In this document: positions 1-64,000 of the stretch, piece after piece
Layout of the letters: every line of letters begins with the position of its first letter
How positions within the stretch are numbered: the first letter of the stretch is position 1
Origin: a virus
Virus record (IMG/VR): IMGVR_UViG_3300021171_000006
Span: 27,354-91,353 of that record
Strand: one strand, 5' to 3'
DNA: 64,000 nt
Notes under the pieces: model-generated
What the model saw: only the letters and a program-made list of their open reading frames with translations
The model's database searches: none
Told to the model about the DNA's origin: nothing
Program-made: the position numbers and the translations under genes

Positions 1-1
1 G

Positions 2-319
2 GCGCTCAGCGTCGACAAGCCGTTGACCGAGGAACAGATCGACAGGTATCTCGCCGAGGTCAAGGCGCAGATAAAGCGCGCTCCTACGATCGTCGCGCCG
101 GGCGATTTCATGTGGTTTGTCGCCGATGACCCGGATGAATTGGCGTGGATGCCGGCGAAGACGGAACACACGACATGGCTCTATATCTTCGGCGTCGTCG
201 AGATGCCGAGATCCAGCGTGGTTGACACCAAATGGGTCAGCGAGCTTTGCCTTGTCTCGAAGACCAAGGAGCCGTTCAGGCCCTGCGATAGACACAACGA
301 CGTATACGCCGGCAGCTGA
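2..319 (+). CDS. Hypothetical protein, 5' end cut by window edge
   Basis: The frame is open from the first bases of the window, so this is the 3' part of a gene; about 105 residues are visible. A TTG at 23 could start it but has no Shine-Dalgarno. The visible part is soluble, rich in Trp, Asp and Glu, with no motif I recognise. It ends 12 bases before the next start, on the same strand as the adhesin cluster. Confidence 0.55.
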   Translation, partial: ALSVDKPLTEEQIDRYLAEVKAQIKRAPTIVAPGDFMWFVADDPDELAWMPAKTEHTTWLYIFGVVEMPRSSVVDTKWVSELCLVSKTKEPFRPCDRHNDVYAGS

Positions 320-331
320 AGAGGGGGAGCG

Positions 332-493
332 ATGAACGCCCCACCCTCGCCCATACCTTGCCGCGCCCCGCCGCAGCCTACCGCACCGTACCTAGGCACA
401 GCACACCGGACCGGAGCCCACCGCGCCGTAGCACGCCGGGAACGGAAGAATACCGATCGGTGTGATTTTCTGTCAACATTGGGAGATCGCTGA
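332..493 (+). CDS. Small Pro/Arg/His-rich protein (53 aa)
   Basis: ATG at 332 follows a strong Shine-Dalgarno (GAGGGGGAG). The TGA at 491-493 shares its last base with the ATG of the next gene, the coupling used throughout this genome. The product is low-complexity, with Pro, Ala, Arg and His and no hydrophobic core. The DNA has short imperfect repeats of CCGC/ACCG type. It may be a translated leader for the next gene rather than a folded protein. Confidence 0.45.
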   Translation: MNAPPSPIPCRAPPQPTAPYLGTAHRTGAHRAVARRERKNTDRCDFLSTLGDR

Positions 494-1188
494 TGGCGGC
501 CCCAAGTTTGGCGGTTTTTCAAACCGGCGGCGCGGCTGTCACCGGCGACAATTTGAACTCGATGGTGCAGTCATGCGATACGATGAGCGAGCTTCGTGCT
601 CTCGTCGGCGTCGCTGGGATGCAAATCTTTGTTCGGGGGCAGAGCGCTCCAAACGACGGGCTTCAAGGCAACTTCTACTGGAACGTCAACGGCACGGCAC
701 CCGATGACAATGGCGTGACGACGGTTGTCCCCTACGGGGCCGGGTCTGGAGAATGGACGCGGATCATCAACCTTTCCCCAAGGGGAACGTTAGCCACAAC
801 CTACCCCCCTAATCCGTCCGGAACGACCAGCCTCATAGGCGTTATGATGGGGTTGGGGATGACGTTTACGCCCACGAAATCGGGCAATTTCCTGCTCATG
901 GCCACCGCCATTATTTACAATGCGACATCGGTCGATGGCGTTACGGCTGAGTTGCGATATGGCATAGGGACCGCGCCTTCCAATGGAACCCCCCTAGCGG
1001 GCACCAACATATGCGTGGCCGGCGAAAATAATATCCCCGCCGCAACAGCATCGACTCCGGTTGCTCTAATAGCATTCGTGGGTAATTTGACGGTCGGGGT
1101 CACATATTGGCTTGATTTGTCCCTGGCGGCTATTGCGGGGGGGACAGCAAACGCTATCAATGTGACATTGACGGTCGTCGAGTTATGA
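493..1188 (+). CDS. Phage fibre/spike-type protein
   Basis: 231 aa. Residues about 50-95 contain FYWNVNGTAPDDNGVT and SGEWTRI, the pattern of the short beta module in phage tail-fibre and tailspike N-terminal regions (a YWN...DDNGVTVV...GEWxR signature). The second half is Ala/Thr/Gly-rich and beta-like. It has no signal peptide, unlike the six genes after it. GGGAG lies 6 bases before the ATG, and its stop overlaps the next start (ATGA). Function as a virion adhesin is inferred from the motif and neighbours. Confidence 0.6.
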   Translation: MAAPSLAVFQTGGAAVTGDNLNSMVQSCDTMSELRALVGVAGMQIFVRGQSAPNDGLQGNFYWNVNGTAPDDNGVTTVVPYGAGSGEWTRIINLSPRGTLATTYPPNPSGTTSLIGVMMGLGMTFTPTKSGNFLLMATAIIYNATSVDGVTAELRYGIGTAPSNGTPLAGTNICVAGENNIPAATASTPVALIAFVGNLTVGVTYWLDLSLAAIAGGTANAINVTLTVVEL

Positions 1189-1559
1189 TCCGCGCAGTCA
1201 TTATTGGGCTGTTCGTGTTTTTCGCTCTGCCAGCATTGGCGCAGCCGGGAGCCTGTCTTGATCCGTCGCAGTCCTGGTCGTGGAGTTACTCGGTTGGGCC
1301 GATCTCCTCGATCAACTATTATCTCGACAGCCAGGTTCTCGCGGTCGCGTACAATGATGGCGTCGAGCATCTGCTGAACGGCGTGCCGACCAATGTCGCG
1401 CAGCGCTTTCAGATCGGCTACGGGGTATCGCCGGCCTCGATCTGGGCCGGGATGCGATACGGCTATCTGGAGATTCTTCAAAGCCAAGTTCACTGCCCAT
1501 TACGCTCGCAGTCCGGTGAGTTTTTGCTTTCCGCTGCACAACACGACACCCCCCAATGA
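1185..1559 (+). CDS. Exported small protein, KTSC-like
   Basis: 124 aa. A clear Sec signal peptide (MIRAVIIGLFVFFALPALAQ, cleavage after ALA) is followed by a mature part with SINYYLDSQVLAVAYNDGVEHLLNGVP. That resembles the small KTSC domain (strand, strand, then a V/I-P turn and helix), but this is only a similarity. It overlaps its neighbours by 4 bases on both sides. The signal peptide puts it in the periplasm or outside, which is odd for a cytoplasmically assembled virion part. Confidence 0.6.
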   Translation: MIRAVIIGLFVFFALPALAQPGACLDPSQSWSWSYSVGPISSINYYLDSQVLAVAYNDGVEHLLNGVPTNVAQRFQIGYGVSPASIWAGMRYGYLEILQSQVHCPLRSQSGEFLLSAAQHDTPQ

Positions 1560-1981
1560 AACGCTGGTTCCTCGTTTTCGCTCTGTTGATCCTGGCGCTT
1601 ATCACGCCCAATCGGGCGTGGTCCCAGAGCTCGTTCTACAATTGCGCGATCGTCATCCCGAACCCGCCCGCGACGCAGTTTGCCACGCCGGCCGCCAGCC
1701 CGACGATCTGCAACCTTGACCCGCAGCGCATCGTCTCCGGTGCCGGCGTTGGATTGATCCTCAATTTCTCGCCGGGCGCTGTCGCAACCGTCAGCGTGCA
1801 AGTCACCGGCGACCAGAACCCGGCAGGCGCGACGGCGGCGTGGAACAACCACGACTACATGTTCAACCTCACGAGCTCGATGAACGGCAACATCATCATG
1901 CCGCTGACGGCTGTGCGCCTTTACCTGACGAGGTACACATCGGGCACGATCACGCTCTATCTGGTGGAGGCCGCGAAATGA
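1556..1981 (+). CDS. Exported small beta-rich protein
   Basis: 141 aa with a signal peptide (residues 1-24; LLILALITPNRAWSQ, likely cut after AWS). The mature part has two cysteines and alternates hydrophobic strands, fitting a small beta sandwich. ATG at 1556 overlaps the previous stop, and its own TGA overlaps the next ATG at 1978. No family recognised. Confidence 0.6.
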   Translation: MKRWFLVFALLILALITPNRAWSQSSFYNCAIVIPNPPATQFATPAASPTICNLDPQRIVSGAGVGLILNFSPGAVATVSVQVTGDQNPAGATAAWNNHDYMFNLTSSMNGNIIMPLTAVRLYLTRYTSGTITLYLVEAAK

Positions 1982-3837
1982 GAACGCTCGGTCGCCTCCT
2001 CCTCGCCGCTACTCTGTGGGTCGGGCTGTCGGCCGGCGCGGTCGCCCAGTACATCTCCACCCCTCCCGGCATAATTCCGGTCACGGCGTTCACCTATTAC
2101 CCCACCAACTTGGCGCTCCAGGTGGCGATTGGCGGCTCCGCCTCAACCGTGTACCGCGGCGGCTTTTTTGCGGCGGGAGACGGTGGTGCCAGTTTCTATC
2201 AATGGTCGACCAGCGCGTGCTCGCTCAATTCGGGTAGCGGCGATAACGGTAGTCAGGTTGCCCCGGCAACGGGGGTCGGTTGCTGGATTGCGGAAAAGCC
2301 GACGGGTCCATGGGATGTGCGCATTTTCGGTGCCGACGCGACGGGCGCCAACGATAGCACCGTCGCGCTCAATGCCTGTTTGGCAGCGGCTGGCCCCGGC
2401 GGAACCTGTCTGGCTAGCGGGGGTACTACGCTGAAAATTCTCGGGGCTGTTTCGCTCCCCGGCCACACGACGCTGAGTTGCGGCAATTCCTATCTGGACG
2501 CCGAGGATAACCCGGCCGCATATGCGTCGACCCCGGCAATCAAAGTAAGCAACTCGCCTGCGATCACGGCCACCGGCGAGGGAGCGGCGGTCGCCAACTG
2601 CCTCATCTACCGCAACGGCATGACGTTTCCGGCGGCGGACAGTTCAGGTTTTGCGGGTACAGGACTATCAGACGCGGGCTACGGAAATTTCACCGTCATC
2701 GGCTCTGTGATCATCGGTTTCGACACGGCCATCGATACGTCGGGGCCTCGGCCCTACATCCAGTACGTCTACGTCGACGGAACTGGGGTCACGCATCCGG
2801 TCATCTACGAGCACAACGGCAACAGTGACGGCGGTGTGTTCGACAATATCAAAATCCAGCCGCTCGCTACGGGCAATTACGGGGGTAGCATAACCTGCGC
2901 TGAGGCAACAAGGCCAGGCACCGGATTCTATATGGGGGGCATCAATTTTATCGGCAAAATCGTCTCACAAAACATGCGGACGGCTGAGTTCGATTTCGAG
3001 TTTTACACCATTGCCGACGGGATATGGGCCGATTTCCCCGTTGCTTGTTTGAGCGCGCCGAGCAGCTATACGCCGACAGGTGTATTGATCGGCAACACGC
3101 AACTAATGGCGAACCACGTTGACATCAATTCGGTCAGCGTCGGGATTATTTCCAAGAACACTGGCGCCGCAAATTGGATCGGCAGTCTGTTCCTCAACAG
3201 CGTCGGGGGGGACTGCGTTCAAATAGGAACCAGCGGCGGCGTGGCGGGCGGCGCGTTTACTATTGGCGATGTGGTGATGAATGCCGGCAACGCGTCTAAT
3301 TGCGGAGGATACGTCGTCAACTATCTGGATTCAACGCATCTGTCTTACCTGACGATTAACAGCGGTCTTTTACACGGGGCCAATAGCGGGAACCCGCCCT
3401 ACATAAACGTGCCCTCTGCCGTGAACGCTTGGCAGATAAACATTTCTCCAAAGGTCGTCACCGATCTCGCGAACCCGGCGGCGATTTATGGGGCGACGAC
3501 GGTGGGGTCATGTACCGGGTTGGGGACTTCGGGTAACGCCTGCGCGCTGATGCCGTCCAGCCTCACCGATCCGTATTCGGGGGTAGTCCTGCTCACGGTA
3601 GGGTCGGGTGGGTCGCCGGGTACGACGGGGGTGGCTGAACTGACGTGGCCGCTGACGATCTCCAACGTCAACGGCTGCACCGCAGGCATACAGGATGCCG
3701 GGAACGCGTGGGCGGTGCCTGCTGGTGTGAAGATCATCAGCATCGACAGCACGCACACTGAGTTGTCGTGGTTCGCCAATTCTGCGCTGACAGCAAGCGG
3801 CACCTACCGCATCGCCTTTACGTGCAGGCCGCAATGA
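1978..3837 (+). CDS. Exported tailspike-like right-handed beta-helix protein
   Basis: 619 aa from ATG 1978 (ATGA overlap). The frame is open further upstream, but this start gives a clean signal peptide (RLLLAATLWVGLSAGAVAQ). Around residues 105-145 is WDVRIFGADATGANDSTVAL, the pectate-lyase-3/tailspike opening motif (FGAxGDGxxDDTxAI). Gly/Asn/Ile-rich coils follow, typical of a parallel beta-helix. Such proteins bind or cleave surface polysaccharide. Phage tailspikes usually lack a signal peptide, so either these are secreted or the peptide has another role. Confidence 0.75.
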   Translation: MRTLGRLLLAATLWVGLSAGAVAQYISTPPGIIPVTAFTYYPTNLALQVAIGGSASTVYRGGFFAAGDGGASFYQWSTSACSLNSGSGDNGSQVAPATGVGCWIAEKPTGPWDVRIFGADATGANDSTVALNACLAAAGPGGTCLASGGTTLKILGAVSLPGHTTLSCGNSYLDAEDNPAAYASTPAIKVSNSPAITATGEGAAVANCLIYRNGMTFPAADSSGFAGTGLSDAGYGNFTVIGSVIIGFDTAIDTSGPRPYIQYVYVDGTGVTHPVIYEHNGNSDGGVFDNIKIQPLATGNYGGSITCAEATRPGTGFYMGGINFIGKIVSQNMRTAEFDFEFYTIADGIWADFPVACLSAPSSYTPTGVLIGNTQLMANHVDINSVSVGIISKNTGAANWIGSLFLNSVGGDCVQIGTSGGVAGGAFTIGDVVMNAGNASNCGGYVVNYLDSTHLSYLTINSGLLHGANSGNPPYINVPSAVNAWQINISPKVVTDLANPAAIYGATTVGSCTGLGTSGNACALMPSSLTDPYSGVVLLTVGSGGSPGTTGVAELTWPLTISNVNGCTAGIQDAGNAWAVPAGVKIISIDSTHTELSWFANSALTASGTYRIAFTCRPQ

Positions 3838-5531
3838 TCGCAAGGATCTTCCTCCTTGCCCTTATGCTGATCGCGCCCGCCGCATGGGCGCAGACGATTG
3901 GCGGCGCACCACCGCTGCAGCAACCGGTGCAAGCGAGCGACCAAATATTCATCTTCCGTGGTTCGGCACCGGTCTATTCGACGACGGTGGGGACGCTGCT
4001 GTCCGGTCTGACGACGGGCGTCTACGGGCCGGTGTCGAGCTCGAATGGCTACGTGCCGACTTGGAACGGTGTGGCGGGTAACAAGCTGAACGCAGGCCTT
4101 CCGGTTGGACAGACCGGCAATTCGACGATCGTCGAGACAGGCGTTTCGGGGCTGATCTCGTCGTCAATCCTGCCGATCATAGGTGGGGCAAATGGTGGAA
4201 CCGGAGTCAACAACGGCAGTTATACCGAGACTTTTGGGGGCAACCTCGTTACCGGCGGGGCACTGACGACGACCGGGCTCGGCCCTGTGACGCTCGCCTT
4301 CCCTAGCATCCCGGTAACCTTCACCTTCCCGAGCACATCGAAGACGCTCTTGGCGAGCGATGCCAGCAACGTGTCGCTGCCCACTGCGCTCAACAACCTC
4401 GGCCTCGGATCGGGCAATACTCCTATTTTTGCGGGTGTGACGCTCGGTACGGCACCGAGTAGCCTCGGGGCAATCCTGAGCAGTGAGTGGGCCGGTCCTA
4501 ACTGGACCAGTTATACCGGCAATCAGGACATGATGCGAATCATGGTCAACAATTATCCGCTGTCCGACGAGTACCTGGGCGGTACGGTTCCGCTCGTGAG
4601 TGGCCTCGTCGTTGGGATGGTCGTTCCAAGCGGCGCGATCGGAGGGGCGACCGTCGGGGATCAGGTGCTCATCGCCTACGGCAAAACCCTGTCATCGACC
4701 AAAGGTGTTGCTGCTACTACCGGGTTCTCCTTCATGGGAGCTGCAGGATCACAGGCGTGGGGTCTTGTAGGCAATGTCATCAACTGCCAGGACTTCCCCT
4801 GTACCGGTGGGGGGTTTGGCGGCGGCGGCGTCCTGTATAGCGCCGAGCTGGACATGAACGTGGTCCCCAAGACCGGCAGCGTCGCTCCGGACCTCACCGC
4901 GATCGGGCTCCATATCGTCAACAATAGCCTGACGGACGTGGCTGGCGGGTATTTGGAGGCCGCAATCAACATTTCTGCGACGCAGCAGCCGTGGGATGTC
5001 GGCATAAGTTTCTCGGACGGCGCGAGCAGGACTGCCGCGATGAACCTCGGCCGCGCAGCGACTGGCGTGAGTCAGCCCTCGCAGGTGCTTGCGTTCAACG
5101 CAGAGAACAGCGGCGGCTCCAATCTAACGGATACTCTCTTTGAGACAGCGTTCGGTACGCTACAGCTCAACCTGCCTACGACATCTTCATTTTTCCAGGT
5201 CGTCGGCGGTGCGATTGCGGTCGCGCAGCCCGCTAATGGTAGTACGACGGGCGCTCTTTACCTAAGCCGGGCTACAGACAGCGGGCCGACGGGGAATTTG
5301 ATCGAGGCGGTCAACGCTGCGCAAAACTCCACGCTGTTTAATATCGACGTTAACGGGGTGGCAAATTATTCGGCGGCGGTCGCCCGGTCTGGTGCGCCGA
5401 CTGTAGCGGCTGGGCAGATAGGATATGGCAGTACGGTAGCCGCCGCAAGCAACTGTGGATCTTTAGCCAGTTCGGTGGGGTGTATCATCGTGAATATCGC
5501 CGGTTCAGTGCACTATTTTCCTTATTACTAA
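3834..5531 (+). CDS. Exported fibre-like protein
   Basis: 565 aa from ATG 3834, overlapping the previous stop; the frame is open upstream but only this start gives the signal peptide (FLLALMLIAPAAWAQ). The mature part carries fibre-type segments such as SNGYVPTWNGVAGNKL and NNLGLGSGNTPIFAGVTLG, which resemble repeating linker modules of tail fibres, then a long Gly/Thr/Ser-rich beta region. No S74 chaperone domain at its end. Likely a receptor-binding or surface protein. Confidence 0.7.
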   Translation: MIARIFLLALMLIAPAAWAQTIGGAPPLQQPVQASDQIFIFRGSAPVYSTTVGTLLSGLTTGVYGPVSSSNGYVPTWNGVAGNKLNAGLPVGQTGNSTIVETGVSGLISSSILPIIGGANGGTGVNNGSYTETFGGNLVTGGALTTTGLGPVTLAFPSIPVTFTFPSTSKTLLASDASNVSLPTALNNLGLGSGNTPIFAGVTLGTAPSSLGAILSSEWAGPNWTSYTGNQDMMRIMVNNYPLSDEYLGGTVPLVSGLVVGMVVPSGAIGGATVGDQVLIAYGKTLSSTKGVAATTGFSFMGAAGSQAWGLVGNVINCQDFPCTGGGFGGGGVLYSAELDMNVVPKTGSVAPDLTAIGLHIVNNSLTDVAGGYLEAAINISATQQPWDVGISFSDGASRTAAMNLGRAATGVSQPSQVLAFNAENSGGSNLTDTLFETAFGTLQLNLPTTSSFFQVVGGAIAVAQPANGSTTGALYLSRATDSGPTGNLIEAVNAAQNSTLFNIDVNGVANYSAAVARSGAPTVAAGQIGYGSTVAAASNCGSLASSVGCIIVNIAGSVHYFPYY

Positions 5532-5547
5532 AGGGACAAGATTGGGA

Positions 5548-6036
5548 ATGAAACTCTTCACCGGCATTCTGATCTCCGCCGCGCTGCTAGTTTCGATGCC
5601 GTGCTTTGCTCAAGAGTTATCTCAGGTTCGGCCGGAGAGACTTGCTGGGGCGCCTCCGCCGCCCGCCCCGGCACCGCCGCCGCCACCATCCACAAAGCCC
5701 CCCGTGACGAAAGAGCCAACAGCGACGAGTGCGGCACAAGCGTCGGAGCCACCGGCACCGATCAATCCGTGCGCTCGCGGGCCGTCGCGGATAAAGCTTG
5801 GCGGGGTCGATCTTGACGCTCTGAAATGCCTAAACATCGTTCTGGCCCAGCAGCGCGACGCCCAGGTGCAGCAGGTCAGCAACAAGGAAGCGATTGTGTC
5901 CGTGGAGCTCCTGTTGGCGAGGGACGATCTAGAGAAGGCCTCGGCTCAATTAAAAGACGTAAGCGCGCGGGAGGGGTGGTGGCAGCACTGTATCACTGAC
6001 CCGGCATGTGTGACATGGGCCAACCAGGGGCACTGA
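5548..6036 (+). CDS. Exported proline-rich protein with C-terminal helix
   Basis: About 162 aa. TTG 5542 or ATG 5548 can start it; the ATG gives a good signal peptide (LISAALLVSMPCFAQ). Next comes a Pro/Ala linker (residues about 35-75, runs of Pro), a short Cys-containing segment and a C-terminal helix of coiled-coil type. The design (signal, proline spacer, helix) suits a periplasm-spanning protein. It sits between two large adhesin-like genes. No family recognised. Confidence 0.6.
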   Translation: MKLFTGILISAALLVSMPCFAQELSQVRPERLAGAPPPPAPAPPPPPSTKPPVTKEPTATSAAQASEPPAPINPCARGPSRIKLGGVDLDALKCLNIVLAQQRDAQVQQVSNKEAIVSVELLLARDDLEKASAQLKDVSAREGWWQHCITDPACVTWANQGH

Positions 6037-6049
6037 GAGGATCGTGAAA

Positions 6050-8641
6050 ATGAAGCGTTTAGCAATAGCGCTTCTCGCGCTGTTTTTATTCGGCCACGCG
6101 GCGCTCGCGCAGCTTACCAATTATGCTAACACGACGCTATCGAATGCTGCGCTGCCCAACGCGCGCGCCAACCTTGGCTTCCTCAACTACGTCTCCGTCA
6201 CGGACCCGGCCTATGGGGCGAAGTGCGACGGGGCGACGGACGACTCGGCGGCGATCCAGACGGCGGCGAATGCCGTCCCGGCAGGCGGCATCTTGCTGCT
6301 CCCCGCCGGGAAGCAATGCAATTACGGCACGACACTGACCCTCGCCCTCGGGATCAATATCAAGAGCGACGGCCCGCAATCGTCGGGGCAACTCTTCTGG
6401 ACCGGCGACGCGACCTCCGATCATATCGTCATCGCGAGTGGCATCGGTCCGTTCCAGGCGGCGGATGTCCGCATGGTCGCGACGGCGGGGGCGACCTACT
6501 CCGTCAACGACACGATCACGCTGAACGATGGTTGTGGCACTCATGCCATTGTGAAGGTTGCCAGAGTGTCGGGTACAGGCGTCGCCGATGCCCGGATCAC
6601 CACGGTTGGTTCTTGCACGAGCCAGCCATCCCCGACGACCGCAATTACGCAATTGTCGTCATCCGGCTCCGGCACCGGGGCGACGTTCAAGGTCTTCTAC
6701 GGTTCGCAGACGACGAAAGTCTATGAGCCGGAATTTCATAACGTCATCCTCGGCAGCACGACGACGATGACCTCGGGCTGCGTGATCCGCGCCGATTACG
6801 CCGGGTATCTCGTCTTCGACAACTCGCGGATTTACGGAGCCAGAAAGACGTGGCGCGGCATCTGCATGTCGCGGGTCATCACCGCGCACATCGGGCACAA
6901 TTCCTTGATCGACAACCTGCTTGGCGAATCCATCGTCATGTCAGGGACGGATACGGCTGGAAATCAGTCATCCGACGTCATGCTCGACCATTTGGAGTTG
7001 CAGGGGTGCAATCTTGCCATCGCGTCGAAGGCCGCCGCGCTACTGACCGGGTGTATCCTGCACGGGGATAATACGGACGGGATCTTTGTCACGCATACGG
7101 AGGTATACGGGTCATTCCTGGGGTACGCTGTCTACTTTGGCGCTGTGAACGGAGCGGCAAGCACACATTCGCTGTACTTCTTCAACGACTTCAATGTCGA
7201 GGCGGCGGGAACGTGGTCGGGCTCAATCAGCGGGACGAACTATAATAACATCTACCTCTCGGGCGGCTCCTGGATCGGGGCGAACAACATCGACGCCATC
7301 CACTTTCCCGCTGGAGCGACGCAACTCCAGATCGACCCGAGCGTCCTCATCTACTCGAACACGACCGATGCGTCGTCGCCAAACGGCATCTATGTGAACG
7401 GGACGGATGTCAGCATCGCCGGGACGATCATCGGAAACTATAACGGGGGCGGTGTGCTGGGCGCGGGCGTCTATCTCGACAGCTCGTCCAGCTACGTCTT
7501 CATCGGATCGACGGCCTCGATCCGCCAGTTCGCAGCCGGAGTGCAGGGCAATAGCGCGGTCGGCGTCTACACGCTCGATGCGGTCATGCAGAGCAATACG
7601 GCGGATCTGTCTGGCATTACCTGCACCGCTTTCGCCCGCCCGCTCACGAACGCGATCTCGTCGAGCGTGACCTCGCTCTGCCCGAACTGGTCCACGACCG
7701 GGACGCTCGCGGCCGGCGGGGCGGTCTCGCTCGGGTCCACGACGAACTTCCTCGGTGGTGCGACGGGAGTCACGATCACCGGGGCCAATTCCGGCGTCAC
7801 CTTTGCCACCGTAAATCAATATCTGGCGAGCAACATCTACTATAACGGCGGCTGGAAATATGCCGCCAACGGCACGGGTCTTGTGTTCGCCTTGTCAACC
7901 ACCTCGACGAATGCGATGGACATCTACACGGCGGCGAACAACGCGGGCGGAGCGGGTGCCGCCGCGTCGCTGACGACAGCGGCTCATGTCATCGCGAGCA
8001 GCAACGAGTGGGATTTCCCTGGCATCGTGACTGCTGGCGGTACGATCACGGGGACCAACCTCATTCCATCGGGGTCGGCGGCTCCGACCGTGGGCATGGG
8101 GCTGCCGGCGGCAGGTAAGCTCGGCCTCTACGGCACGACGAGCGAGTTGTTTTCCGGTGCGACGGACATCTGGGACTATGGCGTGACGACAGCGAGCGTG
8201 CTGACCCTGCCGGTGGCGACGACGCTTTCGAGCGCAAACGTGCTGCTGACGGGCATCACAACCGGGACGAATGCCGATTTCCTGTGCCGAGCCGCCACCG
8301 GGGCGGTCCTTTTGCAGACCTCAGCCTGCACGATTTCGTCGATGCGGTTCAAGAACCTGATGGGAAACTATCTCGACGATCCGCTCAAGGCTATCGGGGG
8401 ATTGCACCCCATCGTCTTCACACGCAAGCGTGACGTGGAACACCCCGATCCTGATTGGAATGCATATCAGCCGCAGATTGGTCTCTCCGCCGAGAATGTA
8501 GCGGCAATCGAGCCCAAATGTGCGATCTATGAGCAGGATGGGAAGACGCCAAAATCCTATCGGCAGGAATGCCTAATCGCAGTTTTAGTTTCTGCCGTGC
8601 AAAGACAGCAGGCAGAAATCGCCGAACTCAAACATCATTAA
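6050..8641 (+). CDS. Tailspike with C-terminal S74 intramolecular chaperone
   Basis: 863 aa from ATG 6050, 9 bases after GAGAGG; GTG 6044 is the alternative. The signal peptide is residues 1-24 (LALFLFGHAALAQ). Residues about 47-85 hold the beta-helix opening motif (YGAKCDGATDDSAAIQ). A very long beta-rich body follows. The last 100 residues (SSMRFKNLMGNYLDDPLKAI ... IGLSAENVAAIEP ... LIAVLVSAVQRQQAEIAELK) match the endosialidase/S74 chaperone pattern: catalytic Ser before R-x-K, then a coiled-coil end. S74 domains trimerise spikes and cleave themselves off. Confidence 0.85.
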   Translation: MKRLAIALLALFLFGHAALAQLTNYANTTLSNAALPNARANLGFLNYVSVTDPAYGAKCDGATDDSAAIQTAANAVPAGGILLLPAGKQCNYGTTLTLALGINIKSDGPQSSGQLFWTGDATSDHIVIASGIGPFQAADVRMVATAGATYSVNDTITLNDGCGTHAIVKVARVSGTGVADARITTVGSCTSQPSPTTAITQLSSSGSGTGATFKVFYGSQTTKVYEPEFHNVILGSTTTMTSGCVIRADYAGYLVFDNSRIYGARKTWRGICMSRVITAHIGHNSLIDNLLGESIVMSGTDTAGNQSSDVMLDHLELQGCNLAIASKAAALLTGCILHGDNTDGIFVTHTEVYGSFLGYAVYFGAVNGAASTHSLYFFNDFNVEAAGTWSGSISGTNYNNIYLSGGSWIGANNIDAIHFPAGATQLQIDPSVLIYSNTTDASSPNGIYVNGTDVSIAGTIIGNYNGGGVLGAGVYLDSSSSYVFIGSTASIRQFAAGVQGNSAVGVYTLDAVMQSNTADLSGITCTAFARPLTNAISSSVTSLCPNWSTTGTLAAGGAVSLGSTTNFLGGATGVTITGANSGVTFATVNQYLASNIYYNGGWKYAANGTGLVFALSTTSTNAMDIYTAANNAGGAGAAASLTTAAHVIASSNEWDFPGIVTAGGTITGTNLIPSGSAAPTVGMGLPAAGKLGLYGTTSELFSGATDIWDYGVTTASVLTLPVATTLSSANVLLTGITTGTNADFLCRAATGAVLLQTSACTISSMRFKNLMGNYLDDPLKAIGGLHPIVFTRKRDVEHPDPDWNAYQPQIGLSAENVAAIEPKCAIYEQDGKTPKSYRQECLIAVLVSAVQRQQAEIAELKHH

Positions 8642-8644
8642 CGA

Positions 8645-8770
8645 ATGGTCTCGCTAGTCGCCACGCTCGTCCTACCCTTCGCGGCGGCGGCCTGCTGCTC
8701 CCCGTTTGCCGTGCCTGTCGCGGCAGCTTTGGCTCTCGTGCTGGCGCAGTATCAGCGAATGGCGATGTAG
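8645..8770 (+). CDS. Tiny hydrophobic protein (41 aa)
   Basis: ATG at 8645, 3 bases after the spike stop. The product is almost all hydrophobic (Ala, Leu, Val) with two adjacent Cys around residue 17, so one membrane segment or a lipoprotein-like signal. It ends one base before the next ATG. Tight packing supports it; there is little else to judge by. Confidence 0.45.
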   Translation: MVSLVATLVLPFAAAACCSPFAVPVAAALALVLAQYQRMAM

Positions 8771-8771
8771 C

Positions 8772-9308
8772 ATGGACCCTACCGTTGAGATAGCCATCAT
8801 CGGCTCGCTGAGCGTCACGGCGGCAGCATTGTCTCCGATCGTCCAAGCTCGTATAGCGAACAGGCAGCGGCAGAGGGAGCGCGACGAGGATAGAGCCGAC
8901 CGCAAAGAAGTGGCGGCCAAGGTGGACGCGGCGGCAGATCAAGCACGGGAAGCCGCCCGCCTCCTGTCCGATGCACAGCAGGTTACGATATCGAAAACCG
9001 ATGAGGTTGCGACGGAAGCCAAGGCGGCGACGGCCGAAACCCGAAGCCAGTTGAAACAGATCCATACTCTTGTCAACAGCGACATGACCGCTGCCCGGCA
9101 GGGTGAGTTGGATCAGGTGAGGCTAAACCTTACCACGCTTCGTAAGGTGGTATTGCTTGGCGCGGAGATGGGGCGTCCGCCGGCCGATGAAGATAGCGTG
9201 GCCATCGAGACCGCCGAAGCCAGGATCAAAGAATTGGAAGGGATTTTGGCTGATCGGCTATCGCAGATGCGGGTTATTGAGGCTGAGGCCGACGTTGGCA
9301 AATCGTGA
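8772..9308 (+). CDS. Membrane-anchored coiled-coil protein
   Basis: 178 aa. One N-terminal membrane helix (about residues 5-25, IAIIGSLSVTAAALSPIV) is followed by a long charged Ala/Glu/Arg/Lys region predicted as coiled coil to about residue 175. This is the shape of an inner-membrane spanin or of small phage membrane proteins near lysis genes. ATG 8772 is chosen because the frame upstream reads as non-protein-like. A spanin role is only a guess. Confidence 0.6.
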   Translation: MDPTVEIAIIGSLSVTAAALSPIVQARIANRQRQRERDEDRADRKEVAAKVDAAADQAREAARLLSDAQQVTISKTDEVATEAKAATAETRSQLKQIHTLVNSDMTAARQGELDQVRLNLTTLRKVVLLGAEMGRPPADEDSVAIETAEARIKELEGILADRLSQMRVIEAEADVGKS

Positions 9309-9360
9309 AAGCATCGTGATTTTCACGGAATTTTCACACAAAATCAACGACCTTGTGTTA
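9305..9360. promoter_or_regulatory. AT-rich intergenic site with short repeats
   Basis: Between two plus-strand genes the DNA turns AT-rich. It has a direct repeat ATTTTCAC (9319-9326 and 9330-9337), an inverted pair GTGAAA / TTTCAC (9305-9310 and 9321-9326), and TGTTA-G-TAACA. This is the only sizeable gap in the lysis region and could hold a promoter for the genes from 9390 on. No convincing -35/-10 pair. Confidence 0.3.
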
Positions 9361-9389
9361 GTAACAATGTGAGAGTCTGAGGACGGCCG

Positions 9390-9827
9390 ATGTTCGACGG
9401 CGTTGTGATAGGGTGCGAACCGATGCGATCTGATGGGTCTCAGGATATGACCGACCCGCGCACCGTCATCGCACAGTCGGAACGTCTCGCCGTTGTGGAG
9501 ACGAAAGTGGAGGGGCTGAAGGAAGATACGGGGGTTATCAGGTCTAATATTCATGTCGTCAATAACGTATTACAGCAAATTATTTCGATGGAGCAGAGGT
9601 GCGAAACCAAACTCAGCGAGTTAATAGCATTGACGAAAGACCTTCCGACCATAGCGAGAACTGCCAATTCGTTTTCGGAAATGAAGGATGAGATTGAGGC
9701 GATGATCGACGAGCGCCAGCAGCGTCAGGGGGCGTGGAGGGCCATTGTACGGATGGGGGCCGCCCTTGTTGGTGCCGCATCAATCGGAGCCTGTGCCGCG
9801 GCGTGGTATTACGGACACTTCCATTGA
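9390..9827 (+). CDS. Tail-anchored coiled-coil membrane protein
   Basis: 145 aa. Residues about 20-115 are charged and helical; the last 30 form one membrane segment (MGAALVGAASIGACAAAWYY). Orientation is the reverse of the protein at 8772: soluble helix first, anchor last. Later in-frame ATGs at 9423 and 9450 are possible starts. Its stop overlaps the TTG start of the next gene. Confidence 0.55.
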   Translation: MFDGVVIGCEPMRSDGSQDMTDPRTVIAQSERLAVVETKVEGLKEDTGVIRSNIHVVNNVLQQIISMEQRCETKLSELIALTKDLPTIARTANSFSEMKDEIEAMIDERQQRQGAWRAIVRMGAALVGAASIGACAAAWYYGHFH

Positions 9828-10120
9828 GCGATCCGAAGGGCGAGCCCTACGTTGTCCGCCAGCCTGTCGCCCCCGCATGGAAGCGTTTTCATCGGCGTGG
9901 CGATTTCTGGCGCAACCCCATCATCGTAGCCGTGGTCGCAGGCCTGCTGATTAACGTGGTTTGGGCGGCGGGGGTCTACGCTTGGCAGCGCGGCATCGAA
10001 ACCACCAGGGAATATTGGAGGAGTTACGGTGCCGGGCTCGCCGCCGAGGGGCACTACACCAACAGCCCCGATAAGCTGCGCGAGATCATCGCCCGCGTCC
10101 AGGAGGCTAGGCCAAAGTGA
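9824..10120 (+). CDS. Single-pass membrane protein
   Basis: 98 aa from TTG 9824, which overlaps the upstream TGA; the frame is open further up but the coupling favours this start. One central membrane helix (residues about 32-52, PIIVAVVAGLLINVVWAAGV) lies between a basic N-terminus and a polar C-terminal tail. Part of the membrane-protein series around the lysozyme. No family recognised. Confidence 0.55.
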   Translation: MSDPKGEPYVVRQPVAPAWKRFHRRGDFWRNPIIVAVVAGLLINVVWAAGVYAWQRGIETTREYWRSYGAGLAAEGHYTNSPDKLREIIARVQEARPK

Positions 10121-10355
10121 ACTCGCACAACTTCCCCGAGGGCGCTGCGTCGCCTGCGGAACCCTTCGCACGCAGTTCGAGCACGCGCCGGACAAGAGCC
10201 CGTGCCCGTATGCTAAACCGCCGAGCGGGTTGCGACCCGAGCCAGCCGAGCATCGGTACGCTGTGAATGACCAAGCGACGATCGCCGCGCGACTGATCGA
10301 ACTGCGGGCAGAGCAAGAGGCGTCTTGGAACACGATTGAAGGGGAGACAGGATGA
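10117..10355 (+). pseudogene. Probable frameshifted small Cys-containing gene
   Basis: GTG 10117 overlaps the upstream stop and follows AGGAGG (10101-10106) by 10 bases, yet its frame stops at 10266 with Arg/Ser-rich, unlikely sequence. One base back, another frame reads CVACGTLRTQFEHAPDKSPC and then ARLIELRAEQEASWNTIEGE, and ends at 10355 overlapping the lysozyme ATG. That frame has no good start of its own. The simplest reading is one gene of about 79 codons with a one-base loss near 10135-10150. The span is 239 bases, one short of a multiple of three. Confidence 0.5.
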
Positions 10356-10795
10356 CGCGCTCAATTAACTCGGACGGTCTCGAAATCATCAAATCGGGCG
10401 AAGGGTTGCGCCTCACGGCCTATCTCGACCCGGCGGGCATCTGGACGATTGGCTACGGGCATACCCCCGCTCACCAGGGGCAGGTAGTCACGCAAGACCA
10501 GGCGGACGCGCTGCTCATCTCGGATATTGCTTGGGCTTCCGCAGCGATCGACAGCGCAACCCATGATGTAAGCACGACAGACAACCAATTTTCTGCTATG
10601 GTAAGCCTTGCGTTCAACATTGGTGCCGGTGCGTTCAAGGGATCTACGGTTTTGCGGCTTCATCGGGCGATGAAATATCAGGGTGCTGCAGATGCCTTCC
10701 TCCGCTGGGACAAGGCCCACGTCGATGGGGTGCTTGTGACCCTCGCTGGCCTAGCGAAGCGCCGGGAGCAAGAACGGGAGTTGTATCTGAAATGA
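10352..10795 (+). CDS. Endolysin, T4-type lysozyme (GH24)
   Basis: 147 aa muramidase that cuts the glycan strands of peptidoglycan. The GH24 catalytic set is complete with the T4 spacing: Glu17, Asp26 and Thr32, in KSGEGLRLTAYLDPAGIWTI followed by GYGHT. The C-terminal half (FSAMVSLAFNIGAGAFKGS, RWDKAHVDG, GLAKRREQERELY) matches the family. No signal peptide, so release needs a holin; a candidate lies at 11061. ATG overlaps the preceding stop. Confidence 0.95.
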   Translation: MTRSINSDGLEIIKSGEGLRLTAYLDPAGIWTIGYGHTPAHQGQVVTQDQADALLISDIAWASAAIDSATHDVSTTDNQFSAMVSLAFNIGAGAFKGSTVLRLHRAMKYQGAADAFLRWDKAHVDGVLVTLAGLAKRREQERELYLK

Positions 10796-11064
10796 GTGAT
10801 GCAGAACAGCACGAACCCGATGGGATGGCGGCCTACGCTTTGGCCATCAAAAACTCTAGCCGAGACGATCCGAATTGGCCCTTACCATCCTTTGATGCGA
10901 AGGATTGGGCCGAAGCGTTTTGCAAGACGGCGGCAAAGTTGGGGCATCCCGGCATCGACGAGGAGTGGATGATCGGGTGGTTCGCCAATGCTCTGATGCG
11001 CGGCTACGATGAGGCGAACATGCGAACGTCAAGGGCCGCATCGGAGGCTAAGCGCGCGCTATGA
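10792..11064 (+). CDS. Small acidic hypothetical protein between endolysin and holin
   Basis: 90 aa, overlapping both neighbours by 4 bases. Soluble, with Trp-rich helices in the middle (DWAEAFCKTAAKLGHPGIDE, WMIGWFANALMRGYDEA). No recognised family. Being coupled between lysozyme and holin suggests a place in the lysis operon, but it could be independent. Confidence 0.6.
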   Translation: MSDAEQHEPDGMAAYALAIKNSSRDDPNWPLPSFDAKDWAEAFCKTAAKLGHPGIDEEWMIGWFANALMRGYDEANMRTSRAASEAKRAL

Positions 11065-11459
11065 ACCCCTCCCAACAACAGATCAACAGCGCCGTCCGCA
11101 CGCTCCTCGCCACATTGGGCGGCTTGGTCGCCGGATGGGCAATCGCCAAGGGGTACATTACTCAATCCGAGGCGGACTCGATCCTCTCCAATCAGCAGGT
11201 TATGGATTCGGTAACGACCGTCGTTCTCACGCTGCTAGGTTCAGCCGGAGCGGCTGGCGTCGGCATCTGGGGCCTCGTCGCCCACAAGCAGGCGAACGTT
11301 GTCGCAACTGTCGCCGCGATGCCCGAGGTGAACAAGGTCGAGATGGTGTCTACCGCAGCGGGGCTCAATCTCGCGGCAGCGGTCCCTTCGGCGCCGGGGT
11401 CGGTCGTGACGGTAGCCCCGCCATCAGCGATGCCGCCCCTGGGCAGCGTGGTAGCATAG
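11061..11459 (+). CDS. Holin-like membrane protein
   Basis: 132 aa. Two hydrophobic helices (about residues 12-30 and 48-72) flank a short polar loop with the ends on the same side. This is the layout of small phage holins, and the segment GLVAHKQANVVATVAAMPEV is like the C-terminal side of alphaproteobacterial phage holins next to lysozymes. Holins form the lesion through which the endolysin escapes. The Ala/Pro/Val-rich tail is long for a holin. Confidence 0.7.
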   Translation: MNPSQQQINSAVRTLLATLGGLVAGWAIAKGYITQSEADSILSNQQVMDSVTTVVLTLLGSAGAAGVGIWGLVAHKQANVVATVAAMPEVNKVEMVSTAAGLNLAAAVPSAPGSVVTVAPPSAMPPLGSVVA

Positions 11460-11470
11460 GAGAACCCCGT

Positions 11471-11638
11471 ATGGGTCAATTCCTCTTGGTGCTTGCTGAC
11501 GTCCTTCTACTGGTCGCGTCTTTCATCTATCGGCCAAATCCTACGCCGCTCCACCCCCTCTTCCCCCACCTGGGATGGTTCGGGCTGTTCCTCTATGTGC
11601 TGGTCGCAGCCCTCGGAGCCTTCGGCATCGGTCGATGA
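11471..11638 (+). CDS. Small two-helix membrane protein (55 aa)
   Basis: ATG 11471 follows AGGAGA by 4-5 bases. Two membrane helices (FLLVLADVLLLVASFIY and WFGLFLYVLVAALGAFGIG) are joined by a Pro-rich turn. It could be an antiholin or second holin; there is no sequence proof. Its stop overlaps the next start. Confidence 0.6.
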   Translation: MGQFLLVLADVLLLVASFIYRPNPTPLHPLFPHLGWFGLFLYVLVAALGAFGIGR

Positions 11639-11775
11639 ACCCGCTCATTCTGATCCTGCTCGTCCTCCTCCTTGTGGGAGGCTTCGGCGGCGGCACCTAC
11701 TACGGCGGCATGCACGTCGGCGGCGGGATCGGGCTCGTGCTGCTGGTCGTGATTATCATTTTGCTGTTTCGCTGA
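11635..11775 (+). CDS. DUF3309-like tiny membrane protein (46 aa)
   Basis: Leu/Ile/Val helix, then a Gly/Tyr-rich middle (GGFGGGTYYGGMHVGGGIG) and a second helix (LVLLVVIIILLF). This hydrophobic-glycine-hydrophobic pattern is that of DUF3309, a family common in Proteobacteria with unknown function. ATG overlaps the upstream stop. Confidence 0.6.
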   Translation: MNPLILILLVLLLVGGFGGGTYYGGMHVGGGIGLVLLVVIIILLFR

Positions 11776-11788
11776 AAGGACCAACGCC

Positions 11789-11866
11789 GTGCGCCAACTC
11801 CTTGAGAAGATCCGCCGCCTGCTCACAGAGAAACGGCGTGCCGCTCCCGTGGCGGCTACAGCCTGA
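11789..11866 (+). CDS. Tiny basic amphipathic peptide (25 aa)
   Basis: GTG 11789 lies 8 bases after GAAAGGA and its stop is 11 bases before the next ATG. The sequence is one basic amphipathic helix (RQLLEKIRRLLTEKRRA). Position and Shine-Dalgarno support translation; the size makes it uncertain. Confidence 0.4.
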   Translation: MRQLLEKIRRLLTEKRRAAPVAATA

Positions 11867-11877
11867 AAGGAAATGCC

Positions 11878-12375
11878 ATGACCCAAATCTCTCGCCGTGC
11901 GCTGCTGAGTTCGACAGCAATGATCCCGGTGGCGATCGCCGTAGATGGCTGCGCCGGCCTTACCTCCCTCCCGCAGTTCGCGACCGATGTCGAGAACATC
12001 GCCGGCATGCTCAGCAACGCCGCGCCGACACTCGGGACGCTGGCCGGGATCGGATCGGCCACGATTGCGAAGGTGCAGGGGCTTATCGCCACGGCGAAGA
12101 CCGTTGCCGCCTCGGTCACGGCAGCGGCAGCGGCGGGCGGCTCCGGCATCGGAGCGCTCGTCTCGGATTTCGCTGGCGTCTTCGGCTCGATCACGGCGGC
12201 TCTGGGAGTGAACGTTCCGGGCCTGTGGGGGACGGTCATCTCTGCCGGCGTGTCGCTGCTGCCGAGCATTCTGGGCGCAGCCGGCATTCCCCTGGCTGCC
12301 GGTCCCGGTGCTCCCGCCCCCACGATGCCCGTAGCGCAGGCGCGGGCGATCGCTGCGGCGCTGGCGGGTAAATGA
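11878..12375 (+). CDS. Exported/lipoprotein-like Ala-rich protein
   Basis: 165 aa. It starts with an SRR-containing hydrophobic segment ending in VDGC, so either a lipoprotein or a Tat-like signal. The rest is Ala/Gly/Val/Ile-rich with amphipathic helices and few charges. AAAGGA precedes the ATG. It overlaps the next lipoprotein gene. Function unknown; location suggests an envelope role in lysis or lysogenic conversion. Confidence 0.6.
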   Translation: MTQISRRALLSSTAMIPVAIAVDGCAGLTSLPQFATDVENIAGMLSNAAPTLGTLAGIGSATIAKVQGLIATAKTVAASVTAAAAAGGSGIGALVSDFAGVFGSITAALGVNVPGLWGTVISAGVSLLPSILGAAGIPLAAGPGAPAPTMPVAQARAIAAALAGK

Positions 12376-12572
12376 TCCGCGCGCTCGTCCTGCTCGCCCC
12401 GCTGGCGCTCAGCGGGTGCGGGCTCGCACCAACGCTGATCCTGTCCATCGTCGGAGCCGGGTTGGAGTTCGGCGACAAGGTTCTGCAATTGGACCTGAGC
12501 GTGCAGCAGAACCAGCCGAACAAGTTGCCGATCTCCGCCATCGTCGCGCCGCAGCCGATGAGGACGCCATGA
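12372..12572 (+). CDS. Small lipoprotein (66 aa)
   Basis: The lipobox LALSGC (Cys at about residue 16) follows a short hydrophobic signal, so lipid attachment is likely. The mature part is short and ends in a Pro/Gln-rich tail, the size and look of an outer-membrane spanin subunit (Rz1-like). The usual Rz/Rz1 nesting is not seen. Coupled by ATGA to both neighbours. Confidence 0.6.
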   Translation: MIRALVLLAPLALSGCGLAPTLILSIVGAGLEFGDKVLQLDLSVQQNQPNKLPISAIVAPQPMRTP

Positions 12573-12778
12573 GTGCACCTGTGGTCTGGTTTATCGTGAT
12601 GAGCAGTTGTAGCAACTGCGCTGGTGATCCAGGAATTTTCCCCGGTTTCCAGGCACACTACGACAAGACCTATGTCGAAATGCCGTCGCAAGAAGCCTGC
12701 CTGGAAGCGCAGAAGCTGAATACCGGATCAGAGTGCTGGGCACGGCCAGGCACACCCAACGACATCAAATCTCGGTGA
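12569..12778 (+). CDS. Small Cys-containing protein (69 aa)
   Basis: ATG 12569 overlaps the lipoprotein stop. A weakly hydrophobic start (VVWFIVMSSCSNC) is followed by a polar part with further Cys at about 43 and 55. It resembles small exported proteins with disulfides, but the signal is short. No family recognised. Confidence 0.55.
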   Translation: MSAPVVWFIVMSSCSNCAGDPGIFPGFQAHYDKTYVEMPSQEACLEAQKLNTGSECWARPGTPNDIKSR

Positions 12779-12782
12779 TGCC

Positions 12783-12998
12783 ATGAACCCCGACATCCTC
12801 GGCACGGAGGCGGCTACGACGGTCGCCCGCACCGTTGCGCTTGCCCTGCTGCTCGCCCTTGCGGCATGTCAGGCGACGACGCCTGCCCCTCGTGGTCCCG
12901 ATATGCCGCAGGCTACCGGTGCGGGGCAGTATGAGCCGGGGTTCCATGCGTTTTGTCTCGCAAACCCGGCCGAGCCAGCCTGTCACTTAGGAAGGTAG
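12783..12998 (+). CDS. Small lipoprotein (71 aa)
   Basis: A hydrophobic segment (ARTVALALLLALAAC) ends in a lipobox-like LAAC at about residue 29. The mature part is short and Pro-rich with two Cys (FCLANPAEPAC), which could form a disulfide. It is another envelope protein in this series. The start is 4 bases after the previous stop. Confidence 0.55.
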   Translation: MNPDILGTEAATTVARTVALALLLALAACQATTPAPRGPDMPQATGAGQYEPGFHAFCLANPAEPACHLGR

Positions 12999-13010
12999 GT
13001 CATGCGTTTT

Positions 13011-13029
13011 TATTGTGTCTTAATGGAGA
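13011..13029 (+). repeat. 19-bp direct repeat, copy 1
   Basis: TATTGTGTCTTAATGGAGA occurs here and exactly at 32921-32939. Here it lies just before the gene at 13039, with ATGGAGA in Shine-Dalgarno position. In both places one frame reads YCVLME (here in a 22-codon frame starting at ATG 13002). It may be a regulatory or coding remnant. Confidence 0.6.
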
Positions 13030-13038
13030 CGTTACCCC

Positions 13039-13425
13039 ATGAGCACCCCTCAATGGTTCGCCGAGTTTGAGCGGCAAGAGGCGATGCGCGATGAACGTAT
13101 AGATATCATCCGAGGCGATATGGAGCGTCGGAAGAGCCTGCGCCATTTTGGCGATCCATGCGTTCATTGTGGAATAACTCACGACGACGTTGCACCAGGC
13201 CCGTGTCTCGGCGATCCCACCAAAGCGGTAGTGGTTGCCTATTGCGTATGGCGGCAAGCGTACCAAAACCCAGGAAGCGGCTGCGATACGATACGGTGCG
13301 CAATGAGCGATGGAACCATTAAAGACGACGCGAGGCACCCGGCCGAACACTGGCCATACAACGTTTGGTTTGCGCGAGCCCGCGTGCTCTCTCGCACCGA
13401 ATTTCAAAAGTTATATCCCCGTTAA
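13039..13425 (+). CDS. Cys-containing hypothetical protein
   Basis: 128 aa. A charged helix (residues 5-35) is followed by DPCVHCGITHDDVAPGPC, a CxxC...C pattern that may bind zinc, then WRQAYQNPGSGC and an aromatic tail. No signal peptide. RBS is ATGGAG from the 19-bp repeat. Not recognised. Confidence 0.55.
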   Translation: MSTPQWFAEFERQEAMRDERIDIIRGDMERRKSLRHFGDPCVHCGITHDDVAPGPCLGDPTKAVVVAYCVWRQAYQNPGSGCDTIRCAMSDGTIKDDARHPAEHWPYNVWFARARVLSRTEFQKLYPR

Positions 13426-13436
13426 GGTCCATTAAA

Positions 13437-13835
13437 ATGCCCGCTTCCCAAGAGCAACTGTCCCAACTCACGGCCACCAACGCGAGCGTGAACGCTGTGC
13501 CCTACGTTGCGGATAATCCGGCATTCGGCGAGTTGCCAGATACGTGGAAGGTCCGCCCCGATGGAAAGGGGTTTTTATGTCGGGACTACGCCATCGCCAA
13601 AGCGACTGAGTTGGTCGACCAGGGGTGGCCGAAAGCTGATCTCTCGGTCGTGCTCTGCTACGACGAGTTGGGGGATTATCACGCTGTCTTGGCTGCCGAG
13701 GCTGGCGGAGAGACATGGATCCTCGACAACCGCTACCCGAAGCCGTATCGCTGGGACGAGCCCCCGTACCCGTACAAATGGGCGCTGCGCCAAGTTGCGG
13801 GAACGGACGAGTTCCGGGATATATCGCAGGCATGA
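13437..13835 (+). CDS. Transglutaminase-like cysteine peptidase (C93/BTLCP type)
   Basis: 132 aa. The catalytic triad of the bacterial transglutaminase-like cysteine peptidases is visible: Cys48 in GFLCRDYAIAKATEL, His82 in DYHAVL and Asp97 in WILDNR, with the usual spacing. In bacteria these proteins cut surface or periplasmic proteins such as adhesins (LapG type). No signal peptide here. ATG 13437 is preferred over an upstream ATG because the longer form runs into the previous gene. Its ATGA couples it to a lipoprotein. Confidence 0.75.
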   Translation: MPASQEQLSQLTATNASVNAVPYVADNPAFGELPDTWKVRPDGKGFLCRDYAIAKATELVDQGWPKADLSVVLCYDELGDYHAVLAAEAGGETWILDNRYPKPYRWDEPPYPYKWALRQVAGTDEFRDISQA

Positions 13836-14515
13836 AGCGTCCCCTCGCCATCTTCCTCCTCGCTGCGCTCGCCGGCTGTGGCAGCGGCGGCGGCCCTCCA
13901 CCTCCCCCTCCGCCCGTCGTCACCATCCCGGATCTCTCCGTGTACCTGGTGGGAGACGGCGCCTTCTCGGACGGCCAGGATCAGGTCGAGTACAGCTTTT
14001 CGGACCCTCGCGGTTTCTGGGTCACGGCATGGACCTACCCGACCCATCCGGCAGATAACGGGGGCGAGGTCTACGTGAGCGACGGCACGACCGTCTCGAT
14101 TTGCTGCACCCAGGACGGCAGTCAGCCGGGCATCCAGCGCTTCGCCGAGTGGGGCTTGTTCAACAAATACACGATCCCTTGCTCGCAAGGCTGGACGCAG
14201 GTGGATTCCCTCGGGCGCGCGTGCGAGGCTACCGTGACATATCCGGGCGGCCTCGTCGCCGACTCGATCATCAGCGAGCACTACAGCCAGCCTACTCAAG
14301 GCGGCGATATGGAGCGGTTCTACTTCGCCAGGGGGCGTAAAACCTGGGAGGCGTATAACTTCGCCGCACCGCGTGATGGAATGCCGCTTGTTGGGCCGAC
14401 TGGTGGGCCGCCGGTCGATGCCGGTGTCAGGCCGTTGTCGGATCGCCGGGTGCTCACTATTCCGGTCGCCGGGACTCCGGGAACGGACTGGCCGCCGACG
14501 GGATTCGTGCCGTGA
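13832..14515 (+). CDS. Lipoprotein with Pro-rich linker
   Basis: 227 aa from ATG 13832 (overlap with the peptidase stop). The lipobox LAALAGC at residues 10-16 is followed by a Gly/Ser/Pro spacer (seven Pro in a row), then a beta-rich Cys-containing domain (residues 35-225) with many aromatic and Gly/Asp turns. It is likely displayed on the envelope, with the spacer lifting the domain from the membrane. Confidence 0.65.
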   Translation: MKRPLAIFLLAALAGCGSGGGPPPPPPPVVTIPDLSVYLVGDGAFSDGQDQVEYSFSDPRGFWVTAWTYPTHPADNGGEVYVSDGTTVSICCTQDGSQPGIQRFAEWGLFNKYTIPCSQGWTQVDSLGRACEATVTYPGGLVADSIISEHYSQPTQGGDMERFYFARGRKTWEAYNFAAPRDGMPLVGPTGGPPVDAGVRPLSDRRVLTIPVAGTPGTDWPPTGFVP

Positions 14516-14736
14516 GCGTCATCCTACAATCGTGGCCGCTGCAACTCACCATCGTGTTCGTGATCGCCGGCAGCGTCTTTGCAGCGCATGAGGGTTGGGC
14601 ACTCATCACCCATCGCCAGACCCTCACCGAATGGATCAGGGCGACGACCAAGCGCTTCCCGATCTTCATTTTTTTGACGGGCGCTTTCGTAGGATGGTTT
14701 TTCCAGCACTTATGGGGTTCTCCGCCTTGCCAATGA
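14512..14736 (+). CDS. Small two-helix membrane protein (74 aa)
   Basis: GTG 14512 overlaps the upstream TGA. Two membrane helices (residues about 9-30 and 50-66) flank a basic loop (HRQTLTEWIRATTKRF). Coupled by ATGA to the HNH gene. No family recognised. Confidence 0.6.
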   Translation: MSVILQSWPLQLTIVFVIAGSVFAAHEGWALITHRQTLTEWIRATTKRFPIFIFLTGAFVGWFFQHLWGSPPCQ

Positions 14737-15503
14737 TCGACAAATTGCCAACGTCAATGACGGCGGCAAAGGCAATAAAGGCACCATTTTACTATACGGG
14801 CAGACCCTGCTCGCGCGGGCATTTAGCTAAACGCCGCACGGGGAATGGCACATGCAGTGCATGTAAAAATGCGTGGCGACCAACAGTGTTTCGGGATGCT
14901 GTCGCTAAAGCCTGTGCAAAATGTGGAGAAGTTAAACCGCCCAGCGAATTTTATGATCATCCGGTAGCTAAAGATCGGAAACAAGGGAGTTGTCGGCAAT
15001 GTGTTGCCATCGCTCATCGATTGCGGATGGAACGCCCCGGCATTCGAGAAAAACGCAATGCATATTTTCGGGAATATGGGAGGACGCCGCATAGGCGGGA
15101 GCGGCAGGCTATTGCTGTGCGAAAGCCCGAGAGACTTGCGAAGGTCAAAGAATATAATCAACGTCCAGAGGTGAAAGAGAGGGTGGCTAGGGGAGCGCGC
15201 GCGAGACGTGCTCTAAATCCCCTCCCGCATCGGGCGGATAGTAAAAACCGTAAGGCGCTTAAGCGGGCTGGGCGCAGTAGTGTCTCAACGAAGCAGATAG
15301 TTGAGCTTCTGGCCCTCGCCAAAAAGTGCCCCGACTGCGGTCGGCGGTTCTGCAAAGCGCGACCAAAGACCATCGATCATGTGATGGCGCTCTCGCGTGG
15401 CGGAGAGCACCGGATCGATAACCTCCGGGTGATCTGCGGCTCCTGTAATTCAAGCAAGAGCGCGAGAGCATTCTCATCAAATGGTCAGGGGATTCTCCTT
15501 TGA
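14733..15503 (+). CDS. HNH endonuclease with zinc fingers
   Basis: 256 aa. The C-terminus carries CPDCGRRF, IDHVMALSRGG-H, NLRVICGSCNSSK: the HNH fold with both zinc CxxC pairs. The N-terminal third has additional CxxC pairs (CSRGH..CSACK, CAKCGEVKPPSEF..CRQC), typical of phage HNH homing-type proteins. A basic linker joins them. The DNA is visibly less GC-rich than its neighbours, suggesting recent transfer. It ends the plus block and faces the minus operon. Confidence 0.85.
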   Translation: MIDKLPTSMTAAKAIKAPFYYTGRPCSRGHLAKRRTGNGTCSACKNAWRPTVFRDAVAKACAKCGEVKPPSEFYDHPVAKDRKQGSCRQCVAIAHRLRMERPGIREKRNAYFREYGRTPHRRERQAIAVRKPERLAKVKEYNQRPEVKERVARGARARRALNPLPHRADSKNRKALKRAGRSSVSTKQIVELLALAKKCPDCGRRFCKARPKTIDHVMALSRGGEHRIDNLRVICGSCNSSKSARAFSSNGQGILL

Positions 15504-15584
15504 CACATCTCTATGGCGGGATGCCTTGCACATGACGATCTTCGACGGCGCAGAGGACGACTGGACCGAAACCGAGCGCCGGGA

Positions 15585-15845
15585 TCACAGCGGGTCGATC
15601 CCCGCTTCGTCGGCCATCATAAGCCAATCACGGATAGCCTCTCGACTATCGAGGCGGTCGATCCATGCGCGAAGTTCGTCAATGCTAGGCCCCCGCCACG
15701 ACGGCGCAGCAATCCACTGCCGAAGGTATGCCCGCATCGCGGCGACGTGGGTGCTCGACATTTCGGTGCCCGTGAGATAGGCCTCGACGGCGGGGCGCAA
15801 AGCTCCGCTTGTTTCGTTCATCCAATAGCCCGGCGCATCGATCAC
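15585..15845 (-). CDS. Small hypothetical protein, end of minus operon
   Basis: About 86 aa from GTG 15845 (GTGA overlap with the upstream stop); ATG 15872 would be a longer choice. Helical, with SSTHVAAMRAYLRQW and SREAIRDWLMMADEAGI. This is the last gene of the minus-strand run, converging on the HNH gene. No family recognised. Confidence 0.5.
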   Translation of the reverse strand: MIDAPGYWMNETSGALRPAVEAYLTGTEMSSTHVAAMRAYLRQWIAAPSWRGPSIDELRAWIDRLDSREAIRDWLMMADEAGIDPL

Positions 15846-16066
15846 GCCAACCCGCCGATCCTGGCGCACCATTCCCTCCGGTGCTCCTCGCTGAAGAACC
15901 AGAAGGTCACCGCCGAGTCGCTGTCGTCGAGCGCATTCGGCGCGGTTAGATCTTCCGGGGATTTGAGGAAGATCCTGATGCCGACGAAATCGCCGGATTG
16001 GGTGCGCTTCGATACGAGCTCGACGCGACCTGTGATCTCCTCGGCGTAGCAATTCAGACGGCTCAT
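15842..16066 (-). CDS. Small hypothetical protein (74 aa)
   Basis: ATG overlaps the upstream stop. Beta-rich start (ITGRVELVSKRTQSGDFVGI) then an aromatic segment (FWFFSEEHRREWCARIG). No motif recognised; supported by coupling on both sides and even composition. Confidence 0.55.
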   Translation of the reverse strand: MSRLNCYAEEITGRVELVSKRTQSGDFVGIRIFLKSPEDLTAPNALDDSDSAVTFWFFSEEHRREWCARIGGLA

Positions 16067-16320
16067 TTTCGGCCCTCCTCAGACTTTTGTGGTTGAGCGT
16101 CCGGCGGAATATGAATGTGTTGCCGATCCGCGATGCTCCTCACTGTCCGACAGACAGATTCGGGATCATCGTCCCCCATTACTACGTCTCGGTCATCATG
16201 GGCAGTGTTTCGGATCACCAGCGTAATCTTGATGTCGTCTCGGAATAGTTTGCGGATATCATCCAATCGCCAGCCAAGTTCGGCGCGGAGAACCCGCAGG
16301 CTTTCGGCTGTAGAGGCCAT
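16063..16320 (-). CDS. Small helical hypothetical protein (85 aa)
   Basis: The start at 16320 is chosen because upstream in the same frame the sequence is Arg/Ser-rich and unlike protein. The helix STAESLRVLRAELGWRLDD comes first, then a beta part (IKITLVIRNTAHDDRDVVMG) and a basic tail. Not recognised. Confidence 0.55.
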   Translation of the reverse strand: MASTAESLRVLRAELGWRLDDIRKLFRDDIKITLVIRNTAHDDRDVVMGDDDPESVCRTVRSIADRQHIHIPPDAQPQKSEEGRK

Positions 16321-16333
16321 AGGATTTTTCCTT

Positions 16334-16741
16334 TTACGGTTGAGTATGAGCGATTGTGCGGTAGATCTCGCGAGCCCGCCGCTCGCATCCGGCGGGCACC
16401 GGCCTGCGCCTATCGGGCCAAAGGTAGCCGTGGAAGAAGATTTCTGCCGCTCGGGCCGGGTCGCGTTCGGCCAGGAGCCGATCCAGCGTGCCGAACTCGC
16501 GGAGCTCGGTGAAGATGTGGCCGATCTGCGCCTGCCCGTCGCTCCAATGGCGACCGAGGACAGCGCGGGCACGTTTGCGCCGCTTGCCGGTCCACGCCCC
16601 GAAGCCCTCTCCGAGACGGCTGCTCGCGGTGGGATCGAGGCCGGGCCCGACTTCTCGTTCGAAATGTGCGATCAGGCCGGCAGAGCAGGCCAGATGGCAA
16701 TGATGCACGGCGAGGGCCGCGACGAGGGCGAGCATCTTCAT
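16334..16741 (-). CDS. Exported basic helical protein
   Basis: 135 aa from ATG 16741. It has a short signal-like start (MKMLALVAALAVHHCHLACS), then a basic, Arg-rich helical region with GKRRKRARAVLGRHWSDGQ and Cys near the end. A signal peptide in an otherwise cytoplasmic early operon is unusual. Overlaps neither neighbour. Confidence 0.5.
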   Translation of the reverse strand: MKMLALVAALAVHHCHLACSAGLIAHFEREVGPGLDPTASSRLGEGFGAWTGKRRKRARAVLGRHWSDGQAQIGHIFTELREFGTLDRLLAERDPARAAEIFFHGYLWPDRRRPVPAGCERRAREIYRTIAHTQP

Positions 16742-16758
16742 TTCGCAGCGATGGGCGG

Positions 16759-17580
16759 TTAATCCGCGAGCGCCGCGTCGATCATCGCGCGCCAGAGATG
16801 GGCAGCCTTCTCTCGCGTATCGCCGACATCGGCCCAGATCGCCAGCATAGTCTCGGTCGGCTCGCGCATCGCCGCGATGGCCGCGCGGGCATCGGCACGA
16901 TAGTATTCTTGTCCTCTTTTTGGTAACGCATCCCATGTCCTGACAAAGCTACCGCGTCGTTTAGCTAGGCGCTCGTAAGGCGCTCGTGCGACGCGCTCGA
17001 CCATCTCGTTCATCACGGCACTCCCTTGTGTCTGAGACCTGGGGTGTGCTGTTTCCCGCGCGATCCGGGCGATGGCCTGGCGCTCGGGCTCGGCGATCGT
17101 GCTGCCCTCAACACGACCATCCGCCAACCCCCGCGCATAGCCTTTCTCTTCTTCTCTTTGCAGAGCGATAACGTGCTCAGATTGCTGGCGGTAATAGCGC
17201 CGGTCGGCATCGCTATCTTCGGCAAGGTGGCGTTCGTGGAGTTCAGACATTTCGCGATACTTGGCGATGTCGATCTGACATGCCGCATATGCCATCTCGT
17301 CTCGCCCGAAGTGAAGGGTGGCGGCCTCTCGATCCGTAAAGGTTTCCCCGCAGTGGAAACACGTCCACCTCTCGATGATGCTGCCCTCCTTATCCGGCGG
17401 AGGAATAAACTCTCCGATTTTAGAAAAGTGATCGTCACCTAGTGTTATTCCGTGATCTCTCGCACACAACGACCATTCACCGAGATGGGACCAATAAGCA
17501 ACCTGAGGCCAACCCTCACCGACCGTTACCCAGTAGAATCCGGCCGATCTCTCTGAGGGTCTATCGTTACGTTCGCTCAT
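16759..17580 (-). CDS. Hypothetical protein with CxxC finger and C-terminal helical domain
   Basis: 273 aa. A short aromatic N-part (FYWVTVGEGWPQVAYW), then one C2H2-like finger (WTCFHCGETFTDREAATLHF), a charged helical linker, and a C-terminal module (GQEYYRADARAAIAAMREPT, then MIDAAL) common in alphaproteobacterial phage and prophage proteins. ATG overlaps the stop of the HTH protein upstream. Confidence 0.65.
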   Translation of the reverse strand: MSERNDRPSERSAGFYWVTVGEGWPQVAYWSHLGEWSLCARDHGITLGDDHFSKIGEFIPPPDKEGSIIERWTCFHCGETFTDREAATLHFGRDEMAYAACQIDIAKYREMSELHERHLAEDSDADRRYYRQQSEHVIALQREEEKGYARGLADGRVEGSTIAEPERQAIARIARETAHPRSQTQGSAVMNEMVERVARAPYERLAKRRGSFVRTWDALPKRGQEYYRADARAAIAAMREPTETMLAIWADVGDTREKAAHLWRAMIDAALAD

Positions 17581-18767
17581 CGCTTAGGTCCTCCGCTCTC
17601 AATCGCTATCACGGTCGCGCTGATATCGGGATGCGTCGCATGTGCTCGTGCCCACCACGCGCAGCGCTGACGCTCCCGCTCAGTGCCCTCGATGACGCCG
17701 GCAGCGTGGGCCTCGCGCCGGTTTGCAGCGACAGCCTCCTCCCGAAGCCTGCGGGATTCCTCCACATATCCCGCTCGGGCCTCGCGCTCGGCCTGCTCGA
17801 CGAGGCGGGCATAGTAGGCAAGCGTATCCGGTAAGCTCCCGCGAGCTACTTCGTCTTCGGCTGCATCACGATAAGCCTTGTAGACGCGCTCCATCGCCGA
17901 GGTGCCGGGCGGGGCCGTCTCCGCAGGCACATCAAACGCAGGATTTAGCGCTTTGTCCGACAAGTCTTCAGTCAAATGTAAAAATGTTGGGAGATCAACA
18001 AATCGACAGAAGACAGCGACGTTCATTTTACGGGCAATCTCTAGCAACGTTCTAAGGCTCCACCCGCTATATGCCGGATTCTCCAGGCGCCCAATGATCG
18101 TTTTTTGCGTGTCAAGGTTCGCGGCAAATTCTTCCTGTGAACGATTACCACGAAAATTACGCATCTGCTGTGCGAGGACGCCTCGCGTATGTGAGGCCAC
18201 ATAGCCATCGCGATAGGTCTTGTCGCTAAAGTTTTCCGTGAGGATAGCAATGCGACGCGAGGCGCCGGGCTGGGCCGCCACCCGCCGATCTTTGCCACCC
18301 CGACGCTCGGTCCCATCGTCGCGCGGCACGATCCCCTGTCGGCGCCCTTGGCCTATTCGGCGGTCTTTCGTCTTCCAAGGGGCCAACGGCTCGTATACGT
18401 CGAGTTTGGCCGTCTCTGCTTTGATACGGACCTTCAGCGTCTCGCAGTCCTTCGTCAGCCGCGCGATCTCCCCGACCAGCCACTCGGTCATCTGCGCCAT
18501 GTCCGGCAGGACCAACTCGTTGCCGGGGTGCGCCGCGCGCCACGCCTCGACGCCCCGCATCTGTGCCTCCCAGAAGCGGTCGAAGCGCTGCCGCCAATCG
18601 GCGACCTCGGCTCGCTCCGTATCGAGGAGGCGGAGCAAAAAATGACACGCACCACAAGAGTCGCCCGCACTTTCCCCCTTTTCCCTGACACCGGGCATAA
18701 GTAGCCACTCGCGAATCTGCGCCTCATGCTCTGCGTCGACCGTCTCCGGGGTGGGGTCAGCCGGCAT
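17577..18767 (-). CDS. XRE-type HTH protein inside a longer helical protein
   Basis: 396 aa. Residues about 180-270 form a XRE/HigA-like DNA-binding unit: SDKTYRDGYVASHTRGVLAQ, RSQEEFAANLDTQKTIIGRL, ENPAYSGWSLRTLLEIARKM, then FCRFVDLPTFL. The family normally is about 100-130 aa; here a 180-residue helical N-part with CGACH and a coiled-coil C-part are added. A regulator role is likely. Weakly related helices precede and follow the HTH. Confidence 0.65.
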   Translation of the reverse strand: MPADPTPETVDAEHEAQIREWLLMPGVREKGESAGDSCGACHFLLRLLDTERAEVADWRQRFDRFWEAQMRGVEAWRAAHPGNELVLPDMAQMTEWLVGEIARLTKDCETLKVRIKAETAKLDVYEPLAPWKTKDRRIGQGRRQGIVPRDDGTERRGGKDRRVAAQPGASRRIAILTENFSDKTYRDGYVASHTRGVLAQQMRNFRGNRSQEEFAANLDTQKTIIGRLENPAYSGWSLRTLLEIARKMNVAVFCRFVDLPTFLHLTEDLSDKALNPAFDVPAETAPPGTSAMERVYKAYRDAAEDEVARGSLPDTLAYYARLVEQAEREARAGYVEESRRLREEAVAANRREAHAAGVIEGTERERQRCAWWARAHATHPDISATVIAIESGGPKR

Positions 18768-19059
18768 CGTCGGCTCCTGTTTTCGGTGCGCGATGATCCA
18801 TCAGTTTCAGCCGCGGTGCTGGTGTCGGCGCCTTGACATCGGCCGCCTCCCGTTTCCGCCAGCGCCGCGTGTCGTGCGACCACTCGTAATCCTCGATTCG
18901 GATCAGGCCACGCATGAACGGCTCGCCGGCGAGTTGCACTTCGTACTTCCCAGCCGGATCCTTCGTCATGATCTTGGCGATCATGGTCTGCGATGGAGCG
19001 TCTACCGAGTGCGCCGTGATCTCGACGAGATCGCCTGCTGCGGCGTGGACATCAGGCAT
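18757..19059 (-). CDS. Small beta-barrel-like hypothetical protein
   Basis: 100 aa from ATG 19059, 6 bases after GGAGGA. The core (GDLVEITAHSVDAPSQTMIA, YEVQLAGEPFMRGLIRIEDY) alternates strands, then a basic tail. Overlaps the HTH gene by 11 bases. No family recognised. Confidence 0.55.
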   Translation of the reverse strand: MPDVHAAAGDLVEITAHSVDAPSQTMIAKIMTKDPAGKYEVQLAGEPFMRGLIRIEDYEWSHDTRRWRKREAADVKAPTPAPRLKLMDHRAPKTGADDAG

Positions 19060-19060
19060 A

Positions 19061-19138
19061 TCATTTCCTCCAGAGGGCGGCATCGCGCAGCAGTGGTGCG
19101 AGCCGGGCGGCGGCTTGGGTTTGCATTGGCATGGTCAT
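19061..19138 (-). CDS. Tiny peptide gene (25 aa)
   Basis: ATG at 19138 overlaps the preceding TGA (ATGA), and its own 3' end contains the GGAGGA that serves the next gene. The product is a short Ala/Leu/Met/Arg helix. Coupling on both sides supports translation; it may only keep ribosomes moving to the next start. Confidence 0.4.
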   Translation of the reverse strand: MTMPMQTQAAARLAPLLRDAALWRK

Positions 19139-19404
19139 TTACTCCGCTTGATATGTGCACGATCGGCCTTGCCATCGAGAGGCGCAAGCACCCGCTGGGG
19201 GATGCCCTGGCAATGCCAGATGATCCGCAGGCAGTCGGCGCAGTTGATCTTGCCGCGCGCTACGGGCTCGACGCCGCTGTCGCCCTCGCCCTCAACACAA
19301 GATCCCTCATAGGCGTAGCCGCACAGGGTCGCGTCGAAAGCGGCATTATCCGCATGGATCACCCAACCCCCCTCTGTGCGCTCCCGAAGTCGCTGGAAGG
19401 TCAT
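19135..19404 (-). CDS. Cys-containing hypothetical protein (89 aa)
   Basis: Segments TLCGYAYEGSC and KINCADCLRIIWHCQGI show paired Cys likely to bind zinc. Similar two-CxxC proteins that open with a short His/Asp region occur in phage early operons, but I cannot name a family. Confidence 0.55.
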   Translation of the reverse strand: MTFQRLRERTEGGWVIHADNAAFDATLCGYAYEGSCVEGEGDSGVEPVARGKINCADCLRIIWHCQGIPQRVLAPLDGKADRAHIKRSK

Positions 19405-19437
19405 CTTAGGTTATCAATCTGCCGTTGGATATCGGCC

Positions 19438-19731
19438 TCACTCCTTGAATGCGGCTCGTATCGTGGCGACGAGAGCGGGGACGAGCATCCGCGCCAACTC
19501 ATCATCGCTGACCGCGCTGCCAGCCTCGACCGGGGCCGGCTCCGGTATGTCGGTGCGCTCCCGCAGGCTGTACGACAGGGCGATATAGAGGCAATCGACG
19601 GCGCGCTGGGTCAGCCTCAGATCCCATGACCTCCCCGCCGGCATGGGGCGGCCGGCGATGGTGGCAGGGAGTCCGTCCATGAGGGCGCGGCAGTCGCGAT
19701 CCCACTCGGCGCTGCGGATGTTCTTGCTCAT
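19438..19731 (-). CDS. Small hypothetical protein (97 aa)
   Basis: From ATG 19731. A helical N-part (AEWDRDCRALMDGLPATIAG), then LTQRAVDCLYIALSYSLRER and a C-terminal helix (ELARMLVPALVATIRAAFKE). GAGAG lies 7 bases before the start. No family recognised. Confidence 0.55.
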   Translation of the reverse strand: MSKNIRSAEWDRDCRALMDGLPATIAGRPMPAGRSWDLRLTQRAVDCLYIALSYSLRERTDIPEPAPVEAGSAVSDDELARMLVPALVATIRAAFKE

Positions 19732-19742
19732 GCTGATACTCT

Positions 19743-19940
19743 CTACCGGAGAGCGTCGATCCGGCGCTGGATCTCGGCCTCGCCAAGGATCAGCCAAGCC
19801 GGATCGTTGAAGGCGTGAAAGGCAAAGGCGGCCTTCGCATGGTCGAGATCGGGCGCCAACTCTAGGCATGAGGGCCAGAGGATCTCCATGTCGATCGCGC
19901 GCTGCCGAGCGGCCCACCAGGCGCGGAGCCAGCGGATCAT
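19743..19940 (-). CDS. Small hypothetical protein (65 aa)
   Basis: ATG 19940 overlaps the end of the interrupted gene upstream. Trp/Ala-rich start (MIRWLRAWWAARQRAIDMEI) and an amphipathic C-part (FNDPAWLILGEAEIQRRIDA). Unrecognised. Confidence 0.55.
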   Translation of the reverse strand: MIRWLRAWWAARQRAIDMEILWPSCLELAPDLDHAKAAFAFHAFNDPAWLILGEAEIQRRIDALR

Positions 19941-20149
19941 GCTGATCGAGCCCGGAGCGCGGCAATGCAGATGGCGAGCGCGGGGGTTGAGGGGGGTCCA
20001 TTATGATCGCGGTGCCATCCAAACTCATTGTGTCCAGGGTCGCCATGATCGGGATGCGTCTTATGAACAAGTGCCCACGCCTGGAAAATCGACGTGCGAC
20101 CACAACGCCAGAACCACCCCTCGGGCACGAGGGTCAGAGCCGCGTCGAG
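19937..20149 (-). pseudogene. C-terminal half of a gene split by an in-frame TAG
   Basis: This frame continues the gene at 20150-20350 without a shift: the only thing between them is the TAG at 20152-20150. Right after it comes LDAALTLVPEGWFW, the core motif of a small protein family I know from alphaproteobacterial phages (...Y-x-x-S-LDAALTLVPEGW..., ending ...PALALCIAALRAR), and the end here is TPALAICIAALRARSA. A restart at GTG 20128 would lose the start of the motif. The 3' end is coupled by ATGA to the next gene. Confidence 0.6.
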
Positions 20150-20350
20150 CTAACGGCTGAATCGCAACTCGGTCCCCTGCGACATATCGGGATAACGCCA
20201 CATCGGGATTGCGGTTTGGCTAGGATCACCGTCAAGGACGACATATTCGATCGGCTCGCCCATAGTGGCCGTAGCGATAGCGCGATCTAGTTCTTCGCTC
20301 CCCTCGCTCGCGGCCTCAAGCCGTCGGATCAGATCGTCGATGTCGGTCAT
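20150..20350 (-). CDS. N-terminal half of a gene split by an in-frame TAG
   Basis: 66 aa ending at TAG. The opening (MTDIDDLIRRLEAASEGSEE, then LDRAIA) is the typical start of the family whose second half lies directly downstream in the same frame (19937-20149). Together they would give 137 residues, near the family length. ATG overlaps the upstream gene's stop. Readthrough, recent nonsense mutation or sequencing error cannot be told apart here. Confidence 0.65.
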   Translation of the reverse strand: MTDIDDLIRRLEAASEGSEELDRAIATATMGEPIEYVVLDGDPSQTAIPMWRYPDMSQGTELRFSR

Positions 20351-20571
20351 GGCGTTCCCCCTGATTTGCGGTTCGGCTTATCCTCAAAAACCTGCGGTTG
20401 TGTTGCCGCCCACCTGCCTGCACACATTCCCGCCGGTCCGAGCCATGACGCGCTCACCATAACCTTCGCTATCGTGTTATAGCCTTCTGGCCATTCGCGA
20501 CATTTGTAATACGCAAGCACGCCACAGAACCAAAAACTCATCGCGAGGGCGAACAGAATTGCGACGCTCAT
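20347..20571 (-). CDS. Small membrane protein (74 aa)
   Basis: One or two hydrophobic helices (AILFALAMSFWFCGVLAYY and IAKVMVSASWLGPAGMCAG) with a polar tail. Coupled by ATGA to the gene downstream. No family recognised. Confidence 0.6.
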   Translation of the reverse strand: MSVAILFALAMSFWFCGVLAYYKCREWPEGYNTIAKVMVSASWLGPAGMCAGRWAATQPQVFEDKPNRKSGGTP

Positions 20572-20587
20572 GCTGCTATCCTCATCC

Positions 20588-20986
20588 TCAAATGCTCGGG
20601 GAGCGCGAACGCAACTCGATAGCCTGCCGCGCGCGTTCGATGATTCGGATGCCGGCGGTCACGTCACCCGAGACGGTCCATAGTCGGAGTGAGACGTTGA
20701 GCGGGTCGATGCCGAGTTGACCCCAGAACGCGACCTCGCCGATTTGGTGTTGCCTCATGTGGCAGGCGTGATCGCCAGGGACGGAGAACTTGTCGCTCGG
20801 CTTCATGCCGGTGCCCCCATCGGTCCCGCCGCGAACGTGCATCGCCTCGACCGGGCCGCGCGCCCCGCAGGCTAGGCAGATCCCAAGCGAACGCACGAAG
20901 GCAAGATGCTGCGCCGCCCGCCGTAGGTTCGGCTTTCGCTTCCCCTTGGGGACGGTGCGGGGGATGCGGGGCGAGGCGCGGGTCAT
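20588..20986 (-). CDS. HNH-type recombination nuclease-like protein (Ref/DUF968-like)
   Basis: 132 aa from ATG 20986 (ATGA with upstream). Pattern HLAFVRSLGICLACG, VEAMHVRGG, GMKPSDKFSVPGDHACHMRQ, HQIGEVAFWGQLGID matches phage HNH proteins that work with recombination (Ref or NinG-like, DUF968-like). Zinc comes from the CLAC and H..CH..H residues. It lies 0.4 kb downstream of RecT in the same operon, which fits a DNA-processing role. Confidence 0.7.
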   Translation of the reverse strand: MTRASPRIPRTVPKGKRKPNLRRAAQHLAFVRSLGICLACGARGPVEAMHVRGGTDGGTGMKPSDKFSVPGDHACHMRQHQIGEVAFWGQLGIDPLNVSLRLWTVSGDVTAGIRIIERARQAIELRSRSPSI

Positions 20987-21282
20987 CGCGGCGCGCTCTC
21001 GATGTTCTCGCTCACCCGACCGCCATCGCCTTCGACACAGTAAGTTTTGGACGGAAGAGAGCCGCCGTGGGTAAATCCCCATAGCATGGAAGGTGATGGA
21101 TGCTTCAAATCATCTGTGATGTGCCTCGCAACGTCCTCGCACATCGCGATGTCATCATGCCAGATAACCCGTTCAACGTACCCATCGGGCCACTCGTGAA
21201 CCAGGAACACCAAGGCCAGAGGCAGCGTGAGGCATACACCGAGGCGGCGCGCCAAGCGGGGATTGCGGTGGATCTCGGTCAT
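20983..21282 (-). CDS. Hypothetical protein with one membrane helix (99 aa)
   Basis: N-terminal membrane segment (LGVCLTLPLALVFLVHEW), then a polar part with DGYVERVIWHDDIAMCEDVA and a C-terminal Gly/Ser-rich tail. Could be a signal anchor. Coupled on both sides. Confidence 0.55.
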   Translation of the reverse strand: MTEIHRNPRLARRLGVCLTLPLALVFLVHEWPDGYVERVIWHDDIAMCEDVARHITDDLKHPSPSMLWGFTHGGSLPSKTYCVEGDGGRVSENIESAPR

Positions 21283-21374
21283 GGGGTCTCAGAATGTTGG
21301 GTAACAGCGGCAAGTTGACGAGCGAGGTCAGTTGCCGCTTTGTCTGTGGTACGCCATTCCATTTGTTCCATCAT
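21279..21374 (-). CDS. Tiny protein (31 aa) coupled to RecT
   Basis: ATG 21374 overlaps the RecT gene's stop and its own TGA overlaps the next ATG (21282). The product is a charged amphipathic helix (EQMEWRTTDKAATDLARQLA). The exact fit between two couplings makes it likely to be translated. Confidence 0.5.
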   Translation of the reverse strand: MMEQMEWRTTDKAATDLARQLAAVTQHSETP

Positions 21375-22933
21375 CCAGCCTTTCCGATTTCGTCCCATTG
21401 CTTCGTAATGGCCGCGTCCAGTTCTTTCAGGTCGGCGACGTCGATCTCCTTGCGAGCCGCTTTCAGGTGCTCGTCATTGTCCCCGATCATGGTGGCTAAA
21501 TCATCGCTGTTGGTCATCTTCCGCAATTCCGGCAGGAAGACAGAGACCGTCCAGATGTGCCATTCCGGCTCCCCGCGCACCATGACGGGCGGTAATTCCA
21601 GGCTCGGGTGCATGCGCTCGTCAGCCGGGACGCCGAACCCGAGGCGCTGCTGGCCGGGTTCTGCCGGCGGTGCTGCCTTGGGCGGCGGTGGCCCCCGTTT
21701 TACCGGGGGCGCCGTTTTATCGGTGGGGTCGGGTTCCACGGCTGCATTGGGCATCATCTCCTTTCCAAGTTCCGCAGCCTGGGGGGGCTTGGCAGTCGAA
21801 TGCGGTTCCTCCCCAGGCCGCTCCGCCTCGGTCTGAGGCGAAGCTTGTTGCGTCTTTTTCTCCTCGGCCTCGCGCGCAGCTGCTTCCCGAGCCGCCATTG
21901 CCTGCCGCGCCAGTCCGTATTCGGTGCTCAGTTCCTTCGACAGCGCGTCGTGCCCGGTCTCGTCCAACCGCTGCATGAGGCCCTGGTTGTTGTCCCACAC
22001 CGTCGTCAAGGCCGCTTCGTTCTTGGCCTCTTCCAGCGCGGCTCGGTAGGCAAAGACCGCTGTCTCCACGGTCTCGTAGAGGACGACGTTGCCGACCATG
22101 TCGATCACTTCGAAGGGGTCGGGATGTTGCTCTGTCTCGGTGATGGCATCGCTGACCAATTCGGCCGGATCTTTGAAGTCCGACCGTTTCGGCCGCGGGG
22201 GCGGTGTCACGTCGGTTGCGAGTTCGGAGGCGTCGATCAACTCGTCGTGATCGAACGGCATGCCACCGAGGATGCCCGGCGCCACGCCCGTCGCGAACCG
22301 ACGCATCGCGAGATAGCGGATTTGTGTTTTTGGGTCGCTGCCCCAGAGCGGGCTGTTGAGAGGGAAGCATTGCACGAGATAGAACGGCTCATCCTCGCCG
22401 GGCCATACGCGGGGCTCATCCTCGCCCTTCACTCGCCAGCTGATGATGATGCCGAGCCCCTTCGCATCTTCCGGCGTCCATGTCGCCTTGATGAACTCGT
22501 TGCCCTTCTGGCTGGTCTGTTTCTGGAACTTGCCGATCACCTTCGACCAGTCGCCGACATAGGTAGCCTTCGGGGCACCGATGAACCGACCAGATTGCTC
22601 CAAGATCGCCTGCACCAGCTTGCCCTCGAAGCCGACCGAGCCGCCCGGTGTCTGGTATGTGCTCCGGGCGACGAAGCTTGGATCAATGTTCCACGTCACC
22701 GCTTGCGTAATCACCGTGAAACACGCCTCGGCCTTGCCGGCAAGGTGACGCGGCGTGAAGACCGAGTCTCTGGACATGATTCCGCTCAACCTCTTGATCG
22801 ACTCGTAAAGCCGCTCGTCGAGCAGGATGCGCAGCGATGGCGCGAGTTCGCGCTTCGGGCTGAGCAGGTCGCCGATAGAAGTCTCTTGAGCGAGATCAGC
22901 CGGAAGGGCGGGGACCGGTGCGGTGTCGTTCAT
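21371..22933 (-). CDS. recT: RecT-family single-strand annealing protein
   Basis: 520 aa from ATG 22933; the frame is open further up but that part is Arg-rich and unlike protein. The RecT core (about residues 30-260) shows PRHLAGKAEACFTVITQAVT, NIDPSFVARSTYQTPGGSVG, FEGKLVQAILEQSGRF, LVQCFPLNSPLWGSDPKTQ and MRRFATGVAPGILGGMPFD. RecT anneals complementary strands in recombination. RecT proteins are normally 270-370 aa; here a long Pro/Ala/Glu-rich linker and a C-terminal helical part of about 220 residues are added. No partner exonuclease is seen in the operon. Confidence 0.9.
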   Translation of the reverse strand: MNDTAPVPALPADLAQETSIGDLLSPKRELAPSLRILLDERLYESIKRLSGIMSRDSVFTPRHLAGKAEACFTVITQAVTWNIDPSFVARSTYQTPGGSVGFEGKLVQAILEQSGRFIGAPKATYVGDWSKVIGKFQKQTSQKGNEFIKATWTPEDAKGLGIIISWRVKGEDEPRVWPGEDEPFYLVQCFPLNSPLWGSDPKTQIRYLAMRRFATGVAPGILGGMPFDHDELIDASELATDVTPPPRPKRSDFKDPAELVSDAITETEQHPDPFEVIDMVGNVVLYETVETAVFAYRAALEEAKNEAALTTVWDNNQGLMQRLDETGHDALSKELSTEYGLARQAMAAREAAAREAEEKKTQQASPQTEAERPGEEPHSTAKPPQAAELGKEMMPNAAVEPDPTDKTAPPVKRGPPPPKAAPPAEPGQQRLGFGVPADERMHPSLELPPVMVRGEPEWHIWTVSVFLPELRKMTNSDDLATMIGDNDEHLKAARKEIDVADLKELDAAITKQWDEIGKAG

Positions 22934-23118
22934 TGGGTTGTGTCCTCGGGTTCGGGGAACTCTTCGGGGAACTGCTCCTGGCCATGGGCCTGTTCCCATT
23001 GCGCATTCCAGCACGGATAGCAGAGACCGTGATCGGGATCGCCCTCGGGCCAAATCTTCGCCCCGCAATTCCCGCAGAGGGTTTCGGTCCAACCGGGCTG
23101 AAGCCACCAGAAGCTCAT
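22930..23118 (-). CDS. Zinc-ribbon protein (62 aa)
   Basis: CGNCGAKI ... CYPCWN is a complete zinc ribbon with CxxC pairs; the tail is acidic. ATGA coupling to RecT and to the next upstream gene. Small ribbons like this are common in phage early operons; partner unknown. Confidence 0.6.
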   Translation of the reverse strand: MSFWWLQPGWTETLCGNCGAKIWPEGDPDHGLCYPCWNAQWEQAHGQEQFPEEFPEPEDTTQ

Positions 23119-23456
23119 CTCCGGTGTCCTCCTACAATCGCGTTGTAGATGGAATCGTGAATGGTCCCGGAGAGCCGGTCGATCGTCAGGTTCACGCCAT
23201 CGCCGTTGAGCCAGCCGGCGATCTGCTCCGTGGCGTCGGCAATCCGCTTGAGGCTGATTGCGATCGACGCCAAGGCCGCGCCCTGGTCGATCATGGCGAT
23301 GTTCTCTTCCAGCCGAGCGATAGTGCCTTGGTACACGTCGCCCCGGAGACCCTCAAGGGCATCCCATCCGCAGGGGCAATGCTGCAGGTCATAGCCTGCG
23401 CCTCGTAGCGGCTTGTGGCAGTCGGGACAGGATTCGTGTTTCTCGGCCATTGTCAC
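23115..23456 (-). CDS. Zinc-ribbon and coiled-coil protein (113 aa)
   Basis: N-terminal CPDCHKPL ... CPCG ribbon, then a helical region (IARLEENIAMIDQGAALASI) and a Thr/Asp-rich C-part. ATG 23456 overlaps the upstream stop; ATG 23450 (MAEKHES) is a possible alternative. Not recognised further. Confidence 0.6.
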   Translation of the reverse strand: MTMAEKHESCPDCHKPLRGAGYDLQHCPCGWDALEGLRGDVYQGTIARLEENIAMIDQGAALASIAISLKRIADATEQIAGWLNGDGVNLTIDRLSGTIHDSIYNAIVGGHRR

Positions 23457-23794
23457 TCATCCACGTCATCGAAGATTGATCGGTTGCCGTTCTCGTCGAG
23501 GAGCATGCCGTCATCGGACCACATATGCTGGCCGTTCGGGTGCCGCTCGGTCGCCTCCCGCTCATAGAGCGCGCGCGTTTCCTCGCCGTAGTTCGGCGGA
23601 TCGTCGACGGCCCCATGGTGGCCGGAGGCCCATGCTTCGCAGGTCATGCGCCCGCTCACGTACTTTCCGTGGTTTGGGCCGGTCTCGCTGAGGCAAAGAG
23701 CCTGCACCGAGCCGCCGCCTTCGGATTTCGCGATCATCTCAGACCAGAAGCGGCAGCCGTAACAATCCTTGGTCTCGCCGAAACTGCGGGGCAT
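23453..23794 (-). CDS. Cys-containing hypothetical protein (113 aa)
   Basis: KDCYGCRFWSEMIA near the start, a Cys at about 34 (LCLSE) and GRMTCEAWASGHHGAVDDPP make a four-Cys set fit for zinc binding, a pattern I have seen in alphaproteobacterial phage early genes. The C-terminus is acidic with NGNRSIFDDVDE. Shares one base with the next gene (TGATG). Confidence 0.6.
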   Translation of the reverse strand: MPRSFGETKDCYGCRFWSEMIAKSEGGGSVQALCLSETGPNHGKYVSGRMTCEAWASGHHGAVDDPPNYGEETRALYEREATERHPNGQHMWSDDGMLLDENGNRSIFDDVDE

Positions 23795-24144
23795 CAGAAC
23801 GGCTCCTCATCGTCGAGGGGGTTGTAGCGAGGCGCAGGCTCGACGGGCGGCAAAGCGGCCAGCGGGATTGTCGCGAAAATCGTCGGCGGCAATTCATACT
23901 GCCGCCTCGCCTGCCGGTCCCATGCGACGACAGGAGAGCATGGCGTCAGGCGATAGATCGCAGCGCCGCCGTGAAAGACGGCGGGTAGCAGCACGCGATT
24001 GAACAGCGGCTCGATCGCCAGCATTTTCGATCCGAAGCGCTCGACTTCGGCAATGCGGCCGATCAGCGTCGTGTGTCCGAATAACTCGACGATCGCGTAC
24101 TCGCCGGGCGGGAGCGCCTCAGCATTTTCGAGTTGCTCGGTCAT
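23794..24144 (-). CDS. Hypothetical phage protein (acidic N-part, Pro-rich C-part)
   Basis: 116 aa. PPGEYAIVELFGHTTLIGRI and EVERFGSKMLAIEPLFN are a conserved core I recognise from several alphaproteobacterial phages; function unknown. The tail ends NPLDDEEPF. Coupled on both sides. Confidence 0.65.
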   Translation of the reverse strand: MTEQLENAEALPPGEYAIVELFGHTTLIGRIAEVERFGSKMLAIEPLFNRVLLPAVFHGGAAIYRLTPCSPVVAWDRQARRQYELPPTIFATIPLAALPPVEPAPRYNPLDDEEPF

Positions 24145-24410
24145 GCGGTGCCACCAATATCGGGTTGGCCTTCGAAGCGTTTGATCTGCTCCTTGAACAT
24201 CACAACGATATCCCGGCGATCGGCGCCGTTGCTGATGTAGTTGCAGCGCCCCTCGTGCTCGCCGAAGGGGAAAACGAGCAGGACGAAGCCGGTCTTGCGC
24301 TCTTTGCCTTTGGGCCCCTTGTTGAAGGCGTTGTCGAGCATCCGCGCGATTTGGTTCATCATCTCGCGATATGCGTCCTCGATCGGAGCGTCGCCCAATC
24401 TCTCAACCAT
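24141..24410 (-). CDS. Hypothetical phage protein (89 aa)
   Basis: From ATG 24410, chosen because it overlaps the upstream TGA as TGATG and the upstream frame looks non-coding. The core AYREMMNQIARMLDNAFNKG, FVLLVFPFGEHEGRCNYISN, RRDIVVMFKEQIKRFEGQ resembles small proteins of unknown function in phage recombination operons. Confidence 0.65.
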   Translation of the reverse strand: MVERLGDAPIEDAYREMMNQIARMLDNAFNKGPKGKERKTGFVLLVFPFGEHEGRCNYISNGADRRDIVVMFKEQIKRFEGQPDIGGTA

Positions 24411-24598
24411 CACACCAACCCCTTCTCTGTCGCCAGCGATTCGTCCATCGTCATCGTGCCCGCCTCCTCGTCCCATTGGCACTGGCTCTTGGGGAGCCAG
24501 ACGGTCGTCCTGCCGTCATAGAACCGATACGCTTTCTCGGTTTCTCGCGGCGGCACGAGCTCGCCCTCGATATCAACGAGTTTGCTGCGGCTGGTCAT
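24410..24598 (-). CDS. Small hypothetical protein (62 aa)
   Basis: ATG 24598 overlaps the upstream stop. Contains YRFYDGRTTVWLPKSQCQWD, a small beta element. Its start (MTSRSKLVD) is nearly the same as the next gene upstream (MARSKLVD) with matching DNA. Confidence 0.6.
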   Translation of the reverse strand: MTSRSKLVDIEGELVPPRETEKAYRFYDGRTTVWLPKSQCQWDEEAGTMTMDESLATEKGLV

Positions 24599-24891
24599 GG
24601 TCGCATCCTCACGGTCGGCTTTGTAGCGGCGTATTTCGTATCGACGACAAAGCCGCAGATCGCGCACCGTTTTAGCGTCTCGTCAGGCTGGCAAGCGTCA
24701 CCACTTGCAAGCGCCGATAAACAAGGCGTCTGCTGGCTATCCCGATCTATGAGCGCGGCGGCGCATGCCGCTACCATCGCTTCACGGATCGATATCTTGC
24801 GGATGATTGCCTGACCAAATTCGGCAAGCACCACATCGACTATCCGTTCCGCGCGCATCGTTCGATTGTCGACGAGTTTGCTACGGGCCAT
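24595..24891 (-). CDS. Hypothetical protein with C-terminal CxxC (98 aa)
   Basis: From ATG 24891. Helical middle (AERIVDVVLAEFGQAIIRKI, EAMVAACAAALIDRD) and a C-terminal LKRCAICGFVVD. Overlaps the next upstream gene by 11 bases. See the gene at 24410 for the shared N-terminal words. Confidence 0.6.
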   Translation of the reverse strand: MARSKLVDNRTMRAERIVDVVLAEFGQAIIRKISIREAMVAACAAALIDRDSQQTPCLSALASGDACQPDETLKRCAICGFVVDTKYAATKPTVRMRP

Positions 24892-25072
24892 CGGGCAAGT
24901 CCCCTTGCTCGATCGGCTCAACCGCAATCTCGCCGATGCCGTCACACTCGGGGCAGATGTCGACCGAAATGATCTCGCCGCGATAAGGGTCATGGCCGTG
25001 CGAGATTTCGACCCTGCCGATGCCCGCGCATTCTGGGCATTTGATCGCCGTCCACATATCTTCGATCATCAC
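24881..25072 (-). CDS. Small zinc-binding protein with DnaJ-type repeats (63 aa)
   Basis: Two CxxCxGxG-like units, IKCPECAGIGRVE and ICPECDGIGEI, as in the zinc region of DnaJ. The pair can bind zinc. Overlaps the next gene by 11 bases. The partner is unknown. Confidence 0.65.
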   Translation of the reverse strand: MMIEDMWTAIKCPECAGIGRVEISHGHDPYRGEIISVDICPECDGIGEIAVEPIEQGDLPDGP

Positions 25073-26007
25073 ACGACGCTCTTGATGATGGTGGTCGAAT
25101 CCTCGATCACCCGTGCGCCAGGCAAGGTACGGACGCCAGCCTTCACCTGCCGGTCGAATATCTGCTGCACGGCAGCGCGGACGGTTGCCTCGTCCACCTT
25201 GCGAGCGTGGCGGATCGCAGCGGTGAGGTCGTAGATCTCGACCTTCCAGACCTTCCGACCGCTCGCTTTGACGCCGAGACCGCTGTCGATCGCCTTCGCC
25301 GTCACGGCGGCGGCTTGGCGATCAAGCTCGGCGGACGCTACCGCAGCGCGGCGCGCCTCGATGTCTGCGGCTAGGCGGCGTTCGGATGCTTCCGCTTCGG
25401 CCTTGGCTTGTTCGGCGCGGGCCTGGGCAGCTTTGGCTGCTGCCTCGCGATCACCGGCCCGGCGCGCTTCTTCCTCCGCCCGCCGTACACGCTCGGCGGC
25501 TTCGCGGGCGGCAGCGGCTTCGCGCTCCTCAGCTTCACGGCGAGCACGTTCCGCAGCGGCGGCCTTCTCGCGCTCGACCCGGGCGGCTTCCTCCAGCCGA
25601 CGCCGCTCGGCCTCAGCTTTGGCTTCCTCGTCGCGGCGGAATTTGTCCACCATACCAAGTACGGTGAACAGCGGGCCGCCTATCACCTTCTTTTCCGGAT
25701 CGAATATGGCGAGGCGAGCGGCGATGCCGTTGAAATGCGCGTCGACTGCGCGTCCGGCCTCAAGGTAGGGACGCTTGCGGGATGCGCGGGCGTCGTCGAT
25801 CGTGGCGAGATGGCTCTTGATCATCCCTGCTAATAAGGTAGCGCGTCCCGCGCTCTCCTGGTCGGTGACCTTGGCGCGCTCTACACCACCGATCAGATCC
25901 CCGGCTTTCTTTTCGATTTCCGCTGTCTCGACCGGCAGCAATTCAGCGAGAGGCGGAAGGTTACCACCGATTACAGCCCTGGGATTGGCGTCAAGCGCGT
26001 CGGACAT
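25069..26007 (-). CDS. Long coiled-coil protein
   Basis: 312 aa. Residues about 120-220 are a continuous Ala/Glu/Arg/Lys coiled coil (TolA-like composition). Before it lies LVETAEIEKKAG-like helical sequence with SHLATIDDARASRKRPYLEA; after it a compact C-terminal domain (KVWKVEIYDLTAAIRHARKV, ATVRAAVQQIFDRQVKAGVR). Similar proteins sit near RecT in other phages, with unknown function. Low sequence complexity may hide homology. Confidence 0.6.
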   Translation of the reverse strand: MSDALDANPRAVIGGNLPPLAELLPVETAEIEKKAGDLIGGVERAKVTDQESAGRATLLAGMIKSHLATIDDARASRKRPYLEAGRAVDAHFNGIAARLAIFDPEKKVIGGPLFTVLGMVDKFRRDEEAKAEAERRRLEEAARVEREKAAAAERARREAEEREAAAAREAAERVRRAEEEARRAGDREAAAKAAQARAEQAKAEAEASERRLAADIEARRAAVASAELDRQAAAVTAKAIDSGLGVKASGRKVWKVEIYDLTAAIRHARKVDEATVRAAVQQIFDRQVKAGVRTLPGARVIEDSTTIIKSVV

Positions 26008-26018
26008 GATGTGCTCCT

Positions 26019-26474
26019 CTAAAACGGGATTGGGAGTTGGTCGAGGCGAATACGCTCTTTCGGCCGCACCTTCGGCTCTTCAGGGCGCCATTTCTGCGCA
26101 TGTTCCAAATCTGCAATTTCGTATCGCCAGTCAGCCTCGGTGATCCGACGCGCTCGTTCTTGCCGCCACTTCGCCATCGGGGCTGTCTGAAGCGCCTGCT
26201 GGCGACCGCTGCGTGGAGCGCGATCTGCCGGCGGCGGGTTCGCCATGCGCCGTTGTTCTGCTGGGGTCGCTTCGACGAACTCCAACATCGCCCAAATTTC
26301 GTATGGGTCGGCGAGGTCGGTGCCGATCTGCCCTTGAAGGTATGGCATGGGCCATCTATCGAGCTTGTTCTCAGGTATTCCCGGCTCATGGTCGCACCAG
26401 AATAGTCGCGCTGGCACTTCGGGCCCGTCACGCCTGAGTCTGACCATCCAGTAGCCCTCGCGAGGCTCAGCCAT
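26019..26474 (-). CDS. Hypothetical protein (151 aa)
   Basis: Begins with an aromatic beta module (EGYWMVRLRRDGPEVPARLF, then WCDHEPG), then a helical Arg-rich centre and a basic tail. Overlaps the next gene by 8 bases. No domain recognised. Confidence 0.55.
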   Translation of the reverse strand: MAEPREGYWMVRLRRDGPEVPARLFWCDHEPGIPENKLDRWPMPYLQGQIGTDLADPYEIWAMLEFVEATPAEQRRMANPPPADRAPRSGRQQALQTAPMAKWRQERARRITEADWRYEIADLEHAQKWRPEEPKVRPKERIRLDQLPIPF

Positions 26475-26631
26475 CCCCTATCTCCTTGGCGATCCGGTCC
26501 CGCTCGTACTCCAGCCAGTCCTCGATCCGCTGCTGGACCTCCTGAGCGAGCCGATCAGCGAGCGCGTGCAGTTCCGGCCCGTTACCGAGAAAGTGTTGGG
26601 CCAGCTTGTAGCATTCCTCGTCATAGCTCAT
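26467..26631 (-). CDS. Small helical protein (54 aa)
   Basis: From ATG 26631 (overlaps upstream stop). One long amphipathic helix: YDEECYKLAQHFL then LADRLAQEVQQRIEDWLEYE. Similar short proteins are common in phage early operons. Confidence 0.6.
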   Translation of the reverse strand: MSYDEECYKLAQHFLGNGPELHALADRLAQEVQQRIEDWLEYERDRIAKEIGDG

Positions 26632-27038
26632 CGCTCGGTCACGTCCGACAGCGCGAACACGATGCCCCGACAATATTTTTCGCCGTCCTCCAAAATGTCG
26701 AAGGAAACGTGAGGAATGGTAGTCTCATAGACCCACGAATAGCCCTCCGTGTCCCACTTGGCGTCAATGGTGGACGCCGCCTTCATTAACCGCTTGAAAT
26801 GGGGGCAATCCTCATTATCGCATTCGTTCACCAAGAGACCGGATTTTGTGAAGTACGCCGTCGCACCTTCCCATGCGCCGATTTCATCGTTGACGGCACC
26901 CCGAAACTCCATGAGGTCATCGCTAGCGCCGAAGACAATCACAAGGCCGTTGAGTTTGGCTTCGTATTCCTCGGCGTCGGTGGTTTCGTCGCGGTACTCT
27001 CGACCATGCAGTTGTACGGCCAACTCTCTCGCGTCCAT
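26628..27038 (-). CDS. Hypothetical phage protein (136 aa)
   Basis: GGAG lies 8 bases before ATG 27038. Motifs MDARELAVQLHGREYRDE, LNGLVIVFGASDDLMEFRGA and HVSFDILEDGEKYCRGIVF recall a widely spread phage protein of unknown function. Soluble, alpha/beta. Confidence 0.65.
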   Translation of the reverse strand: MDARELAVQLHGREYRDETTDAEEYEAKLNGLVIVFGASDDLMEFRGAVNDEIGAWEGATAYFTKSGLLVNECDNEDCPHFKRLMKAASTIDAKWDTEGYSWVYETTIPHVSFDILEDGEKYCRGIVFALSDVTER

Positions 27039-27051
27039 GTGGTTTAACTCC

Positions 27052-27168
27052 CTATGTGTTCGATGGAGAGGCAGGCAGAGTCCCCCCTTCCGAGGGGATC
27101 TGCGTGTTCGACGGAGCCGGCTTCGCAGTGCGCTCTTGCTCGCCCTGGTGTTTGGCGGAGGCGGTCAT
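27052..27168 (-). CDS. Small Ser/Pro-rich protein (38 aa)
   Basis: ATG 27168 follows GAGG; it ends with TAG 13 bases before the next start. The sequence is polar and probably disordered (HQGEQERTAKPAPSNTQIPS). Protein-like composition and Shine-Dalgarno support it, but another frame is also open through the same DNA. Confidence 0.4.
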   Translation of the reverse strand: MTASAKHQGEQERTAKPAPSNTQIPSEGGTLPASPSNT

Positions 27169-27495
27169 CCTGTACCTCGCTTACGGCTGTTCCACATACG
27201 ACGGTTACGACATCCCCGGAGCCGAGCGCATCGACAGCCGGGTTGTCCGCGGATACACCATCCGCGTCTTTGGCCTGCGTTGCCGCGCGTTCGCGCCCCC
27301 AGCGGCCGTTCCCCCGAACGGTCGCATCTGCGCTCGCCAGAGCGGCTATGCGCTCGGCGGCATCGAGTTTGTTCCTGCGAGGGGTTGCCCTTCACGCCGG
27401 GCCGCGCTATAAAACCCGCAGGAAATCGCCGGTCGCCGCCGAGCGAAGTCCAGAGGGCGGGTCGAGAGTTTACACCTCTCCCCGCCTTCGCCATT
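27169..27495 (-). other. 327-base stretch without a clear gene
   Basis: The minus operon is interrupted here. One minus frame is open but has no usable start (NKLDAAERIAALASADATVR, then GNGRWGRERAA, reading like real protein); a plus frame (27056-27412) is also open, with unconvincing codon content. It also holds a small perfect hairpin, CCGTTC-CCCC-GAACGG, at 27306-27321 on the plus strand, and the larger hairpin listed separately. I cannot say which strand, if any, is coding. Confidence 0.4.
27456..27486 (-). terminator. Two-part GC-rich hairpin
   Basis: On the minus strand GGCGGG-GAGAG-7-base loop-CTCTC-GA-CCCGCC makes an 11-pair stem with a 2-base bulge, starting 10 bases after the stop of the gene at 27496. 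No U-run follows, so it may be an attenuator or processing site rather than a standard terminator. Confidence 0.35.
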
Positions 27496-27738
27496 TCAGG
27501 GTGGCGCATCTGCCGGGCCTCTGTCAATAAGTTTTCGCCGGGCTGCATTAATCCGCGCCTTCCGTTTTTCATACCTGACCGGATCAGCCTTGATGGTCTG
27601 GAAGTAGCGCCGCATATGTGCGGAATAGCACTGTCGGCATCTCCGTTGCCCATTCGGTAAGGGTGCGGCGTCCTCAAGCGAGTGGCCACGTTTGCAGTGC
27701 GTTTGCCGGGGCCTGCCGGGCTTGCGCTTCTCGCTCAT
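27496..27738 (-). CDS. Small Cys/His protein (80 aa)
   Basis: From ATG 27738 (overlaps the upstream stop). RPRQTHCKRGHSLED ... CRQCYSAHMRRY is a zinc-finger-like unit of the type found in phage HNH-type and transfer proteins, followed by a basic helix. Ends before the hairpin above. Confidence 0.6.
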   Translation of the reverse strand: MSEKRKPGRPRQTHCKRGHSLEDAAPLPNGQRRCRQCYSAHMRRYFQTIKADPVRYEKRKARINAARRKLIDRGPADAPP

Positions 27739-27968
27739 GGCGTGGCCCAAGCCATCAGCGCGACGACCATCAGCGCGCACGCGAGGACACAGAGCCAGCC
27801 GATGACCGCCCGCGCGATGGACCTGTCGCCTGCCGCAGCCTCAGCGTAGGCCACACCCGTAGCGTCGGGCACGGCGAGGCGGTCCAGCGTCTCCATCGCC
27901 TCGTCGAACTCGGCCTCGTGCGACTCCAATTCGGTCGGCCATCGGATTATATTATTCATCATCTTCAC
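27735..27968 (-). CDS. C-terminal membrane-anchored protein (77 aa)
   Basis: Soluble first half, then a hydrophobic helix (IGWLCVLACALMVVALMAW). Start 27968, 27962 or 27959 (several ATGs in series). Overlaps the upstream gene by 17 bases. Confidence 0.55.
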   Translation of the reverse strand: MKMMNNIIRWPTELESHEAEFDEAMETLDRLAVPDATGVAYAEAAAGDRSIARAVIGWLCVLACALMVVALMAWATP

Positions 27969-28161
27969 TTTGGCGCAACTTTAGGGCCTCAATCTCATCG
28001 GCGATGTCTCGTTCAATTTCTACCGAGTAATCGTTCGTCAGTTTGGCTAATAGAGAGCCAATCTTGATGGGGTCATCTGTGCGACATTGACGTTGCGCTT
28101 CCTCTATAAGACGCTCGCGCCATTGGCGGCAGATAGAAGCGCGAATAATATCGGTGTTCAT
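27952..28161 (-). CDS. Small charged helical protein (69 aa)
   Basis: ATG 28161 follows GGAGGAAGCC (5-base spacing) and overlaps the upstream stop. Mostly helical with Cys at 10 and 25 (ASICRQWRERLIEEAQRQC). No family recognised. Confidence 0.6.
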   Translation of the reverse strand: MNTDIIRASICRQWRERLIEEAQRQCRTDDPIKIGSLLAKLTNDYSVEIERDIADEIEALKLRQSEDDE

Positions 28162-28343
28162 GGCTTCCTCCACCAAAGACCAGCCGCGTTGAACTCAGGG
28201 AGAAGATCCGCCCAACGACCAAACCACGGAGCCTGTCGATGCACGTTCTCGTCACGCGCAAACTCAACAATCTCGCTGGGATTCGGCAGATCGCCCTCAG
28301 CCACTGAGTGCCATCCCTCTGCGCGCAGTTCGGCGCCAGTCAC
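28158..28343 (-). CDS. Small hypothetical protein (61 aa)
   Basis: ATGA on both sides. Soluble, with Trp-rich C-part (APWFGRWADLLPEFNAAGLW). No family recognised. Confidence 0.55.
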   Translation of the reverse strand: MTGAELRAEGWHSVAEGDLPNPSEIVEFARDENVHRQAPWFGRWADLLPEFNAAGLWWRKP

Positions 28344-28642
28344 GGCGTCACCAATACCGGCACAACCAACCCGGCCAGGATCTCTGCCTCGGTGAAGCCG
28401 CTATCCGCCCCGAAGGCTCGGGCGCGCGCTTCGAGAGCGCAGAGTTCGTCATGGAGCCGCCGCACCCCGCAGCCGTCGCCGTGGTAGACCTCAGCCAAGG
28501 CTGCGGCGAGCTCCGCGTGCCCGTGGAGCCCGGCCCGGCGCAGATGCCCGGCGGCGACAAGGCAATAATCCGAGCGCAGGAGCGATCCGTTCGCTTCGAG
28601 GCTTCGGTCAAGGGCGATGATCGCTTCGGTGAGGTGGGTCAT
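28340..28642 (-). CDS. Helical hypothetical protein (100 aa)
   Basis: Start ATG 28642 (or 28645; ATGATGA at the junction). Entirely helical: LTEAIIALDRSLEANGSLL, VAAGHLRRAGLHGHAELAAA. Possibly a small binding or adaptor protein; no motif recognised. Confidence 0.55.
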   Translation of the reverse strand: MTHLTEAIIALDRSLEANGSLLRSDYCLVAAGHLRRAGLHGHAELAAALAEVYHGDGCGVRRLHDELCALEARARAFGADSGFTEAEILAGLVVPVLVTP

Positions 28643-28932
28643 CACTTTTCCGAGAAATCAATAATTTCCTGCGGCAATCCCCGTTTTGATTGGCCGGCGA
28701 TCTGCATTTGGGTCTTGATCGTGCGCAGGATTTCACGGGATTGCGCCGCAACAGCGTCCGCCCGATTCGGGAGCATCTGTTCGGTCTTCACGTCGTTCAG
28801 TGTCTCCCATAGGATGTCTTTGAGGCTACTCGCTGTCAGCGGCCTTATAAGAGTCGTCGCGTTTCGGCCCTTCTGAACGGCGGTCCCGCTCTTGCGCTTT
28901 GTTCCCGGTTTGGTTTTGGCGACGGATTTCAT
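28642..28932 (-). CDS. Small basic protein with helical C-part (96 aa)
   Basis: Basic N-terminus (KSVAKTKPGTKRKSGTAVQK), then a helical stretch with LKDILWETLNDVKTEQMLP. Overlaps the next upstream gene by 107 bases; the two frames are both protein-like, so the start may lie further in. Shares structure with phage regulators of unknown function. Confidence 0.55.
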   Translation of the reverse strand: MKSVAKTKPGTKRKSGTAVQKGRNATTLIRPLTASSLKDILWETLNDVKTEQMLPNRADAVAAQSREILRTIKTQMQIAGQSKRGLPQEIIDFSEK

Positions 28933-29377
28933 AGTTGCTGCTCCTCGTTTTAATCTCTCGGTTGAGTTCGATCGTCAGCCTCGCGGCCTCAGCAAACTCG
29001 CCGTACTGAGCATCGCGCCGTGCTTGATCGTATTTGGCTTTCTTCGCTCGATAGGCCGGCTGGCGACAATACTCCACATGCTGCGGCATCCGTGCTTTCC
29101 GGATTACCGCTGCCGCCACCGGGTCATAGGTGCGCTGGAAGTGGTCTGCCTTTTTCCGCTTAAGTAGCGCGTGATTCCGCTCACGATATTTCTTATCGTA
29201 GGTGGCCTTCTCAGCTTTCTTTTGAGCATCGGTCTTCGGCGGCTTGCGGCGCGCCAACCCTGCACAAATCTGGCCGCAATATAGCGGCGCTCCAATTCCC
29301 CGAGCGCGATTGACCGCTCCTGCTTCCCTAAAGCAGGATTTGCCGCATTGCTGACAGGTGAATGGCAATAGGGCCAA
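28826..29377 (-). CDS. Zinc-finger protein at start of minus operon (183 aa)
   Basis: TCQQCGKSCFREAGAVNRAR ... YCGQICAGLARRKPPK is a two-CxxC finger, followed by a basic helical stretch (YDKKYRERNHALLKRKKADH) and a polar tail. I recall the arrangement (finger, then RARG...GAPLYC) from alphaproteobacterial phages. It is the first gene of the minus run, 160 bases from the divergent regulator at 29538. Confidence 0.65.
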   Translation of the reverse strand: MALLPFTCQQCGKSCFREAGAVNRARGIGAPLYCGQICAGLARRKPPKTDAQKKAEKATYDKKYRERNHALLKRKKADHFQRTYDPVAAAVIRKARMPQHVEYCRQPAYRAKKAKYDQARRDAQYGEFAEAARLTIELNREIKTRSSNYEIRRQNQTGNKAQERDRRSEGPKRDDSYKAADSE

Positions 29378-29478
29378 TCTAAAATCTCCCCGCCGCCGCG
29401 ATCTCTATTCCGGTGGGGACCGGCGACCGCCGGGGTGGGGCGGGAGACGCGGCGGCGAGGGAGATAATAAGCCACTTT

Positions 29479-29523
29479 GGTTGAATGTCAACCGGGATGC
29501 TTGATTTTTTCAAAGTAGCATCC
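29479..29523. promoter_or_regulatory. Divergent control region with nested inverted repeats
   Basis: Between the minus operon and the XRE gene, the DNA becomes AT-rich. Perfect inverted repeats: GGTTGA-ATG-TCAACC (29479-29493) and GGATGCT...AGCATCC (29495-29501 and 29517-29523). ACTTTG (29474-29479) and CAAAGT (29511-29516) add another inverted pair. These are operator-like and probably bind the XRE protein encoded next to them. Confidence 0.55.
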
Positions 29524-29537
29524 TATGCTCCTTCCCC

Positions 29538-29828
29538 ATGAGCGATATCGGTATGTCTCCGGGCGAGGCGATGACCTTGGCGCGGCGTCGCCTCGGTCTG
29601 CCGCAAAAGGCTATAGCGGATATCTGGGGCGTCTCGACGGCATACGTCTCGGCGGTGGAAACTGGCGACAAACGATTCCCGAGAGAGAGGGTGGCCAATC
29701 TGCCCATCGAAATCCGGCGCGAGATTGTGACGGCGCTGATCGCCGATCACGAGCGCGCTATCGCAGAATTGCGCGAGTTGGTCGCCGAGGGCGGCCTTGA
29801 ACCCGTCCAGTTGGAGGCTGGCGACTAA
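29538..29828 (+). CDS. XRE-family HTH regulator
   Basis: 96 aa. Residues about 8-60 form a XRE-type HTH: TLARRRLGLPQKAIADIWGV, STAYVSAVETGDKRFPRERV. The C-part is a helical dimerisation region. It is divergent from the long minus operon and next to nested inverted repeats, the layout of a repressor with its operators. Shine-Dalgarno is weak. Confidence 0.7.
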   Translation: MSDIGMSPGEAMTLARRRLGLPQKAIADIWGVSTAYVSAVETGDKRFPRERVANLPIEIRREIVTALIADHERAIAELRELVAEGGLEPVQLEAGD

Positions 29829-29839
29829 GGAGAAAACAG

Positions 29840-30223
29840 ATGGCACGCACACGCAAACGGAAAAACGGCGCGGACGCGGAATGGGGCGACGATAGCGGCG
29901 AATCTCCGCCGACCGATCACAACGCAAAAAGCCGCGCGGAGACAATTCAGCACTGCTGTCGTGAGATCACAAATCTGGAAGCCGAGCGGTCTTCGATCAG
30001 CGAGCAGGTTCGCGAGATCAAGCAGATCCGCATCAAGGGCGAACTCGGTATGAAGATTGGCGATTTTAACGCCGCCCTACGCTTATACGCGCTCGAAGGC
30101 GATGATCGCGATCAGTTCTTCGACAGGCTCCGGGAAACGTTCGAAGCCCTCGGCGTGGGAGCACAACTCGATTTCATCGATGCGTTGCGGGGCGAGGCCG
30201 AACATGCTGATCGCGGGGATTGA
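29840..30223 (+). CDS. GapR/DUF2312-like coiled-coil protein
   Basis: 127 aa. A helical core (HCCREITNLEAERSSISEQV, REIKQIRIKGELGMKIGDFN, AALRLYALEGDDRDQF) follows the plan of the alphaproteobacterial nucleoid protein GapR (DUF2312) and of its phage relatives. Charged and soluble. Its end overlaps the RuvC-like gene by 20 bases. The relation is by pattern only. Confidence 0.5.
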   Translation: MARTRKRKNGADAEWGDDSGESPPTDHNAKSRAETIQHCCREITNLEAERSSISEQVREIKQIRIKGELGMKIGDFNAALRLYALEGDDRDQFFDRLRETFEALGVGAQLDFIDALRGEAEHADRGD

Positions 30224-30746
30224 TCCCGGGCTGTCCGGCGCCATCGCTCTGCGGGATACCGACGACGGCAGCATGAGGGTGGTGGACATCCCCACCTTCT
30301 CGCTGTCGCGTAACGGCAAGAACAAGCGAGAGATCGACGCCGTAACGCTGTCGATCATGCTCGACCTGTCTATCGGACATGCCTTTGTCGAGCAGGTCGG
30401 CGCAATGCCACATCAGGGCGTCTCTGGCGTGTTCGCCTTCGGTAAATCCTACGGCATCATCATCGGCGTTCTGGCGGCTCGTGGTGTGCCGATGACTTTC
30501 GTCAATCCTCGGGTGTGGAAGAAGTCTCTAGGTGTGCCGGCAGCAAAGGATGGTGCTCGTGCGAGGGCTTCACAATTGATGCCGTCGAGCGCGGAGTGGT
30601 GGACGCGGGTGAAAGATGACGGGCGCGCCGAGGCTGCATTGATCGCGTATTGGGGCATCCGCTCGCTCGCTGGCATTGGAAAGACGATGCCGGCCAAACT
30701 AGCCCCGCCGCACAAGCTGGGGCCGCTCTTCGCCGAGAGGTCGTGA
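30204..30746 (+). CDS. RuvC-like Holliday junction resolvase
   Basis: 180 aa. RNase H-fold motifs: MLIAGIDPGLSG (Asp7), HAFVEQVGAMP (Glu63), KDDGRAEAALIAYWG (Asp139). These make the metal site of RuvC-type resolvases. It resolves four-way DNA junctions made during recombination or replication; RecT lies in the divergent operon. Length matches the family. ATG 30204 is nested in the upstream gene. Confidence 0.85.
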   Translation: MLIAGIDPGLSGAIALRDTDDGSMRVVDIPTFSLSRNGKNKREIDAVTLSIMLDLSIGHAFVEQVGAMPHQGVSGVFAFGKSYGIIIGVLAARGVPMTFVNPRVWKKSLGVPAAKDGARARASQLMPSSAEWWTRVKDDGRAEAALIAYWGIRSLAGIGKTMPAKLAPPHKLGPLFAERS

Positions 30747-31015
30747 TGAACTTCGCCCCCGTCACGACGAAAGCCGACCTGATGACGCTTGATCCCGACG
30801 AGATCACGGCGGGGTACATGGATGCGCAACGAGGTGATCCCGAACCCGGCGTTAACCGGGGGCGCGCCTATTGGCACGGCTGGCGGAATCGAATGATGGA
30901 TCTCGGCGAGATCGAGATCGACGCAGGCCATCGCCGACTTGTTCACGAGATCGCGCCGAATGGCGTGTTCGACGACGAGGTGGTCGGGCGGCGCAGCGAG
31001 AGAGTGCGACGGTGA
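30746..31015 (+). CDS. Small phage protein (89 aa)
   Basis: ATG 30746 shares a base with the upstream stop (TGATG); GTG 30743 is an alternative. Central motif ITAGYMDAQRGDPEPGVNRG, then AYWHGWRNRMMDLGEI, is one I know from alphaproteobacterial phages, function unknown. Confidence 0.6.
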   Translation: MNFAPVTTKADLMTLDPDEITAGYMDAQRGDPEPGVNRGRAYWHGWRNRMMDLGEIEIDAGHRRLVHEIAPNGVFDDEVVGRRSERVRR

Positions 31016-31287
31016 TGCCCTACGCCGTCGGCGAGACAGTTCGCATCGACTTCCCCGCAGACGAGTGGCATGGCCGCGCGGTCGAGGTCGTGCGCGATGA
31101 TCCGGCGGTCGAGGTCGGGCACGAGGACGGCACCAGCATGATCGCTCGGGTGATATTCGTCCGGGGCCCCGGTATCCCGCATGCGGTGGGTTTCCACGCC
31201 TCTCACATAGCCGGGACGGTGGAGGCTCAGCAGCGCCGGCGGTGGGATGCTGAGGGTGACGATCGACAGGGAATGCTCGGATTATGA
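31015..31287 (+). CDS. Small beta-barrel-like protein (90 aa)
   Basis: Starts at ATG 31015 (or GTG 31012). Strand-rich: YAVGETVRIDFPADEWHGRA, VEVVRDDPAVEVGHEDG. Looks like a KOW/SH3-type small barrel. No family recognised. Confidence 0.5.
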   Translation: MPYAVGETVRIDFPADEWHGRAVEVVRDDPAVEVGHEDGTSMIARVIFVRGPGIPHAVGFHASHIAGTVEAQQRRRWDAEGDDRQGMLGL

Positions 31288-31640
31288 ACTCGGGAGCCTG
31301 GAATGCCGAATCCATCGCCCGCCTTAAGGATCTGGTCGAGGCCGGAGAGGCGAGCTTTAAAGAGATCGGCCAGGAGATGGGCCTATCGAAAAACATCGTC
31401 ATCGGGAAGGCGCGGCGGGAGGGGTTTGTCGGGCCTAAAACGCTCGGCCCTCGGGACGATGGTGTCCTGACCCTCACGCAGCGCTTGGACGCTCTTGATG
31501 TGTTCCCCGGACCTCGGAAGTGCGTGTTCCCGATCGGGCACCCGAGAGCGCCCAATTTCCATTTCTGCGCCGCGCGGGCGGATGAAGGGGCGCCCTACTG
31601 CCCAGAGCATCGGCGGATCGCGCTGGTGAAGGTGCTGTGA
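31284..31640 (+). CDS. GcrA-family cell-cycle regulator-like protein
   Basis: 118 aa. AGEASFKEIGQEMGLSKNIV, IGKARREGFVG matches the GcrA N-terminal HTH, and KCVFPIGHPRAPNFHFCAAR ... YCPEHR matches its C-terminal region. In Alphaproteobacteria GcrA is a sigma-70-dependent activator that responds to CcrM adenine methylation. A methyltransferase is encoded 0.5 kb downstream. It overlaps the previous gene by 4 bases. Confidence 0.8.
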   Translation: MNSGAWNAESIARLKDLVEAGEASFKEIGQEMGLSKNIVIGKARREGFVGPKTLGPRDDGVLTLTQRLDALDVFPGPRKCVFPIGHPRAPNFHFCAARADEGAPYCPEHRRIALVKVL

Positions 31641-31918
31641 GCGACCTTTTCGGCAACCCCGTCATCCCTGACGGCCCCGCGATGACGCCCGCCGAGCGAC
31701 GACAGGCGCTCCGTAAGGAGCCGAAGCCGAACGGGTACGCCGCACCTCCGGGGAGCGGACCCGCTGGAGAGACCTGCGGATCGTGCCGCAACCATACCGT
31801 CGTCAGGTACGCCAAGACCTACCACAAGTGCGAACTGACCCGGCAGGGGTGGACAGGCGGTCGGGCGACGGACATCCTCGTGCGGTCGCCGGCGTGTAGC
31901 CAGTGGGAGGCGAAATGA
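31637..31918 (+). CDS. Zinc-binding protein (93 aa)
   Basis: GTG start overlaps the GcrA-like stop. Pattern ETCGSCRNHTVVRYAKTYHK, CELTRQGWTGGRATDI, SPACSQWE gives four Cys, a conserved phage finger of unknown role. N-terminal part is Pro-rich. Confidence 0.6.
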   Translation: MSDLFGNPVIPDGPAMTPAERRQALRKEPKPNGYAAPPGSGPAGETCGSCRNHTVVRYAKTYHKCELTRQGWTGGRATDILVRSPACSQWEAK

Positions 31919-32103
31919 TCGAGGTTCGCCGCTGCCGGGTATCAGCCGATTGGACGATGCGCAAAGACGGCACGCCCGGAAGCTCCAAGACCACGCTGAC
32001 CTACTGGCGCGTCCTTGTGGACGGGAGGATCGTGGACAGCTTCCTCGACCAGAAGCGGGCAGAGGCGAGGGCGGCTGAGTTGCGCGGGGAGGATGCGGCA
32101 TGA
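31915..32103 (+). CDS. Small hypothetical protein (62 aa)
   Basis: From ATG 31915. Beta-hairpin then helix (TYWRVLVDGRIVDSFLDQKR). Overlaps its neighbours by 4 bases. Not recognised. Confidence 0.55.
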   Translation: MIEVRRCRVSADWTMRKDGTPGSSKTTLTYWRVLVDGRIVDSFLDQKRAEARAAELRGEDAA

Positions 32104-32852
32104 GCGTTCGCGTCGAGCATATCGGCGATGCGACTCTCTATCTCGGGGATTGCCAAGAATTGCTGCCTCGGTTCGATGGGGACGTAGCGGTCGTCGCAGA
32201 TCCGCCCTATGGGATTTGGTTTCGGCATTCTGGCTGCGGCAACCAGTTCCCGGTCGATCGCGGGGGACGCAAATCGCGCGTGCCACGCTTCGCAAAAATA
32301 TCAATAGTCGGTGACAAGGAGGGTTGCGATCCGGGACCGATGCTACGCTTCGAAGAGGTAATCATCTGGGGAGCCAATCACTTCGCCGACCAGCTTCCGG
32401 CATCCTCGCGCTGGCTCGTCTGGGACAAACGTGACGGAATGGCCTCAAATACCTTCTCCGACTGCGAGTTGGCGTGGTGCAAAAAGCCTGGCGCAGCGCG
32501 ACTCATCCACTACCTGTGGAACGGCATTTGCCGTGCCGGCGAGAAAGAATCTCGCGTCCATCCGATGCAGAAACCGATAGAGGTCATGGCGTGGTCGATC
32601 GGATTCACCGCCGGCGACACCATTTGTGACCCCTTCATGGGCTCCGGCACAACCGGCGTCGCCGCACTGCGTCTTGGCCGCAAATTCATCGGCATCGAGA
32701 TCGATGAGCGCTGGTTCGATATCGCCTGTCGCCGCATCGAGGCCGAAGCGCGACAAGGGCGGCTGGACATTCCCGAGATTGCGCAGCGCCCTCCCCCGAG
32801 GGAAGATCCGGTGCCGCCGCTCTTGGCCGCGATGGAGGGGGATGGGGAATGA
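32100..32852 (+). CDS. DNA adenine-type methyltransferase
   Basis: 250 aa. DPPYGI at residues 34-39 (motif IV) precedes FMGSGTTG at 179-186 (motif I), the order of beta-class amino-methyltransferases. The middle part (residues 50-170) holds the target-recognition region. HPMQKP and the final helical part fit phage Dam/CcrM relatives. Paired with a GcrA-like protein. The methylated base (N6-A or N4-C) and target site cannot be read from the sequence. Confidence 0.85.
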   Translation: MSVRVEHIGDATLYLGDCQELLPRFDGDVAVVADPPYGIWFRHSGCGNQFPVDRGGRKSRVPRFAKISIVGDKEGCDPGPMLRFEEVIIWGANHFADQLPASSRWLVWDKRDGMASNTFSDCELAWCKKPGAARLIHYLWNGICRAGEKESRVHPMQKPIEVMAWSIGFTAGDTICDPFMGSGTTGVAALRLGRKFIGIEIDERWFDIACRRIEAEARQGRLDIPEIAQRPPPREDPVPPLLAAMEGDGE

Positions 32853-32947
32853 GCAAGGGCAGCGAGGCCGTCAATGCCCTCTTGAGGGACGCCAAGGCGA
32901 CACAGGCCGCAATCCCCTCATATTGTGTCTTAATGGAGAAGCGCTGA
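32849..32947 (+). CDS. Tiny protein (32 aa)
   Basis: ATG 32849 overlaps the methyltransferase stop. The last third (IPSYCVLMEKR) lies on the second copy of the 19-bp repeat. Likely translated, given the coupling; a 12-codon frame (32947-32985) follows by TGATG. Confidence 0.45.
   Translation: MSKGSEAVNALLRDAKATQAAIPSYCVLMEKR
32921..32939 (+). repeat. 19-bp direct repeat, copy 2
   Basis: TATTGTGTCTTAATGGAGA, identical to 13011-13029, in the 3' part of the tiny gene at 32849 and just before the start of the next one. It encodes YCVLME in-frame here. Confidence 0.6.
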
Positions 32948-32968
32948 TGCGCGGTCGCGGGTGCGCGA

Positions 32969-33220
32969 ATGAAATCTCTCAATGATCTTACGCCCGCCGC
33001 CCTACGAGCGGCCCTGACTGGCGGGACGGAGTCATGGGGCCAATGGGGTTCAGCCGATCAGCACGTTCGCTATGTTCAGCCCGCGCCCGCTACCGTCAGG
33101 CGTCGCTGTCATTGCGGATGCAAGCGGCGAGCGTCCCATAGCGGCATGGCGAATGGTGTCTGCCTCACAATGGGATGCGAATTATCCATGAGGCGATGGG
33201 TCGCCGATCCTCACCGTTAA
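32969..33220 (+). CDS. Cys-rich small protein (83 aa)
   Basis: RRRCHCGCKRRASHS, GVCLTMGCELSMRRW contain five Cys and several His: a compact zinc or metal-binding fold. Shine-Dalgarno is weak. Short proteins like this occur in phage early regions. Confidence 0.55.
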   Translation: MKSLNDLTPAALRAALTGGTESWGQWGSADQHVRYVQPAPATVRRRCHCGCKRRASHSGMANGVCLTMGCELSMRRWVADPHR

Positions 33221-33305
33221 CAAGTAATTGTAAGGGGAATCCATGCGCGGCTTGCCGGAGTGAGCCGGTGCCCGAGTTCTTCCTACCCATTGATGGGAAT
33301 AAGCG

Positions 33306-34085
33306 ATGAGCGACACGGTTCTGAGGCTAGCCGATCACCGACCGAAGCCCGAAAACGAGCCGCCAGCATGGGAATACCTGCCGTGCGCGCTGATCGTCGT
33401 TCATGGCATCGCGTGGGAGGAGTGGGTCTCGCTTTGGAACACGGTCGAGCAGCTGGACAAAAGCTCGAAATGGTACGTCGGCGACGCTCTCCTTGCGGGC
33501 CAGCGGGAGTTCAACGAGCGATTCTCCCAGGTGGTTGATGCGCAATATATCCACCAGCAACGCGGGGCGCTGTGGGTATCGAGCCGCATTCCGCCGGCCG
33601 AACGTCGCGAAGGGTTGAGTTGGTCCGTCCACCGAGAGGCTGCAAGTCTCTCCCCGGCCCGGCGGAAGAAGATGCTCGACCTGGCCGAAGCAAACGGCTG
33701 GGGCTCGAAGGAGGTCATCGAGGAGATCAACCGGCGCTACCCCGATGCCCGGCAGAAGCACGCCCCACGGAAGCAGAGTGAAATGTTCCAGGTGGAACAA
33801 TCCGAGTTAGATGCGGGATCAACCGATAAGCCGCGCCATGTTCATGTGCTGGATGAAGTGAGCGATCGCGACCCGATGACCCTGGACGAGGCGGTGGACC
33901 TTCTCACCAATTTGCCCGTGGGGGCCTTGCCGGACAACATCACGGAAGCGATTGCGCTGGTGCTGGACGAGCGGGCGAAGCTGCTCCGGGTGCTCGCGGT
34001 GGCGCGGGAGACCGTGTTGCAATACCACCTGCCCGACTTGGCTGCGGCGGTCGAGGCGCTGGAAACCCCTCATATCGTAACTTAA
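33306..34085 (+). CDS. ParB-like/KorB-like HTH protein
   Basis: 259 aa. Centre (residues about 75-140): WVSSRIPPAERREGLSWSVH, REAASLSPARRKKMLDLAEA, NGWGSKEVIEEIN. This is the HTH pattern of ParB-like and KorB-like proteins (LSWSxH.. xLPxxxRxxLLDxAEAxGWS). No ParB CTPase motif is visible. A parS-like 16-mer lies inside the gene itself at 33784-33799 and another at 41455. DNA binding is likely. Confidence 0.6.
   Translation: MSDTVLRLADHRPKPENEPPAWEYLPCALIVVHGIAWEEWVSLWNTVEQLDKSSKWYVGDALLAGQREFNERFSQVVDAQYIHQQRGALWVSSRIPPAERREGLSWSVHREAASLSPARRKKMLDLAEANGWGSKEVIEEINRRYPDARQKHAPRKQSEMFQVEQSELDAGSTDKPRHVHVLDEVSDRDPMTLDEAVDLLTNLPVGALPDNITEAIALVLDERAKLLRVLAVARETVLQYHLPDLAAAVEALETPHIVT
33784..33799 (+). 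other. parS-like 16-mer, copy 1
   Basis: TGTTCCAGGTGGAACA is the reverse complement of the site at 41455-41470 and differs from the palindromic parS variant TGTTCCACGTGGAACA at one central position. The frame here reads MFQVEQ. Similar to the way bacterial parS sites inside genes read MFHVEH. Confidence 0.6.
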
Positions 34086-34100
34086 ACGGAACCCATCCTC

Positions 34101-34511
34101 ATGCTGTGTCCAAAATGCGGCGCGCCAGTTTATCCCTCAGCACCCGATGGTGATTTCCGTTATCGGCCGCCTCCGGCACGCAAGATTACAGGAAAGACAA
34201 GCGATGGCTACCATACGTTCGATGAACTGTACGAGCATCGGCACGCCCTGTTCATAACCCTTTGCCGCACCGTCGCGCGCGAACTATCAGATGAGCGTGT
34301 TGTCCGATCCCAACATCACTACGATGGAACCATGATCAACGGGTGGTTCATTCTTATGATCGATGGTGATCGAAGAGGCGAGCAGATTTCCTATCATCTG
34401 CCTCTGCGTCTTTGGGACCAAACGAATTTCGCAAATACGCTTGATCGAGCACCTGATTGGGATGGGCATTTGTCACAAGATGTGCTCGCGCGTCTTGCGG
34501 TTCTCCGTTAA
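34101..34511 (+). CDS. WDGH-motif phage protein (136 aa)
   Basis: A zinc ribbon (LCPKCGAPV) starts it; then SDGYHTFDELYEHRHALFIT and DRAPDWDGHLSQDVLARLAV, words known from phage proteins of unknown function, sometimes joined to nucleotide-metabolism domains. Start ATG 34101. Confidence 0.65.
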   Translation: MLCPKCGAPVYPSAPDGDFRYRPPPARKITGKTSDGYHTFDELYEHRHALFITLCRTVARELSDERVVRSQHHYDGTMINGWFILMIDGDRRGEQISYHLPLRLWDQTNFANTLDRAPDWDGHLSQDVLARLAVLR

Positions 34512-34572
34512 GCAAGGCAGGACGGCTTGTGGCGCAGGGGAAGAAGCACGGCATTATCCACCCGGCGAGCGA

Positions 34573-34671
34573 ATGATGAAACCTCATCCAGATTGGCAAC
34601 TTGACCCACTTAAGGGCATGTGGTGGGCCACGCTTTTCTTCCGCGTATGGTTTTGGGTCGACCGGAGATGA
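34573..34671 (+). CDS. Tiny one-helix membrane protein (32 aa)
   Basis: ATG 34573 (or 34576). Trp/Phe-rich hydrophobic segment (MWWATLFFRVWFWV) at the end. A stop coupled to the next ATG (ATGATG) supports it. Size makes it tentative. Confidence 0.4.
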   Translation: MMKPHPDWQLDPLKGMWWATLFFRVWFWVDRR

Positions 34672-34847
34672 TGGACGATCACTTCATTCTCAGTGCGGCG
34701 CGCAATCACCTTGCCGATGCGCTCAAAGCGTTGTTGGTTGCGGACACCATGACAGAGAGAGACTTCCGTGCCGCTCGGTGGTCTGCGCGAGAAGCAATCG
34801 AGAAACTTGATGTTCTGCTACGCGAGTCGGACGGGCACCGGACGTAA
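34668..34847 (+). CDS. Small helical protein (59 aa)
   Basis: Start ATG 34668 (second ATG follows). Helices: FILSAARNHLADALKALLVA, ERDFRAARWSAREAIEKLDV. Overlaps the DpdA-like gene by 38 bases. Not recognised. Confidence 0.5.
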   Translation: MMDDHFILSAARNHLADALKALLVADTMTERDFRAARWSAREAIEKLDVLLRESDGHRT

Positions 34848-35493
34848 CTTGGCCGCGCTTCGGGCGCACGGCTGGGGTCTTCTGGTCTCTCGGGCCGGTG
34901 TCTGGCGCACTGAGGGCTTTGAGCGGTGGGGTTCCGACAATGGCGCGTGGGCAGATTTCCAGGCTGGACGCAGTTTTGATGAGGATGCTTACGAGCACTT
35001 TCTCGATTGGGTTGGCGCTCAACCGGTTCATCCTGATTGGATCGTGCTCCCTGATATTGTGGCAGGCGGTCTTCCGTCGCTGAGGCTGTCGATGCGCTAC
35101 CTCAACCGGTGTTTGTCGCTGGCGCCGCTTGTGCTGATCGCTGTCCAGGACGGCATGGAGACGACCGATCTCGCGGCCTTAGTTGGGACCGCCGTCGGGG
35201 TCTTCCTCGGCGGCTCGACGGAATGGAAGTTGGCGACGATGCGCGCCTGGGGCGAGTTCTGCGCCGAGCGCGGCATCCACTACCACGTCGCTCGCGTCAA
35301 CAGCACCAAACGGATGAACCTCGCGGCTAGCTGTGGGACTCAATCGGTCGATGGCTCCTCGGTCAGCCGCTACGCCGTGACCTGCCCGAAACTGACTTCG
35401 GCATCGCGACAAGCCGATCTTTGGTCGCCGCGCCGCGTCGTCGACAACGGCATTGTCCACCCGCCGCTACAAAGCGATGGAGCCGAAACTTAA
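34810..35493 (+). CDS. DpdA/TGT-like DNA-modification protein
   Basis: 227 aa from ATG 34810. Pattern NLAALRAHGWGLLVSRAGVW, DNGAWADFQAGRSFDE, WIVLPDIVAGGLPSLRLS, LIAVQDGM and GVFLGGSTEWKLATMRAWGE, with HVARVNSTKR, fits the tRNA-guanine transglycosylase superfamily branch that includes DpdA (exchanging guanine for a 7-deazaguanine in DNA). TGT-type acidic residues sit in LPDIVAGG. The enzymes that make the 7-deazaguanine precursor are not in this window. Function by family only. Confidence 0.65.
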   Translation: MFCYASRTGTGRNLAALRAHGWGLLVSRAGVWRTEGFERWGSDNGAWADFQAGRSFDEDAYEHFLDWVGAQPVHPDWIVLPDIVAGGLPSLRLSMRYLNRCLSLAPLVLIAVQDGMETTDLAALVGTAVGVFLGGSTEWKLATMRAWGEFCAERGIHYHVARVNSTKRMNLAASCGTQSVDGSSVSRYAVTCPKLTSASRQADLWSPRRVVDNGIVHPPLQSDGAET

Positions 35494-35695
35494 TCTTTTA
35501 CGTGAAGGGGAAAGCCGCTGGCCCGTCATGCCTCTGCAGCAAGGGGTCTTGACGATGCGGCGGCGGCGGGAGCACGATGCGTCTCCCGAACGAAGTCACC
35601 CGGCCGCGAGGGCCAGGTGCTGCTTCTAGGGGATCGAGGGGCCAAAGCCGCGTGGGGTCGGCAGAGGCCGGGACACAACGAAGGACGAGTTCGTT
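35494..35695 (+). other. 202-base stretch without a confident gene
   Basis: Short plus-strand frames exist, including one of 45 codons from ATG 35577 (running into the next gene) and one of 24 codons from ATG 35555, but they have no clear Shine-Dalgarno and are Arg/Ser-rich. A long minus frame (35498-36085) is the complement of the HTH gene and not believable. I see no promoter. Confidence 0.4.
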
Positions 35696-36055
35696 ATGCC
35701 AGACACCGAAGTAACCTTTCCCGATCAAAAAATCAAGTCGCATCATCATCTGCGCCACGACTTCGATTGGGCGTCTCGCCCCGAGCCGTGGAATTGGATC
35801 GGGCCGCAGTTCCGCGCCGAGTGCGAGAGGATCGGGCCGCGCGTCGAGATCAAGGCTCCGCCCCGGTGGAAGGAGATCAAGCGGCGGCGCGAGGCCTTGG
35901 GCATGTCGCAACTCGATTTGGCTCGGGAAGCGAAGTGTCGCCAGCCCGTATTGTCCAATATCGAATTGAACAGAGGCGGCAATCCCTCTGCAGCGGCGGC
36001 TACGGTTCGCGTCCTCTCGGCTCTCGACCGGATCGAGAAGGAGCCAACACCGTGA
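35696..36055 (+). CDS. XRE-family HTH protein
   Basis: 119 aa. N-part is a charged, aromatic segment; residues about 58-95 (RWKEIKRRREALGMSQLDLA, REAKCRQPVLSNIELNRGG) are a classic XRE HTH. The Ala-rich C-part is helical. It starts the second half of the plus operon, before the DnaA-domain gene. Confidence 0.7.
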   Translation: MPDTEVTFPDQKIKSHHHLRHDFDWASRPEPWNWIGPQFRAECERIGPRVEIKAPPRWKEIKRRREALGMSQLDLAREAKCRQPVLSNIELNRGGNPSAAAATVRVLSALDRIEKEPTP

Positions 36056-36288
36056 GCGCCTGGGTCTCTGCCGCCGATGAGGCAAAGCGTAGGCTGACCC
36101 CCCGGCCAGGAGCCTCGCCTTTGGTCGAGCCGGAAAGCACCGTCGATGAGGTATTCGCTGTGCTCGCCGAACCCGATGGCGACATGATCCGCGCAGGCAT
36201 GCGGGCTCTCGCAGACGAAGGGCGCCAGGCTACGGCCCGACAAATTGTCCTTGCCGTTTGGGAAGCAATGCTGAGGGCCGCGTCGTGA
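36052..36288 (+). CDS. Small hypothetical protein (78 aa)
   Basis: GTG overlaps the HTH stop. Mainly helical (AWVSAADEAKRRLTPRPG, MIRAGMRALADEGRQATA). GTGA coupling on both sides. No family recognised. Confidence 0.55.
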   Translation: MSAWVSAADEAKRRLTPRPGASPLVEPESTVDEVFAVLAEPDGDMIRAGMRALADEGRQATARQIVLAVWEAMLRAAS

Positions 36289-36671
36289 TCGAGGGCCAGC
36301 ACATCACCCTCCGCGAACTCAAGGAGTTGGTGAGAACGGCGCGCATTGCCATTGATGCGGCCGCCCCCAAGATCATCGACATTCAGCAAGCCGTTGCCGA
36401 GGCGTTTGGTATCCGGCTCATCGACATGACGTCTGCACGCCGCGCCCGGTCGGTAGCTCGCCCCCGCCAGGTCGCGATGTACCTCGCCCGGCAGCTGACG
36501 CTTAAATCCCTCCCGCAGATCGGTCGAGCCTTCGGCGACCGTGACCACACGACAGTGATGCACGCGATCAAACAGGTGGAGATCCTGGCCTCTCTCGACC
36601 CGGACTTCGGCGAGCGCATCGTCATCCTGCGCGAGCGTCTCGGGGTAGCGCGGGATATCGTGATCGGCTAG
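36285..36671 (+). CDS. DnaA domain IV (DNA-binding) protein
   Basis: 128 aa from GTG 36285. ARPRQVAMYLARQLTLKSLP, QIGRAFGDRDHTTVMHAIKQ matches DnaA domain IV and its signature (DHTTVxHA...K). The AAA+ ATPase part is missing; before it lies only a short helical N-part. Standalone domain IV proteins can recognise DnaA boxes and act as phage replication initiators or regulators. It ends 15 bases before a promoter-like site. Confidence 0.85.
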   Translation: MIEGQHITLRELKELVRTARIAIDAAAPKIIDIQQAVAEAFGIRLIDMTSARRARSVARPRQVAMYLARQLTLKSLPQIGRAFGDRDHTTVMHAIKQVEILASLDPDFGERIVILRERLGVARDIVIG

Positions 36672-36686
36672 CTGCCGGTGGCAGGG

Positions 36687-36716
36687 TTGATTGTCGAACC
36701 TGACCCCTGATATAAT
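36687..36716 (+). promoter_or_regulatory. Sigma-70-like promoter
   Basis: TTGATT (36687-36692), an 18-base spacer, then TATAAT (36711-36716). The -10 box is consensus. A transcript would start near 36722, at the first base of a 13-bp inverted repeat. It would lead to the HTH gene at 36848. Confidence 0.6.
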
Positions 36717-36721
36717 CTGCA

Positions 36722-36847
36722 TCGAGCGCGGGCCAGCTTGGGGTAGCTCCCCAGGTTTGACCCGGTTGCGCCTGACCCCGGCCTCTATGTTTGGTCGCGG
36801 CCCGCGCTCGACACTCTCCGAGGGGTCGTAGGGTCAGGGATCTCGGT
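36722..36847 (+). other. Structured leader or replication-related block
   Basis: TCGAGCGCGGGCC (36722-36734) and its exact complement GGCCCGCGCTCGA (36799-36811) enclose 64 bases that hold a smaller hairpin (TGGGG-5-CCCCA). The word CCTGACCC appears three times: 36699-36706 and 36771-36778 direct, and inverted at 36831-36838. It could be a folded 5' leader or part of an origin. Placement between a DnaA domain IV gene and a replication-type HTH gene is suggestive. Confidence 0.45.
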
Positions 36848-37663
36848 GTGACCATCGAAGCAATGGTTTGGGCCTTTGAGCAAAAGTGCCCCTCTCCCGC
36901 CGCTAAGCTGGTCTTGCTCAGGATCGCCAATCACGCAAACGAAGACGGTGAATGCTGGCCCTCGCAGAGCCGTCTCGCTGAGGTTTGCGGCATCAGTCGG
37001 CAACACGCCAATGAGCAGATTCAGCGGCTGGTCGCGGCGGGTCTTCTGCGCGTCGAGCATCGTTACAACGGCACCGGACAGGTCGCAAATCGTTATTTTA
37101 TACCGTGTCAACTATCCCGTCACCCCCCTGCAACTATGGTTGACACCCCCCAGACGGCCGAGTTGACACCCCCTGTCGGCGGGGTTGACACGGAACCTTC
37201 AATAGAACCTTCAAAGGTAGAAAGAGAGGCTATCGCCTCTCCAAAGAAATCGGCCGCTAGATGGAGCGGCCAGGTCTGCGATCAGTGGATAGAGGAAGCG
37301 GACGAGATTCGCCTTGTGGCCAAACTTCAGCCGATCGACGCCAAACTTGAGGCGCAGAAATTCGCCGATTATTGGATGGCGCGAGCGGCTGGCGGAGCGA
37401 AGATGGATTGGCACGCAACTTGGCGAAATTGGGTGCGTAATGCGAGGTCGCCAGCAACAAACGGGAACGGCGGTCATCCGGGCACTTACCGGCCGAGCCC
37501 GGCGGCGGCACTTTTTGAGGGAGCGATGCGTGCAGCAGACAAACTCGACCAACAGGAGAGAGATCGCCGCGATCGTGTCGCGGCTGCTCAACCATTATTG
37601 GACGGCGGCCGATCCGGTGGAGATGCGCCAAGCGCAGATCGAGGATTGGATCGTCGACCTTGA
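36848..37663 (+). CDS. HTH replication-type protein
   Basis: 271 aa from GTG 36848, 7 bases after AGGGA. N-part is an HTH_36-like winged helix: AKLVLLRIANHANEDGECWP, SQSRLAEVCGISRQHANEQI, QRLVAAGLLRVEHRYNG. The middle has EEADEIRLVAKLQPIDAKLE and KMDWHATWRNWVRNAR, the ending module of phage O-type or DnaD-like initiators. A C-terminal Arg/Asp-rich tail overlaps the next gene by 134 bases. Confidence 0.7.
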   Translation: MTIEAMVWAFEQKCPSPAAKLVLLRIANHANEDGECWPSQSRLAEVCGISRQHANEQIQRLVAAGLLRVEHRYNGTGQVANRYFIPCQLSRHPPATMVDTPQTAELTPPVGGVDTEPSIEPSKVEREAIASPKKSAARWSGQVCDQWIEEADEIRLVAKLQPIDAKLEAQKFADYWMARAAGGAKMDWHATWRNWVRNARSPATNGNGGHPGTYRPSPAAALFEGAMRAADKLDQQERDRRDRVAAAQPLLDGGRSGGDAPSADRGLDRRP

Positions 37664-38054
37664 GGAGTTTCCGCCGGCAATCGTCGAGGACGCCTGCGCG
37701 GAATGGCGCCGGATGCCGAGCGCGCATAGGCCGACACCGGGCGATATTCGTACACGTTGTGCCAGGATGAAGGCCGAACGCGCCGGGTCGGAATCGAAGC
37801 CGATCGACATGGAGGCTTACGCGCGATCTGTGGGGTTTTCTTCGCACCTTGAGCGCATGGACGCCATCGCCGCTGCGGAGCGGAAGAAGCTGAATGGCGA
37901 CTGGAACCATCCCGAGCGCTGGCACCCGGACGAGCGACCGACGGCGGTGCGGGGCTTCAAATCGCTGGCGGCGTCGATGGGCGTCAGGGCCAAGGAATTC
38001 ACGCCGGAGCAGCTGGCGGCCGGTCGGCGCGAACTCGGTCTGGAGGAACCCTGA
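37530..38054 (+). CDS. Hypothetical replication-associated protein (174 aa)
   Basis: Starts at GTG 37530, which follows GAGGGAG at normal spacing and lies inside the HTH gene. Core: REIAAIVSRLLNHYWTAADP, AIVEDACAEWRRMPSAHRPT, PGDIRTRC. I have seen the same words in phage proteins beside replication initiators; no function known. C-part includes VRAKEFTPEQLAAGRR. Confidence 0.6.
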   Translation: MQQTNSTNRREIAAIVSRLLNHYWTAADPVEMRQAQIEDWIVDLEEFPPAIVEDACAEWRRMPSAHRPTPGDIRTRCARMKAERAGSESKPIDMEAYARSVGFSSHLERMDAIAAAERKKLNGDWNHPERWHPDERPTAVRGFKSLAASMGVRAKEFTPEQLAAGRRELGLEEP

Positions 38055-38085
38055 TGCGCGTGTCCGGTGTTGGAGGATAAATCTG

Positions 38086-38283
38086 ATGCCTACTGAGGCA
38101 AATTGGTATTTGGCGGCGGTTACGCTGCGTGGCGGTAAAATGGAAATCCTTGATGTGAGGCCGTGCGGGGCCGCCGGGTACGTCGAGGCTTGGCGGGAAG
38201 CTGGTCGCGTGCGTCGTGACACTGATGCGCCTTGCGTCGTGGTAATTGACGCAGCGAGCGCCCGATTGTGGCGTGGGGCCTGA
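38086..38283 (+). CDS. Small hypothetical protein (65 aa)
   Basis: ATG 38086 follows GGAGG by 9 bases. Strand-helix-strand pattern (NWYLAAVTLRGGKMEILDVR, CVVVIDAASARLW). Shares its last base with the next start. Not recognised. Confidence 0.55.
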   Translation: MPTEANWYLAAVTLRGGKMEILDVRPCGAAGYVEAWREAGRVRRDTDAPCVVVIDAASARLWRGA

Positions 38284-38432
38284 TGCCCTGGCCGCTTTTC
38301 CTAGCGTTGCTATGGTCGGCGCTCGCGGCGGCTCTGCTCGGGCTTGCCGTGGGGTTCTGGACGCGTCGGGAGCCTCCCCGCTACCGTCCCCGGCGGTGTC
38401 AGGGACCGAAGATGCCACGGAGGGCGTTTTGA
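38283..38432 (+). CDS. Small membrane protein (49 aa)
   Basis: One N-terminal helix (FLALLWSALAAALLGLAVGF) and a basic Arg/Pro tail. Shares its first base with the upstream stop (TGATG) and overlaps the next start (TTGA). Confidence 0.55.
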   Translation: MPWPLFLALLWSALAAALLGLAVGFWTRREPPRYRPRRCQGPKMPRRAF

Positions 38433-39037
38433 CTCTCGATTTCTGGCCTCACCCAGCACTGGCGAAGAAGCCCAATCCGCCACAGATCCAAGGCAGCGCC
38501 AAATTTGCGCGGGATCACACGATCCGCTATGAGATTCGCCGGTGGTGGGTCGCCCGCCCCATGCGATGGGCGGCGTGGTTGATGTTGAACCCGAGTTTGG
38601 CGAGTGCGGAGCGAGGCGACCCGACAGCGGCTCGGGTAACACACTTCACGCGGTCCTGGGGATTTGATGGCTGGATCGGGGTCAACCTCTATCCCTTCGT
38701 GTCGAGCACGCCCGCTGAGATGTGGCGCTGGGCCGATTGGGAGAGGAACGGGCCGGACTGGTACGCCCGCGACGATCTCGGCCACAATCTCAGCGTACTC
38801 GACGATGTAGGGCGCGAGGCGTCAATTCGGATCGCCGCTTTCGGTGCCGCACCGATCGAGCGTGATCAGGTCTGGCTTGAAGAGTGTCTTGAGCAGTTTC
38901 AGCAACCCTCGCTCTGCGGTGCCGGAGAGGCGCTTCATTGCCTCGGGACAACGAAGTTCGGTCAGCCGCTCCACCCTTTAGCGCGAGGGAAATGGCGCGT
39001 GTCTGACGATCAGAGACCCATCCTCTGGCGCGACTAG
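38429..39037 (+). CDS. DUF1643-family protein
   Basis: 202 aa from TTG 38429, overlapping the upstream stop. Pattern YEIRRWWV, AAWLMLNPSLASAERGDPTA, ARVTHFTRSWGFDGWIGVNL, YPFVSSTP and HCLGTTKFGQPLHPLARGK matches DUF1643, found in phages and mobile elements; no biochemical role known. Its stop shares CTAG with the stop of the convergent gene. Confidence 0.75.
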   Translation: MTLDFWPHPALAKKPNPPQIQGSAKFARDHTIRYEIRRWWVARPMRWAAWLMLNPSLASAERGDPTAARVTHFTRSWGFDGWIGVNLYPFVSSTPAEMWRWADWERNGPDWYARDDLGHNLSVLDDVGREASIRIAAFGAAPIERDQVWLEECLEQFQQPSLCGAGEALHCLGTTKFGQPLHPLARGKWRVSDDQRPILWRD

Positions 39038-39387
39038 AGCCTACTCTGATGCCCGACACTAGCGCAGACCGATCGCCAGTAGGCGAGCCAGGCGGCATTT
39101 ACCTCGGCGGGCGTCGGTGGCAAAACCGGAGCTGACGCGGCGATCTTGGCCGCAGGCTTCCGCACCCTGACGCGTCGAGGCTTCGGCGCCGGGGGCTCGG
39201 GCCCGCGGAGCGGCATTGTCCTGCTTTCCGCCTCGGCGTCGGCGAAGCGCTCGTGGAGCGTCTTGGCGACGCGGCTCGTCAGGCCGCAAGGACACCTGAT
39301 TTGAGCCCGGTATCCTGCCGTAGCCTTGTCGTAGATGACGTGGGCGCTCAGCTTGTGGCTGCAGTTGACGTGCGGCTGCTGGCTCAT
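39034..39387 (-). CDS. Cys/His-containing basic protein (117 aa)
   Basis: ATG 39387 follows GGAGG. The N-part has HVNCSHKLSAHV and IRCPCGLTSRVAKT, then a Pro/Lys/Arg linker and a helical end with AAWLAYWRSVCAS. Resembles small phage zinc proteins. Divergent from the gene at 39407, only 19 bases apart. Confidence 0.55.
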   Translation of the reverse strand: MSQQPHVNCSHKLSAHVIYDKATAGYRAQIRCPCGLTSRVAKTLHERFADAEAESRTMPLRGPEPPAPKPRRVRVRKPAAKIAASAPVLPPTPAEVNAAWLAYWRSVCASVGHQSRL

Positions 39388-39406
39388 TGTGGTAACCTCC
39401 GAAGCT

Positions 39407-39847
39407 ATGGTTGATCGCCGTTCCACCGCTGATGAGCAGCTCGCCCGCCATCTCGCGACAGCGAAGCGGCAGATGCAGGCGCGCGGGCAAACGCGCGACG
39501 ACATGGGGCGGATCACCGCGCCGCAGGAATCACCCCTCGCTGAATGGGCAGAGCCGAAACGGCAATACGGCGAAGTCGCCCGCTACAGCGGCGGGGGTCG
39601 GATGCGGATGCGAAGTTTTGCCCTCCCGGTGCGCGCCGACGCTGCCCTACGAAACATTGCTGATCAGCGCGGCGTGAGTGTCAGTTTTATTCTCTGCGAA
39701 AAAGTCGCGGAACTCCTAGCGCCGTTGATAGAGGCTCCGATTCGCGGTCTCACGGACGCGCAGATTCCGTTCCGCCAACCGGACAAGGTTCATTCGCCGG
39801 AACCGCCCCAACTCAAGCGCCGCGGCTACCTCACCGATCGACGGTGA
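39407..39847 (+). CDS. Small DNA-binding-like protein (146 aa)
   Basis: From ATG 39407. Charged N-part (STADEQLARHLATAKRQMQA), then RMRMRSFALPVRADAALRNI, ADQRGVSVSFILCEKVAELL, a ribbon-helix-helix-like unit. Overlaps the serine recombinase by 17 bases at its 3' end. Possibly a regulator of the recombinase. Confidence 0.5.
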   Translation: MVDRRSTADEQLARHLATAKRQMQARGQTRDDMGRITAPQESPLAEWAEPKRQYGEVARYSGGGRMRMRSFALPVRADAALRNIADQRGVSVSFILCEKVAELLAPLIEAPIRGLTDAQIPFRQPDKVHSPEPPQLKRRGYLTDRR

Positions 39848-40445
39848 TTTGGCCCCGGAGATCCCCGTCGCGGGCCCGGTGGTCGGCGAGAATGCGGGCG
39901 ATTGATCTGGGGCTGATCTTGAGAGCGGCGGCGATCTCGCGCGTCTTCTTGCCCTCCTTGCGCATCTCCAGCACTTGGGGTGCCTTGCGCTTGGCGTGGG
40001 GAGGTTGTCCGGGGTATTTGCCCTCACCCTTGGCCCGGGCGATCCCCTCTCGCTGCCGCTCCAGCATGAGGTCGCGCTCGAACTGCGCGATTGCCGCGAG
40101 GACGGAGAAGATCAGCTGCCCGGTCGGCGTCGTCATGTCGAGCGGGGAGTCGAGCACCTTCAGCGCCGCTCCCTTTTCCCGCAGCCGCTCGACAATCTCC
40201 AAGGCGTCGTGCACCGACCGGGCGAGGCGATCGAGTTTGCATACCACAAGGGTATCCCCGTCGCCGTCGCGGATGTAGTCGAGGGCGCGCTCCAACTCGG
40301 GCCGCTCGGTCGACCGGCTGGACATCTGTTCGGAGAAGATGCGCCCGCACTTCTCGTTGCGCAGGCGGCCGATCTGCGCCTCGAAGCCGGCGGCCTGGTC
40401 CTGAGTGCTCACCCGGGCGTAGCCTATCTGGATACCCACGATCAT
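39831..40445 (-). CDS. Serine recombinase (resolvase/invertase)
   Basis: 204 aa. Catalytic Ser13 in GYARVSTQDQ, then LDYIRDGDGDTLVVCKLDRL, ARSVHDALEIVERL, TPTGQLIFSVLAAIAQFERD and the C-terminal HTH (GKKTREIAAALKISPRSIAR). This is the full Hin/Tn3-resolvase type. Such enzymes invert or resolve DNA between short sites. I find no inversion sites near the adhesin genes in this window. Confidence 0.9.
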   Translation of the reverse strand: MIVGIQIGYARVSTQDQAAGFEAQIGRLRNEKCGRIFSEQMSSRSTERPELERALDYIRDGDGDTLVVCKLDRLARSVHDALEIVERLREKGAALKVLDSPLDMTTPTGQLIFSVLAAIAQFERDLMLERQREGIARAKGEGKYPGQPPHAKRKAPQVLEMRKEGKKTREIAAALKISPRSIARILADHRARDGDLRGQITVDR

Positions 40446-40777
40446 TGCTCCCCGTATCGTCTCACCGTGGCCTCGCCATCGGTGATGTGGTGGACGTGAA
40501 TCCACTGCCGACGCTCCATGCTCTCGTCGTAGTGGTCGGTATCGGGCCAGACCGGCGAGATGATGAGCGCGCCGGTCTGGCCGTGTTGGCATGGCGCCGT
40601 TTGGCCCCACCCGATCACGAACCAATCAGCGTCTTCGTGGTCTGTGATGACGGTCCCGATGGGGAAAGCGCGGGCGAGCGCGAGCACTTCCGGCGGGCGA
40701 TCCTCGCGCCACGCGATGAAATCCTCCCCGTCCGGCTCCGGCTGCGGTGACAGACGAGTTTGCATGGTGGATTTCAT
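40442..40777 (-). CDS. Hypothetical protein upstream of recombinase (111 aa)
   Basis: From ATG 40777 after GGAGGAGTG. Beta-rich centre (LARAFPIGTVITDHEDADWF, VIGWGQTAP), a His-rich end (RRQWIHVHHITDGEATVRRY). ATGA coupling to the recombinase. Confidence 0.55.
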   Translation of the reverse strand: MKSTMQTRLSPQPEPDGEDFIAWREDRPPEVLALARAFPIGTVITDHEDADWFVIGWGQTAPCQHGQTGALIISPVWPDTDHYDESMERRQWIHVHHITDGEATVRRYGEQ

Positions 40778-40779
40778 TT

Positions 40780-40971
40780 TCACTCCTCCTCGAACAAATC
40801 CGGGTGCGCTGGAGTTTGCACGGCAAAGAGGTCGCCCGGCGGCAGCTGGGGTTTGCGCGCCCTCAACTTGCCGCTTCCGGTGGCCTCGCGCGCTGCAGCG
40901 GCTTGCCGGGCCGATCGCTCGGCGCCGGGCAGCACGATCTGCTCCCCTTGGTCGGTTCGCTCGGTGGTCAT
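40780..40971 (-). CDS. Small Ala/Gln/Arg-rich protein (63 aa)
   Basis: ATG 40971 follows GGAGGG and overlaps the upstream stop. Opens with MTTER; C-part PPGDLFAVQTPAHPDLFEEE is acidic. Not recognised. Confidence 0.5.
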   Translation of the reverse strand: MTTERTDQGEQIVLPGAERSARQAAAAREATGSGKLRARKPQLPPGDLFAVQTPAHPDLFEEE

Positions 40972-41123
40972 GTACCCTCCTTTGCTTGCCTGATCGCCTC
41001 TCGCAACCGCGATCTGGCGCAATGCGCATTGCGAGGAAAGCCGTTAGAGACTGGCCGCAAATCCGCGAGCGCTGCCTCAGCGGCGGCGATTAGTTCGAGC
41101 AAAGCGGCGCGCTCGGTCGTCAT
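40968..41123 (-). CDS. Small helical protein (51 aa)
   Basis: ATG 41123 overlaps the upstream stop. Opens with MTTER like the next gene; one helix (ALLELIAAAEAALADLRPV) and a basic C-part. Not recognised. Confidence 0.5.
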   Translation of the reverse strand: MTTERAALLELIAAAEAALADLRPVSNGFPRNAHCARSRLREAIRQAKEGT

Positions 41124-41425
41124 TGCACCCGCTCCCCTGTCCATCCTTGTTGCGCCATGCACTCATCCCGCGCGGTGTCGATGATCTGGCCGCGGTTCGG
41201 GTCGCCCATCGTGCTCCCCAGCAGCAGCGTTGGCAGCAGTCCCGGCAGGACGGGCGGCGGGTGAGCCTGAGCCGCCGCGACCGTAGCCCCGATACAGTTC
41301 CACAAGGCGGCATGCACGTTTGCCGCCGGCGGGTGTAGCGGGTCCGGGTGGTAGACCGTGACGGTGCACCCTCCCAGCGCCAGAGATGCGACGGCGAGCG
41401 CCGCGAGGGGAGATAGTCGGGTCAT
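41120..41425 (-). CDS. Small lipoprotein (101 aa)
   Basis: ATG 41425 follows AAGGAGG. Signal with LAVASLALGGC lipobox (Cys about 19), then a Pro/His/Ala-rich region and a C-terminal helix with Cys (TARDECMAQQGW). Could work with the recombinase-side genes only by position. Confidence 0.6.
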   Translation of the reverse strand: MTRLSPLAALAVASLALGGCTVTVYHPDPLHPPAANVHAALWNCIGATVAAAQAHPPPVLPGLLPTLLLGSTMGDPNRGQIIDTARDECMAQQGWTGERVQ

Positions 41426-41454
41426 TCTGCAGCCTCCTTGGTTGCGGTCGGCAA

Positions 41455-41470
41455 TGTTCCACCTGGAACA
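41455..41470 (-). other. parS-like 16-mer, copy 2
   Basis: TGTTCCACCTGGAACA, extended to AATGTTCCACCTGGAACATT (41453-41472): inverted 9-base arms around CC. It is the reverse complement of the site at 33784-33799, in an intergenic position between the lipoprotein and 41529. Confidence 0.6.
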
Positions 41471-41489
41471 TTTCGGCGGCATAGTGTGA

Positions 41490-41515
41490 CGGGCCCGGAC
41501 GCGATGCCGGGCCCG
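41490..41515 (-). terminator. Strong 9-bp GC hairpin
   Basis: CGGGCCCGG (41490-41498), 8-base loop, CCGGGCCCG (41507-41515): perfect. It lies 13 bases past the stop of the minus gene at 41529. No U-run, so termination is inferred from stem strength only. Confidence 0.45.
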
Positions 41516-41528
41516 CTGCGCTAGGTCG

Positions 41529-41879
41529 TCAATGCAAGGCGTCGCCAAACCCTAAGCGGGTGAACGCCTCGGTGATTTTCTCGGTCGTCGGGCGGTCGGG
41601 CCAGCCGGGATCAATGCCGAGCCAGTATCCGGCCTCCCTGTTCCACTCGATCGTTTTCGTCATCTCGGCGACGAAATCGGCCGCGCTGTCGCATTTGGTG
41701 AGCGTCGTGTCGCCCTCGCAGTAATTGAAAATCTCGAAGGTGATCGGGTTCGCCCAGGTGCCGTAATAGCTGGCGTCCTGTTTGGTGTCGACTTGCGCCC
41801 ATCCCGTCGCCGGCGAAAGGCGCTCGTCGTACTTGTACCGCTCGCCGCCGAAGTCTGAGCCGCGTGTGATTGTTGCCAT
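41529..41879 (-). CDS. Hypothetical protein (116 aa)
   Basis: Aromatic beta N-part (ITRGSDFGGERYKYDERLSP), Cys at 54 and 63 (YCEGDTTLTKCDS), and a helical C-part with WNREAGYWLGIDPGWPDRP. Followed by hairpin 41490-41515. Not recognised. Confidence 0.6.
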   Translation of the reverse strand: MATITRGSDFGGERYKYDERLSPATGWAQVDTKQDASYYGTWANPITFEIFNYCEGDTTLTKCDSAADFVAEMTKTIEWNREAGYWLGIDPGWPDRPTTEKITEAFTRLGFGDALH

Positions 41880-41882
41880 TGG

Positions 41883-42113
41883 TCAAACCTCCTTTAGCAG
41901 CATGTCCTCGGCGTCCTGCACAAACAGGAATCCGAGCTCCTCGGTCTTGATGACGCAACCGCGCCGTTGCCGCGCATTGTCGGGCAGGCAAAAGAGGCCG
42001 ATCAGCGCCGATGACGAGGTGTAGGCGGTCTGTCGATAGCCAAGATGCTTAGCCATGCGCTCGGCTTCTGCGAAGTCGTCGCCCGAAAATTCAAGCTGGG
42101 TAAGAGTGGTCAT
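41883..42113 (-). CDS. Small hypothetical protein (76 aa)
   Basis: From ATG 42113 (9 bases after GGAGG); ATG 42122 is closer to the Shine-Dalgarno and less likely. Alpha/beta (LEFSGDDFAEAERMAKHLGY ... CVIKTEELGFLFVQDAEDML). Not recognised. Confidence 0.55.
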   Translation of the reverse strand: MTTLTQLEFSGDDFAEAERMAKHLGYRQTAYTSSSALIGLFCLPDNARQRRGCVIKTEELGFLFVQDAEDMLLKEV

Positions 42114-42138
42114 CGTTCCCATCCTCCTGTTGAACTGT

Positions 42139-42348
42139 TCAGCCGAGATCGCGCGGGCTGTCGTCGTGCGTCAGAAACTCGCCGTCGATCATCGGCACTC
42201 CCCACGCGACGCACCCGTGACCATTGGCGACCGGGACATAGATCGCCCCGACCCCGTACCGTGCCCGTCGCTCAGCGACGCGCGCCCACGTCCAGCCTGC
42301 AGGGAGGGTGAACCCCTGCGCCACGTACCCTTCCTCGATCTTTGTCAT
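42139..42348 (-). CDS. Small hypothetical protein (69 aa)
   Basis: ATG 42348 follows GGAGGGG by 9 bases. Contains GYVAQGFTLPAGWTWARVAE, GVGAIYVPVANGHGCVAWGV. Trp-rich, soluble. Not recognised. Confidence 0.5.
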   Translation of the reverse strand: MTKIEEGYVAQGFTLPAGWTWARVAERRARYGVGAIYVPVANGHGCVAWGVPMIDGEFLTHDDSPRDLG

Positions 42349-42362
42349 TCTCGAACCCCTCC

Positions 42363-42584
42363 CTAAACCCTGCGCCAATCGGAATAGGCGCGCGCCTCGT
42401 ACCCCTCGCGCCGGCAATCCTCACAGAACCCGCACTCAAACGGGTATGGCTTGGGCAGACCTAACCCCGGACAGGCAGGCGCCATCTTGCGCCCGACCCA
42501 AACCGCCGGCTTGCCGCACTCATGGCCATAGGTGCCAAGCTCCGCATTGTGGCAGCGCCCATCTGTCGCATAGAGGTTCGCCAT
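42363..42584 (-). CDS. Cys-rich zinc-finger-like protein (73 aa)
   Basis: From ATG 42584 (GGAGGG). CHNAELGTYGHECGKPAVWV and CGFCEDCRREGYEA place six Cys/His in finger order. Similar to small zinc proteins of unknown role in phage early clusters. Confidence 0.55.
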   Translation of the reverse strand: MANLYATDGRCHNAELGTYGHECGKPAVWVGRKMAPACPGLGLPKPYPFECGFCEDCRREGYEARAYSDWRRV

Positions 42585-42588
42585 CGTC

Positions 42589-42852
42589 TCAGCCCTCCCT
42601 CGCGCCGTTGACCATCGAGCGCGGCCCGTACTGCATAGCGATGCGCTCGGCGTCGTCGACCGTCTGCAAATGCGGGTTGCCTTGTCCGTGGTCGCGCATG
42701 AACTCTGCCCCGCGTTTGGTGCGGAAAGGCCCGACAACGGCGTTATAGGAGCTTCCGTGGGTTTCCCACGTCGGGACATAGGCGCAGCGAAACACTTCCC
42801 GCACATAGCGGTGCGGCTGCACGGCAAGCCCGAGATAGAATTTTGTCGCCAT
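42589..42852 (-). CDS. Hypothetical protein (87 aa)
   Basis: From ATG 42852 (GGAGGG). Core YNAVVGPFRTKRGAEFMRDH, GNPHLQTVDDAERIAM, a small alpha/beta unit known from several phage and plasmid proteins. Not named. Confidence 0.55.
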   Translation of the reverse strand: MATKFYLGLAVQPHRYVREVFRCAYVPTWETHGSSYNAVVGPFRTKRGAEFMRDHGQGNPHLQTVDDAERIAMQYGPRSMVNGAREG

Positions 42853-42856
42853 CTCT

Positions 42857-43093
42857 TCAGCCCTCCAACATCTCGGCGCCATTGTCGCGCGCCCATTCCT
42901 TCGCCAGTTTTCGGGCGCTCGCCTCGGTACGGCAGAACCGCTCGCTCAGCCGTCGCCCCATCGCGTTCCAATCTCGCGGCGTCGCAGGCTGATAGAGCGA
43001 CACCCGCCACCCGCGCCTTCCCCAATCGTTGCAGGTCACGATCAGCCTCGGCGCAGACACGTCCCCCGCTACTCCCTCGCTCCGTGTCGTCAT
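42857..43093 (-). CDS. Hypothetical protein (78 aa)
   Basis: Coupled by ATGA to the next gene upstream. LIVTCNDWGRRGWRVSLYQP, then a helix with ARKLAKEWARDNGAEML. Not recognised. Confidence 0.5.
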   Translation of the reverse strand: MTTRSEGVAGDVSAPRLIVTCNDWGRRGWRVSLYQPATPRDWNAMGRRLSERFCRTEASARKLAKEWARDNGAEMLEG

Positions 43094-43281
43094 TGGCTGA
43101 TTTCCTCCATGATGCGCGCGTATTCCGCGTCGCGATCTTCCTTCGCCTTGCGATAGGCCGCGACCTTCTCGCCGAGCGTCGAGCCGCGCCAGTAGAGCTT
43201 TGCGGCCTCGTATCGCCGATCAGCCGCCCGAAGCCGCTTCGCCACTTCCGGGTCATTCGTGACCCAACCGGGTGTCGCCAT
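43090..43281 (-). CDS. Small basic helical protein (63 aa)
   Basis: ATG 43281 after GAGGG. Helical and charged (EVAKRLRAADRRYEAAKLYW, KVAAYRKAKEDRDAEYARIM). Overlaps the gene upstream by 29 bases. Confidence 0.5.
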   Translation of the reverse strand: MATPGWVTNDPEVAKRLRAADRRYEAAKLYWRGSTLGEKVAAYRKAKEDRDAEYARIMEEISQ

Positions 43282-43474
43282 CCCTCATCCCTCCCTGCTG
43301 CTGTACGCGTCCGCTAGCGGATAACCAACCGCCAGACCCCTTCACGTCGAGCGCTCGCGCCAGGTCGCCTTGCCACGCCGACCCGAAGCAAGCCTCACCC
43401 ACCGCACACAGCAACGACGCCCCTGAGGGCGCCGCGCCGTGGTCTGTTGCCCGCTCAGTCATGCGGGTTGCCAT
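43253..43474 (-). CDS. HTH-like small protein, first of the minus cluster (73 aa)
   Basis: ATG 43474 (or 43462). CFGSAWQGDLARALDVKGSG, GWLSASGRVQQQG resembles the compact HTH of phage regulators (xLGxxWQxxLAxxLGVxxxxVxRWL) though weak. First gene of the minus cluster, next to a 500-base control region. Confidence 0.5.
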   Translation of the reverse strand: MATRMTERATDHGAAPSGASLLCAVGEACFGSAWQGDLARALDVKGSGGWLSASGRVQQQGGMRDGDTRLGHE

Positions 43475-44001
43475 CCTCTCATTCCCATTTCGCGCTCTAC
43501 GATCCCGAGCGTGGAACCGCGTCGCGTTCCATCTGTCGCTCCCTCGTGTGTGATGCGGAGAAATTCGCCTCTCCCCGGAAAATCCGCGCGGTGCCCGGAA
43601 TCCGGGAGTTTGCATGGCGTAGCGGCCAGTCTGAGTCGGAAACGGTGCCGGCGATGCTCGACATGGTGCCCTCAGACCGTAACGCCACATGAACCTATGA
43701 CTATATGGCACCTGTGCGCCATGATATCAATATCAAAACCATGTGGCAGCGAAAATAATCTCTGTCGGGCTCGCCGCATGGGGAGGGTCACCTGTCACCC
43801 TGCCGGGCGCCCTCAGCGGTGCACCAAGCCGGCATCCCGTCGCCGCAGCGTCGCGGCCCCGTCAAGATCGTGCGGATCGATGGGACGCGCGCGCCGTATT
43901 CGAGAGGGACGCTAGCGTTTCGTTTCCCGGGGATTTTTGGGTTTCCTGGCATCGTTAGATTTACGTTAGACAATGCGGTTAGAGTGTGTTAGACAATAGG
44001 G
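43475..44001. other. 527-base intergenic region between divergent clusters
   Basis: AT-rich in its middle. CCACATG (43685-43691) and CATGTGG (43740-43746) form an inverted pair around ATGGC...GCCAT. Near the plus gene lies an array of GTTAGA. A 57-codon plus frame (GTG 43819 to 43992) reads PSPQRRGPVKIVRIDGTRAP, then YSRGTLAFRFPG, but has weak start signals; a minus frame is open too. Likely promoter region for both directions. Confidence 0.45.
43954..43993 (+). repeat. Four phased GTTAGA hexamers
   Basis: GTTAGA at 43954, 43965, 43978 and 43988 (starts), spaced 11, 13 and 10 bases, about one helical turn. The second and fourth are both part of GTTAGACAAT. They end 9 bases before ATG 44002. 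Looks like a protein-binding array or promoter element. Confidence 0.5.
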
Positions 44002-44673
44002 ATGTTATCGCAGAAATGCAGGATTTGCGGCGAGCGTCATCCGTTGGGTCCGTGTCCCAATCCGAAGGCGCGTCGTTCGAGGGCAGCGGGGAAACGTCCT
44101 GTTCCCAGCGTGAGGCCCCAAACCTCCAAGCCGGCGCCGGCCTTGGGAGCGAGTAGGGTCGAGCAACAGCGCAACACCAAGGGCGTGACCAGGCCGGGAG
44201 AGCAGCGGCCACCTATTACCGAGATGATTGAGCGGCAACCGGAACCGGGATCTGCGTCGGCGGCGGTCTCCGCCAAGTTCGACAAGAAGGCGTATCAGCG
44301 CGAGTACATGCGCAGGTGGAGACTGGAACATTCTGACGATGCCCCGAAAGCGCTCTATCGGCATTTTGCCGCCAGCGGACAGTTGCTATACGTTGGGGTG
44401 TCTGAAAACGTCGAGCGGCGAAACGCGGAACACGCGCGGTCATCCCCTTGGTGGAAAGATGTGGTGCAGAGCGAGGTTGAGTATTTCGGAACCACGATTG
44501 AAGCACTTGCGGCCGAGAGTAGGGCGGTAGCTGCCGAAGCGCCCCTTCACAACCAGCTTCTTGCTGCGGCGACGCTTGCTCCTCACGGAGAGTGTTCCGC
44601 CTGTGACACCAAGCGCACGCTTGACGCGGCGCGGCAGCAGCGGATGCGAGACAAGCGAAAGGGGAAGGCATGA
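44002..44673 (+). CDS. GIY-YIG nuclease-type protein
   Basis: 223 aa. N-terminal CxxC-H-C knuckle (KCRICGERHPLGPC), a Pro/Arg-rich disordered linker, then ALYRHFAASGQLLYVGVSEN, VERRNAEHARSSPWW, ESRAVAAEAPLHNQ, the GIY-YIG order with Arg and Glu. C-terminal CSACDTKRTLDAAR. Resembles phage homing-type nucleases with zinc knuckles. Confidence 0.7.
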   Translation: MLSQKCRICGERHPLGPCPNPKARRSRAAGKRPVPSVRPQTSKPAPALGASRVEQQRNTKGVTRPGEQRPPITEMIERQPEPGSASAAVSAKFDKKAYQREYMRRWRLEHSDDAPKALYRHFAASGQLLYVGVSENVERRNAEHARSSPWWKDVVQSEVEYFGTTIEALAAESRAVAAEAPLHNQLLAAATLAPHGECSACDTKRTLDAARQQRMRDKRKGKA

Positions 44674-44867
44674 CGCACATCTATGTGGCGGGGTCGAGCC
44701 GAGACGGACCGTTAAAGATCGGGATTACGACCAATACGAAAAAGCGGCTTGCCCAACTGCAAACTGGCTGCGCTGTGTCGCTGCGAATCTACTGGTCGCT
44801 TGATGTGCCTCCATCTCAGGCGGCTCGGGTCGAACGTGAGGCTCATACCTGTTTTTCGCCAGAGTGA
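44670..44867 (+). CDS. T5orf172/GIY-YIG-like protein, N-terminal part before in-frame TGA
   Basis: 65 aa ending at TGA 44865-44867. HIYVAGSSRDGPLKIGITTN, TKKRLAQLQTGCAVSLRIYW and REAHTCFSPE match the first part of the T5orf172 domain. The matching end (LSGEWFLIP) follows the TGA in the same frame. The family normally has RL(x)GEWF at this point; a CGA-to-TGA change would explain it. Confidence 0.65.
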   Translation: MTHIYVAGSSRDGPLKIGITTNTKKRLAQLQTGCAVSLRIYWSLDVPPSQAARVEREAHTCFSPE

Positions 44868-45104
44868 TTGTCGGGCGAGTGGTTCTTGATCCCGGTTGAG
44901 ATGGCCGTCGAGGCGATTATGCGCCTCACGGAACGCCAGCGCCCTCAGCGGATGACAGAGGTCTACCCCGGGCTATACGCCATCGGGGAGATCTTTCTGG
45001 CGTCCGAGGCCGATACATCGCCACCCCATAACGGATATTGGGGCGCAGACTGGCATTGGTTTCCGCCGACAGCGAAGCCAGTTGATCTTTTGGGGATCTG
45101 GTGA
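44868..45104 (+). pseudogene. C-terminal part of the same T5orf172-like gene
   Basis: Same frame as 44670-44867, next codon after the TGA (a TTG). SGEWFLIPVEMAVEAI completes the domain, followed by an aromatic tail (HNGYWGADWHWFPPT). The 3' end is coupled by ATGA to the gene at 45104, so the gene was whole until recently. Could be restarted at TTG 44868 but no Shine-Dalgarno is seen. Confidence 0.55.
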
Positions 45105-45172
45105 TGCGGCAGTATCGCCAGCGCCTGCGGGAGGATCGTCTCCGGGAGCGATCCGAGACGGAGGAAGACTGA
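45104..45172 (+). CDS. Tiny basic/acidic peptide (22 aa)
   Basis: ATG 45104 overlaps the upstream stop. Arg/Glu-rich helix (RQYRQRLREDRLRERSETEE). Its stop shares a base with the next ATG (TGATG). Chain of three genes starting MRQ (45104, 45172, 45348). Confidence 0.4.
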   Translation: MRQYRQRLREDRLRERSETEED

Positions 45173-45348
45173 TGCGCCAAGAGCCGCCGTCGAAGGTCCG
45201 AATTGTTCATGTGCCGACGGGGATTGTCGTCGAATGCGAAGGCAGGTCCACGGCACGCGAGAACCGGAGCGAGGCAATGCGGATGCTGAGGAGCCGATTG
45301 TGGCTGCGTCATTTGGTTGACCAGCAAAGGCCGGAGAACGCCCAGTGA
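45172..45348 (+). CDS. Release-factor-like fragment (RF-1 domain without GGQ)
   Basis: 58 aa. PSKVRIVHVPTGIVVECEGR, ENRSEAMRMLRSRLW matches the part of the class I release factor catalytic domain after GGQ (xVRITHxPTGIVVxC.. xxxNKxxAxxxLxxRL). The GGQ loop and all other domains are missing. It may bind ribosome or tRNA, or compete with host release factors. Next to a gene interrupted by TGA. ATG shares a base with the preceding stop. Confidence 0.65.
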   Translation: MRQEPPSKVRIVHVPTGIVVECEGRSTARENRSEAMRMLRSRLWLRHLVDQQRPENAQ

Positions 45349-45386
45349 TGCGCCAGCGCCGGGCGAAGCAACGGGAGGGTGGCTGA
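45348..45386 (+). CDS. Micro-ORF in translational chain (12 aa)
   Basis: ATG 45348 shares one base with the upstream stop (TGATG) and its own TGA shares one with ATG 45386. Encodes MRQRRAKQREGG. Probably a re-initiation relay rather than a functional protein. Confidence 0.3.
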   Translation: MRQRRAKQREGG

Positions 45387-45700
45387 TGATCGAGACCATT
45401 GTAGAGCGGGTTGCCAGGGTTTTGTGGGAATTGCGCCCGCGCGCCCTTGCCGCGCTGCATTGGGACGACGCTGGCGAGGGTTGGCGATCGGAGTACCGCC
45501 TTAAGGCAGAACGCGCTATCGCCGAGTACGAGGTGGCACTCGCCGGGGCGGGTATGGTCATTCGCCCAAGAGCGCCAACCGAGAAGATGATCTCGGATGT
45601 GGTCGACAATTTCGACTTTGGCCCGGATCGGGATGCTAGAAATTGGGCTGTTGGTGTGTGGGAGACGATGGTCGATGCCTACGAGAGGGGCGGGTCATGA
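45386..45700 (+). CDS. Hypothetical phage protein (104 aa)
   Basis: Helical, with ERVARVLWELRPRALAALHW, RLKAERAIAEYEVALAGAG and NWAVGVWETMVDAY. The module (VARVLWE...ALIEAG...AWxxMIDAAL) is of the kind repeated in alphaproteobacterial phages, also seen at the end of the protein at 16759. Function unknown. Confidence 0.6.
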   Translation: MIETIVERVARVLWELRPRALAALHWDDAGEGWRSEYRLKAERAIAEYEVALAGAGMVIRPRAPTEKMISDVVDNFDFGPDRDARNWAVGVWETMVDAYERGGS

Positions 45701-45888
45701 GGTTCCAACGTCGAGCGCACCGAGGATCGCGACCGGAAGGCTTAGGCCACCCTAAGCCGACGCTGTATACGGCGGAGAGCTACCGGGCGAGATTTGTGCG
45801 GCCGGGGCCGAACGCGTCGCTCAACAGGTTAATGCGTTGGGTGAGGATGAGGCGGCAAGAGATTGAAGGGAAAGGGGAGACGGCATGA
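45697..45888 (+). CDS. Small basic protein (63 aa)
   Basis: Start ATG 45697 (ATGA). Arg-rich, with LYTAESYRARFVRPGPN and a basic helix (NRLMRWVRMRRQEIEGKG). Possibly nucleic-acid binding. Not recognised. Confidence 0.5.
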   Translation: MRFQRRAHRGSRPEGLGHPKPTLYTAESYRARFVRPGPNASLNRLMRWVRMRRQEIEGKGETA

Positions 45889-46118
45889 GAAAGGCCAAAA
45901 AGCTACGACACTGCGAATGGCCGTTCGGTGAGATCTTCCTTCGACGCTGCGGAGGCGAGTGCGATGGCCGGCATGTGCACGTGCAAATCGGCCAAGAAGG
46001 CGAAATACCGCTCGGCGATCACGTGACCGACGCAGCTGGCGCGCGGGAGATCGCCGCCCATCTCTGTGAACTCGCTGAGGAAATTGAGGCCGCTGGCCTG
46101 CAACCAAAGGTGCATTGA
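45885..46118 (+). CDS. Small Cys/His-containing protein (77 aa)
   Basis: HCEWPFGEIFLRRCGGECDG, then HVHVQIG and a helix (AREIAAHLCELAEEIEAAG). Cys/His may bind metal. ATGA overlap with upstream. Confidence 0.5.
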   Translation: MRKAKKLRHCEWPFGEIFLRRCGGECDGRHVHVQIGQEGEIPLGDHVTDAAGAREIAAHLCELAEEIEAAGLQPKVH

Positions 46119-46121
46119 GCC

Positions 46122-46676
46122 ATGAGCAAGGAGATCCAGATCGAGGAAGGGCCGCCGCCCGATCCCCTCCGCTGTCCTGTTCATGGCGGCTTCGTGGTGG
46201 ATCTGTATGGTGGCCGGCATTGCAACTTTACAGACTGCGATTGGACGGTCCTACCGAAAGAACGACCGTGTACCCGCCACCCGAGCGAAGCCCCGGTTCC
46301 GTGCCAGCACAAGGGGGCGTTTTCAGAATGCGCTCCTGCCGCCTTTCGTGATGCGGTGATCGCCGGGTTGCGGGAGCGCGGGTGGCCCGAGCCGAGCGAA
46401 AACTCGTCGCTGACATGCCCTATGTGGCAATCTGTCGAGTATGGGCCTCCCGTAGTTGAGTGCGAACTTCAAGATGCGCCAGACAACATCTTGATTTCGT
46501 TTGAGGCTAGCGACAGATGGGTCGGCGAGATGACGCTTGGCGCCGGGATGGCTGCGCCGGAGATAGTCGAGGCGATCGACCGGCTGCGCTGGGTGATCGG
46601 GCTGCCGCCCTTGGTTGCGCCGATCAAGAAACCGGAGCCGGCCCGGCGCGGTACGCGTGGCAGACCCGTGCTATGA
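46122..46676 (+). CDS. Cys-rich hypothetical protein (184 aa)
   Basis: Two Cys/His groups near the start (CPVHGGFVVDLYGGRHC, CDWTVLP, CTRHPSEAPVPCQHKG) and an alpha/beta C-part (AFRDAVIAGLRERGWPEPSE ... GMAAPEIVEAIDRLRWV). ATGA overlap with the next gene. No family recognised. Confidence 0.55.
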   Translation: MSKEIQIEEGPPPDPLRCPVHGGFVVDLYGGRHCNFTDCDWTVLPKERPCTRHPSEAPVPCQHKGAFSECAPAAFRDAVIAGLRERGWPEPSENSSLTCPMWQSVEYGPPVVECELQDAPDNILISFEASDRWVGEMTLGAGMAAPEIVEAIDRLRWVIGLPPLVAPIKKPEPARRGTRGRPVL

Positions 46677-47077
46677 GCGGCGGGATGCTTGAACTCTACA
46701 AGGCTTCTCCGGCCATGCTCGCGTTGCTCAAGAACGCCTACCGAGCCAAAGAGCCGTTCCTGACGCCCCGACAGCAGGCGGCTCTGGACGACTATTGGGC
46801 CGCCAAAACGCACCAGGAAGAGCACTGGGCCTATGTTCGGTATCTGCGCGCGGGTGGCGCGCCGGCGTGGGGCGAGACGGCTGAAGAGGCCGAGCGGATC
46901 AAGAACTGCCCGGGGTGCCCGCCGCCTCTCGTCGCTGATGCTATCCCAGGAGGCATCTTCAACCCGGTCGGCAGCGCCGAGAAGCGGCGAGAGACCGACC
47001 AACAGGCCGGGCCGCGACCCTCACCGGAGCCGGATCATCCCGACGTACCGCCCAGCGAGCGGGGGTTCGGCACATGA
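46673..47077 (+). CDS. Hypothetical protein (134 aa)
   Basis: Helical N-part (MLELYKASPAMLALLKNAYR), middle with Trp/Tyr, and a Pro/Glu-rich tail with CPGCPPPL. ATG overlaps upstream stop. Confidence 0.5.
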   Translation: MSGGMLELYKASPAMLALLKNAYRAKEPFLTPRQQAALDDYWAAKTHQEEHWAYVRYLRAGGAPAWGETAEEAERIKNCPGCPPPLVADAIPGGIFNPVGSAEKRRETDQQAGPRPSPEPDHPDVPPSERGFGT

Positions 47078-47283
47078 CCGGGCAGCGCATCCCGAGTTTC
47101 GGGGCAGATGTCGGACGCGGGCCTGGGGGCCGGTTTGTCAAGCTCGATCTGCCGAAGCCTGCTAGGCGCCCAACGCTGCAGCAGCGCTTCGACAAAGCCA
47201 AGGCGAGACAACCCATCGATGAGCCGCCGGTCCAGCGCTATCGAACGACGTTCACCGAGATGTGGCGGAAGGTGTTCGGGTAA
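47074..47283 (+). CDS. Small basic protein (69 aa)
   Basis: Gly/Arg-rich N-part (GADVGRGPGGRFVKLDL), then RPTLQQRFDKAKARQPI and an aromatic end (YRTTFTEMWRKVF). Soluble. Its stop shares a base with the next ATG (TAATG). Confidence 0.5.
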   Translation: MTGQRIPSFGADVGRGPGGRFVKLDLPKPARRPTLQQRFDKAKARQPIDEPPVQRYRTTFTEMWRKVFG

Positions 47284-47477
47284 TGCTGATCCCCGACGGC
47301 GACCTACAGTACCATCTGGTCATGCAGATCATGCGCGGGCGTATGCTGATGTCCTATTGGCGCGCGTACCGGGGCGGTGAGTTGGTCAGCGATTTCTGGG
47401 TCTGGGACCCGGCGGATCCGCCTCCGACCGCCGAGCCGGCCAACAACAACGATTTCGAGGAAAGGGTCGCAGCATGA
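47283..47477 (+). CDS. Small hypothetical protein (64 aa)
   Basis: Met-rich N-part (LVMQIMRGRMLMSYWRAYRG), then VSDFWVWDPADPPPT. Overlaps the M16 gene by 4 bases. Not recognised. Confidence 0.5.
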   Translation: MLIPDGDLQYHLVMQIMRGRMLMSYWRAYRGGELVSDFWVWDPADPPPTAEPANNNDFEERVAA

Positions 47478-48733
47478 CCGTCCGCATCGAGAAGTTGCCA
47501 AGCGGTCTCAGGATCGTTACCGATTCGTTCGATAGCCCGCTCGCCGTCCTCCAGGTCTCGGTTGAGGTCGGCACCCGGTGGGAGCCGCCGCACCTCAATG
47601 GTCTGGCACATTTCCTTGAACACATGGCGTTCAAGGGCACCCTCCGGCGCACGGCAAGCGATATCAGCGAAGCGATTGAGAACCGGGGCGGCTGGATCAA
47701 TGCCGGAACCGGGAAGGACATCACCAACTATTATACCGGCGTCCTGGCGGAAGACGCGCCCGTAGCACTCGACGTGCTTGCGGACATCGTGTGCAACTCC
47801 ACGCTACCGGAGGAGGAATTCGAGCGCGAGCGCGGTGTGATCTTGCAGGAGATCGCCGACCTTGAAGACGAGCCAATGAGTTGGCTCGCTGATCGCATGA
47901 TGGAAATTACGTTCATCGGTGGCCTGGGAATGCCGGGGCTCGGCTCTCCCGAAACGCTGAGAAGGATTGAGGTCAGCGATCTTGCCAACCTAGTGGCGGC
48001 TCATTACGAGCCGGGCACGATCATCGTTTCGGCTGCAGGCGGGGTCGACCATGACGCTATCACGCGGGCTGCCGAGCAATTGTTCGACCTCGGCCACCGC
48101 GAGGTTTCCAAACGGCACGAAAGCCGCAAGTCCGAATTCTTCGGTGGGAACAGTTTTCGTCAGGCCCGCAAAACCGATCAGGTGCAGATCATTGTTGCCT
48201 TTCCGTCGTTCTCGCTCGGCGACCCCGATCTCTATGCCGATTGCGTCCTGCAAAAAATCATCGGGGGATGTAGCACAAGCCGTCTGTGGCGGGCGCTGCG
48301 GGAAGATCGCGGGCTCTGCTATGATGTCTATTCCTCAGCCCAGGCATGGCGCGAGGCCGGCATTGTCGGCGTAAAATTGTCAACTGGAGCCGACTCGGCG
48401 GCTGAGGCGATCTCCGCGCTCGTCACCGAATTGCAAAAGGTACGGGATGCCGGCCTCACCGACGAGGAGTTGGCGCGCGGTAAAAAGCTGATGCGCGCCG
48501 AAATCGTCATGGAGAATGAATCGGCGGCGTCCCGTGTTGGCGCTGTCGCGCACCATCTGGCAATCCATGATCGCGCTTACGATCTGAATGAGGAGTTGGA
48601 CCGGTTCGCCGCAGTCGATCATCGCGCCATCGGTCGGTGTATCGAGCGGATGTGGTCAACGCCGGCGGCTGTCGCGATCCGCGGCCCGAAGCGCATCGTC
48701 GAAACTGACATTCAGGAAATGCTGCGTGCCTGA
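47474..48733 (+). CDS. M16 family zinc metallopeptidase
   Basis: 419 aa, full-length. Inverted zinc motif HFLEH at 46-50 (GLAHFLEHMAFKGT), with the third ligand Glu126 in ERGVILQEI at the expected distance. The C-half has the M16C plan (KTDQVQIIVAFPSFSLGDPD, GLCYDVYSSAQAWREAGIVG). Closest in plan to bacterial processing peptidase-like M16B enzymes. The start overlaps the upstream gene; the last bases overlap the J-domain gene. No signal peptide, so it acts in the cytoplasm. Confidence 0.9.
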   Translation: MTVRIEKLPSGLRIVTDSFDSPLAVLQVSVEVGTRWEPPHLNGLAHFLEHMAFKGTLRRTASDISEAIENRGGWINAGTGKDITNYYTGVLAEDAPVALDVLADIVCNSTLPEEEFERERGVILQEIADLEDEPMSWLADRMMEITFIGGLGMPGLGSPETLRRIEVSDLANLVAAHYEPGTIIVSAAGGVDHDAITRAAEQLFDLGHREVSKRHESRKSEFFGGNSFRQARKTDQVQIIVAFPSFSLGDPDLYADCVLQKIIGGCSTSRLWRALREDRGLCYDVYSSAQAWREAGIVGVKLSTGADSAAEAISALVTELQKVRDAGLTDEELARGKKLMRAEIVMENESAASRVGAVAHHLAIHDRAYDLNEELDRFAAVDHRAIGRCIERMWSTPAAVAIRGPKRIVETDIQEMLRA

Positions 48734-49373
48734 TCTCTACGCGACCATAGGCGTCCCGCGCAGCGCCACCAAGGCGGAGATCCGCAAGGCCTACCGCAAG
48801 GCGGCAAAACGCGCCCACCCTGACGGGGGAGGCTCGCCCGAAGCCTTTCGCCGGGTGCAGACCGCGCAACTGGTGCTGATCGACGACGCTCGCCGCGCCC
48901 GCTACGACGAGACCGGGAAATTCGAGGATGACCCGCCCGTCGATATCCGCGAGGCCATGGCGCTCGAACAGGTGTCGCTCGCGCTGGATATCGCGCTGGC
49001 GAACGTGATGCGGTTCAACGGCGACCCTCGCCAAGCCGATATGACGGCCGAGACCAAGAAGGTGATCGGCGAACTGCGGCGCAAGGTGGACCAGGAAATC
49101 GCGGCCTTTGAAAAGGCGGCGACGCAATGGGAGAAGCTGCGCAACCGGTTCGCCGCAAAGAAAGAGGGTGTCCCGAATCGGCTTGAGGCGCTCGTCGCCG
49201 GTAAGCTGAGCCAGATCACGATGATGACGGCGCAGGCAAAGAGCCGGCACGAATCGCTGGGTGCCGCTGAAGCGATCCTCGACGCCCATACCTATCGCCG
49301 GGACAAAGCGGAGTCGGCTCCGCAGGGGCCGATGAATATGAGCCTCGCGCAACTCATGGGAAGGGGATTCTGA
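48726..49373 (+). CDS. J-domain (DnaJ-like) protein
   Basis: 215 aa from GTG 48726. J domain with HPD at 31-33 (LYATIGVPRSATKAEIRKAY ... AKRAHPDGGG), then a helical coiled-coil C-part unlike DnaJ. J proteins stimulate host DnaK. Direct coupling to the M16 gene suggests the two act together, perhaps on one set of phage or host proteins. Confidence 0.85.
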   Translation: MPDLYATIGVPRSATKAEIRKAYRKAAKRAHPDGGGSPEAFRRVQTAQLVLIDDARRARYDETGKFEDDPPVDIREAMALEQVSLALDIALANVMRFNGDPRQADMTAETKKVIGELRRKVDQEIAAFEKAATQWEKLRNRFAAKKEGVPNRLEALVAGKLSQITMMTAQAKSRHESLGAAEAILDAHTYRRDKAESAPQGPMNMSLAQLMGRGF

Positions 49374-49678
49374 TGGCTGATAACCTACACAACATCATGA
49401 AATTCCATGACATCGTGGAGGGGGAAGACCCCGATTGGTCCGAATGCGGGCAGGCGTGTTATGAGCAAATCCCCTTCCCCTCCGGAACACTTGTACCAGC
49501 AGGCATTTTGGGCGAAGGAAAATGGGCTGACCGAACCACGCTCATAGCGATCCATGCTGGCACCCGCTTTTGGCGAAAGAACGTCACGCTGGCCGCATAC
49601 GGGCCGCCGCAGCGATATAAAATGTGTCCGGAGTTGCAGGAAATTATCGACCGTTGGTTTGCCACGCGAGGCGGCTAA
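49373..49678 (+). CDS. Hypothetical protein, ends at an early TAA
   Basis: 101 aa. Beta-rich (EQIPFPSGTLVPAGILGE, RTTLIAIHAGTRFWRKNVTL), Cys at 25, 29 and 84. Starts with TGATG overlap. After TAA 49676-49678 the same frame continues for 25 protein-like codons (see next entry). Confidence 0.6.
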   Translation: MADNLHNIMKFHDIVEGEDPDWSECGQACYEQIPFPSGTLVPAGILGEGKWADRTTLIAIHAGTRFWRKNVTLAAYGPPQRYKMCPELQEIIDRWFATRGG

Positions 49679-49756
49679 GACCACGATTGGGACGAGAACG
49701 AGACTTCGATCAAGGACGATATCCTGTCACCGAAGATTTGGTGGCACCGGAAATGA
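49679..49756 (+). pseudogene. 25-codon in-frame extension after TAA
   Basis: The frame of 49373-49678 continues past the TAA: DHDWDENETSIKDDILSPKI, then WWHRK and TGA at 49754-49756, which overlaps ATG 49753 of the next gene as ATGA. The exact coupling argues that this is the original end of the gene. It has no start of its own. Confidence 0.45.
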
Positions 49757-50007
49757 TTAGCGCCGAAGAGGCAAGAGCCAGGTTGGCCGCCCACATCGCC
49801 GAACAAGATGCCATTCGTGGTCGCCCTCTGACCGAGACGGAGAAAGTTCGTAACCTATTCCGGGCTATTTATTCGGATGAGATTGATGCCGCTCGCGCAG
49901 AGGTACTTCAAGACGTATTGAAAATCATTGATGAAGAGGGATTTATTGACACCAAACGCGGGTGGAAACGAGTTCGGGAACGCATCTTCTCTTTAGCGGA
50001 GAAATAG
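49753..50007 (+). CDS. Helical hypothetical protein (84 aa)
   Basis: ATG 49753 (GTG 49741 possible). Helical: ISAEEARARLAAHIAEQDAI, EIDAARAEVLQDVLKIIDEE. Not recognised. Confidence 0.5.
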   Translation: MISAEEARARLAAHIAEQDAIRGRPLTETEKVRNLFRAIYSDEIDAARAEVLQDVLKIIDEEGFIDTKRGWKRVRERIFSLAEK

Positions 50008-50008
50008 A

Positions 50009-50332
50009 ATGTCCGACGACAAGCCCACAGTGAACGGCTCGGCACCGAAGTCCGCCGTATCGCCCCATATGATCCTCCAAGCTGCCGCCACGTCAGCGAT
50101 CGGCGCTCAGGCTAATCTCCTGATGGCCTTCGGCGTCGATCTGCCGGGGACGATCAACCTGTTGTGCGAGGTGGCCTGCAATCTGATCGCGAGCATTGAA
50201 CCCCGCGAGCAGCGCGACCGGGTGATCAACGAGATCCGCCGGAACCTGCCCGATGTTGTCGCACGGCAGTATGACGCCCGTCATATGAGGGCGAGCGGGC
50301 TGGTGGTGCCGGGGAGACCGGGAGGGTCATAG
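50009..50332 (+). CDS. Hypothetical protein (107 aa)
   Basis: Ala/Val-rich helical middle (SAIGAQANLLMAFGVDLPGT, INLLCEVACNLIASIEPREQ). Start one base after the previous stop. Soluble or weakly membrane-associated. Confidence 0.5.
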   Translation: MSDDKPTVNGSAPKSAVSPHMILQAAATSAIGAQANLLMAFGVDLPGTINLLCEVACNLIASIEPREQRDRVINEIRRNLPDVVARQYDARHMRASGLVVPGRPGGS

Positions 50333-50364
50333 ACCCGTCACAGAATAAGGCGTACCCTGCGCGC

Positions 50365-50982
50365 GTGAGAACTCCGCCAATCAGACCCGATCAGCATTCC
50401 TCGTTTGACGATGCGCCTATTTGGGCGATCGAGCTTGCGTGGCGGATAGAGGCCAACCGTGAGCGGCTCGACGACAATCGCGAGCTGCTCGACTGGATCG
50501 TCGCAGAGCTTCGAGGCGAGCATAAGCTGCGCATCGCGGTTACCGACGACGTCATAACGATCCAGTCGGAACCAACGGCACCGGGGCCGACATCCCGGAT
50601 CAACTCCAAGGAGATCACCATGCCGCAGACCAGGACGATTACCCTCACCGCCACCCAGGTACACCTTCTCAGCCTCGGGCTCGTCAGCGATGCCAACGGG
50701 ACACCGGTTCCGATCCCCGCCGGCACCACGTTCGCGGCAACTTCGCCAAGCCCGGCGATCGGCGTCGTGGTCGACAACGCAGCGGACACGGTGGCCATCA
50801 ACGCGCTGACCCTCCCGAGCCCCAACACAGCGTCGATGGCATTTGACGTGACCGACGCCACCGATCCCACGGTCGTCGCACTTCACGTCGTTGTTCTTTA
50901 CCCCGTGCCCGTGGTCGACGACATCACGGTTACCGGCGATGTGGTGACCGCTCAGCCGGCGCCGACCACGCCCGGCCCCTAA
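50365..50982 (+). CDS. Beta-sandwich (Ig-like) protein, possibly two products
   Basis: 205 aa from GTG 50365. Residues 1-75 are helical and charged; an internal ATG at 50620 follows AAGGAGATCACC, the best Shine-Dalgarno around, and opens a 120-residue beta region (TRTITLTATQVHLLSLGLVS, then repeated VVVDNAADTVAI). Either one protein or two in frame. Stop overlaps the convergent M15 gene. Confidence 0.5.
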   Translation: MRTPPIRPDQHSSFDDAPIWAIELAWRIEANRERLDDNRELLDWIVAELRGEHKLRIAVTDDVITIQSEPTAPGPTSRINSKEITMPQTRTITLTATQVHLLSLGLVSDANGTPVPIPAGTTFAATSPSPAIGVVVDNAADTVAINALTLPSPNTASMAFDVTDATDPTVVALHVVVLYPVPVVDDITVTGDVVTAQPAPTTPGP

Positions 50983-51674
50983 CGTCGACGCAGGATATTG
51001 GAGAGCGCGCTTCTCAGGGACCCCGCGAGATTGGGTTCCGGCGCGCTCCCCAAATGGGGAACGGCCACTCGCCCCGTTCGGAATGAGACCGGGTGGTAGG
51101 CGGGCGTCGCGACCGACGGCCCCGGCGGGGTGATGATGGGCGTCAACTGGCGATTGGGAACGGGCGCGGCGAAGGGCGCTCCCCCTGTCTGCGGCGCAAC
51201 GATCTCCGGGGTGGCGGGCGGTGGTGCCGGCGGACCTGCGGCGCCGGGTATGCGCAGCGACATCATGCGGGATGATCCGGCCCCGACCGTCTCGACGGGT
51301 TGGCTATGGTAAGGGTCGCGCGGACCCAGAGGAAAGGCGATGCCGTATTCCGGCCCGGCGGCTTTGAGGTATGCCCATGCGCGAGGGGTGGCCCGGTTCC
51401 AATCGACCGCCATCCCATGATAGCGCTCATGCCAGGACGTTCCAGGCTTCGCCGCGAGGCCGCCGCCCGCGAGGTGATTGAGGTAGGCCTTCGTCTGCTG
51501 TTCCCAATCCCGGTAGCCGCTGGTGATCGCGTGGCGGAGTTCAGCCTGAAGGTCGGCGGGTGCGGCGGCGATCAACGCATTGACCCGGCCGGCCATGACC
51601 GTGTTCACTTTGAAGCCCGTTCCGATAATCGGGGCGACGCCGGCTTCCTCAAAGGGTAGGAGTTTGTCAGCCAT
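50979..51674 (-). CDS. M15-like D-alanyl-D-alanine peptidase
   Basis: 231 aa. TSGYRDWEQQTKAYLNHLAG and GTSWHERYHGMAVDWN carry the M15 (VanY/DacY-like) metal-site His and Asp, and DPYHSQPVE gives the last His. Such enzymes cut peptidoglycan peptides. A Pro-rich tail of about 90 residues follows. It is alone on the minus strand among plus genes. Its ATG (51674) interlocks with the ATG of the next gene (CATG). Confidence 0.7.
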   Translation of the reverse strand: MADKLLPFEEAGVAPIIGTGFKVNTVMAGRVNALIAAAPADLQAELRHAITSGYRDWEQQTKAYLNHLAGGGLAAKPGTSWHERYHGMAVDWNRATPRAWAYLKAAGPEYGIAFPLGPRDPYHSQPVETVGAGSSRMMSLRIPGAAGPPAPPPATPEIVAPQTGGAPFAAPVPNRQLTPIITPPGPSVATPAYHPVSFRTGRVAVPHLGSAPEPNLAGSLRSALSNILRRR

Positions 51675-51918
51675 GACCACCAAGAAAGATATCAGCGATG
51701 CCCGCCGCCTTTGGGATGAACGGGGATGGGACTACGCGACCCTCGGATGCGATCCGGGGACAGGTAGCGATGAATGCTTCGTCTGGATCTACGACTTCGC
51801 GGGACAGATAGCGTGGAGCGGCAGCCACGCCGAATTCGTAGCGTGGTCCGAACGCATGAGGGCGCATGATGGCGAGCGCATGATGGCGGCTGTTCGCGAT
51901 ATCGCCGAAGGGTTGTAA
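51673..51918 (+). CDS. Hypothetical protein (81 aa)
   Basis: ATG 51673 follows AGGAG. Divergent from the peptidase with start codons sharing CATG. Charged N-part, DECFVWIYDFAGQIAWSGSH. Not recognised. Confidence 0.5.
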   Translation: MTTKKDISDARRLWDERGWDYATLGCDPGTGSDECFVWIYDFAGQIAWSGSHAEFVAWSERMRAHDGERMMAAVRDIAEGL

Positions 51919-51967
51919 TTTATCGACCATGGGCGTAATCATAGACCGCTACTGAAGGGGTAAGCAA

Positions 51968-52195
51968 ATGGCTGGAGTTCTGTTCAAGCTCGACAAGTCT
52001 GGGCACGGTGAGGTCGCGAAGTGGGGCGAGGACGCCGAGAGCCGCGCTGCCGGCGATGCGGCGTTCAAGGCGCTCGCCGACAAAGGGTTCACGATGTTCG
52101 ACACCAGCGACAAGCTGGTCGGCAAGCCGGCGATGCACGCGTTTGACCCTGAGGCGACGGAAATCGTGGCGGTTCCGAGGCTCGTCGCCGGCTGA
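51968..52195 (+). CDS. Small hypothetical protein (75 aa)
   Basis: Starts after AAGGGG. VLFKLDKSGHGEVAKWGEDA, AFKALADKGFTMFDTSD. Compact alpha/beta. Ends 6 bases before the next start. Confidence 0.5.
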   Translation: MAGVLFKLDKSGHGEVAKWGEDAESRAAGDAAFKALADKGFTMFDTSDKLVGKPAMHAFDPEATEIVAVPRLVAG

Positions 52196-52201
52196 TCTCT
52201 C

Positions 52202-53515
52202 GTGACCCACGTCTGCATCGAAGAGCGCGGCGCGCCGAAGATCGTCGGGTGGACATCGGCCATACCTGGCACCGAGCGGACAATGACGCGTGTCGCTCGC
52301 GGCCCGGTGCCGGCGCTACCGAAGGGCTGGAAACGGCGATTTCGGAACAAGCCCTTCCCGGTGGCGCAGATCGTCTACCACACCTTTGCGGTGCGCACGG
52401 TGTACCGCGACAACATCCCGACGCGCGTCATCATGCTCGGAACCGGGAATGACCCAACCGCTCTGCCGGACTGGCGGAAGGCGTGGGACTATTCGATCCT
52501 CTACCCGAACATCTTTGGGAGAGAGGTCCACTTCCGTCGCCGAGAGCAACCAGATGGGCCGGTCTATCCGATACGGTTGGTCCGACCTTCGTATTTCGAA
52601 ATGCGTCGCGACTCGACCATCGGCATGCCGTTGATGGGTTGCGACGATGAAGGGGGCGGCATCACCGTCTGGCCCGAGCCGAGCGATGAATGGGAGATCG
52701 TGCCGACGACGGAAGATCGTCGCACCTACTCGTTCGAGCCGCCACGACCACGACCAGTAAATTTCTTTCACGGCAGGAGCGCGCTCGGCAATCTGGCGAG
52801 CGGTATAGTCCGACAGACCACCCTTAACGGCGGAGAGGCTCCAGTTGGTGTGCGCGCCTCGCCCGACACTTACGCCGCCCTACAGAGACAGTTCATTGAT
52901 GTAGGGTCGCGGGCGTTTGCTGACGCGCGTGGCTTGACGGTCATGGGCATCCCTGTCGTCTCCGATCCGTTCGTCCCGCCCGGTCAGGCGTTTATCATTG
53001 GCGCAGACCCGGCTCACGATCGCGGCGCAGTGGCTGTTGCCAGAATTGAAGCCGGTCAGATTACCGCAATCAACGTCACGAATGCTGGTGCAGGCTATAC
53101 AGCGCCGCCCGATTTGGTCTTTGGTCAACGACGCGCTTTCGTTCCTCGGGTTTTTGCGGATCTGTACAGCACCGGTGTCATAATAGACCCCGAGACGGCG
53201 CAGCGTTCGAGAGAACGGGCGCGTGGTCTACTGAAATCGCTACTGACCACGCAGCAATGGGCCGAGTTCGAAGCGGTGGGGGCGGTCACCGAGCACATCG
53301 ACGGGTGCGAGTTCAAGCTGCGGCCCTGCCACATGATCGAGGCAACGAAGCCACGCCTTATAGGAAAGGTGCGCGAGCGCTGGTGCGTCACGCCGCAACC
53401 CTACACGGTCGGTGAGGACTGGATGCCCGAGGAGGACAAGCTGATCGGGCAACTGCTGCATCTGCGCGCCGGGCCTGACAAGCTGCGCGCGGCGGCGAAC
53501 ATCTTCCCCGCCTAG
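52202..53515 (+). CDS. Large hypothetical protein beside the terminase
   Basis: 437 aa from GTG 52202. N-part aromatic and basic, with VYRDNIPTRVIMLGTGNDPT. The middle (GGEAPVGVRASPDTYAALQR, TVMGIPVVSDPFVPPGQAFI) recalls virion coat-like folds; AINVTNAGAGYTAPPDLVF is a tail-fibre-like turn. The last 100 residues form a separate alpha/beta module (QQWAEFEAVGAVTEHIDGCE, FKLRPCHMIEA). Not recognised as a whole. Converges on the terminase gene. Confidence 0.55.
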   Translation: MTHVCIEERGAPKIVGWTSAIPGTERTMTRVARGPVPALPKGWKRRFRNKPFPVAQIVYHTFAVRTVYRDNIPTRVIMLGTGNDPTALPDWRKAWDYSILYPNIFGREVHFRRREQPDGPVYPIRLVRPSYFEMRRDSTIGMPLMGCDDEGGGITVWPEPSDEWEIVPTTEDRRTYSFEPPRPRPVNFFHGRSALGNLASGIVRQTTLNGGEAPVGVRASPDTYAALQRQFIDVGSRAFADARGLTVMGIPVVSDPFVPPGQAFIIGADPAHDRGAVAVARIEAGQITAINVTNAGAGYTAPPDLVFGQRRAFVPRVFADLYSTGVIIDPETAQRSRERARGLLKSLLTTQQWAEFEAVGAVTEHIDGCEFKLRPCHMIEATKPRLIGKVRERWCVTPQPYTVGEDWMPEEDKLIGQLLHLRAGPDKLRAAANIFPA

Positions 53516-55461
53516 ACTAGGCCGCGATCTTCCATCCAAGATGACGGGACGTAAGGATTTTCGGCTCGTTCTTCTGCCGTTCTGAAAAAATCGTAAACCA
53601 TCCGCCGAACGATGGTTCCCATCACGGTCGTCTCGCCGGCCTCGGCGGCGCTCACGTTCTCGTAGGTCGCCCCTTCCTGTAGAAGCGAGTTCCGTAGGTG
53701 GTCGATCCACGCCCGGTTCGCCAGCGCGGCGGCAAACACCCGGTCATCCTTTTGCTTGCCCGGCGCTTCGGGGGCGATGTCGGAGCGGGTCTGCCGCATC
53801 GTGCTCATTTCGTCGAGCAGCGGCATCGAGCGGATATCGAGAACGTCGGTGGTGAACGAATCGCGGAATTGGTTCATCAACTCCATCTTCGTCCGCCAGG
53901 TCGTTTCGAAATTTAACACATAGCCCGCCCCCATGCTGTCGGGCCGGTGGTAGAGATACCAGCGCGCTTGGTCGAGGAAGTCCTCCCATTCGAGGCCGCG
54001 CACCCTGTTCGCGTAGATCTCGGCGCGCAGCCGCTCCTTCAGCTGGTCGAACTCGCGCATGATGGCCCGGCCTGGCCCACCTAATTCGACGTTGACCACG
54101 CAGTTGCGATAGGCCCCGGCGAGATAGGCCAGTATCCACGCCGCCTGGTGGGTTTCGAGGTCGGCGTCGGCGAACTCGGCGCATTGCACGAGACGGTCGG
54201 CATACGCTCGCCAAACGGAGATTGCTGAACGATCCGCCCACTCTGTGCGTCCGTAAGCCGGATCGCAGCCGATAACGTAGATCCCCTCCGGGTGCGGCTC
54301 ATGCCAGACGCGGAGCGTCACCTGGTCAATGAGGGCGGCGTCGATCACCTCGCTCATCTCGGTCTGGAAGATGTTGGTGCCGATGTTGAACGTGTATCCC
54401 CGGAAATAGATCGCCTCGGGGTTCTCGTGATCGGTGTGGGCAAGGCGCTGCCGGCGATCGATGTCCTCCGCCCATTTCTGGATCACCCGGCTCAGGAAGA
54501 ACGAATACCCCTGGACCTGAAAGGCTTGGGTCTCGGTCCAGGGTTGCGACGCCTCTAATGAGCCATCGGCCAGCGCGCGGTCGGATTGACGCCAGCGATA
54601 CCATGCCAGCTGCTCCATCGAGACCGAGTAGCCGTACATCTGCGCGACCTGGCGGATCAGTTCGCCCTCTTCGGCGTTTGGCATGATCGTGCCGAAAAGA
54701 CGGAACCGGCGATCGGTGCGTTCGATGCGGTTTTGCGGCTTTGCCCACCAGCCGATAAAGCAGGTGCGCTTCGTGTACGGATCGTCCTTCGCCGAGATCC
54801 ACATATCGTGCCACGGCGTTCCGTGCCCATAGGCGCGCGACTCAAAGATGAACAGCCGATCAGGGTGGCCCTGCGAGAGGGTTTCGCGGAAGCTGTCGAT
54901 ACCTTCCTGCGTCCCGTAAGCCCCGACCTCGCTGCACCACGCAAGGACATAGCCCTTCGAGTCGGCCCAGCTTTTCTTGTGCTGACCGGCGACCAGGAAA
55001 TCGAGCCGCGCGCCGTTCGAGAAACTCATATAGAACCGGTTGTCCTTGACGATCTCAAACGAAGAGCCAAGAAAATCCTCGGGGAAGGATTCCATCATCT
55101 TGTTGATTTGATCGCGGAACCCGGCAGAGTTCTTGTCGTCATCGGCGACAAGGCATCCAATAATACGGGGGTGGACTGCGAGCCAGAAAATGAGGATGGC
55201 CAGGCCGATCGTGGTCAGACCAAGCTGCCGGCTCTTGAGATTGTAGAATTCGTGGATGTCGTCTTCGAGGGCGTCGCATAGCGCTTCAAGGAACATCTGC
55301 TGCGACAGCCAAAGGTCAAGATCCGAGCCGCCGCGCTCGTCGTCGATGCTCTCGGATTCCTTGGACTGGATGCGCAGCTTCGAGATGAACTCAAGCAGCA
55401 GCGGCAGCCATTTCTGCTTTTTCGCCTTCTTCCGCAGTGATGGGGTGAGTTTTGTCGCCAT
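53512..55461 (-). CDS. terL: Terminase large subunit
   Basis: 649 aa. ATPase part: KSRQLGLTT (residues 76-84, Walker A-like), with LVADDD following; nuclease part: YVIGCDPAYGRTEWADRSAI with catalytic Asp, then ELGGPG and DDRVFAAALANRAW. It cuts and pumps DNA into the prohead. Converges with 52202. No small terminase is obvious nearby. Confidence 0.85.
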   Translation of the reverse strand: MATKLTPSLRKKAKKQKWLPLLLEFISKLRIQSKESESIDDERGGSDLDLWLSQQMFLEALCDALEDDIHEFYNLKSRQLGLTTIGLAILIFWLAVHPRIIGCLVADDDKNSAGFRDQINKMMESFPEDFLGSSFEIVKDNRFYMSFSNGARLDFLVAGQHKKSWADSKGYVLAWCSEVGAYGTQEGIDSFRETLSQGHPDRLFIFESRAYGHGTPWHDMWISAKDDPYTKRTCFIGWWAKPQNRIERTDRRFRLFGTIMPNAEEGELIRQVAQMYGYSVSMEQLAWYRWRQSDRALADGSLEASQPWTETQAFQVQGYSFFLSRVIQKWAEDIDRRQRLAHTDHENPEAIYFRGYTFNIGTNIFQTEMSEVIDAALIDQVTLRVWHEPHPEGIYVIGCDPAYGRTEWADRSAISVWRAYADRLVQCAEFADADLETHQAAWILAYLAGAYRNCVVNVELGGPGRAIMREFDQLKERLRAEIYANRVRGLEWEDFLDQARWYLYHRPDSMGAGYVLNFETTWRTKMELMNQFRDSFTTDVLDIRSMPLLDEMSTMRQTRSDIAPEAPGKQKDDRVFAAALANRAWIDHLRNSLLQEGATYENVSAAEAGETTVMGTIVRRMVYDFFRTAEERAENPYVPSSWMEDRGLV

Positions 55462-55464
55462 GGA

Positions 55465-55803
55465 TTACGGGTTGTCGCGCCGCCAGCGCCGAACCTGGTC
55501 GACGCAATCCGGTTCCATGGAGGTGAAGCCAAGCACCAAATAGATATGTAGCGGATCGTCTTCGAAATAGATCTCCATCCCAACCTGGAACTTTGGGATA
55601 AGCGACTGTGCAAATACGCCGTCGGTGTAGGGCGGCAAGGCTTCCCCACTGAAGGGATGCCGAGAGACCCCCATGGGGACATCATCGCCTACCGGCCGAT
55701 GCTGATAGGCCCCCTCGTTAACGACCTCACGTTCCGCCCTCAACTCAGCAAGTCGAGAGGAAATGCTGTCGTAATCGTTAACCAAAACGGGAAGGTTGGA
55801 CAT
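55465..55803 (-). CDS. Hypothetical protein between portal and terminase (112 aa)
   Basis: Helical N-part (SNLPVLVNDYDSISSRLAEL), then a beta-rich C-part (FQVGMEIYFEDDPLHIYLVL, GFTSME). Directly between portal and terminase genes on the same strand, so perhaps a packaging or connector part. Not recognised. Confidence 0.5.
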   Translation of the reverse strand: MSNLPVLVNDYDSISSRLAELRAEREVVNEGAYQHRPVGDDVPMGVSRHPFSGEALPPYTDGVFAQSLIPKFQVGMEIYFEDDPLHIYLVLGFTSMEPDCVDQVRRWRRDNP

Positions 55804-55815
55804 GGCGTTACCCTA

Positions 55816-57684
55816 TCAGTGGCGCCGGCCGCCGTGCTGCCCCTTCTCCAGCATTTGCGGATGGGCCTGGATAAAGGCGGCGTGCTCGGCCTCGCGTGTT
55901 TCGAGCGCTTCGACGAGCTCGTCCTCGCGGGGCGGGTGGGTCAATTCTATCGTCTCCCGCGGACTGACCGCCTGGAGCTTCGCCAGCGCGAAGATCAGAT
56001 CACGCGCCTCTTTGCTGAACATCGGCGATGAGGAATGAGCGTCGACCGATACGCGCTGGTTGTCGTCGAGTTGGGCGAGCACGAAGGGGATGGGGACGAG
56101 ACCGGGGGCCGGCGGCTCGTAGATATCCGCGTCCAGCTTTTGCCCTTTCCACAACCCGGCATACTTCTCAGGAACCCAGGCGACCATCTCCTCGCCGGAT
56201 TTCACCTTCAGTATATCGAGAGCAAGCCCAGCTACCGCGTCGACGCAGCGCTCAGCGGCGAGCGCCTTGTCCTTGAACCTGGGGCTCGCCATGCGAACGA
56301 GGGTCTCGGCGTGGGCCTGCGCCCTGACGCCCGATTCTCCCTCGCCGCGAACCGTCGCCGGCATTCCGCCGATGTCGTTGAACATCTGCATCAACTCATG
56401 CAGCGAGCGCCACGAGTCGGCGGGGACCGTTGTAGCAAGGGCCTGAGCCTTTGCGTTTGGGTTCTGATCGGTCAGATACCCGCCGGGCTTGTTCTGCTTG
56501 GCATAGAGGTTCTGGTTGATCGACGAGCCCGAGATAAGGCGAGGCGGGTTTTCCTCCTTCCGGAGCATCTTGTTGATGCCGTCCATGCGCCTGTTGAGGG
56601 CCGCCTGGATCGATCCGACGATCCGAATTTCGGAGTCTCCCCAGAAATATTTCGGCATGCGGTCGATGCAGAATTCAACGAACGGGTGCCGGCCGCGCAG
56701 CGGGTTGTTCTCGCGCTTCCGCTTGGCCTCGGCCTCCTCGTCGCTACCGCTCCGTCGCCCGGGTTGCACCGGGACGCCTGGCTGGAAATTGTCGGCGAGC
56801 GCGTTGTAGAGCATCTTGTTGGGGATGAGGACGCAATCGGGGCCGACCAGCTGGATCGTTACCCAATCGTCGACGGCGCTGTCCCACACCCATAATTCAT
56901 CGAGTGCGATGAGGTTGACGCGCGTCTCCGGCGAAAGTTGCGGCTGCGGCGCGGTGAGCCAATCGACGATCCCGCGATTGCTCTTTTGTCCGGGGATCGG
57001 CGCGCCCGACACCTGATAGGGATAGAGGCCGCCGAGCATGACCATCCGTGTCGTGGCGTAGTTGTCGACCTCGCCACGGTCTTTCCCCGGTGCGCCGATC
57101 AGGTATTGTTTCGCCGCTTGGAGGATCGCCTTCTCCTTGCGCGGCACCATCTTCAGATACGTCACCCTGTCGCGGAAATCGTCGAAGGTGATCCATGTCC
57201 GGTGAAAGAATGCCTTCTGAGAGGCCAGGGTTGGGCGTCCTTCCTCCAATACCCCAAACTGCTCCGGCATGATGAGGCGCGGCTCAAGCCCACTCTTCGT
57301 CGAGTGCAATTCGATAAAGGTCTTGCCCTTGATGAGCGCCCAGAGAACGGCGTCCTCGATCATCGAATCGCAATCGGAGCGGCGAAATTCGAGATTGAGT
57401 TCAGCCGCGGCGGCGTGACCAAGAGCGCGCTCGATGGGGCCGGCGCGCCCATGCGGGGCAACATTGAGCTTCAGTTCGATCGGGCTGTAGATCATCGACG
57501 CCAGATCGTCGATGTAGGCGTAGGTCTTTTTGTAGATCTGCGGCGCCCCGTCGGCGGAGCCGGTCAGGAAAACGTTCTGGTACATCGCCCCGCGCTCTAG
57601 GCGGGACTGCATGGAAACCGCACAGCGGCCGATCAACTCCGTCGCAAAGTCGCCGATCTCGGTGAGTTTGGTGGGAACGAACAT
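55816..57684 (-). CDS. Portal protein
   Basis: 622 aa. Starts with a helical clip/stem-type region (IGDFATELIGRCAVSMQSRL), then wing-like beta parts (FGVLEEGRPTLASQKAFFHR), with QAALNRRMDGINKMLRKEEN, MASPRFKDKALAAERCVDAV and a long C-terminal helix typical of portals. The size and place beside the terminase support the call; no signature motif exists for the family. Confidence 0.75.
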   Translation of the reverse strand: MFVPTKLTEIGDFATELIGRCAVSMQSRLERGAMYQNVFLTGSADGAPQIYKKTYAYIDDLASMIYSPIELKLNVAPHGRAGPIERALGHAAAAELNLEFRRSDCDSMIEDAVLWALIKGKTFIELHSTKSGLEPRLIMPEQFGVLEEGRPTLASQKAFFHRTWITFDDFRDRVTYLKMVPRKEKAILQAAKQYLIGAPGKDRGEVDNYATTRMVMLGGLYPYQVSGAPIPGQKSNRGIVDWLTAPQPQLSPETRVNLIALDELWVWDSAVDDWVTIQLVGPDCVLIPNKMLYNALADNFQPGVPVQPGRRSGSDEEAEAKRKRENNPLRGRHPFVEFCIDRMPKYFWGDSEIRIVGSIQAALNRRMDGINKMLRKEENPPRLISGSSINQNLYAKQNKPGGYLTDQNPNAKAQALATTVPADSWRSLHELMQMFNDIGGMPATVRGEGESGVRAQAHAETLVRMASPRFKDKALAAERCVDAVAGLALDILKVKSGEEMVAWVPEKYAGLWKGQKLDADIYEPPAPGLVPIPFVLAQLDDNQRVSVDAHSSSPMFSKEARDLIFALAKLQAVSPRETIELTHPPREDELVEALETREAEHAAFIQAHPQMLEKGQHGGRRH

Positions 57685-57912
57685 TTATCGGAGCCGCCAC
57701 CCCCAACTGCCGCCAGTTCGCCCGGCAGGGAACCCACGTCGGGCCAATTCCTCGATGGTGAGCGACCAATTCAACCGGGGGCGGGGTAATAACCAGAGAT
57801 GCCAAGCAACCCTGTGCGTTGCACCGATGATACCCACGACAAGCGGAGGATAGCGCTCAATGATCAGGCCGAGTTCAAGGCCAAGGAAGTTCGATGTAAA
57901 GCCGCAGCGCAT
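57685..57912 (-). CDS. Small basic protein upstream of portal (75 aa)
   Basis: Starts ATG 57912 and ends directly before portal ATG (TAAATG). LELGLIIERYPPLVVGIIGA and VAWHLWLLPRPRLNWSLT, one likely membrane-type segment. I recall similar proteins in related phages. Confidence 0.5.
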   Translation of the reverse strand: MRCGFTSNFLGLELGLIIERYPPLVVGIIGATHRVAWHLWLLPRPRLNWSLTIEELARRGFPAGRTGGSWGWRLR

Positions 57913-57917
57913 GCCGA

Positions 57918-58490
57918 TCAGCCCCGAGGCGGGCCGTTACCGGCGACAATCCGTATCGGCGGTTGGATCTGCTCGCGCACCTCCGGCGATGCCGAGTGCA
58001 GATTTTCGACCGGCTGGTATCCTTGCGGTTGCCGGAAAGCCCCGGACAGAGCGGCCCGGCGCAGGAAGGCGGGGCTGAGCGTCGCCTTGTCGGGTAGGCC
58101 TGGATGCCGCTTGCGACCGCCGACGAAGAAACTGTCGGCTTGCTGCTGTAGTGCCGGGGCCAGCTTTGGTGCCGCCGTCTCGCTGGGTCGGACATCGGTG
58201 CGCAGGTCGGTCATGCCGTAATCCTGCATGACGATTTTCGCGGTCTCGTCGATCGCCTTCACTTGTAGGGACGCGCCGATGGTCGCTGGGGCGCGGGCGA
58301 TCGAGAGATCCATCCCGATCGGGGCTTGGATATGGCCGCAATCAAGATTGGGGCATTTGGGCGTACCGTTCATTTCGAGGCGGAAAGCGGCGTCCTCATC
58401 GGGCGTGCGTCCCTCGCCGGCCCTGACGCTGGTGCCTTTCCAGCGCATCCCGCACGCGGAGCATTGGAAAATTGGCCGGTAACGCTGCAT
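57918..58490 (-). CDS. Zinc-ribbon structural-region protein (190 aa)
   Basis: Starts ATG 58490 (TGATG). FQCSACGMRWKGTS ... CPNLDCGH is a full zinc ribbon; the C-part is Ala/Gln/Pro-rich and helical. Ends 6 bases before the next gene. Not recognised further. Confidence 0.55.
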   Translation of the reverse strand: MQRYRPIFQCSACGMRWKGTSVRAGEGRTPDEDAAFRLEMNGTPKCPNLDCGHIQAPIGMDLSIARAPATIGASLQVKAIDETAKIVMQDYGMTDLRTDVRPSETAAPKLAPALQQQADSFFVGGRKRHPGLPDKATLSPAFLRRAALSGAFRQPQGYQPVENLHSASPEVREQIQPPIRIVAGNGPPRG

Positions 58491-58828
58491 CAGGCCGCTT
58501 CCTCGGACTTCTCGGGAAAATGCAGTTCGGCCTGGGCCCACTCTCTCCACTCGATCGGGCGCAATTGGACGGCTCCAGCTGTCTCTGCGGCATGCCAGAC
58601 GCCGCCATCGACCCATTCATGGCCGACGCGACGCCGGCTGTTGCGCCAACGGATCGGGCGACCGACTTCCTCTTCGGGTGAAAAGCGCCCCTCGACGATG
58701 CGGTCATGCGGCCCCTCGTCGATCGGTCGCCACGGGTTCTCGACCGCAGCAGGCTCCGATTGGGCTTCTTCAGGCGGCTCGGGCGGGTTTTGTTTCCGGG
58801 GCGGCGGTGAGGTCCGGTGGCTGTCCAT
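58490..58828 (-). CDS. Pro/Glu-rich hypothetical protein (112 aa)
   Basis: Disordered N-part (PPPRKQNPPEPPEEAQSEPA), then a compact Trp-rich end (HEWVDGGVWHAAETAGAVQL, RPIEWREWAQAELHFPE). Overlaps the next gene upstream by 59 bases. Confidence 0.5.
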   Translation of the reverse strand: MDSHRTSPPPRKQNPPEPPEEAQSEPAAVENPWRPIDEGPHDRIVEGRFSPEEEVGRPIRWRNSRRRVGHEWVDGGVWHAAETAGAVQLRPIEWREWAQAELHFPEKSEEAA

Positions 58829-59294
58829 AAGGAGTCATCCCGTGATTTATTGCTGCCATCGCGAGTGCCAAAATGCGATTTGGCTCTTTTTCGCCTTGGT
58901 CGTAGACCTTGAGTTGCCTTATCGAATAACCTAGAACGCGAGCGGCCTCTGCTTGTGTCAGATTATGCCCCAACCGCCAAGCACGGAATTTTGACACCGG
59001 CTCTGACGATCGATTTATAGGTTTTGAAAATATTGCCGAGCGATCGATATCGACGTTTGGGTCGATGATAAGCATGGTTTCATCGTATCGAAACCATTCT
59101 CCACGTAATAGTAAATGTCTGTAATGGAAATGCAGTAATTTTTCTGTTGTGCGGTCCCCGTCTGATATTATCCTAACAATAATCAATTGCTCAGGAACAT
59201 AGGTTTGGATGTCTCGTATCCGAGACGCCGGCACTTTGGCGAACCCAATTTTCACGGGGCCATCTTCGCCGCGCCGGATAAAGTAGACGCTCAT
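58770..59294 (-). CDS. T5orf172/MUG113 nuclease domain fused to XRE HTH
   Basis: 174 aa from ATG 59294. Residues 1-85: SVYFIRRGEDGPVKIGFAKV, FHYRHLLLRGEWFRYDETML, the GIY-YIG-type T5orf172/MUG113 pattern with (R)GEWF. Residues 105-150: FRAWRLGHNLTQAEAARVLG, YSIRQLKVYDQGEK, an XRE HTH. The DNA is much more AT-rich than around it, suggesting import. It heads the minus packaging run. Confidence 0.75.
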   Translation of the reverse strand: MSVYFIRRGEDGPVKIGFAKVPASRIRDIQTYVPEQLIIVRIISDGDRTTEKLLHFHYRHLLLRGEWFRYDETMLIIDPNVDIDRSAIFSKPINRSSEPVSKFRAWRLGHNLTQAEAARVLGYSIRQLKVYDQGEKEPNRILALAMAAINHGMTPYGQPPDLTAAPETKPARAA

Positions 59295-59356
59295 AGCAAC
59301 GCTATTATCACGAAAGGTGCGGAATATCGAAGGGAAGAAACTGCACCTTTGGCCAA

Positions 59357-59362
59357 TTGACA
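59357..59362 (+). promoter_or_regulatory. Possible -35 box at the divergent junction
   Basis: TTGACA occurs in the AT-rich gap between the minus packaging genes and the plus assembly genes. No clear -10 at 16-18 bases. Divergent promoters are expected here. Confidence 0.25.
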
Positions 59363-59434
59363 ATGGACGGCACCGAAATAGCCCCTACTGTGATCTACGC
59401 CCGACGTGGGCTTATCCCTGATCAGGAGGATCAC

Positions 59435-59488
59435 ATGATTCGCTATCGCGGCAAGCGGCACATGGGCCGCCACTCGAAGCGCAAGTAG
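59435..59488 (+). CDS. Tiny very basic peptide (17 aa)
   Basis: ATG 59435 lies 5 bases after AGGAGG. MIRYRGKRHMGRHSKRK is nearly all Arg/Lys/His and resembles protamine-like or DNA-condensing tiny phage proteins. Ends 64 bases before the next gene, with an inverted repeat between. Confidence 0.5.
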   Translation: MIRYRGKRHMGRHSKRK

Positions 59489-59503
59489 CTTCAACGCAGG
59501 AAC

Positions 59504-59540
59504 GCGCGGGCCGCACGCCCCTTCAGCTAGCGACCCGCGC
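59504..59540 (+). repeat. 7-bp inverted repeat, possible leader hairpin
   Basis: GCGCGGG (59504-59510) and CCCGCGC (59534-59540) with a 23-base loop, ending 11 bases before the start at 59552. It could limit ribosome access or be a terminator of the small peptide transcript. No U-run. Confidence 0.3.
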
Positions 59541-59551
59541 ACCTCCGCCTC

Positions 59552-60046
59552 GTGCCTGATCCCATTTCTCTTCCGACTGCCGGCCCGCCGAGTGCGGCGG
59601 GTGGCGCAGGTGGCCCGCAAGGCCTTATGGCGCTGCTACAGGCGCGCCAAGCCGCTGGCGGTGCCCCAGGCGGGCCTCCCGGTCCCGGCGGCCCCGTCTC
59701 CCCTCCAGGTCAACTCGGCGGCGGAACGATGCCAAGCGGCAACGCCGGTCTCGCCGTCAAGGCGATGAGCGATGTCCGCAACGCCGTGACCATGCTGGAA
59801 TCCGCCCTGCCGCATATCCCGATGGGTTCCGAGCTTCACGGCGAAGTGCTGAATGCGACGAAGGGGCTTTTGAAGCACCTCCAGTCCGGCGACCAGAACC
59901 AATCGATCGACTTGATGTCGCTCTTGCAGATGGCGCGCCAGAACGCGCAGTCGCAACCGATGCAGGCATTGATGAAGGCCTATCCCCAAAACCCAGGCGC
60001 GCCGCCGGCTCCCGGAGCGGGTGGCGGCCTAGCCATGGCAGCGTGA
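59552..60046 (+). CDS. Gly/Pro/Ala-rich protein with helical core, possible assembly protein
   Basis: 164 aa from GTG 59552. Low-complexity Gly/Pro N-part, helix KAMSDVRNAVTMLESALPHI, then LNATKGLLKHLQSGDQNQSI and a Gln/Ala-rich end. First of the plus assembly block. Could be a scaffold or internal virion protein. Confidence 0.5.
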   Translation: MPDPISLPTAGPPSAAGGAGGPQGLMALLQARQAAGGAPGGPPGPGGPVSPPGQLGGGTMPSGNAGLAVKAMSDVRNAVTMLESALPHIPMGSELHGEVLNATKGLLKHLQSGDQNQSIDLMSLLQMARQNAQSQPMQALMKAYPQNPGAPPAPGAGGGLAMAA

Positions 60047-60049
60047 ACG

Positions 60050-61342
60050 ATGACGCGAAACTGGCTCTCCTATCCCTCGGCGGAATTCGCCAACTGCACC
60101 GTCTATCTGCCGGACGTGGATAACAACGGGCACGCAATCATGGCCGTCCGTGAGACGATGGACGGTCACAGCGTCATTCTGTTTGCGGGTGGCAACGAAG
60201 TTCCGGTTATGCGGACGGCCAAGACGGTCATGGCCGATCTCGTGCCGCCGCCAGATCCGCCGGTATTCGTCGGGCGGCTCAACCCCGACGCCCCGACCGC
60301 GACATTCTCCGGCGCTGCCGATCCCGGCTCGACGGTCGTTATCCGAGATGGCGCGGTATTGGCCGCGACGGCGCAGACCGATGCGACCGGGCAATGGGAG
60401 ACGACCTCCCCCGTGGACCTCACGCCCGGTCCCCACACGATGATCGCCATCCAGACCGACATCTTCGGCCGTGAGAGTAAGTCGTCCACGCCGTGCCTTC
60501 TTGACGTGCCGGAGCCGAAGCCCTTGCCGGAGCCCCCGACCCTTGTCGTTCCGGAAACCGCAAGCGGCCCAGCAGGCACCCCGATCGCGCTCCCCATTAC
60601 CGCCTCATTGGCGGGGGCCGACGCGAGCGATCCCGACGCCGTGCTGTCGATCGGTATTTTGGGTGTGCCGAGCGACGCCACCCTGTCAGCCGGAACACGC
60701 AACAGCGACGGCAGCTACACGCTGACCGAGCCGCAGCTTTCCGGCCTCACCATCACCACGACAGCGGCGCCCACAGCCTTTCCCCTGTCGGTCTCTGCCG
60801 CCAGCACCTCCCGCGGCAACACCGCAGCGGCCGGCGGCGTCATCAACGTCACCACCAGCGCACCTGTTCCGCTGCCCGCAACCGCCCCGACCATCGCCGA
60901 AAACAAGCCGCTGTCCGTTATCGTCGGGGCCGCAGGGACAATTACCTCGGGCGACTTGAGCGCCAATGAGCCGGGCGCCTCTCCCTCGCAGTTGACCTAC
61001 ACGGTTACCGGTGGACCATCGAACGGCACCCTGCTGAAAGGTGGCTCGCCGGTCACCCAGTTCACTCAAGCTGACATCGACAGTGGAGCTGTCAGCTACC
61101 AGGAGAACGGCAGCGGCGCCACGGCGGACGAGTTCGCTTTCCAGGTCGCCGACCCGGCGGGCGGCACCACAACCGGAACCTTCGGCATCACGATCTCGCC
61201 AGCAGAGCCGGTTACCACCGGGGTTACGGCGACGGCTGGTGGCCCAGGCTTCGCCACCCCGCCTCCCGTGACGATCACCGGTGGGGGCACGACAACTGCG
61301 GCCGATCCCGCCAACCCCGCACCACAACAGCAACCGGAGTAA
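60050..61342 (+). CDS. Ig/cadherin-like beta-domain protein
   Basis: 430 aa. N-part with FANCTVYLPDVDNNGHAIMA; residues about 75-155 a bacterial Ig-like domain (PDAPTATFSGAADPGSTVVI, DATGQWETTSPVDLTPGPHT); residues about 290-375 a cadherin/CSPG-like repeat (GDLSANEPGASPSQLTYTVT, ADIDSGAVSYQENGS, DEFAFQVADPAGGTT). Ends in Gly/Thr/Pro/Gln. Probably displayed on the capsid surface to bind glycans or help assembly. Confidence 0.7.
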   Translation: MTRNWLSYPSAEFANCTVYLPDVDNNGHAIMAVRETMDGHSVILFAGGNEVPVMRTAKTVMADLVPPPDPPVFVGRLNPDAPTATFSGAADPGSTVVIRDGAVLAATAQTDATGQWETTSPVDLTPGPHTMIAIQTDIFGRESKSSTPCLLDVPEPKPLPEPPTLVVPETASGPAGTPIALPITASLAGADASDPDAVLSIGILGVPSDATLSAGTRNSDGSYTLTEPQLSGLTITTTAAPTAFPLSVSAASTSRGNTAAAGGVINVTTSAPVPLPATAPTIAENKPLSVIVGAAGTITSGDLSANEPGASPSQLTYTVTGGPSNGTLLKGGSPVTQFTQADIDSGAVSYQENGSGATADEFAFQVADPAGGTTTGTFGITISPAEPVTTGVTATAGGPGFATPPPVTITGGGTTTAADPANPAPQQQPE

Positions 61343-61348
61343 CGTCCG

Positions 61349-61543
61349 ATGGCCAAGTCAAACTTCCCGGGCCCGTACCCGAACGAAACCACGGAAGACG
61401 ATTCCATGATGGTCCGCCGCCCGTCCGACCACCTGGAGATCGCCTCCCGCCCGTCAACGCTGCGCTCCACCCATGACAAGTCAAAAATCATGGGAATTTC
61501 CCACGTCGGCGACATGAACTCGTCGACCCGGAAGGGCCGCTAA
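61349..61543 (+). CDS. Small hypothetical virion-block protein (64 aa)
   Basis: Polar and basic, with SRPSTLRSTHDKSKIMGIS. Tight spacing to both sides. Not recognised. Confidence 0.5.
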   Translation: MAKSNFPGPYPNETTEDDSMMVRRPSDHLEIASRPSTLRSTHDKSKIMGISHVGDMNSSTRKGR

Positions 61544-61546
61544 CCG

Positions 61547-62212
61547 ATGCCCGATCCGTTCGAGGGGGTCGAGTTCACCCCCGAGCAGAAGAACGAACTC
61601 CTTCTCCTGCGGCGTGGCTTCGCACTGTTGAACTCGGTGTCCGGCGACGTCGATGTGCGCCGCAAATTGCGCGCCGCCAACCCGACCGCCGGCATCTCCG
61701 TTCCCGAGGACGACATCGCCGAGCCGCTCTTGAAGCCGCTGCGCGAACGCCTCGACGCGATCCAGACCGACCACACCGAAACGCTGGCAAAGATCGACGA
61801 GAAAACGGCAGCCTTCGACAGCAAGGTCGCCGAATGGGAGCAGAAGCATAGGGACGCCGCCGATCTCGGTGACCTGCAGAAGAAGATCGCCGCAGCCGCG
61901 AAGCACTACCGGTTCACCGACGAAGGCACCACCGCGCTCATCGAGCACATGAAGACGACCGGCACCGCCGATCCGATGACCGCCGGCGCCTACCTCGTGC
62001 AGAACATGGAGCGCCCGGCCCCGGTGGCCGAGACCGGCCTCGCGCCCGAGCAAGCTCGCCGCAACGGCGCCCCCGACGTTGACCTGTTCAACATCTCGAC
62101 GGGCCAAGACGACGAGTCGATGAAGCTGCTCCACAGCGGACCCAAGGGCGCCGAAAAGTGGATGCAGACCGAGATCAACAAGATCATCGCCGAGGGGCAA
62201 GAAGCAGCCTGA
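61547..62212 (+). CDS. Helical coiled-coil protein, scaffold-like
   Basis: 221 aa. Long helices (AIQTDHTETLAKIDEKTAAF, KVAEWEQKHRDAADLGDLQK) flanked by charged ends, in front of the capsid gene. Position and all-helical look fit a scaffold or head-assembly protein. Its stop shares a base with the HNH start (TGATG). Confidence 0.55.
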   Translation: MPDPFEGVEFTPEQKNELLLLRRGFALLNSVSGDVDVRRKLRAANPTAGISVPEDDIAEPLLKPLRERLDAIQTDHTETLAKIDEKTAAFDSKVAEWEQKHRDAADLGDLQKKIAAAAKHYRFTDEGTTALIEHMKTTGTADPMTAGAYLVQNMERPAPVAETGLAPEQARRNGAPDVDLFNISTGQDDESMKLLHSGPKGAEKWMQTEINKIIAEGQEAA

Positions 62213-63141
62213 TGTCGCTCGGCCCCGCCCACAACCCCGAGTATACTCCCCGCTCAATCGGAGCGGCGGAGGCGGGTATGGCGCGCGGAGACACCTACGA
62301 GAAATTCTGTCCGGATTGCCGGAAGGTCTTCTACACAACGAACAACCGGGATGTGCGCTGTCCATCGTGCACCCCAGAGTGCGCGGTCAACGGCTGTACC
62401 AATCCATCGAGACCGCATTCGCGTGGTCTGTGCGGAGCGCACGCCTCGCGGCTGTGGAAACATGGAACACCGACCAGCAAGAGGCTGCGCAACTGGCAGA
62501 CCGGGCCGTGCTCGGCTGATGGTTGCGATGAGGCGGCTGTCAAACGCGGGTTCTGCGAACTCCACTATTCGCGAGTGAGGCGTACCGGATCGCCTGGGCC
62601 AGCGAAGAGCACAAAGAAGCCGCGCGGCGTCCCGTGTGAGGTCGCGGGATGCACGCGCATGACTCACGCGAACGGCCTGTGCAGCATGCACGGAAGCCGG
62701 CTGCGGTTCAGGAACGATCTTGGTCCGGCCGAGCCACTGATCGCGCCCGATGGCAGCGGCCACTTCACCAAGAAGGGCTACAAGATCATCCATGTCGATG
62801 GTCGGCGTATCCTTGAACATCGGTACGTGATGGAGCAGCACCTCGGGCGGCGACTGACCGCCGAAGAGACGGTGCACCACGTCCGCGACGAAATGGAAAA
62901 GCCGAACAACGACATCACCAATCTCGAACTCTGGTCGTCGCGCCATCCAAGCGGGCAGCGGGTTACCGACAAGGTGGCCTTCGCCGTCGAGATGGCAAAG
63001 CTGTATCCGGGGGAACTCGCCAAGCAGGGCTTTCGGTTGATGCCGCTCGAAAGCGCGGAATCCACTCAAACCCTCCTCGGTGAGCCGTCTTATCGCGACT
63101 TCGATCCGGCCGCCGTTATTAGGCGGTGGACGAACGCATAG
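62212..63141 (+). CDS. HNH endonuclease with zinc fingers, in the capsid block
   Basis: 309 aa from ATG 62212. CPDCRKVFYTTNNRDVRCPS ... then three C-x4-C/GxC-xxH repeats (CAVNGCTNPSRPHSRGLCGA, CSADGCDEAAVKRGFCELHY, CEVAGCTRMTHANGLCSMHG) and an HNH_3-type nuclease (HRYVMEQHLGRRLTAEETVH, HVRDEMEKPNNDITNLELWS). Homing-type nuclease between the assembly gene and the capsid gene. Confidence 0.85.
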   Translation: MSLGPAHNPEYTPRSIGAAEAGMARGDTYEKFCPDCRKVFYTTNNRDVRCPSCTPECAVNGCTNPSRPHSRGLCGAHASRLWKHGTPTSKRLRNWQTGPCSADGCDEAAVKRGFCELHYSRVRRTGSPGPAKSTKKPRGVPCEVAGCTRMTHANGLCSMHGSRLRFRNDLGPAEPLIAPDGSGHFTKKGYKIIHVDGRRILEHRYVMEQHLGRRLTAEETVHHVRDEMEKPNNDITNLELWSSRHPSGQRVTDKVAFAVEMAKLYPGELAKQGFRLMPLESAESTQTLLGEPSYRDFDPAAVIRRWTNA

Positions 63142-63157
63142 GTAGAGGGGCGACCTG

Positions 63158-64000
63158 ATGGCATTCCCAAGTACAATCGTCTCGCCCGTAAGTTCAGGAA
63201 TATTTCCTGGTGGGGTTATCGGGGCTCAACTAAGTGAAATGACGAGGCGTGCCGTAGTCCCTACAGTATTCGTCCAAATATATCAGTCTCACCCCCTCTT
63301 GTCATTACTTCTGTCGAACGCCACCCCGGCTCGCGGAGGCGCACCACAGGTGGTTATTCCTGCCCAGGGCGCTAGCTATGTTGCGTTTAATTGGGGCTCG
63401 TTTGCCGGCGACTTTCCAATGCCGAGTGACGAAGCGGCGATCGAGAACGCGCAGTTCAACCTCAAGCTGGGGATGGTCCCGATCGGGTTCTTCGGGATGG
63501 AAGCGATCATCCAGTCGAGCGAGGTGATCATCCCGAAACTGCGGGCGGTGACGAGCGATGCGGCGACGGTGATCCGGCAGGCGCTGGCGTCGTCGATCTA
63601 CACGAACAATTCGAACAACGGGCTGGCGCTGGACTCGCTGTACCAGGCGTATGACAGCGGGACGAACGCGCCGTCGTATGGCGGGATCCCGCGGGCTCAG
63701 GCGCTGTGGTGGCAGGGTCAGCTGCTGGCGGGGATCGGTGCTGTATCGAACCGGGCCGGGATGGCGACGACGTTGACCCGCGTCATGACGGGGGCGGCGG
63801 GCGAGGCGCCTGATTTCGCGGTGATGAACCCGGCGGACTGGGCGACGCTGTTGCAGGACTTCATGGCCTCCGAGCAGTACTACAACACGGCGAATTCGCG
63901 GTGGGGCCGTGACGACGTGGCGAATGCGGGTTTCCGGGCGATCCGGGTGCTCGACACGCCGGTCTTCGCCGATCCGTTCTGCCCGAGGGGCGAGGCCTAC
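63158..64000 (+). CDS. Major capsid protein-like, 3' end cut by window edge
   Basis: 281 residues visible, frame open to the edge. GMEAIIQSSEVIIPKLRAVT, DAATVIRQALASSIYTNNSN, YGGIPRAQALWWQGQLLAGI and DFAVMNPADWATLLQDFMAS recall major capsid proteins of the kind found after portal/scaffold genes. The first 88 codons use mixed codons (AGT, ATA, TTA, CCA), while from about 63,421 nearly all end in G or C. No Shine-Dalgarno of strength. Family call by look and position. Confidence 0.65.
   Translation, partial: MAFPSTIVSPVSSGIFPGGVIGAQLSEMTRRAVVPTVFVQIYQSHPLLSLLLSNATPARGGAPQVVIPAQGASYVAFNWGSFAGDFPMPSDEAAIENAQFNLKLGMVPIGFFGMEAIIQSSEVIIPKLRAVTSDAATVIRQALASSIYTNNSNNGLALDSLYQAYDSGTNAPSYGGIPRAQALWWQGQLLAGIGAVSNRAGMATTLTRVMTGAAGEAPDFAVMNPADWATLLQDFMASEQYYNTANSRWGRDDVANAGFRAIRVLDTPVFADPFCPRGEAY

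Follow-up and report, generated by a model that had tools for sequence, protein, structure and literature searches.

Phages that are nearly identical elsewhere differ in 20-30% of their DNA over the start of the major capsid gene, yet keep 90-98% of the amino acids encoded there, and these replaced starts are associated with an HNH endonuclease gene, or the relic of one, in the slot directly upstream. From these comparisons we judge it rather probable that an HNH homing nuclease and a silently recoded capsid start move together by co-conversion. The case is built on a stretch of 64,000 nucleotides (the window), in which the capsid gene carries an abrupt break in codon usage, and on a survey of its relatives, in which a shorter form of the same feature is general.

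Codon break in the capsid gene of the window

The features of the window that bear on this are the following.

61547-62212, plus strand: scaffold-position gene, 221 aa, named by position only; adjoins the HNH gene on its 5' side
62212-63141, plus strand: HNH endonuclease gene, 309 aa, with a PHROG match; an optional insert in the family
62632-62694, plus strand: best-scoring Zf_WRKY19-like Cys/His repeat, slightly below the Pfam cut-off
62818-62946, plus strand: HNH core, residues 203-245, with VHH and NLELW kept
63158-64000, plus strand: major capsid protein gene, first 281 codons, with its ATG at 63158; runs off the window
63158-63433, plus strand: flat-codon (recoded) tract, capsid codons 1-92, defined by third-position composition
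63419-63434, plus strand: breakpoint, where the flat-codon tract gives way to the GC3-rich remainder, from the change-point analysis

The first-pass annotation had reported a codon-usage break in the capsid gene, 0.3 kb past an HNH gene. The break is real: a third-position change-point falls after codon 92 (nt 63434) with an LR of 34.6, as against a maximum of 13.4 in 1000 shuffles, and a split after codon 87 (63419) is almost equal (LR 32.9). Its distance from the HNH gene also holds, as that reading frame ends at 63141, 0.28-0.29 kb away. In consecutive 30-codon blocks, capsid GC3 runs 0.36, 0.53 and 0.50, then 0.93, 0.93 and 0.87. Codons 1-87 use synonyms almost evenly (for valine, GTC, GTA and GTT three times each and GTG once; the six leucine codons once each). 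After codon 87, GC3 is about 0.9, with GCG for 25 of 31 alanines, ACG for 10 of 11 threonines, CCG for 9 of 10 prolines, CTG for 10 of 14 leucines, CGG for 7 of 10 arginines and ATC for all 11 isoleucines. The capsid gene stands alone among the genes of the window in joining so long a low-GC3 start to such a high-GC3 remainder; the others show only a mild GC3 dip at the start on average.

The capsid gene was identified by its match to phrog_9953, major head protein (PHROG, E 8e-15). Its 3' end (G000:C1, about 1-361) is found at the opposite end of the same record, which is 91,353 bases long. The two contig ends, 63861-64000 and G000:C1:1-142 (L075), overlap by ~140 bases inside the capsid gene, and the genome is thus probably circular. 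The overlapping ends differ at only about 5 bases (TCCGAG versus CACGAT), which suggests assembly from at least two strains.

The scaffold-position gene was without a family match in profile searches (Pfam, PHROG). On its 5' side, a cadherin-like and bacterial Ig-like protein is encoded at 60050-61342 (plus strand), with no match in the loci of the first relative set. The terminase and a 622-aa portal-position gene lie on the minus strand (53512-57684) and the head genes on the plus strand; the orientation of the portal-position gene varies among relatives (forward in L005 and reverse in L068, for example). Between the packaging and head genes, a T5orf172/MUG113 gene (GIY-YIG type; 58770-59363, minus strand) with a C-terminal HTH region is a probable second homing-type gene. 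The phage also encodes an M16 (insulinase-type) peptidase at 47474-48733 (plus strand), with both N- and C-terminal domains present.

The HNH endonuclease of the window

The start codon of the HNH gene shares one base with the stop codon of the gene upstream (TGATG at 62210-62214). The protein matches PHROG HNH endonuclease families with E values down to 7e-18 and scores 16.6 bits against Pfam HNH_3, below the cut-off of 24.8. The residues VHH...N...NLELW are invariant across six aligned HNH proteins, the window's and those of five relatives; with the PHROG match, they mark a catalytic core of the HNH_3 / I-HmuI type. Compared with the five relatives, the window protein has a two-residue insertion in its loop and has lost the usual DG, and with its catalytic loop so altered the enzyme may be inactive. 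It also contains several tandem small Cys/His repeats, Zf_WRKY19-like, which are probably DNA-binding.

A search of the phage's own genome returned one HNH_3-type match. No close relative of the window HNH protein was found in the IMG/VR protein search, and a PDB sequence search gave no match. In another arrangement, an HNH gene at L151 (on the same contig as L019; 45% identity to the window's) lies directly after the capsid stop, not before the start.

A family-wide dip and an optional insert

Relatives were gathered with five capsid queries and reduced to 104 distinct loci. In all 104, a homologue of the scaffold-position gene lies directly 5' of the capsid gene or of the HNH insert. The scaffold-position and capsid genes are separated by 0-110 nt in 94 loci. 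The 10 loci with a longer gap comprise six with an HNH gene, three with an HNH relic and one with neither. The last is L100, whose gap of 257 nt contains an open frame of roughly 80 codons that does not match HNH proteins. Same-strand HNH genes start a few bases from the upstream stop codon and end close to the capsid start, so that each insert fits the operon tightly.

Outside this set, a nucleotide search of phage records gave no match, and the protein search gave no more than two "Bacteriophage sp." records, each about 36% identical, so the family has no named cultured relative. A genome collection yielded one matching contig, binned as Geobacteraceae, a match too weak to assign a host.

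In GC-rich loci, capsid codons 1-45 have a GC3 of 0.638 as against 0.842 later, and the start is the lower in 68 of these 71 loci. The family as a whole thus shows a dip of about 45-60 codons, and the window tract is a longer version of it, reaching to about codon 90. Capsid codons 1-60 also hold the greater part of the family's excess synonymous divergence. The earlier reading had tied the GC3 step to the HNH gene; in its simple form this does not hold, since the dip is found in relatives without any HNH gene, and strong steps are likewise present in HNH-less relatives such as L027 and L022.

A dip so widespread at the 5' end would fit a constraint on expression, in which a high AT content and weak structure are maintained at the start of the very highly expressed capsid mRNA, as a codon ramp or an RNA element. 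The tract RNA is less structured than it would be with the codon choice seen in the remainder of the gene (mean z +2.18), but its folding energy equals that of synonymous shuffles within the tract (mean z -0.05), and on this ground selection on RNA structure was rejected. Nor does the gene directly 5' of the capsid gene show a dip (0.785 at the start versus 0.761 later, in GC-rich loci). A general gene-start effect was rejected on that account and because the dip in the other genes of the window is mild on average. An overlapping reading frame was rejected too, as none is conserved open and one antisense frame is open in 21 of 104 loci within the tract versus 78 of 104 elsewhere. An expression constraint would moreover leave unexplained the patches replaced in near-identical phages and the recoded codons 281-326 of L101, both described below, and we regard it as very improbable.

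Replaced capsid starts in near-identical phages

Evidence for co-conversion comes from phages that are alike on both sides of the tract. In six such pairs, discordant for an HNH gene or relic, the fraction of identical codons in the tract is 0.39-0.58 (0.73 in L149/L148), as against 0.85-0.97 in codons 93-280, and 90-98% of the tract amino acids are kept. Between L010 and L006, identity is about 95% upstream and 98% over the remainder of the capsid gene; over codons 2-60 the two use the same codon at 44% of shared residues, at 97% amino-acid identity. L010 has an HNH gene in the slot and L006 has none. L068 carries an HNH gene of which its sister L009/L077 retains only a short relic matching the gene's ends; between them codons 16-75 are replaced, while codons 1-15 are almost unchanged. 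The same pattern is found with an intact HNH gene in L098 versus L097 and in L135 versus L143 (a pair less alike overall), and with a 56-aa in-frame HNH relic in L133 versus L138. In L149, which has an HNH relic, versus L148, the identical-codon fraction of 0.73 over codons 2-60 reflects changes confined to about the first 19 codons, in flanks that are 100% identical upstream and 95-100% downstream.

The HNH gene is thus optional at the same slot in near-identical genomes (L010/L006, L098/L097 and L068/L009). Beside the HEG+ allele the flank is replaced and identity is regained with distance, and codon identity at the start is reduced in all six HNH-involved nearest-neighbour pairs. The first-pass annotation had proposed co-conversion around a homing site, an idea that these relatives support and that the window by itself does not.

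Replacement also occurs where the slot is empty. For L142 and L139, identity is 95-100% across 2.6 kb upstream, falls to 78% in the first 200 bp of the capsid gene and is mostly 96-100% beyond them; neither has an HNH gene in the slot. The close HNH-less pairs L142/L138, L140/L141 and L018/L020 are recoded as well, so that a present HNH gene is not necessary. An assembly artefact is unlikely as a general cause, because identical or near-identical tracts recur in independent samples (L133/L136 and L138/L139).

With close pairs counted after collapsing near-identical loci, 7 of 8 HNH-involved pairs are recoded versus 7 of 23 others (Fisher p 0.011), where recoded means above a cut-off of 0.25 that was set after the data were seen, the counts are small and the pairs are not independent, as they share lineages. 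When one nearest neighbour per locus is taken, 5 of 6 HNH-involved pairs are recoded versus 3 of 13 others (p 0.04); the sixth, L149/L148, has a shorter tract and reaches 0.24 against the cut-off of 0.25. The evidence for an association of the recoded tract with an HNH gene or relic is good but not conclusive.

Ordinary allele exchange would account for part of this pattern, if the 5' end of the capsid gene were a recombination hot spot, HNH genes passengers, and codon selection relaxed near the start. The recoding in HNH-less pairs is what it would lead one to expect. The L010 and L006 tracts, moreover, are about equally far from each other and from the outgroup L076 (pS 0.76, 0.60 and 0.68), which fits an allele drawn from a related lineage; part of the tract difference could be ordinary divergence of such an allele. 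Exchange of this kind fits less well with patches of 60-270 bp inside one gene with both flanks unchanged, with their enrichment in HNH-involved pairs, or with the excess in the tract of high amino-acid identity at low DNA identity (next section). It would also call for a shared donor tract; among the loci checked no donor was found, and no tract was clearly closer between two phages than their backgrounds, a result that counts against co-conversion as well. We consider allele exchange by itself unlikely.

Signs of silent change beyond ordinary divergence

Among pairs at 68-79% DNA identity, amino-acid identity is at least 95% in 10.5% of pairs for codons 2-60, as against 0.8, 6.3, 0 and 0.1% of pairs in four other capsid segments. 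We did not take same-codon contrasts between distant relatives as proof, since a difference between flat and biased codon use is enough to yield them. In the 3' part of the capsid gene, L101 (on the same contig as L017) has a private AT-rich recoded tract of 46 codons (281-326), whose protein is identical to that of L018; the L101 locus gave no HNH match, a point against the co-conversion reading, and the set contained no plausible donor locus for the tract. Together with the excess over codons 2-60, this tract points to a turnover of silent sites beyond normal divergence. Within a low-GC subgroup, two mid-gene windows behave alike: capsid codons 175-203 are recoded with the protein conserved between L028/L050 and L034/L091, as are codons 195-223 between L029 and L048/L051.

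Silent change could also build up through mutagenic repair, in which repeated cuts and error-prone repair raise the local mutation rate and purifying selection leaves mostly silent changes. Repar and Warnecke (2017, PMC5378118) offered this as one of two explanations for an excess of SNPs next to mobile introns; the lower GC3 of the tract would fit mutational drift. The dense patches of L149/L148 and L142/L139, set in nearly identical DNA, look instead like replacement, not gradual mutation, and we think this route improbable, more so than allele exchange.

For the window itself, a recent recombination that replaced the 5' part of the capsid gene had been suggested. This is not demonstrable, since its best relatives are only about 75% (rest of the gene) and 63% (tract) identical in DNA. 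The two parts had also been expected to have different closest relatives; at the protein level these come from the same subgroup (L003, L068 and L009). DNA-level neighbours of the tract and the rest do differ, yet all are at 75% identity or less. As judged from these alignments, it is in synonymous sites that tract and rest differ, and not in protein ancestry. Having no close relative, the window is read through its family, and we infer its own history from there.

A proposed homing mechanism

In the co-conversion reading, a free-standing HNH homing endonuclease would target the capsid start. In carriers, a 5' tract of 20-90 codons would be altered mainly at synonymous positions, so that recognition by the nuclease is lost and the protein kept. 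When a co-infecting relative is cut, repair from the carrier would transfer the HNH gene together with the recoded tract. The same slot would be re-entered by HNH genes from several lineages, which would decay and leave relics, and recoded tracts would outlive the nuclease or be exchanged alone as resistance alleles. Repeated turnover of this kind would shift the codons of the tract away from the GC-rich preference of the genome and so produce the GC3 step. We infer cleavage, its site, resistance, the direction of transfer and the passage of the window through this process from the replaced tracts and the slot they adjoin.

Comparison with known systems

The Seg enzymes of T4 are GIY-YIG nucleases. 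The free-standing SegF and SegG of that phage cut away from the nuclease gene, co-convert the flanks and exclude the relative's allele (marker exclusion; PMC2988022). As there, the nuclease gene described here is intron-less and lies near an essential gene; several T4 free-standing endonucleases also have start codons that overlap the upstream gene, as does the window HNH (PMC2988022). Unlike SegF/SegG, the present enzyme is an HNH protein and its cleavage is presumed, and the flank differs mainly by a synonymous, codon-flattened tract, across a whole capsid family.

A second parallel is the HNH enzyme gp210 of phiPA3, which is directed against a conserved coding site of a competitor, as we propose here; silent recoding of the target protects, since phage titre in the presence of gp210 was restored by a copy of phiKZ gp178 bearing 17 silent mutations (PMC11620839). 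The gene for that enzyme lies in an intron of an RNA polymerase gene, and the silent changes were introduced by design (PMC11620839), whereas here the nuclease gene is free-standing, the capsid is at stake and the recoded tracts are natural.

In fungal mitochondria, diversity is in excess next to mobile introns (Repar and Warnecke 2017, PMC5378118), and in plants the exons on either side of the cox1 intron are co-converted (PMC3192709). Both resemble our case in that differences cluster beside the site of a homing element with the protein constraint kept, and were ascribed to co-conversion or mutagenic repair. Those cases are SNP-density gradients or co-converted exon stretches; in our phages, synonymous change comes close to saturation over 20-90 codons of one gene.

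In phages, HEGs are enriched beside essential genes, those for capsid and terminase among them (Barth et al. 2023, PMC10448857), and marker exclusion has been shown for some Skunavirus HNH endonucleases (PMC12724721). As in those phages, HNH and T5orf172 genes lie beside essential genes in ours; silent recoding of the neighbouring gene is not described in the main text of either paper, where the word "synonymous" is absent. In the open-access literature we found no account of a phage structural gene that has been silently recoded in nature in connection with an HNH gene.

Possible meaning for phage competition

Steps in GC3 at gene starts need not imply foreign origin. Near-identical pairs such as L149/L148, L010/L006 and L142/L139 make cleavage and resistance directly testable.

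More broadly, we put forward as a tentative proposal, held with less confidence than co-conversion itself, that rival homing nucleases exert diversifying selection, at the level of DNA, on the synonymous sites of the capsid gene. A nuclease and its cut-proof target would then form one cassette and recoded targets alone would act as resistance alleles, giving a start that is hypervariable at silent sites over a nearly constant protein. Homing nucleases are directed at conserved coding DNA, as the protein encoded there has no freedom to change. If the answer of phages is natural silent recoding on a wholesale scale, synonymous sites would be a battlefield in phage-phage competition, and local breaks in codon usage may allow nuclease targets to be recognised from the sequence by itself.
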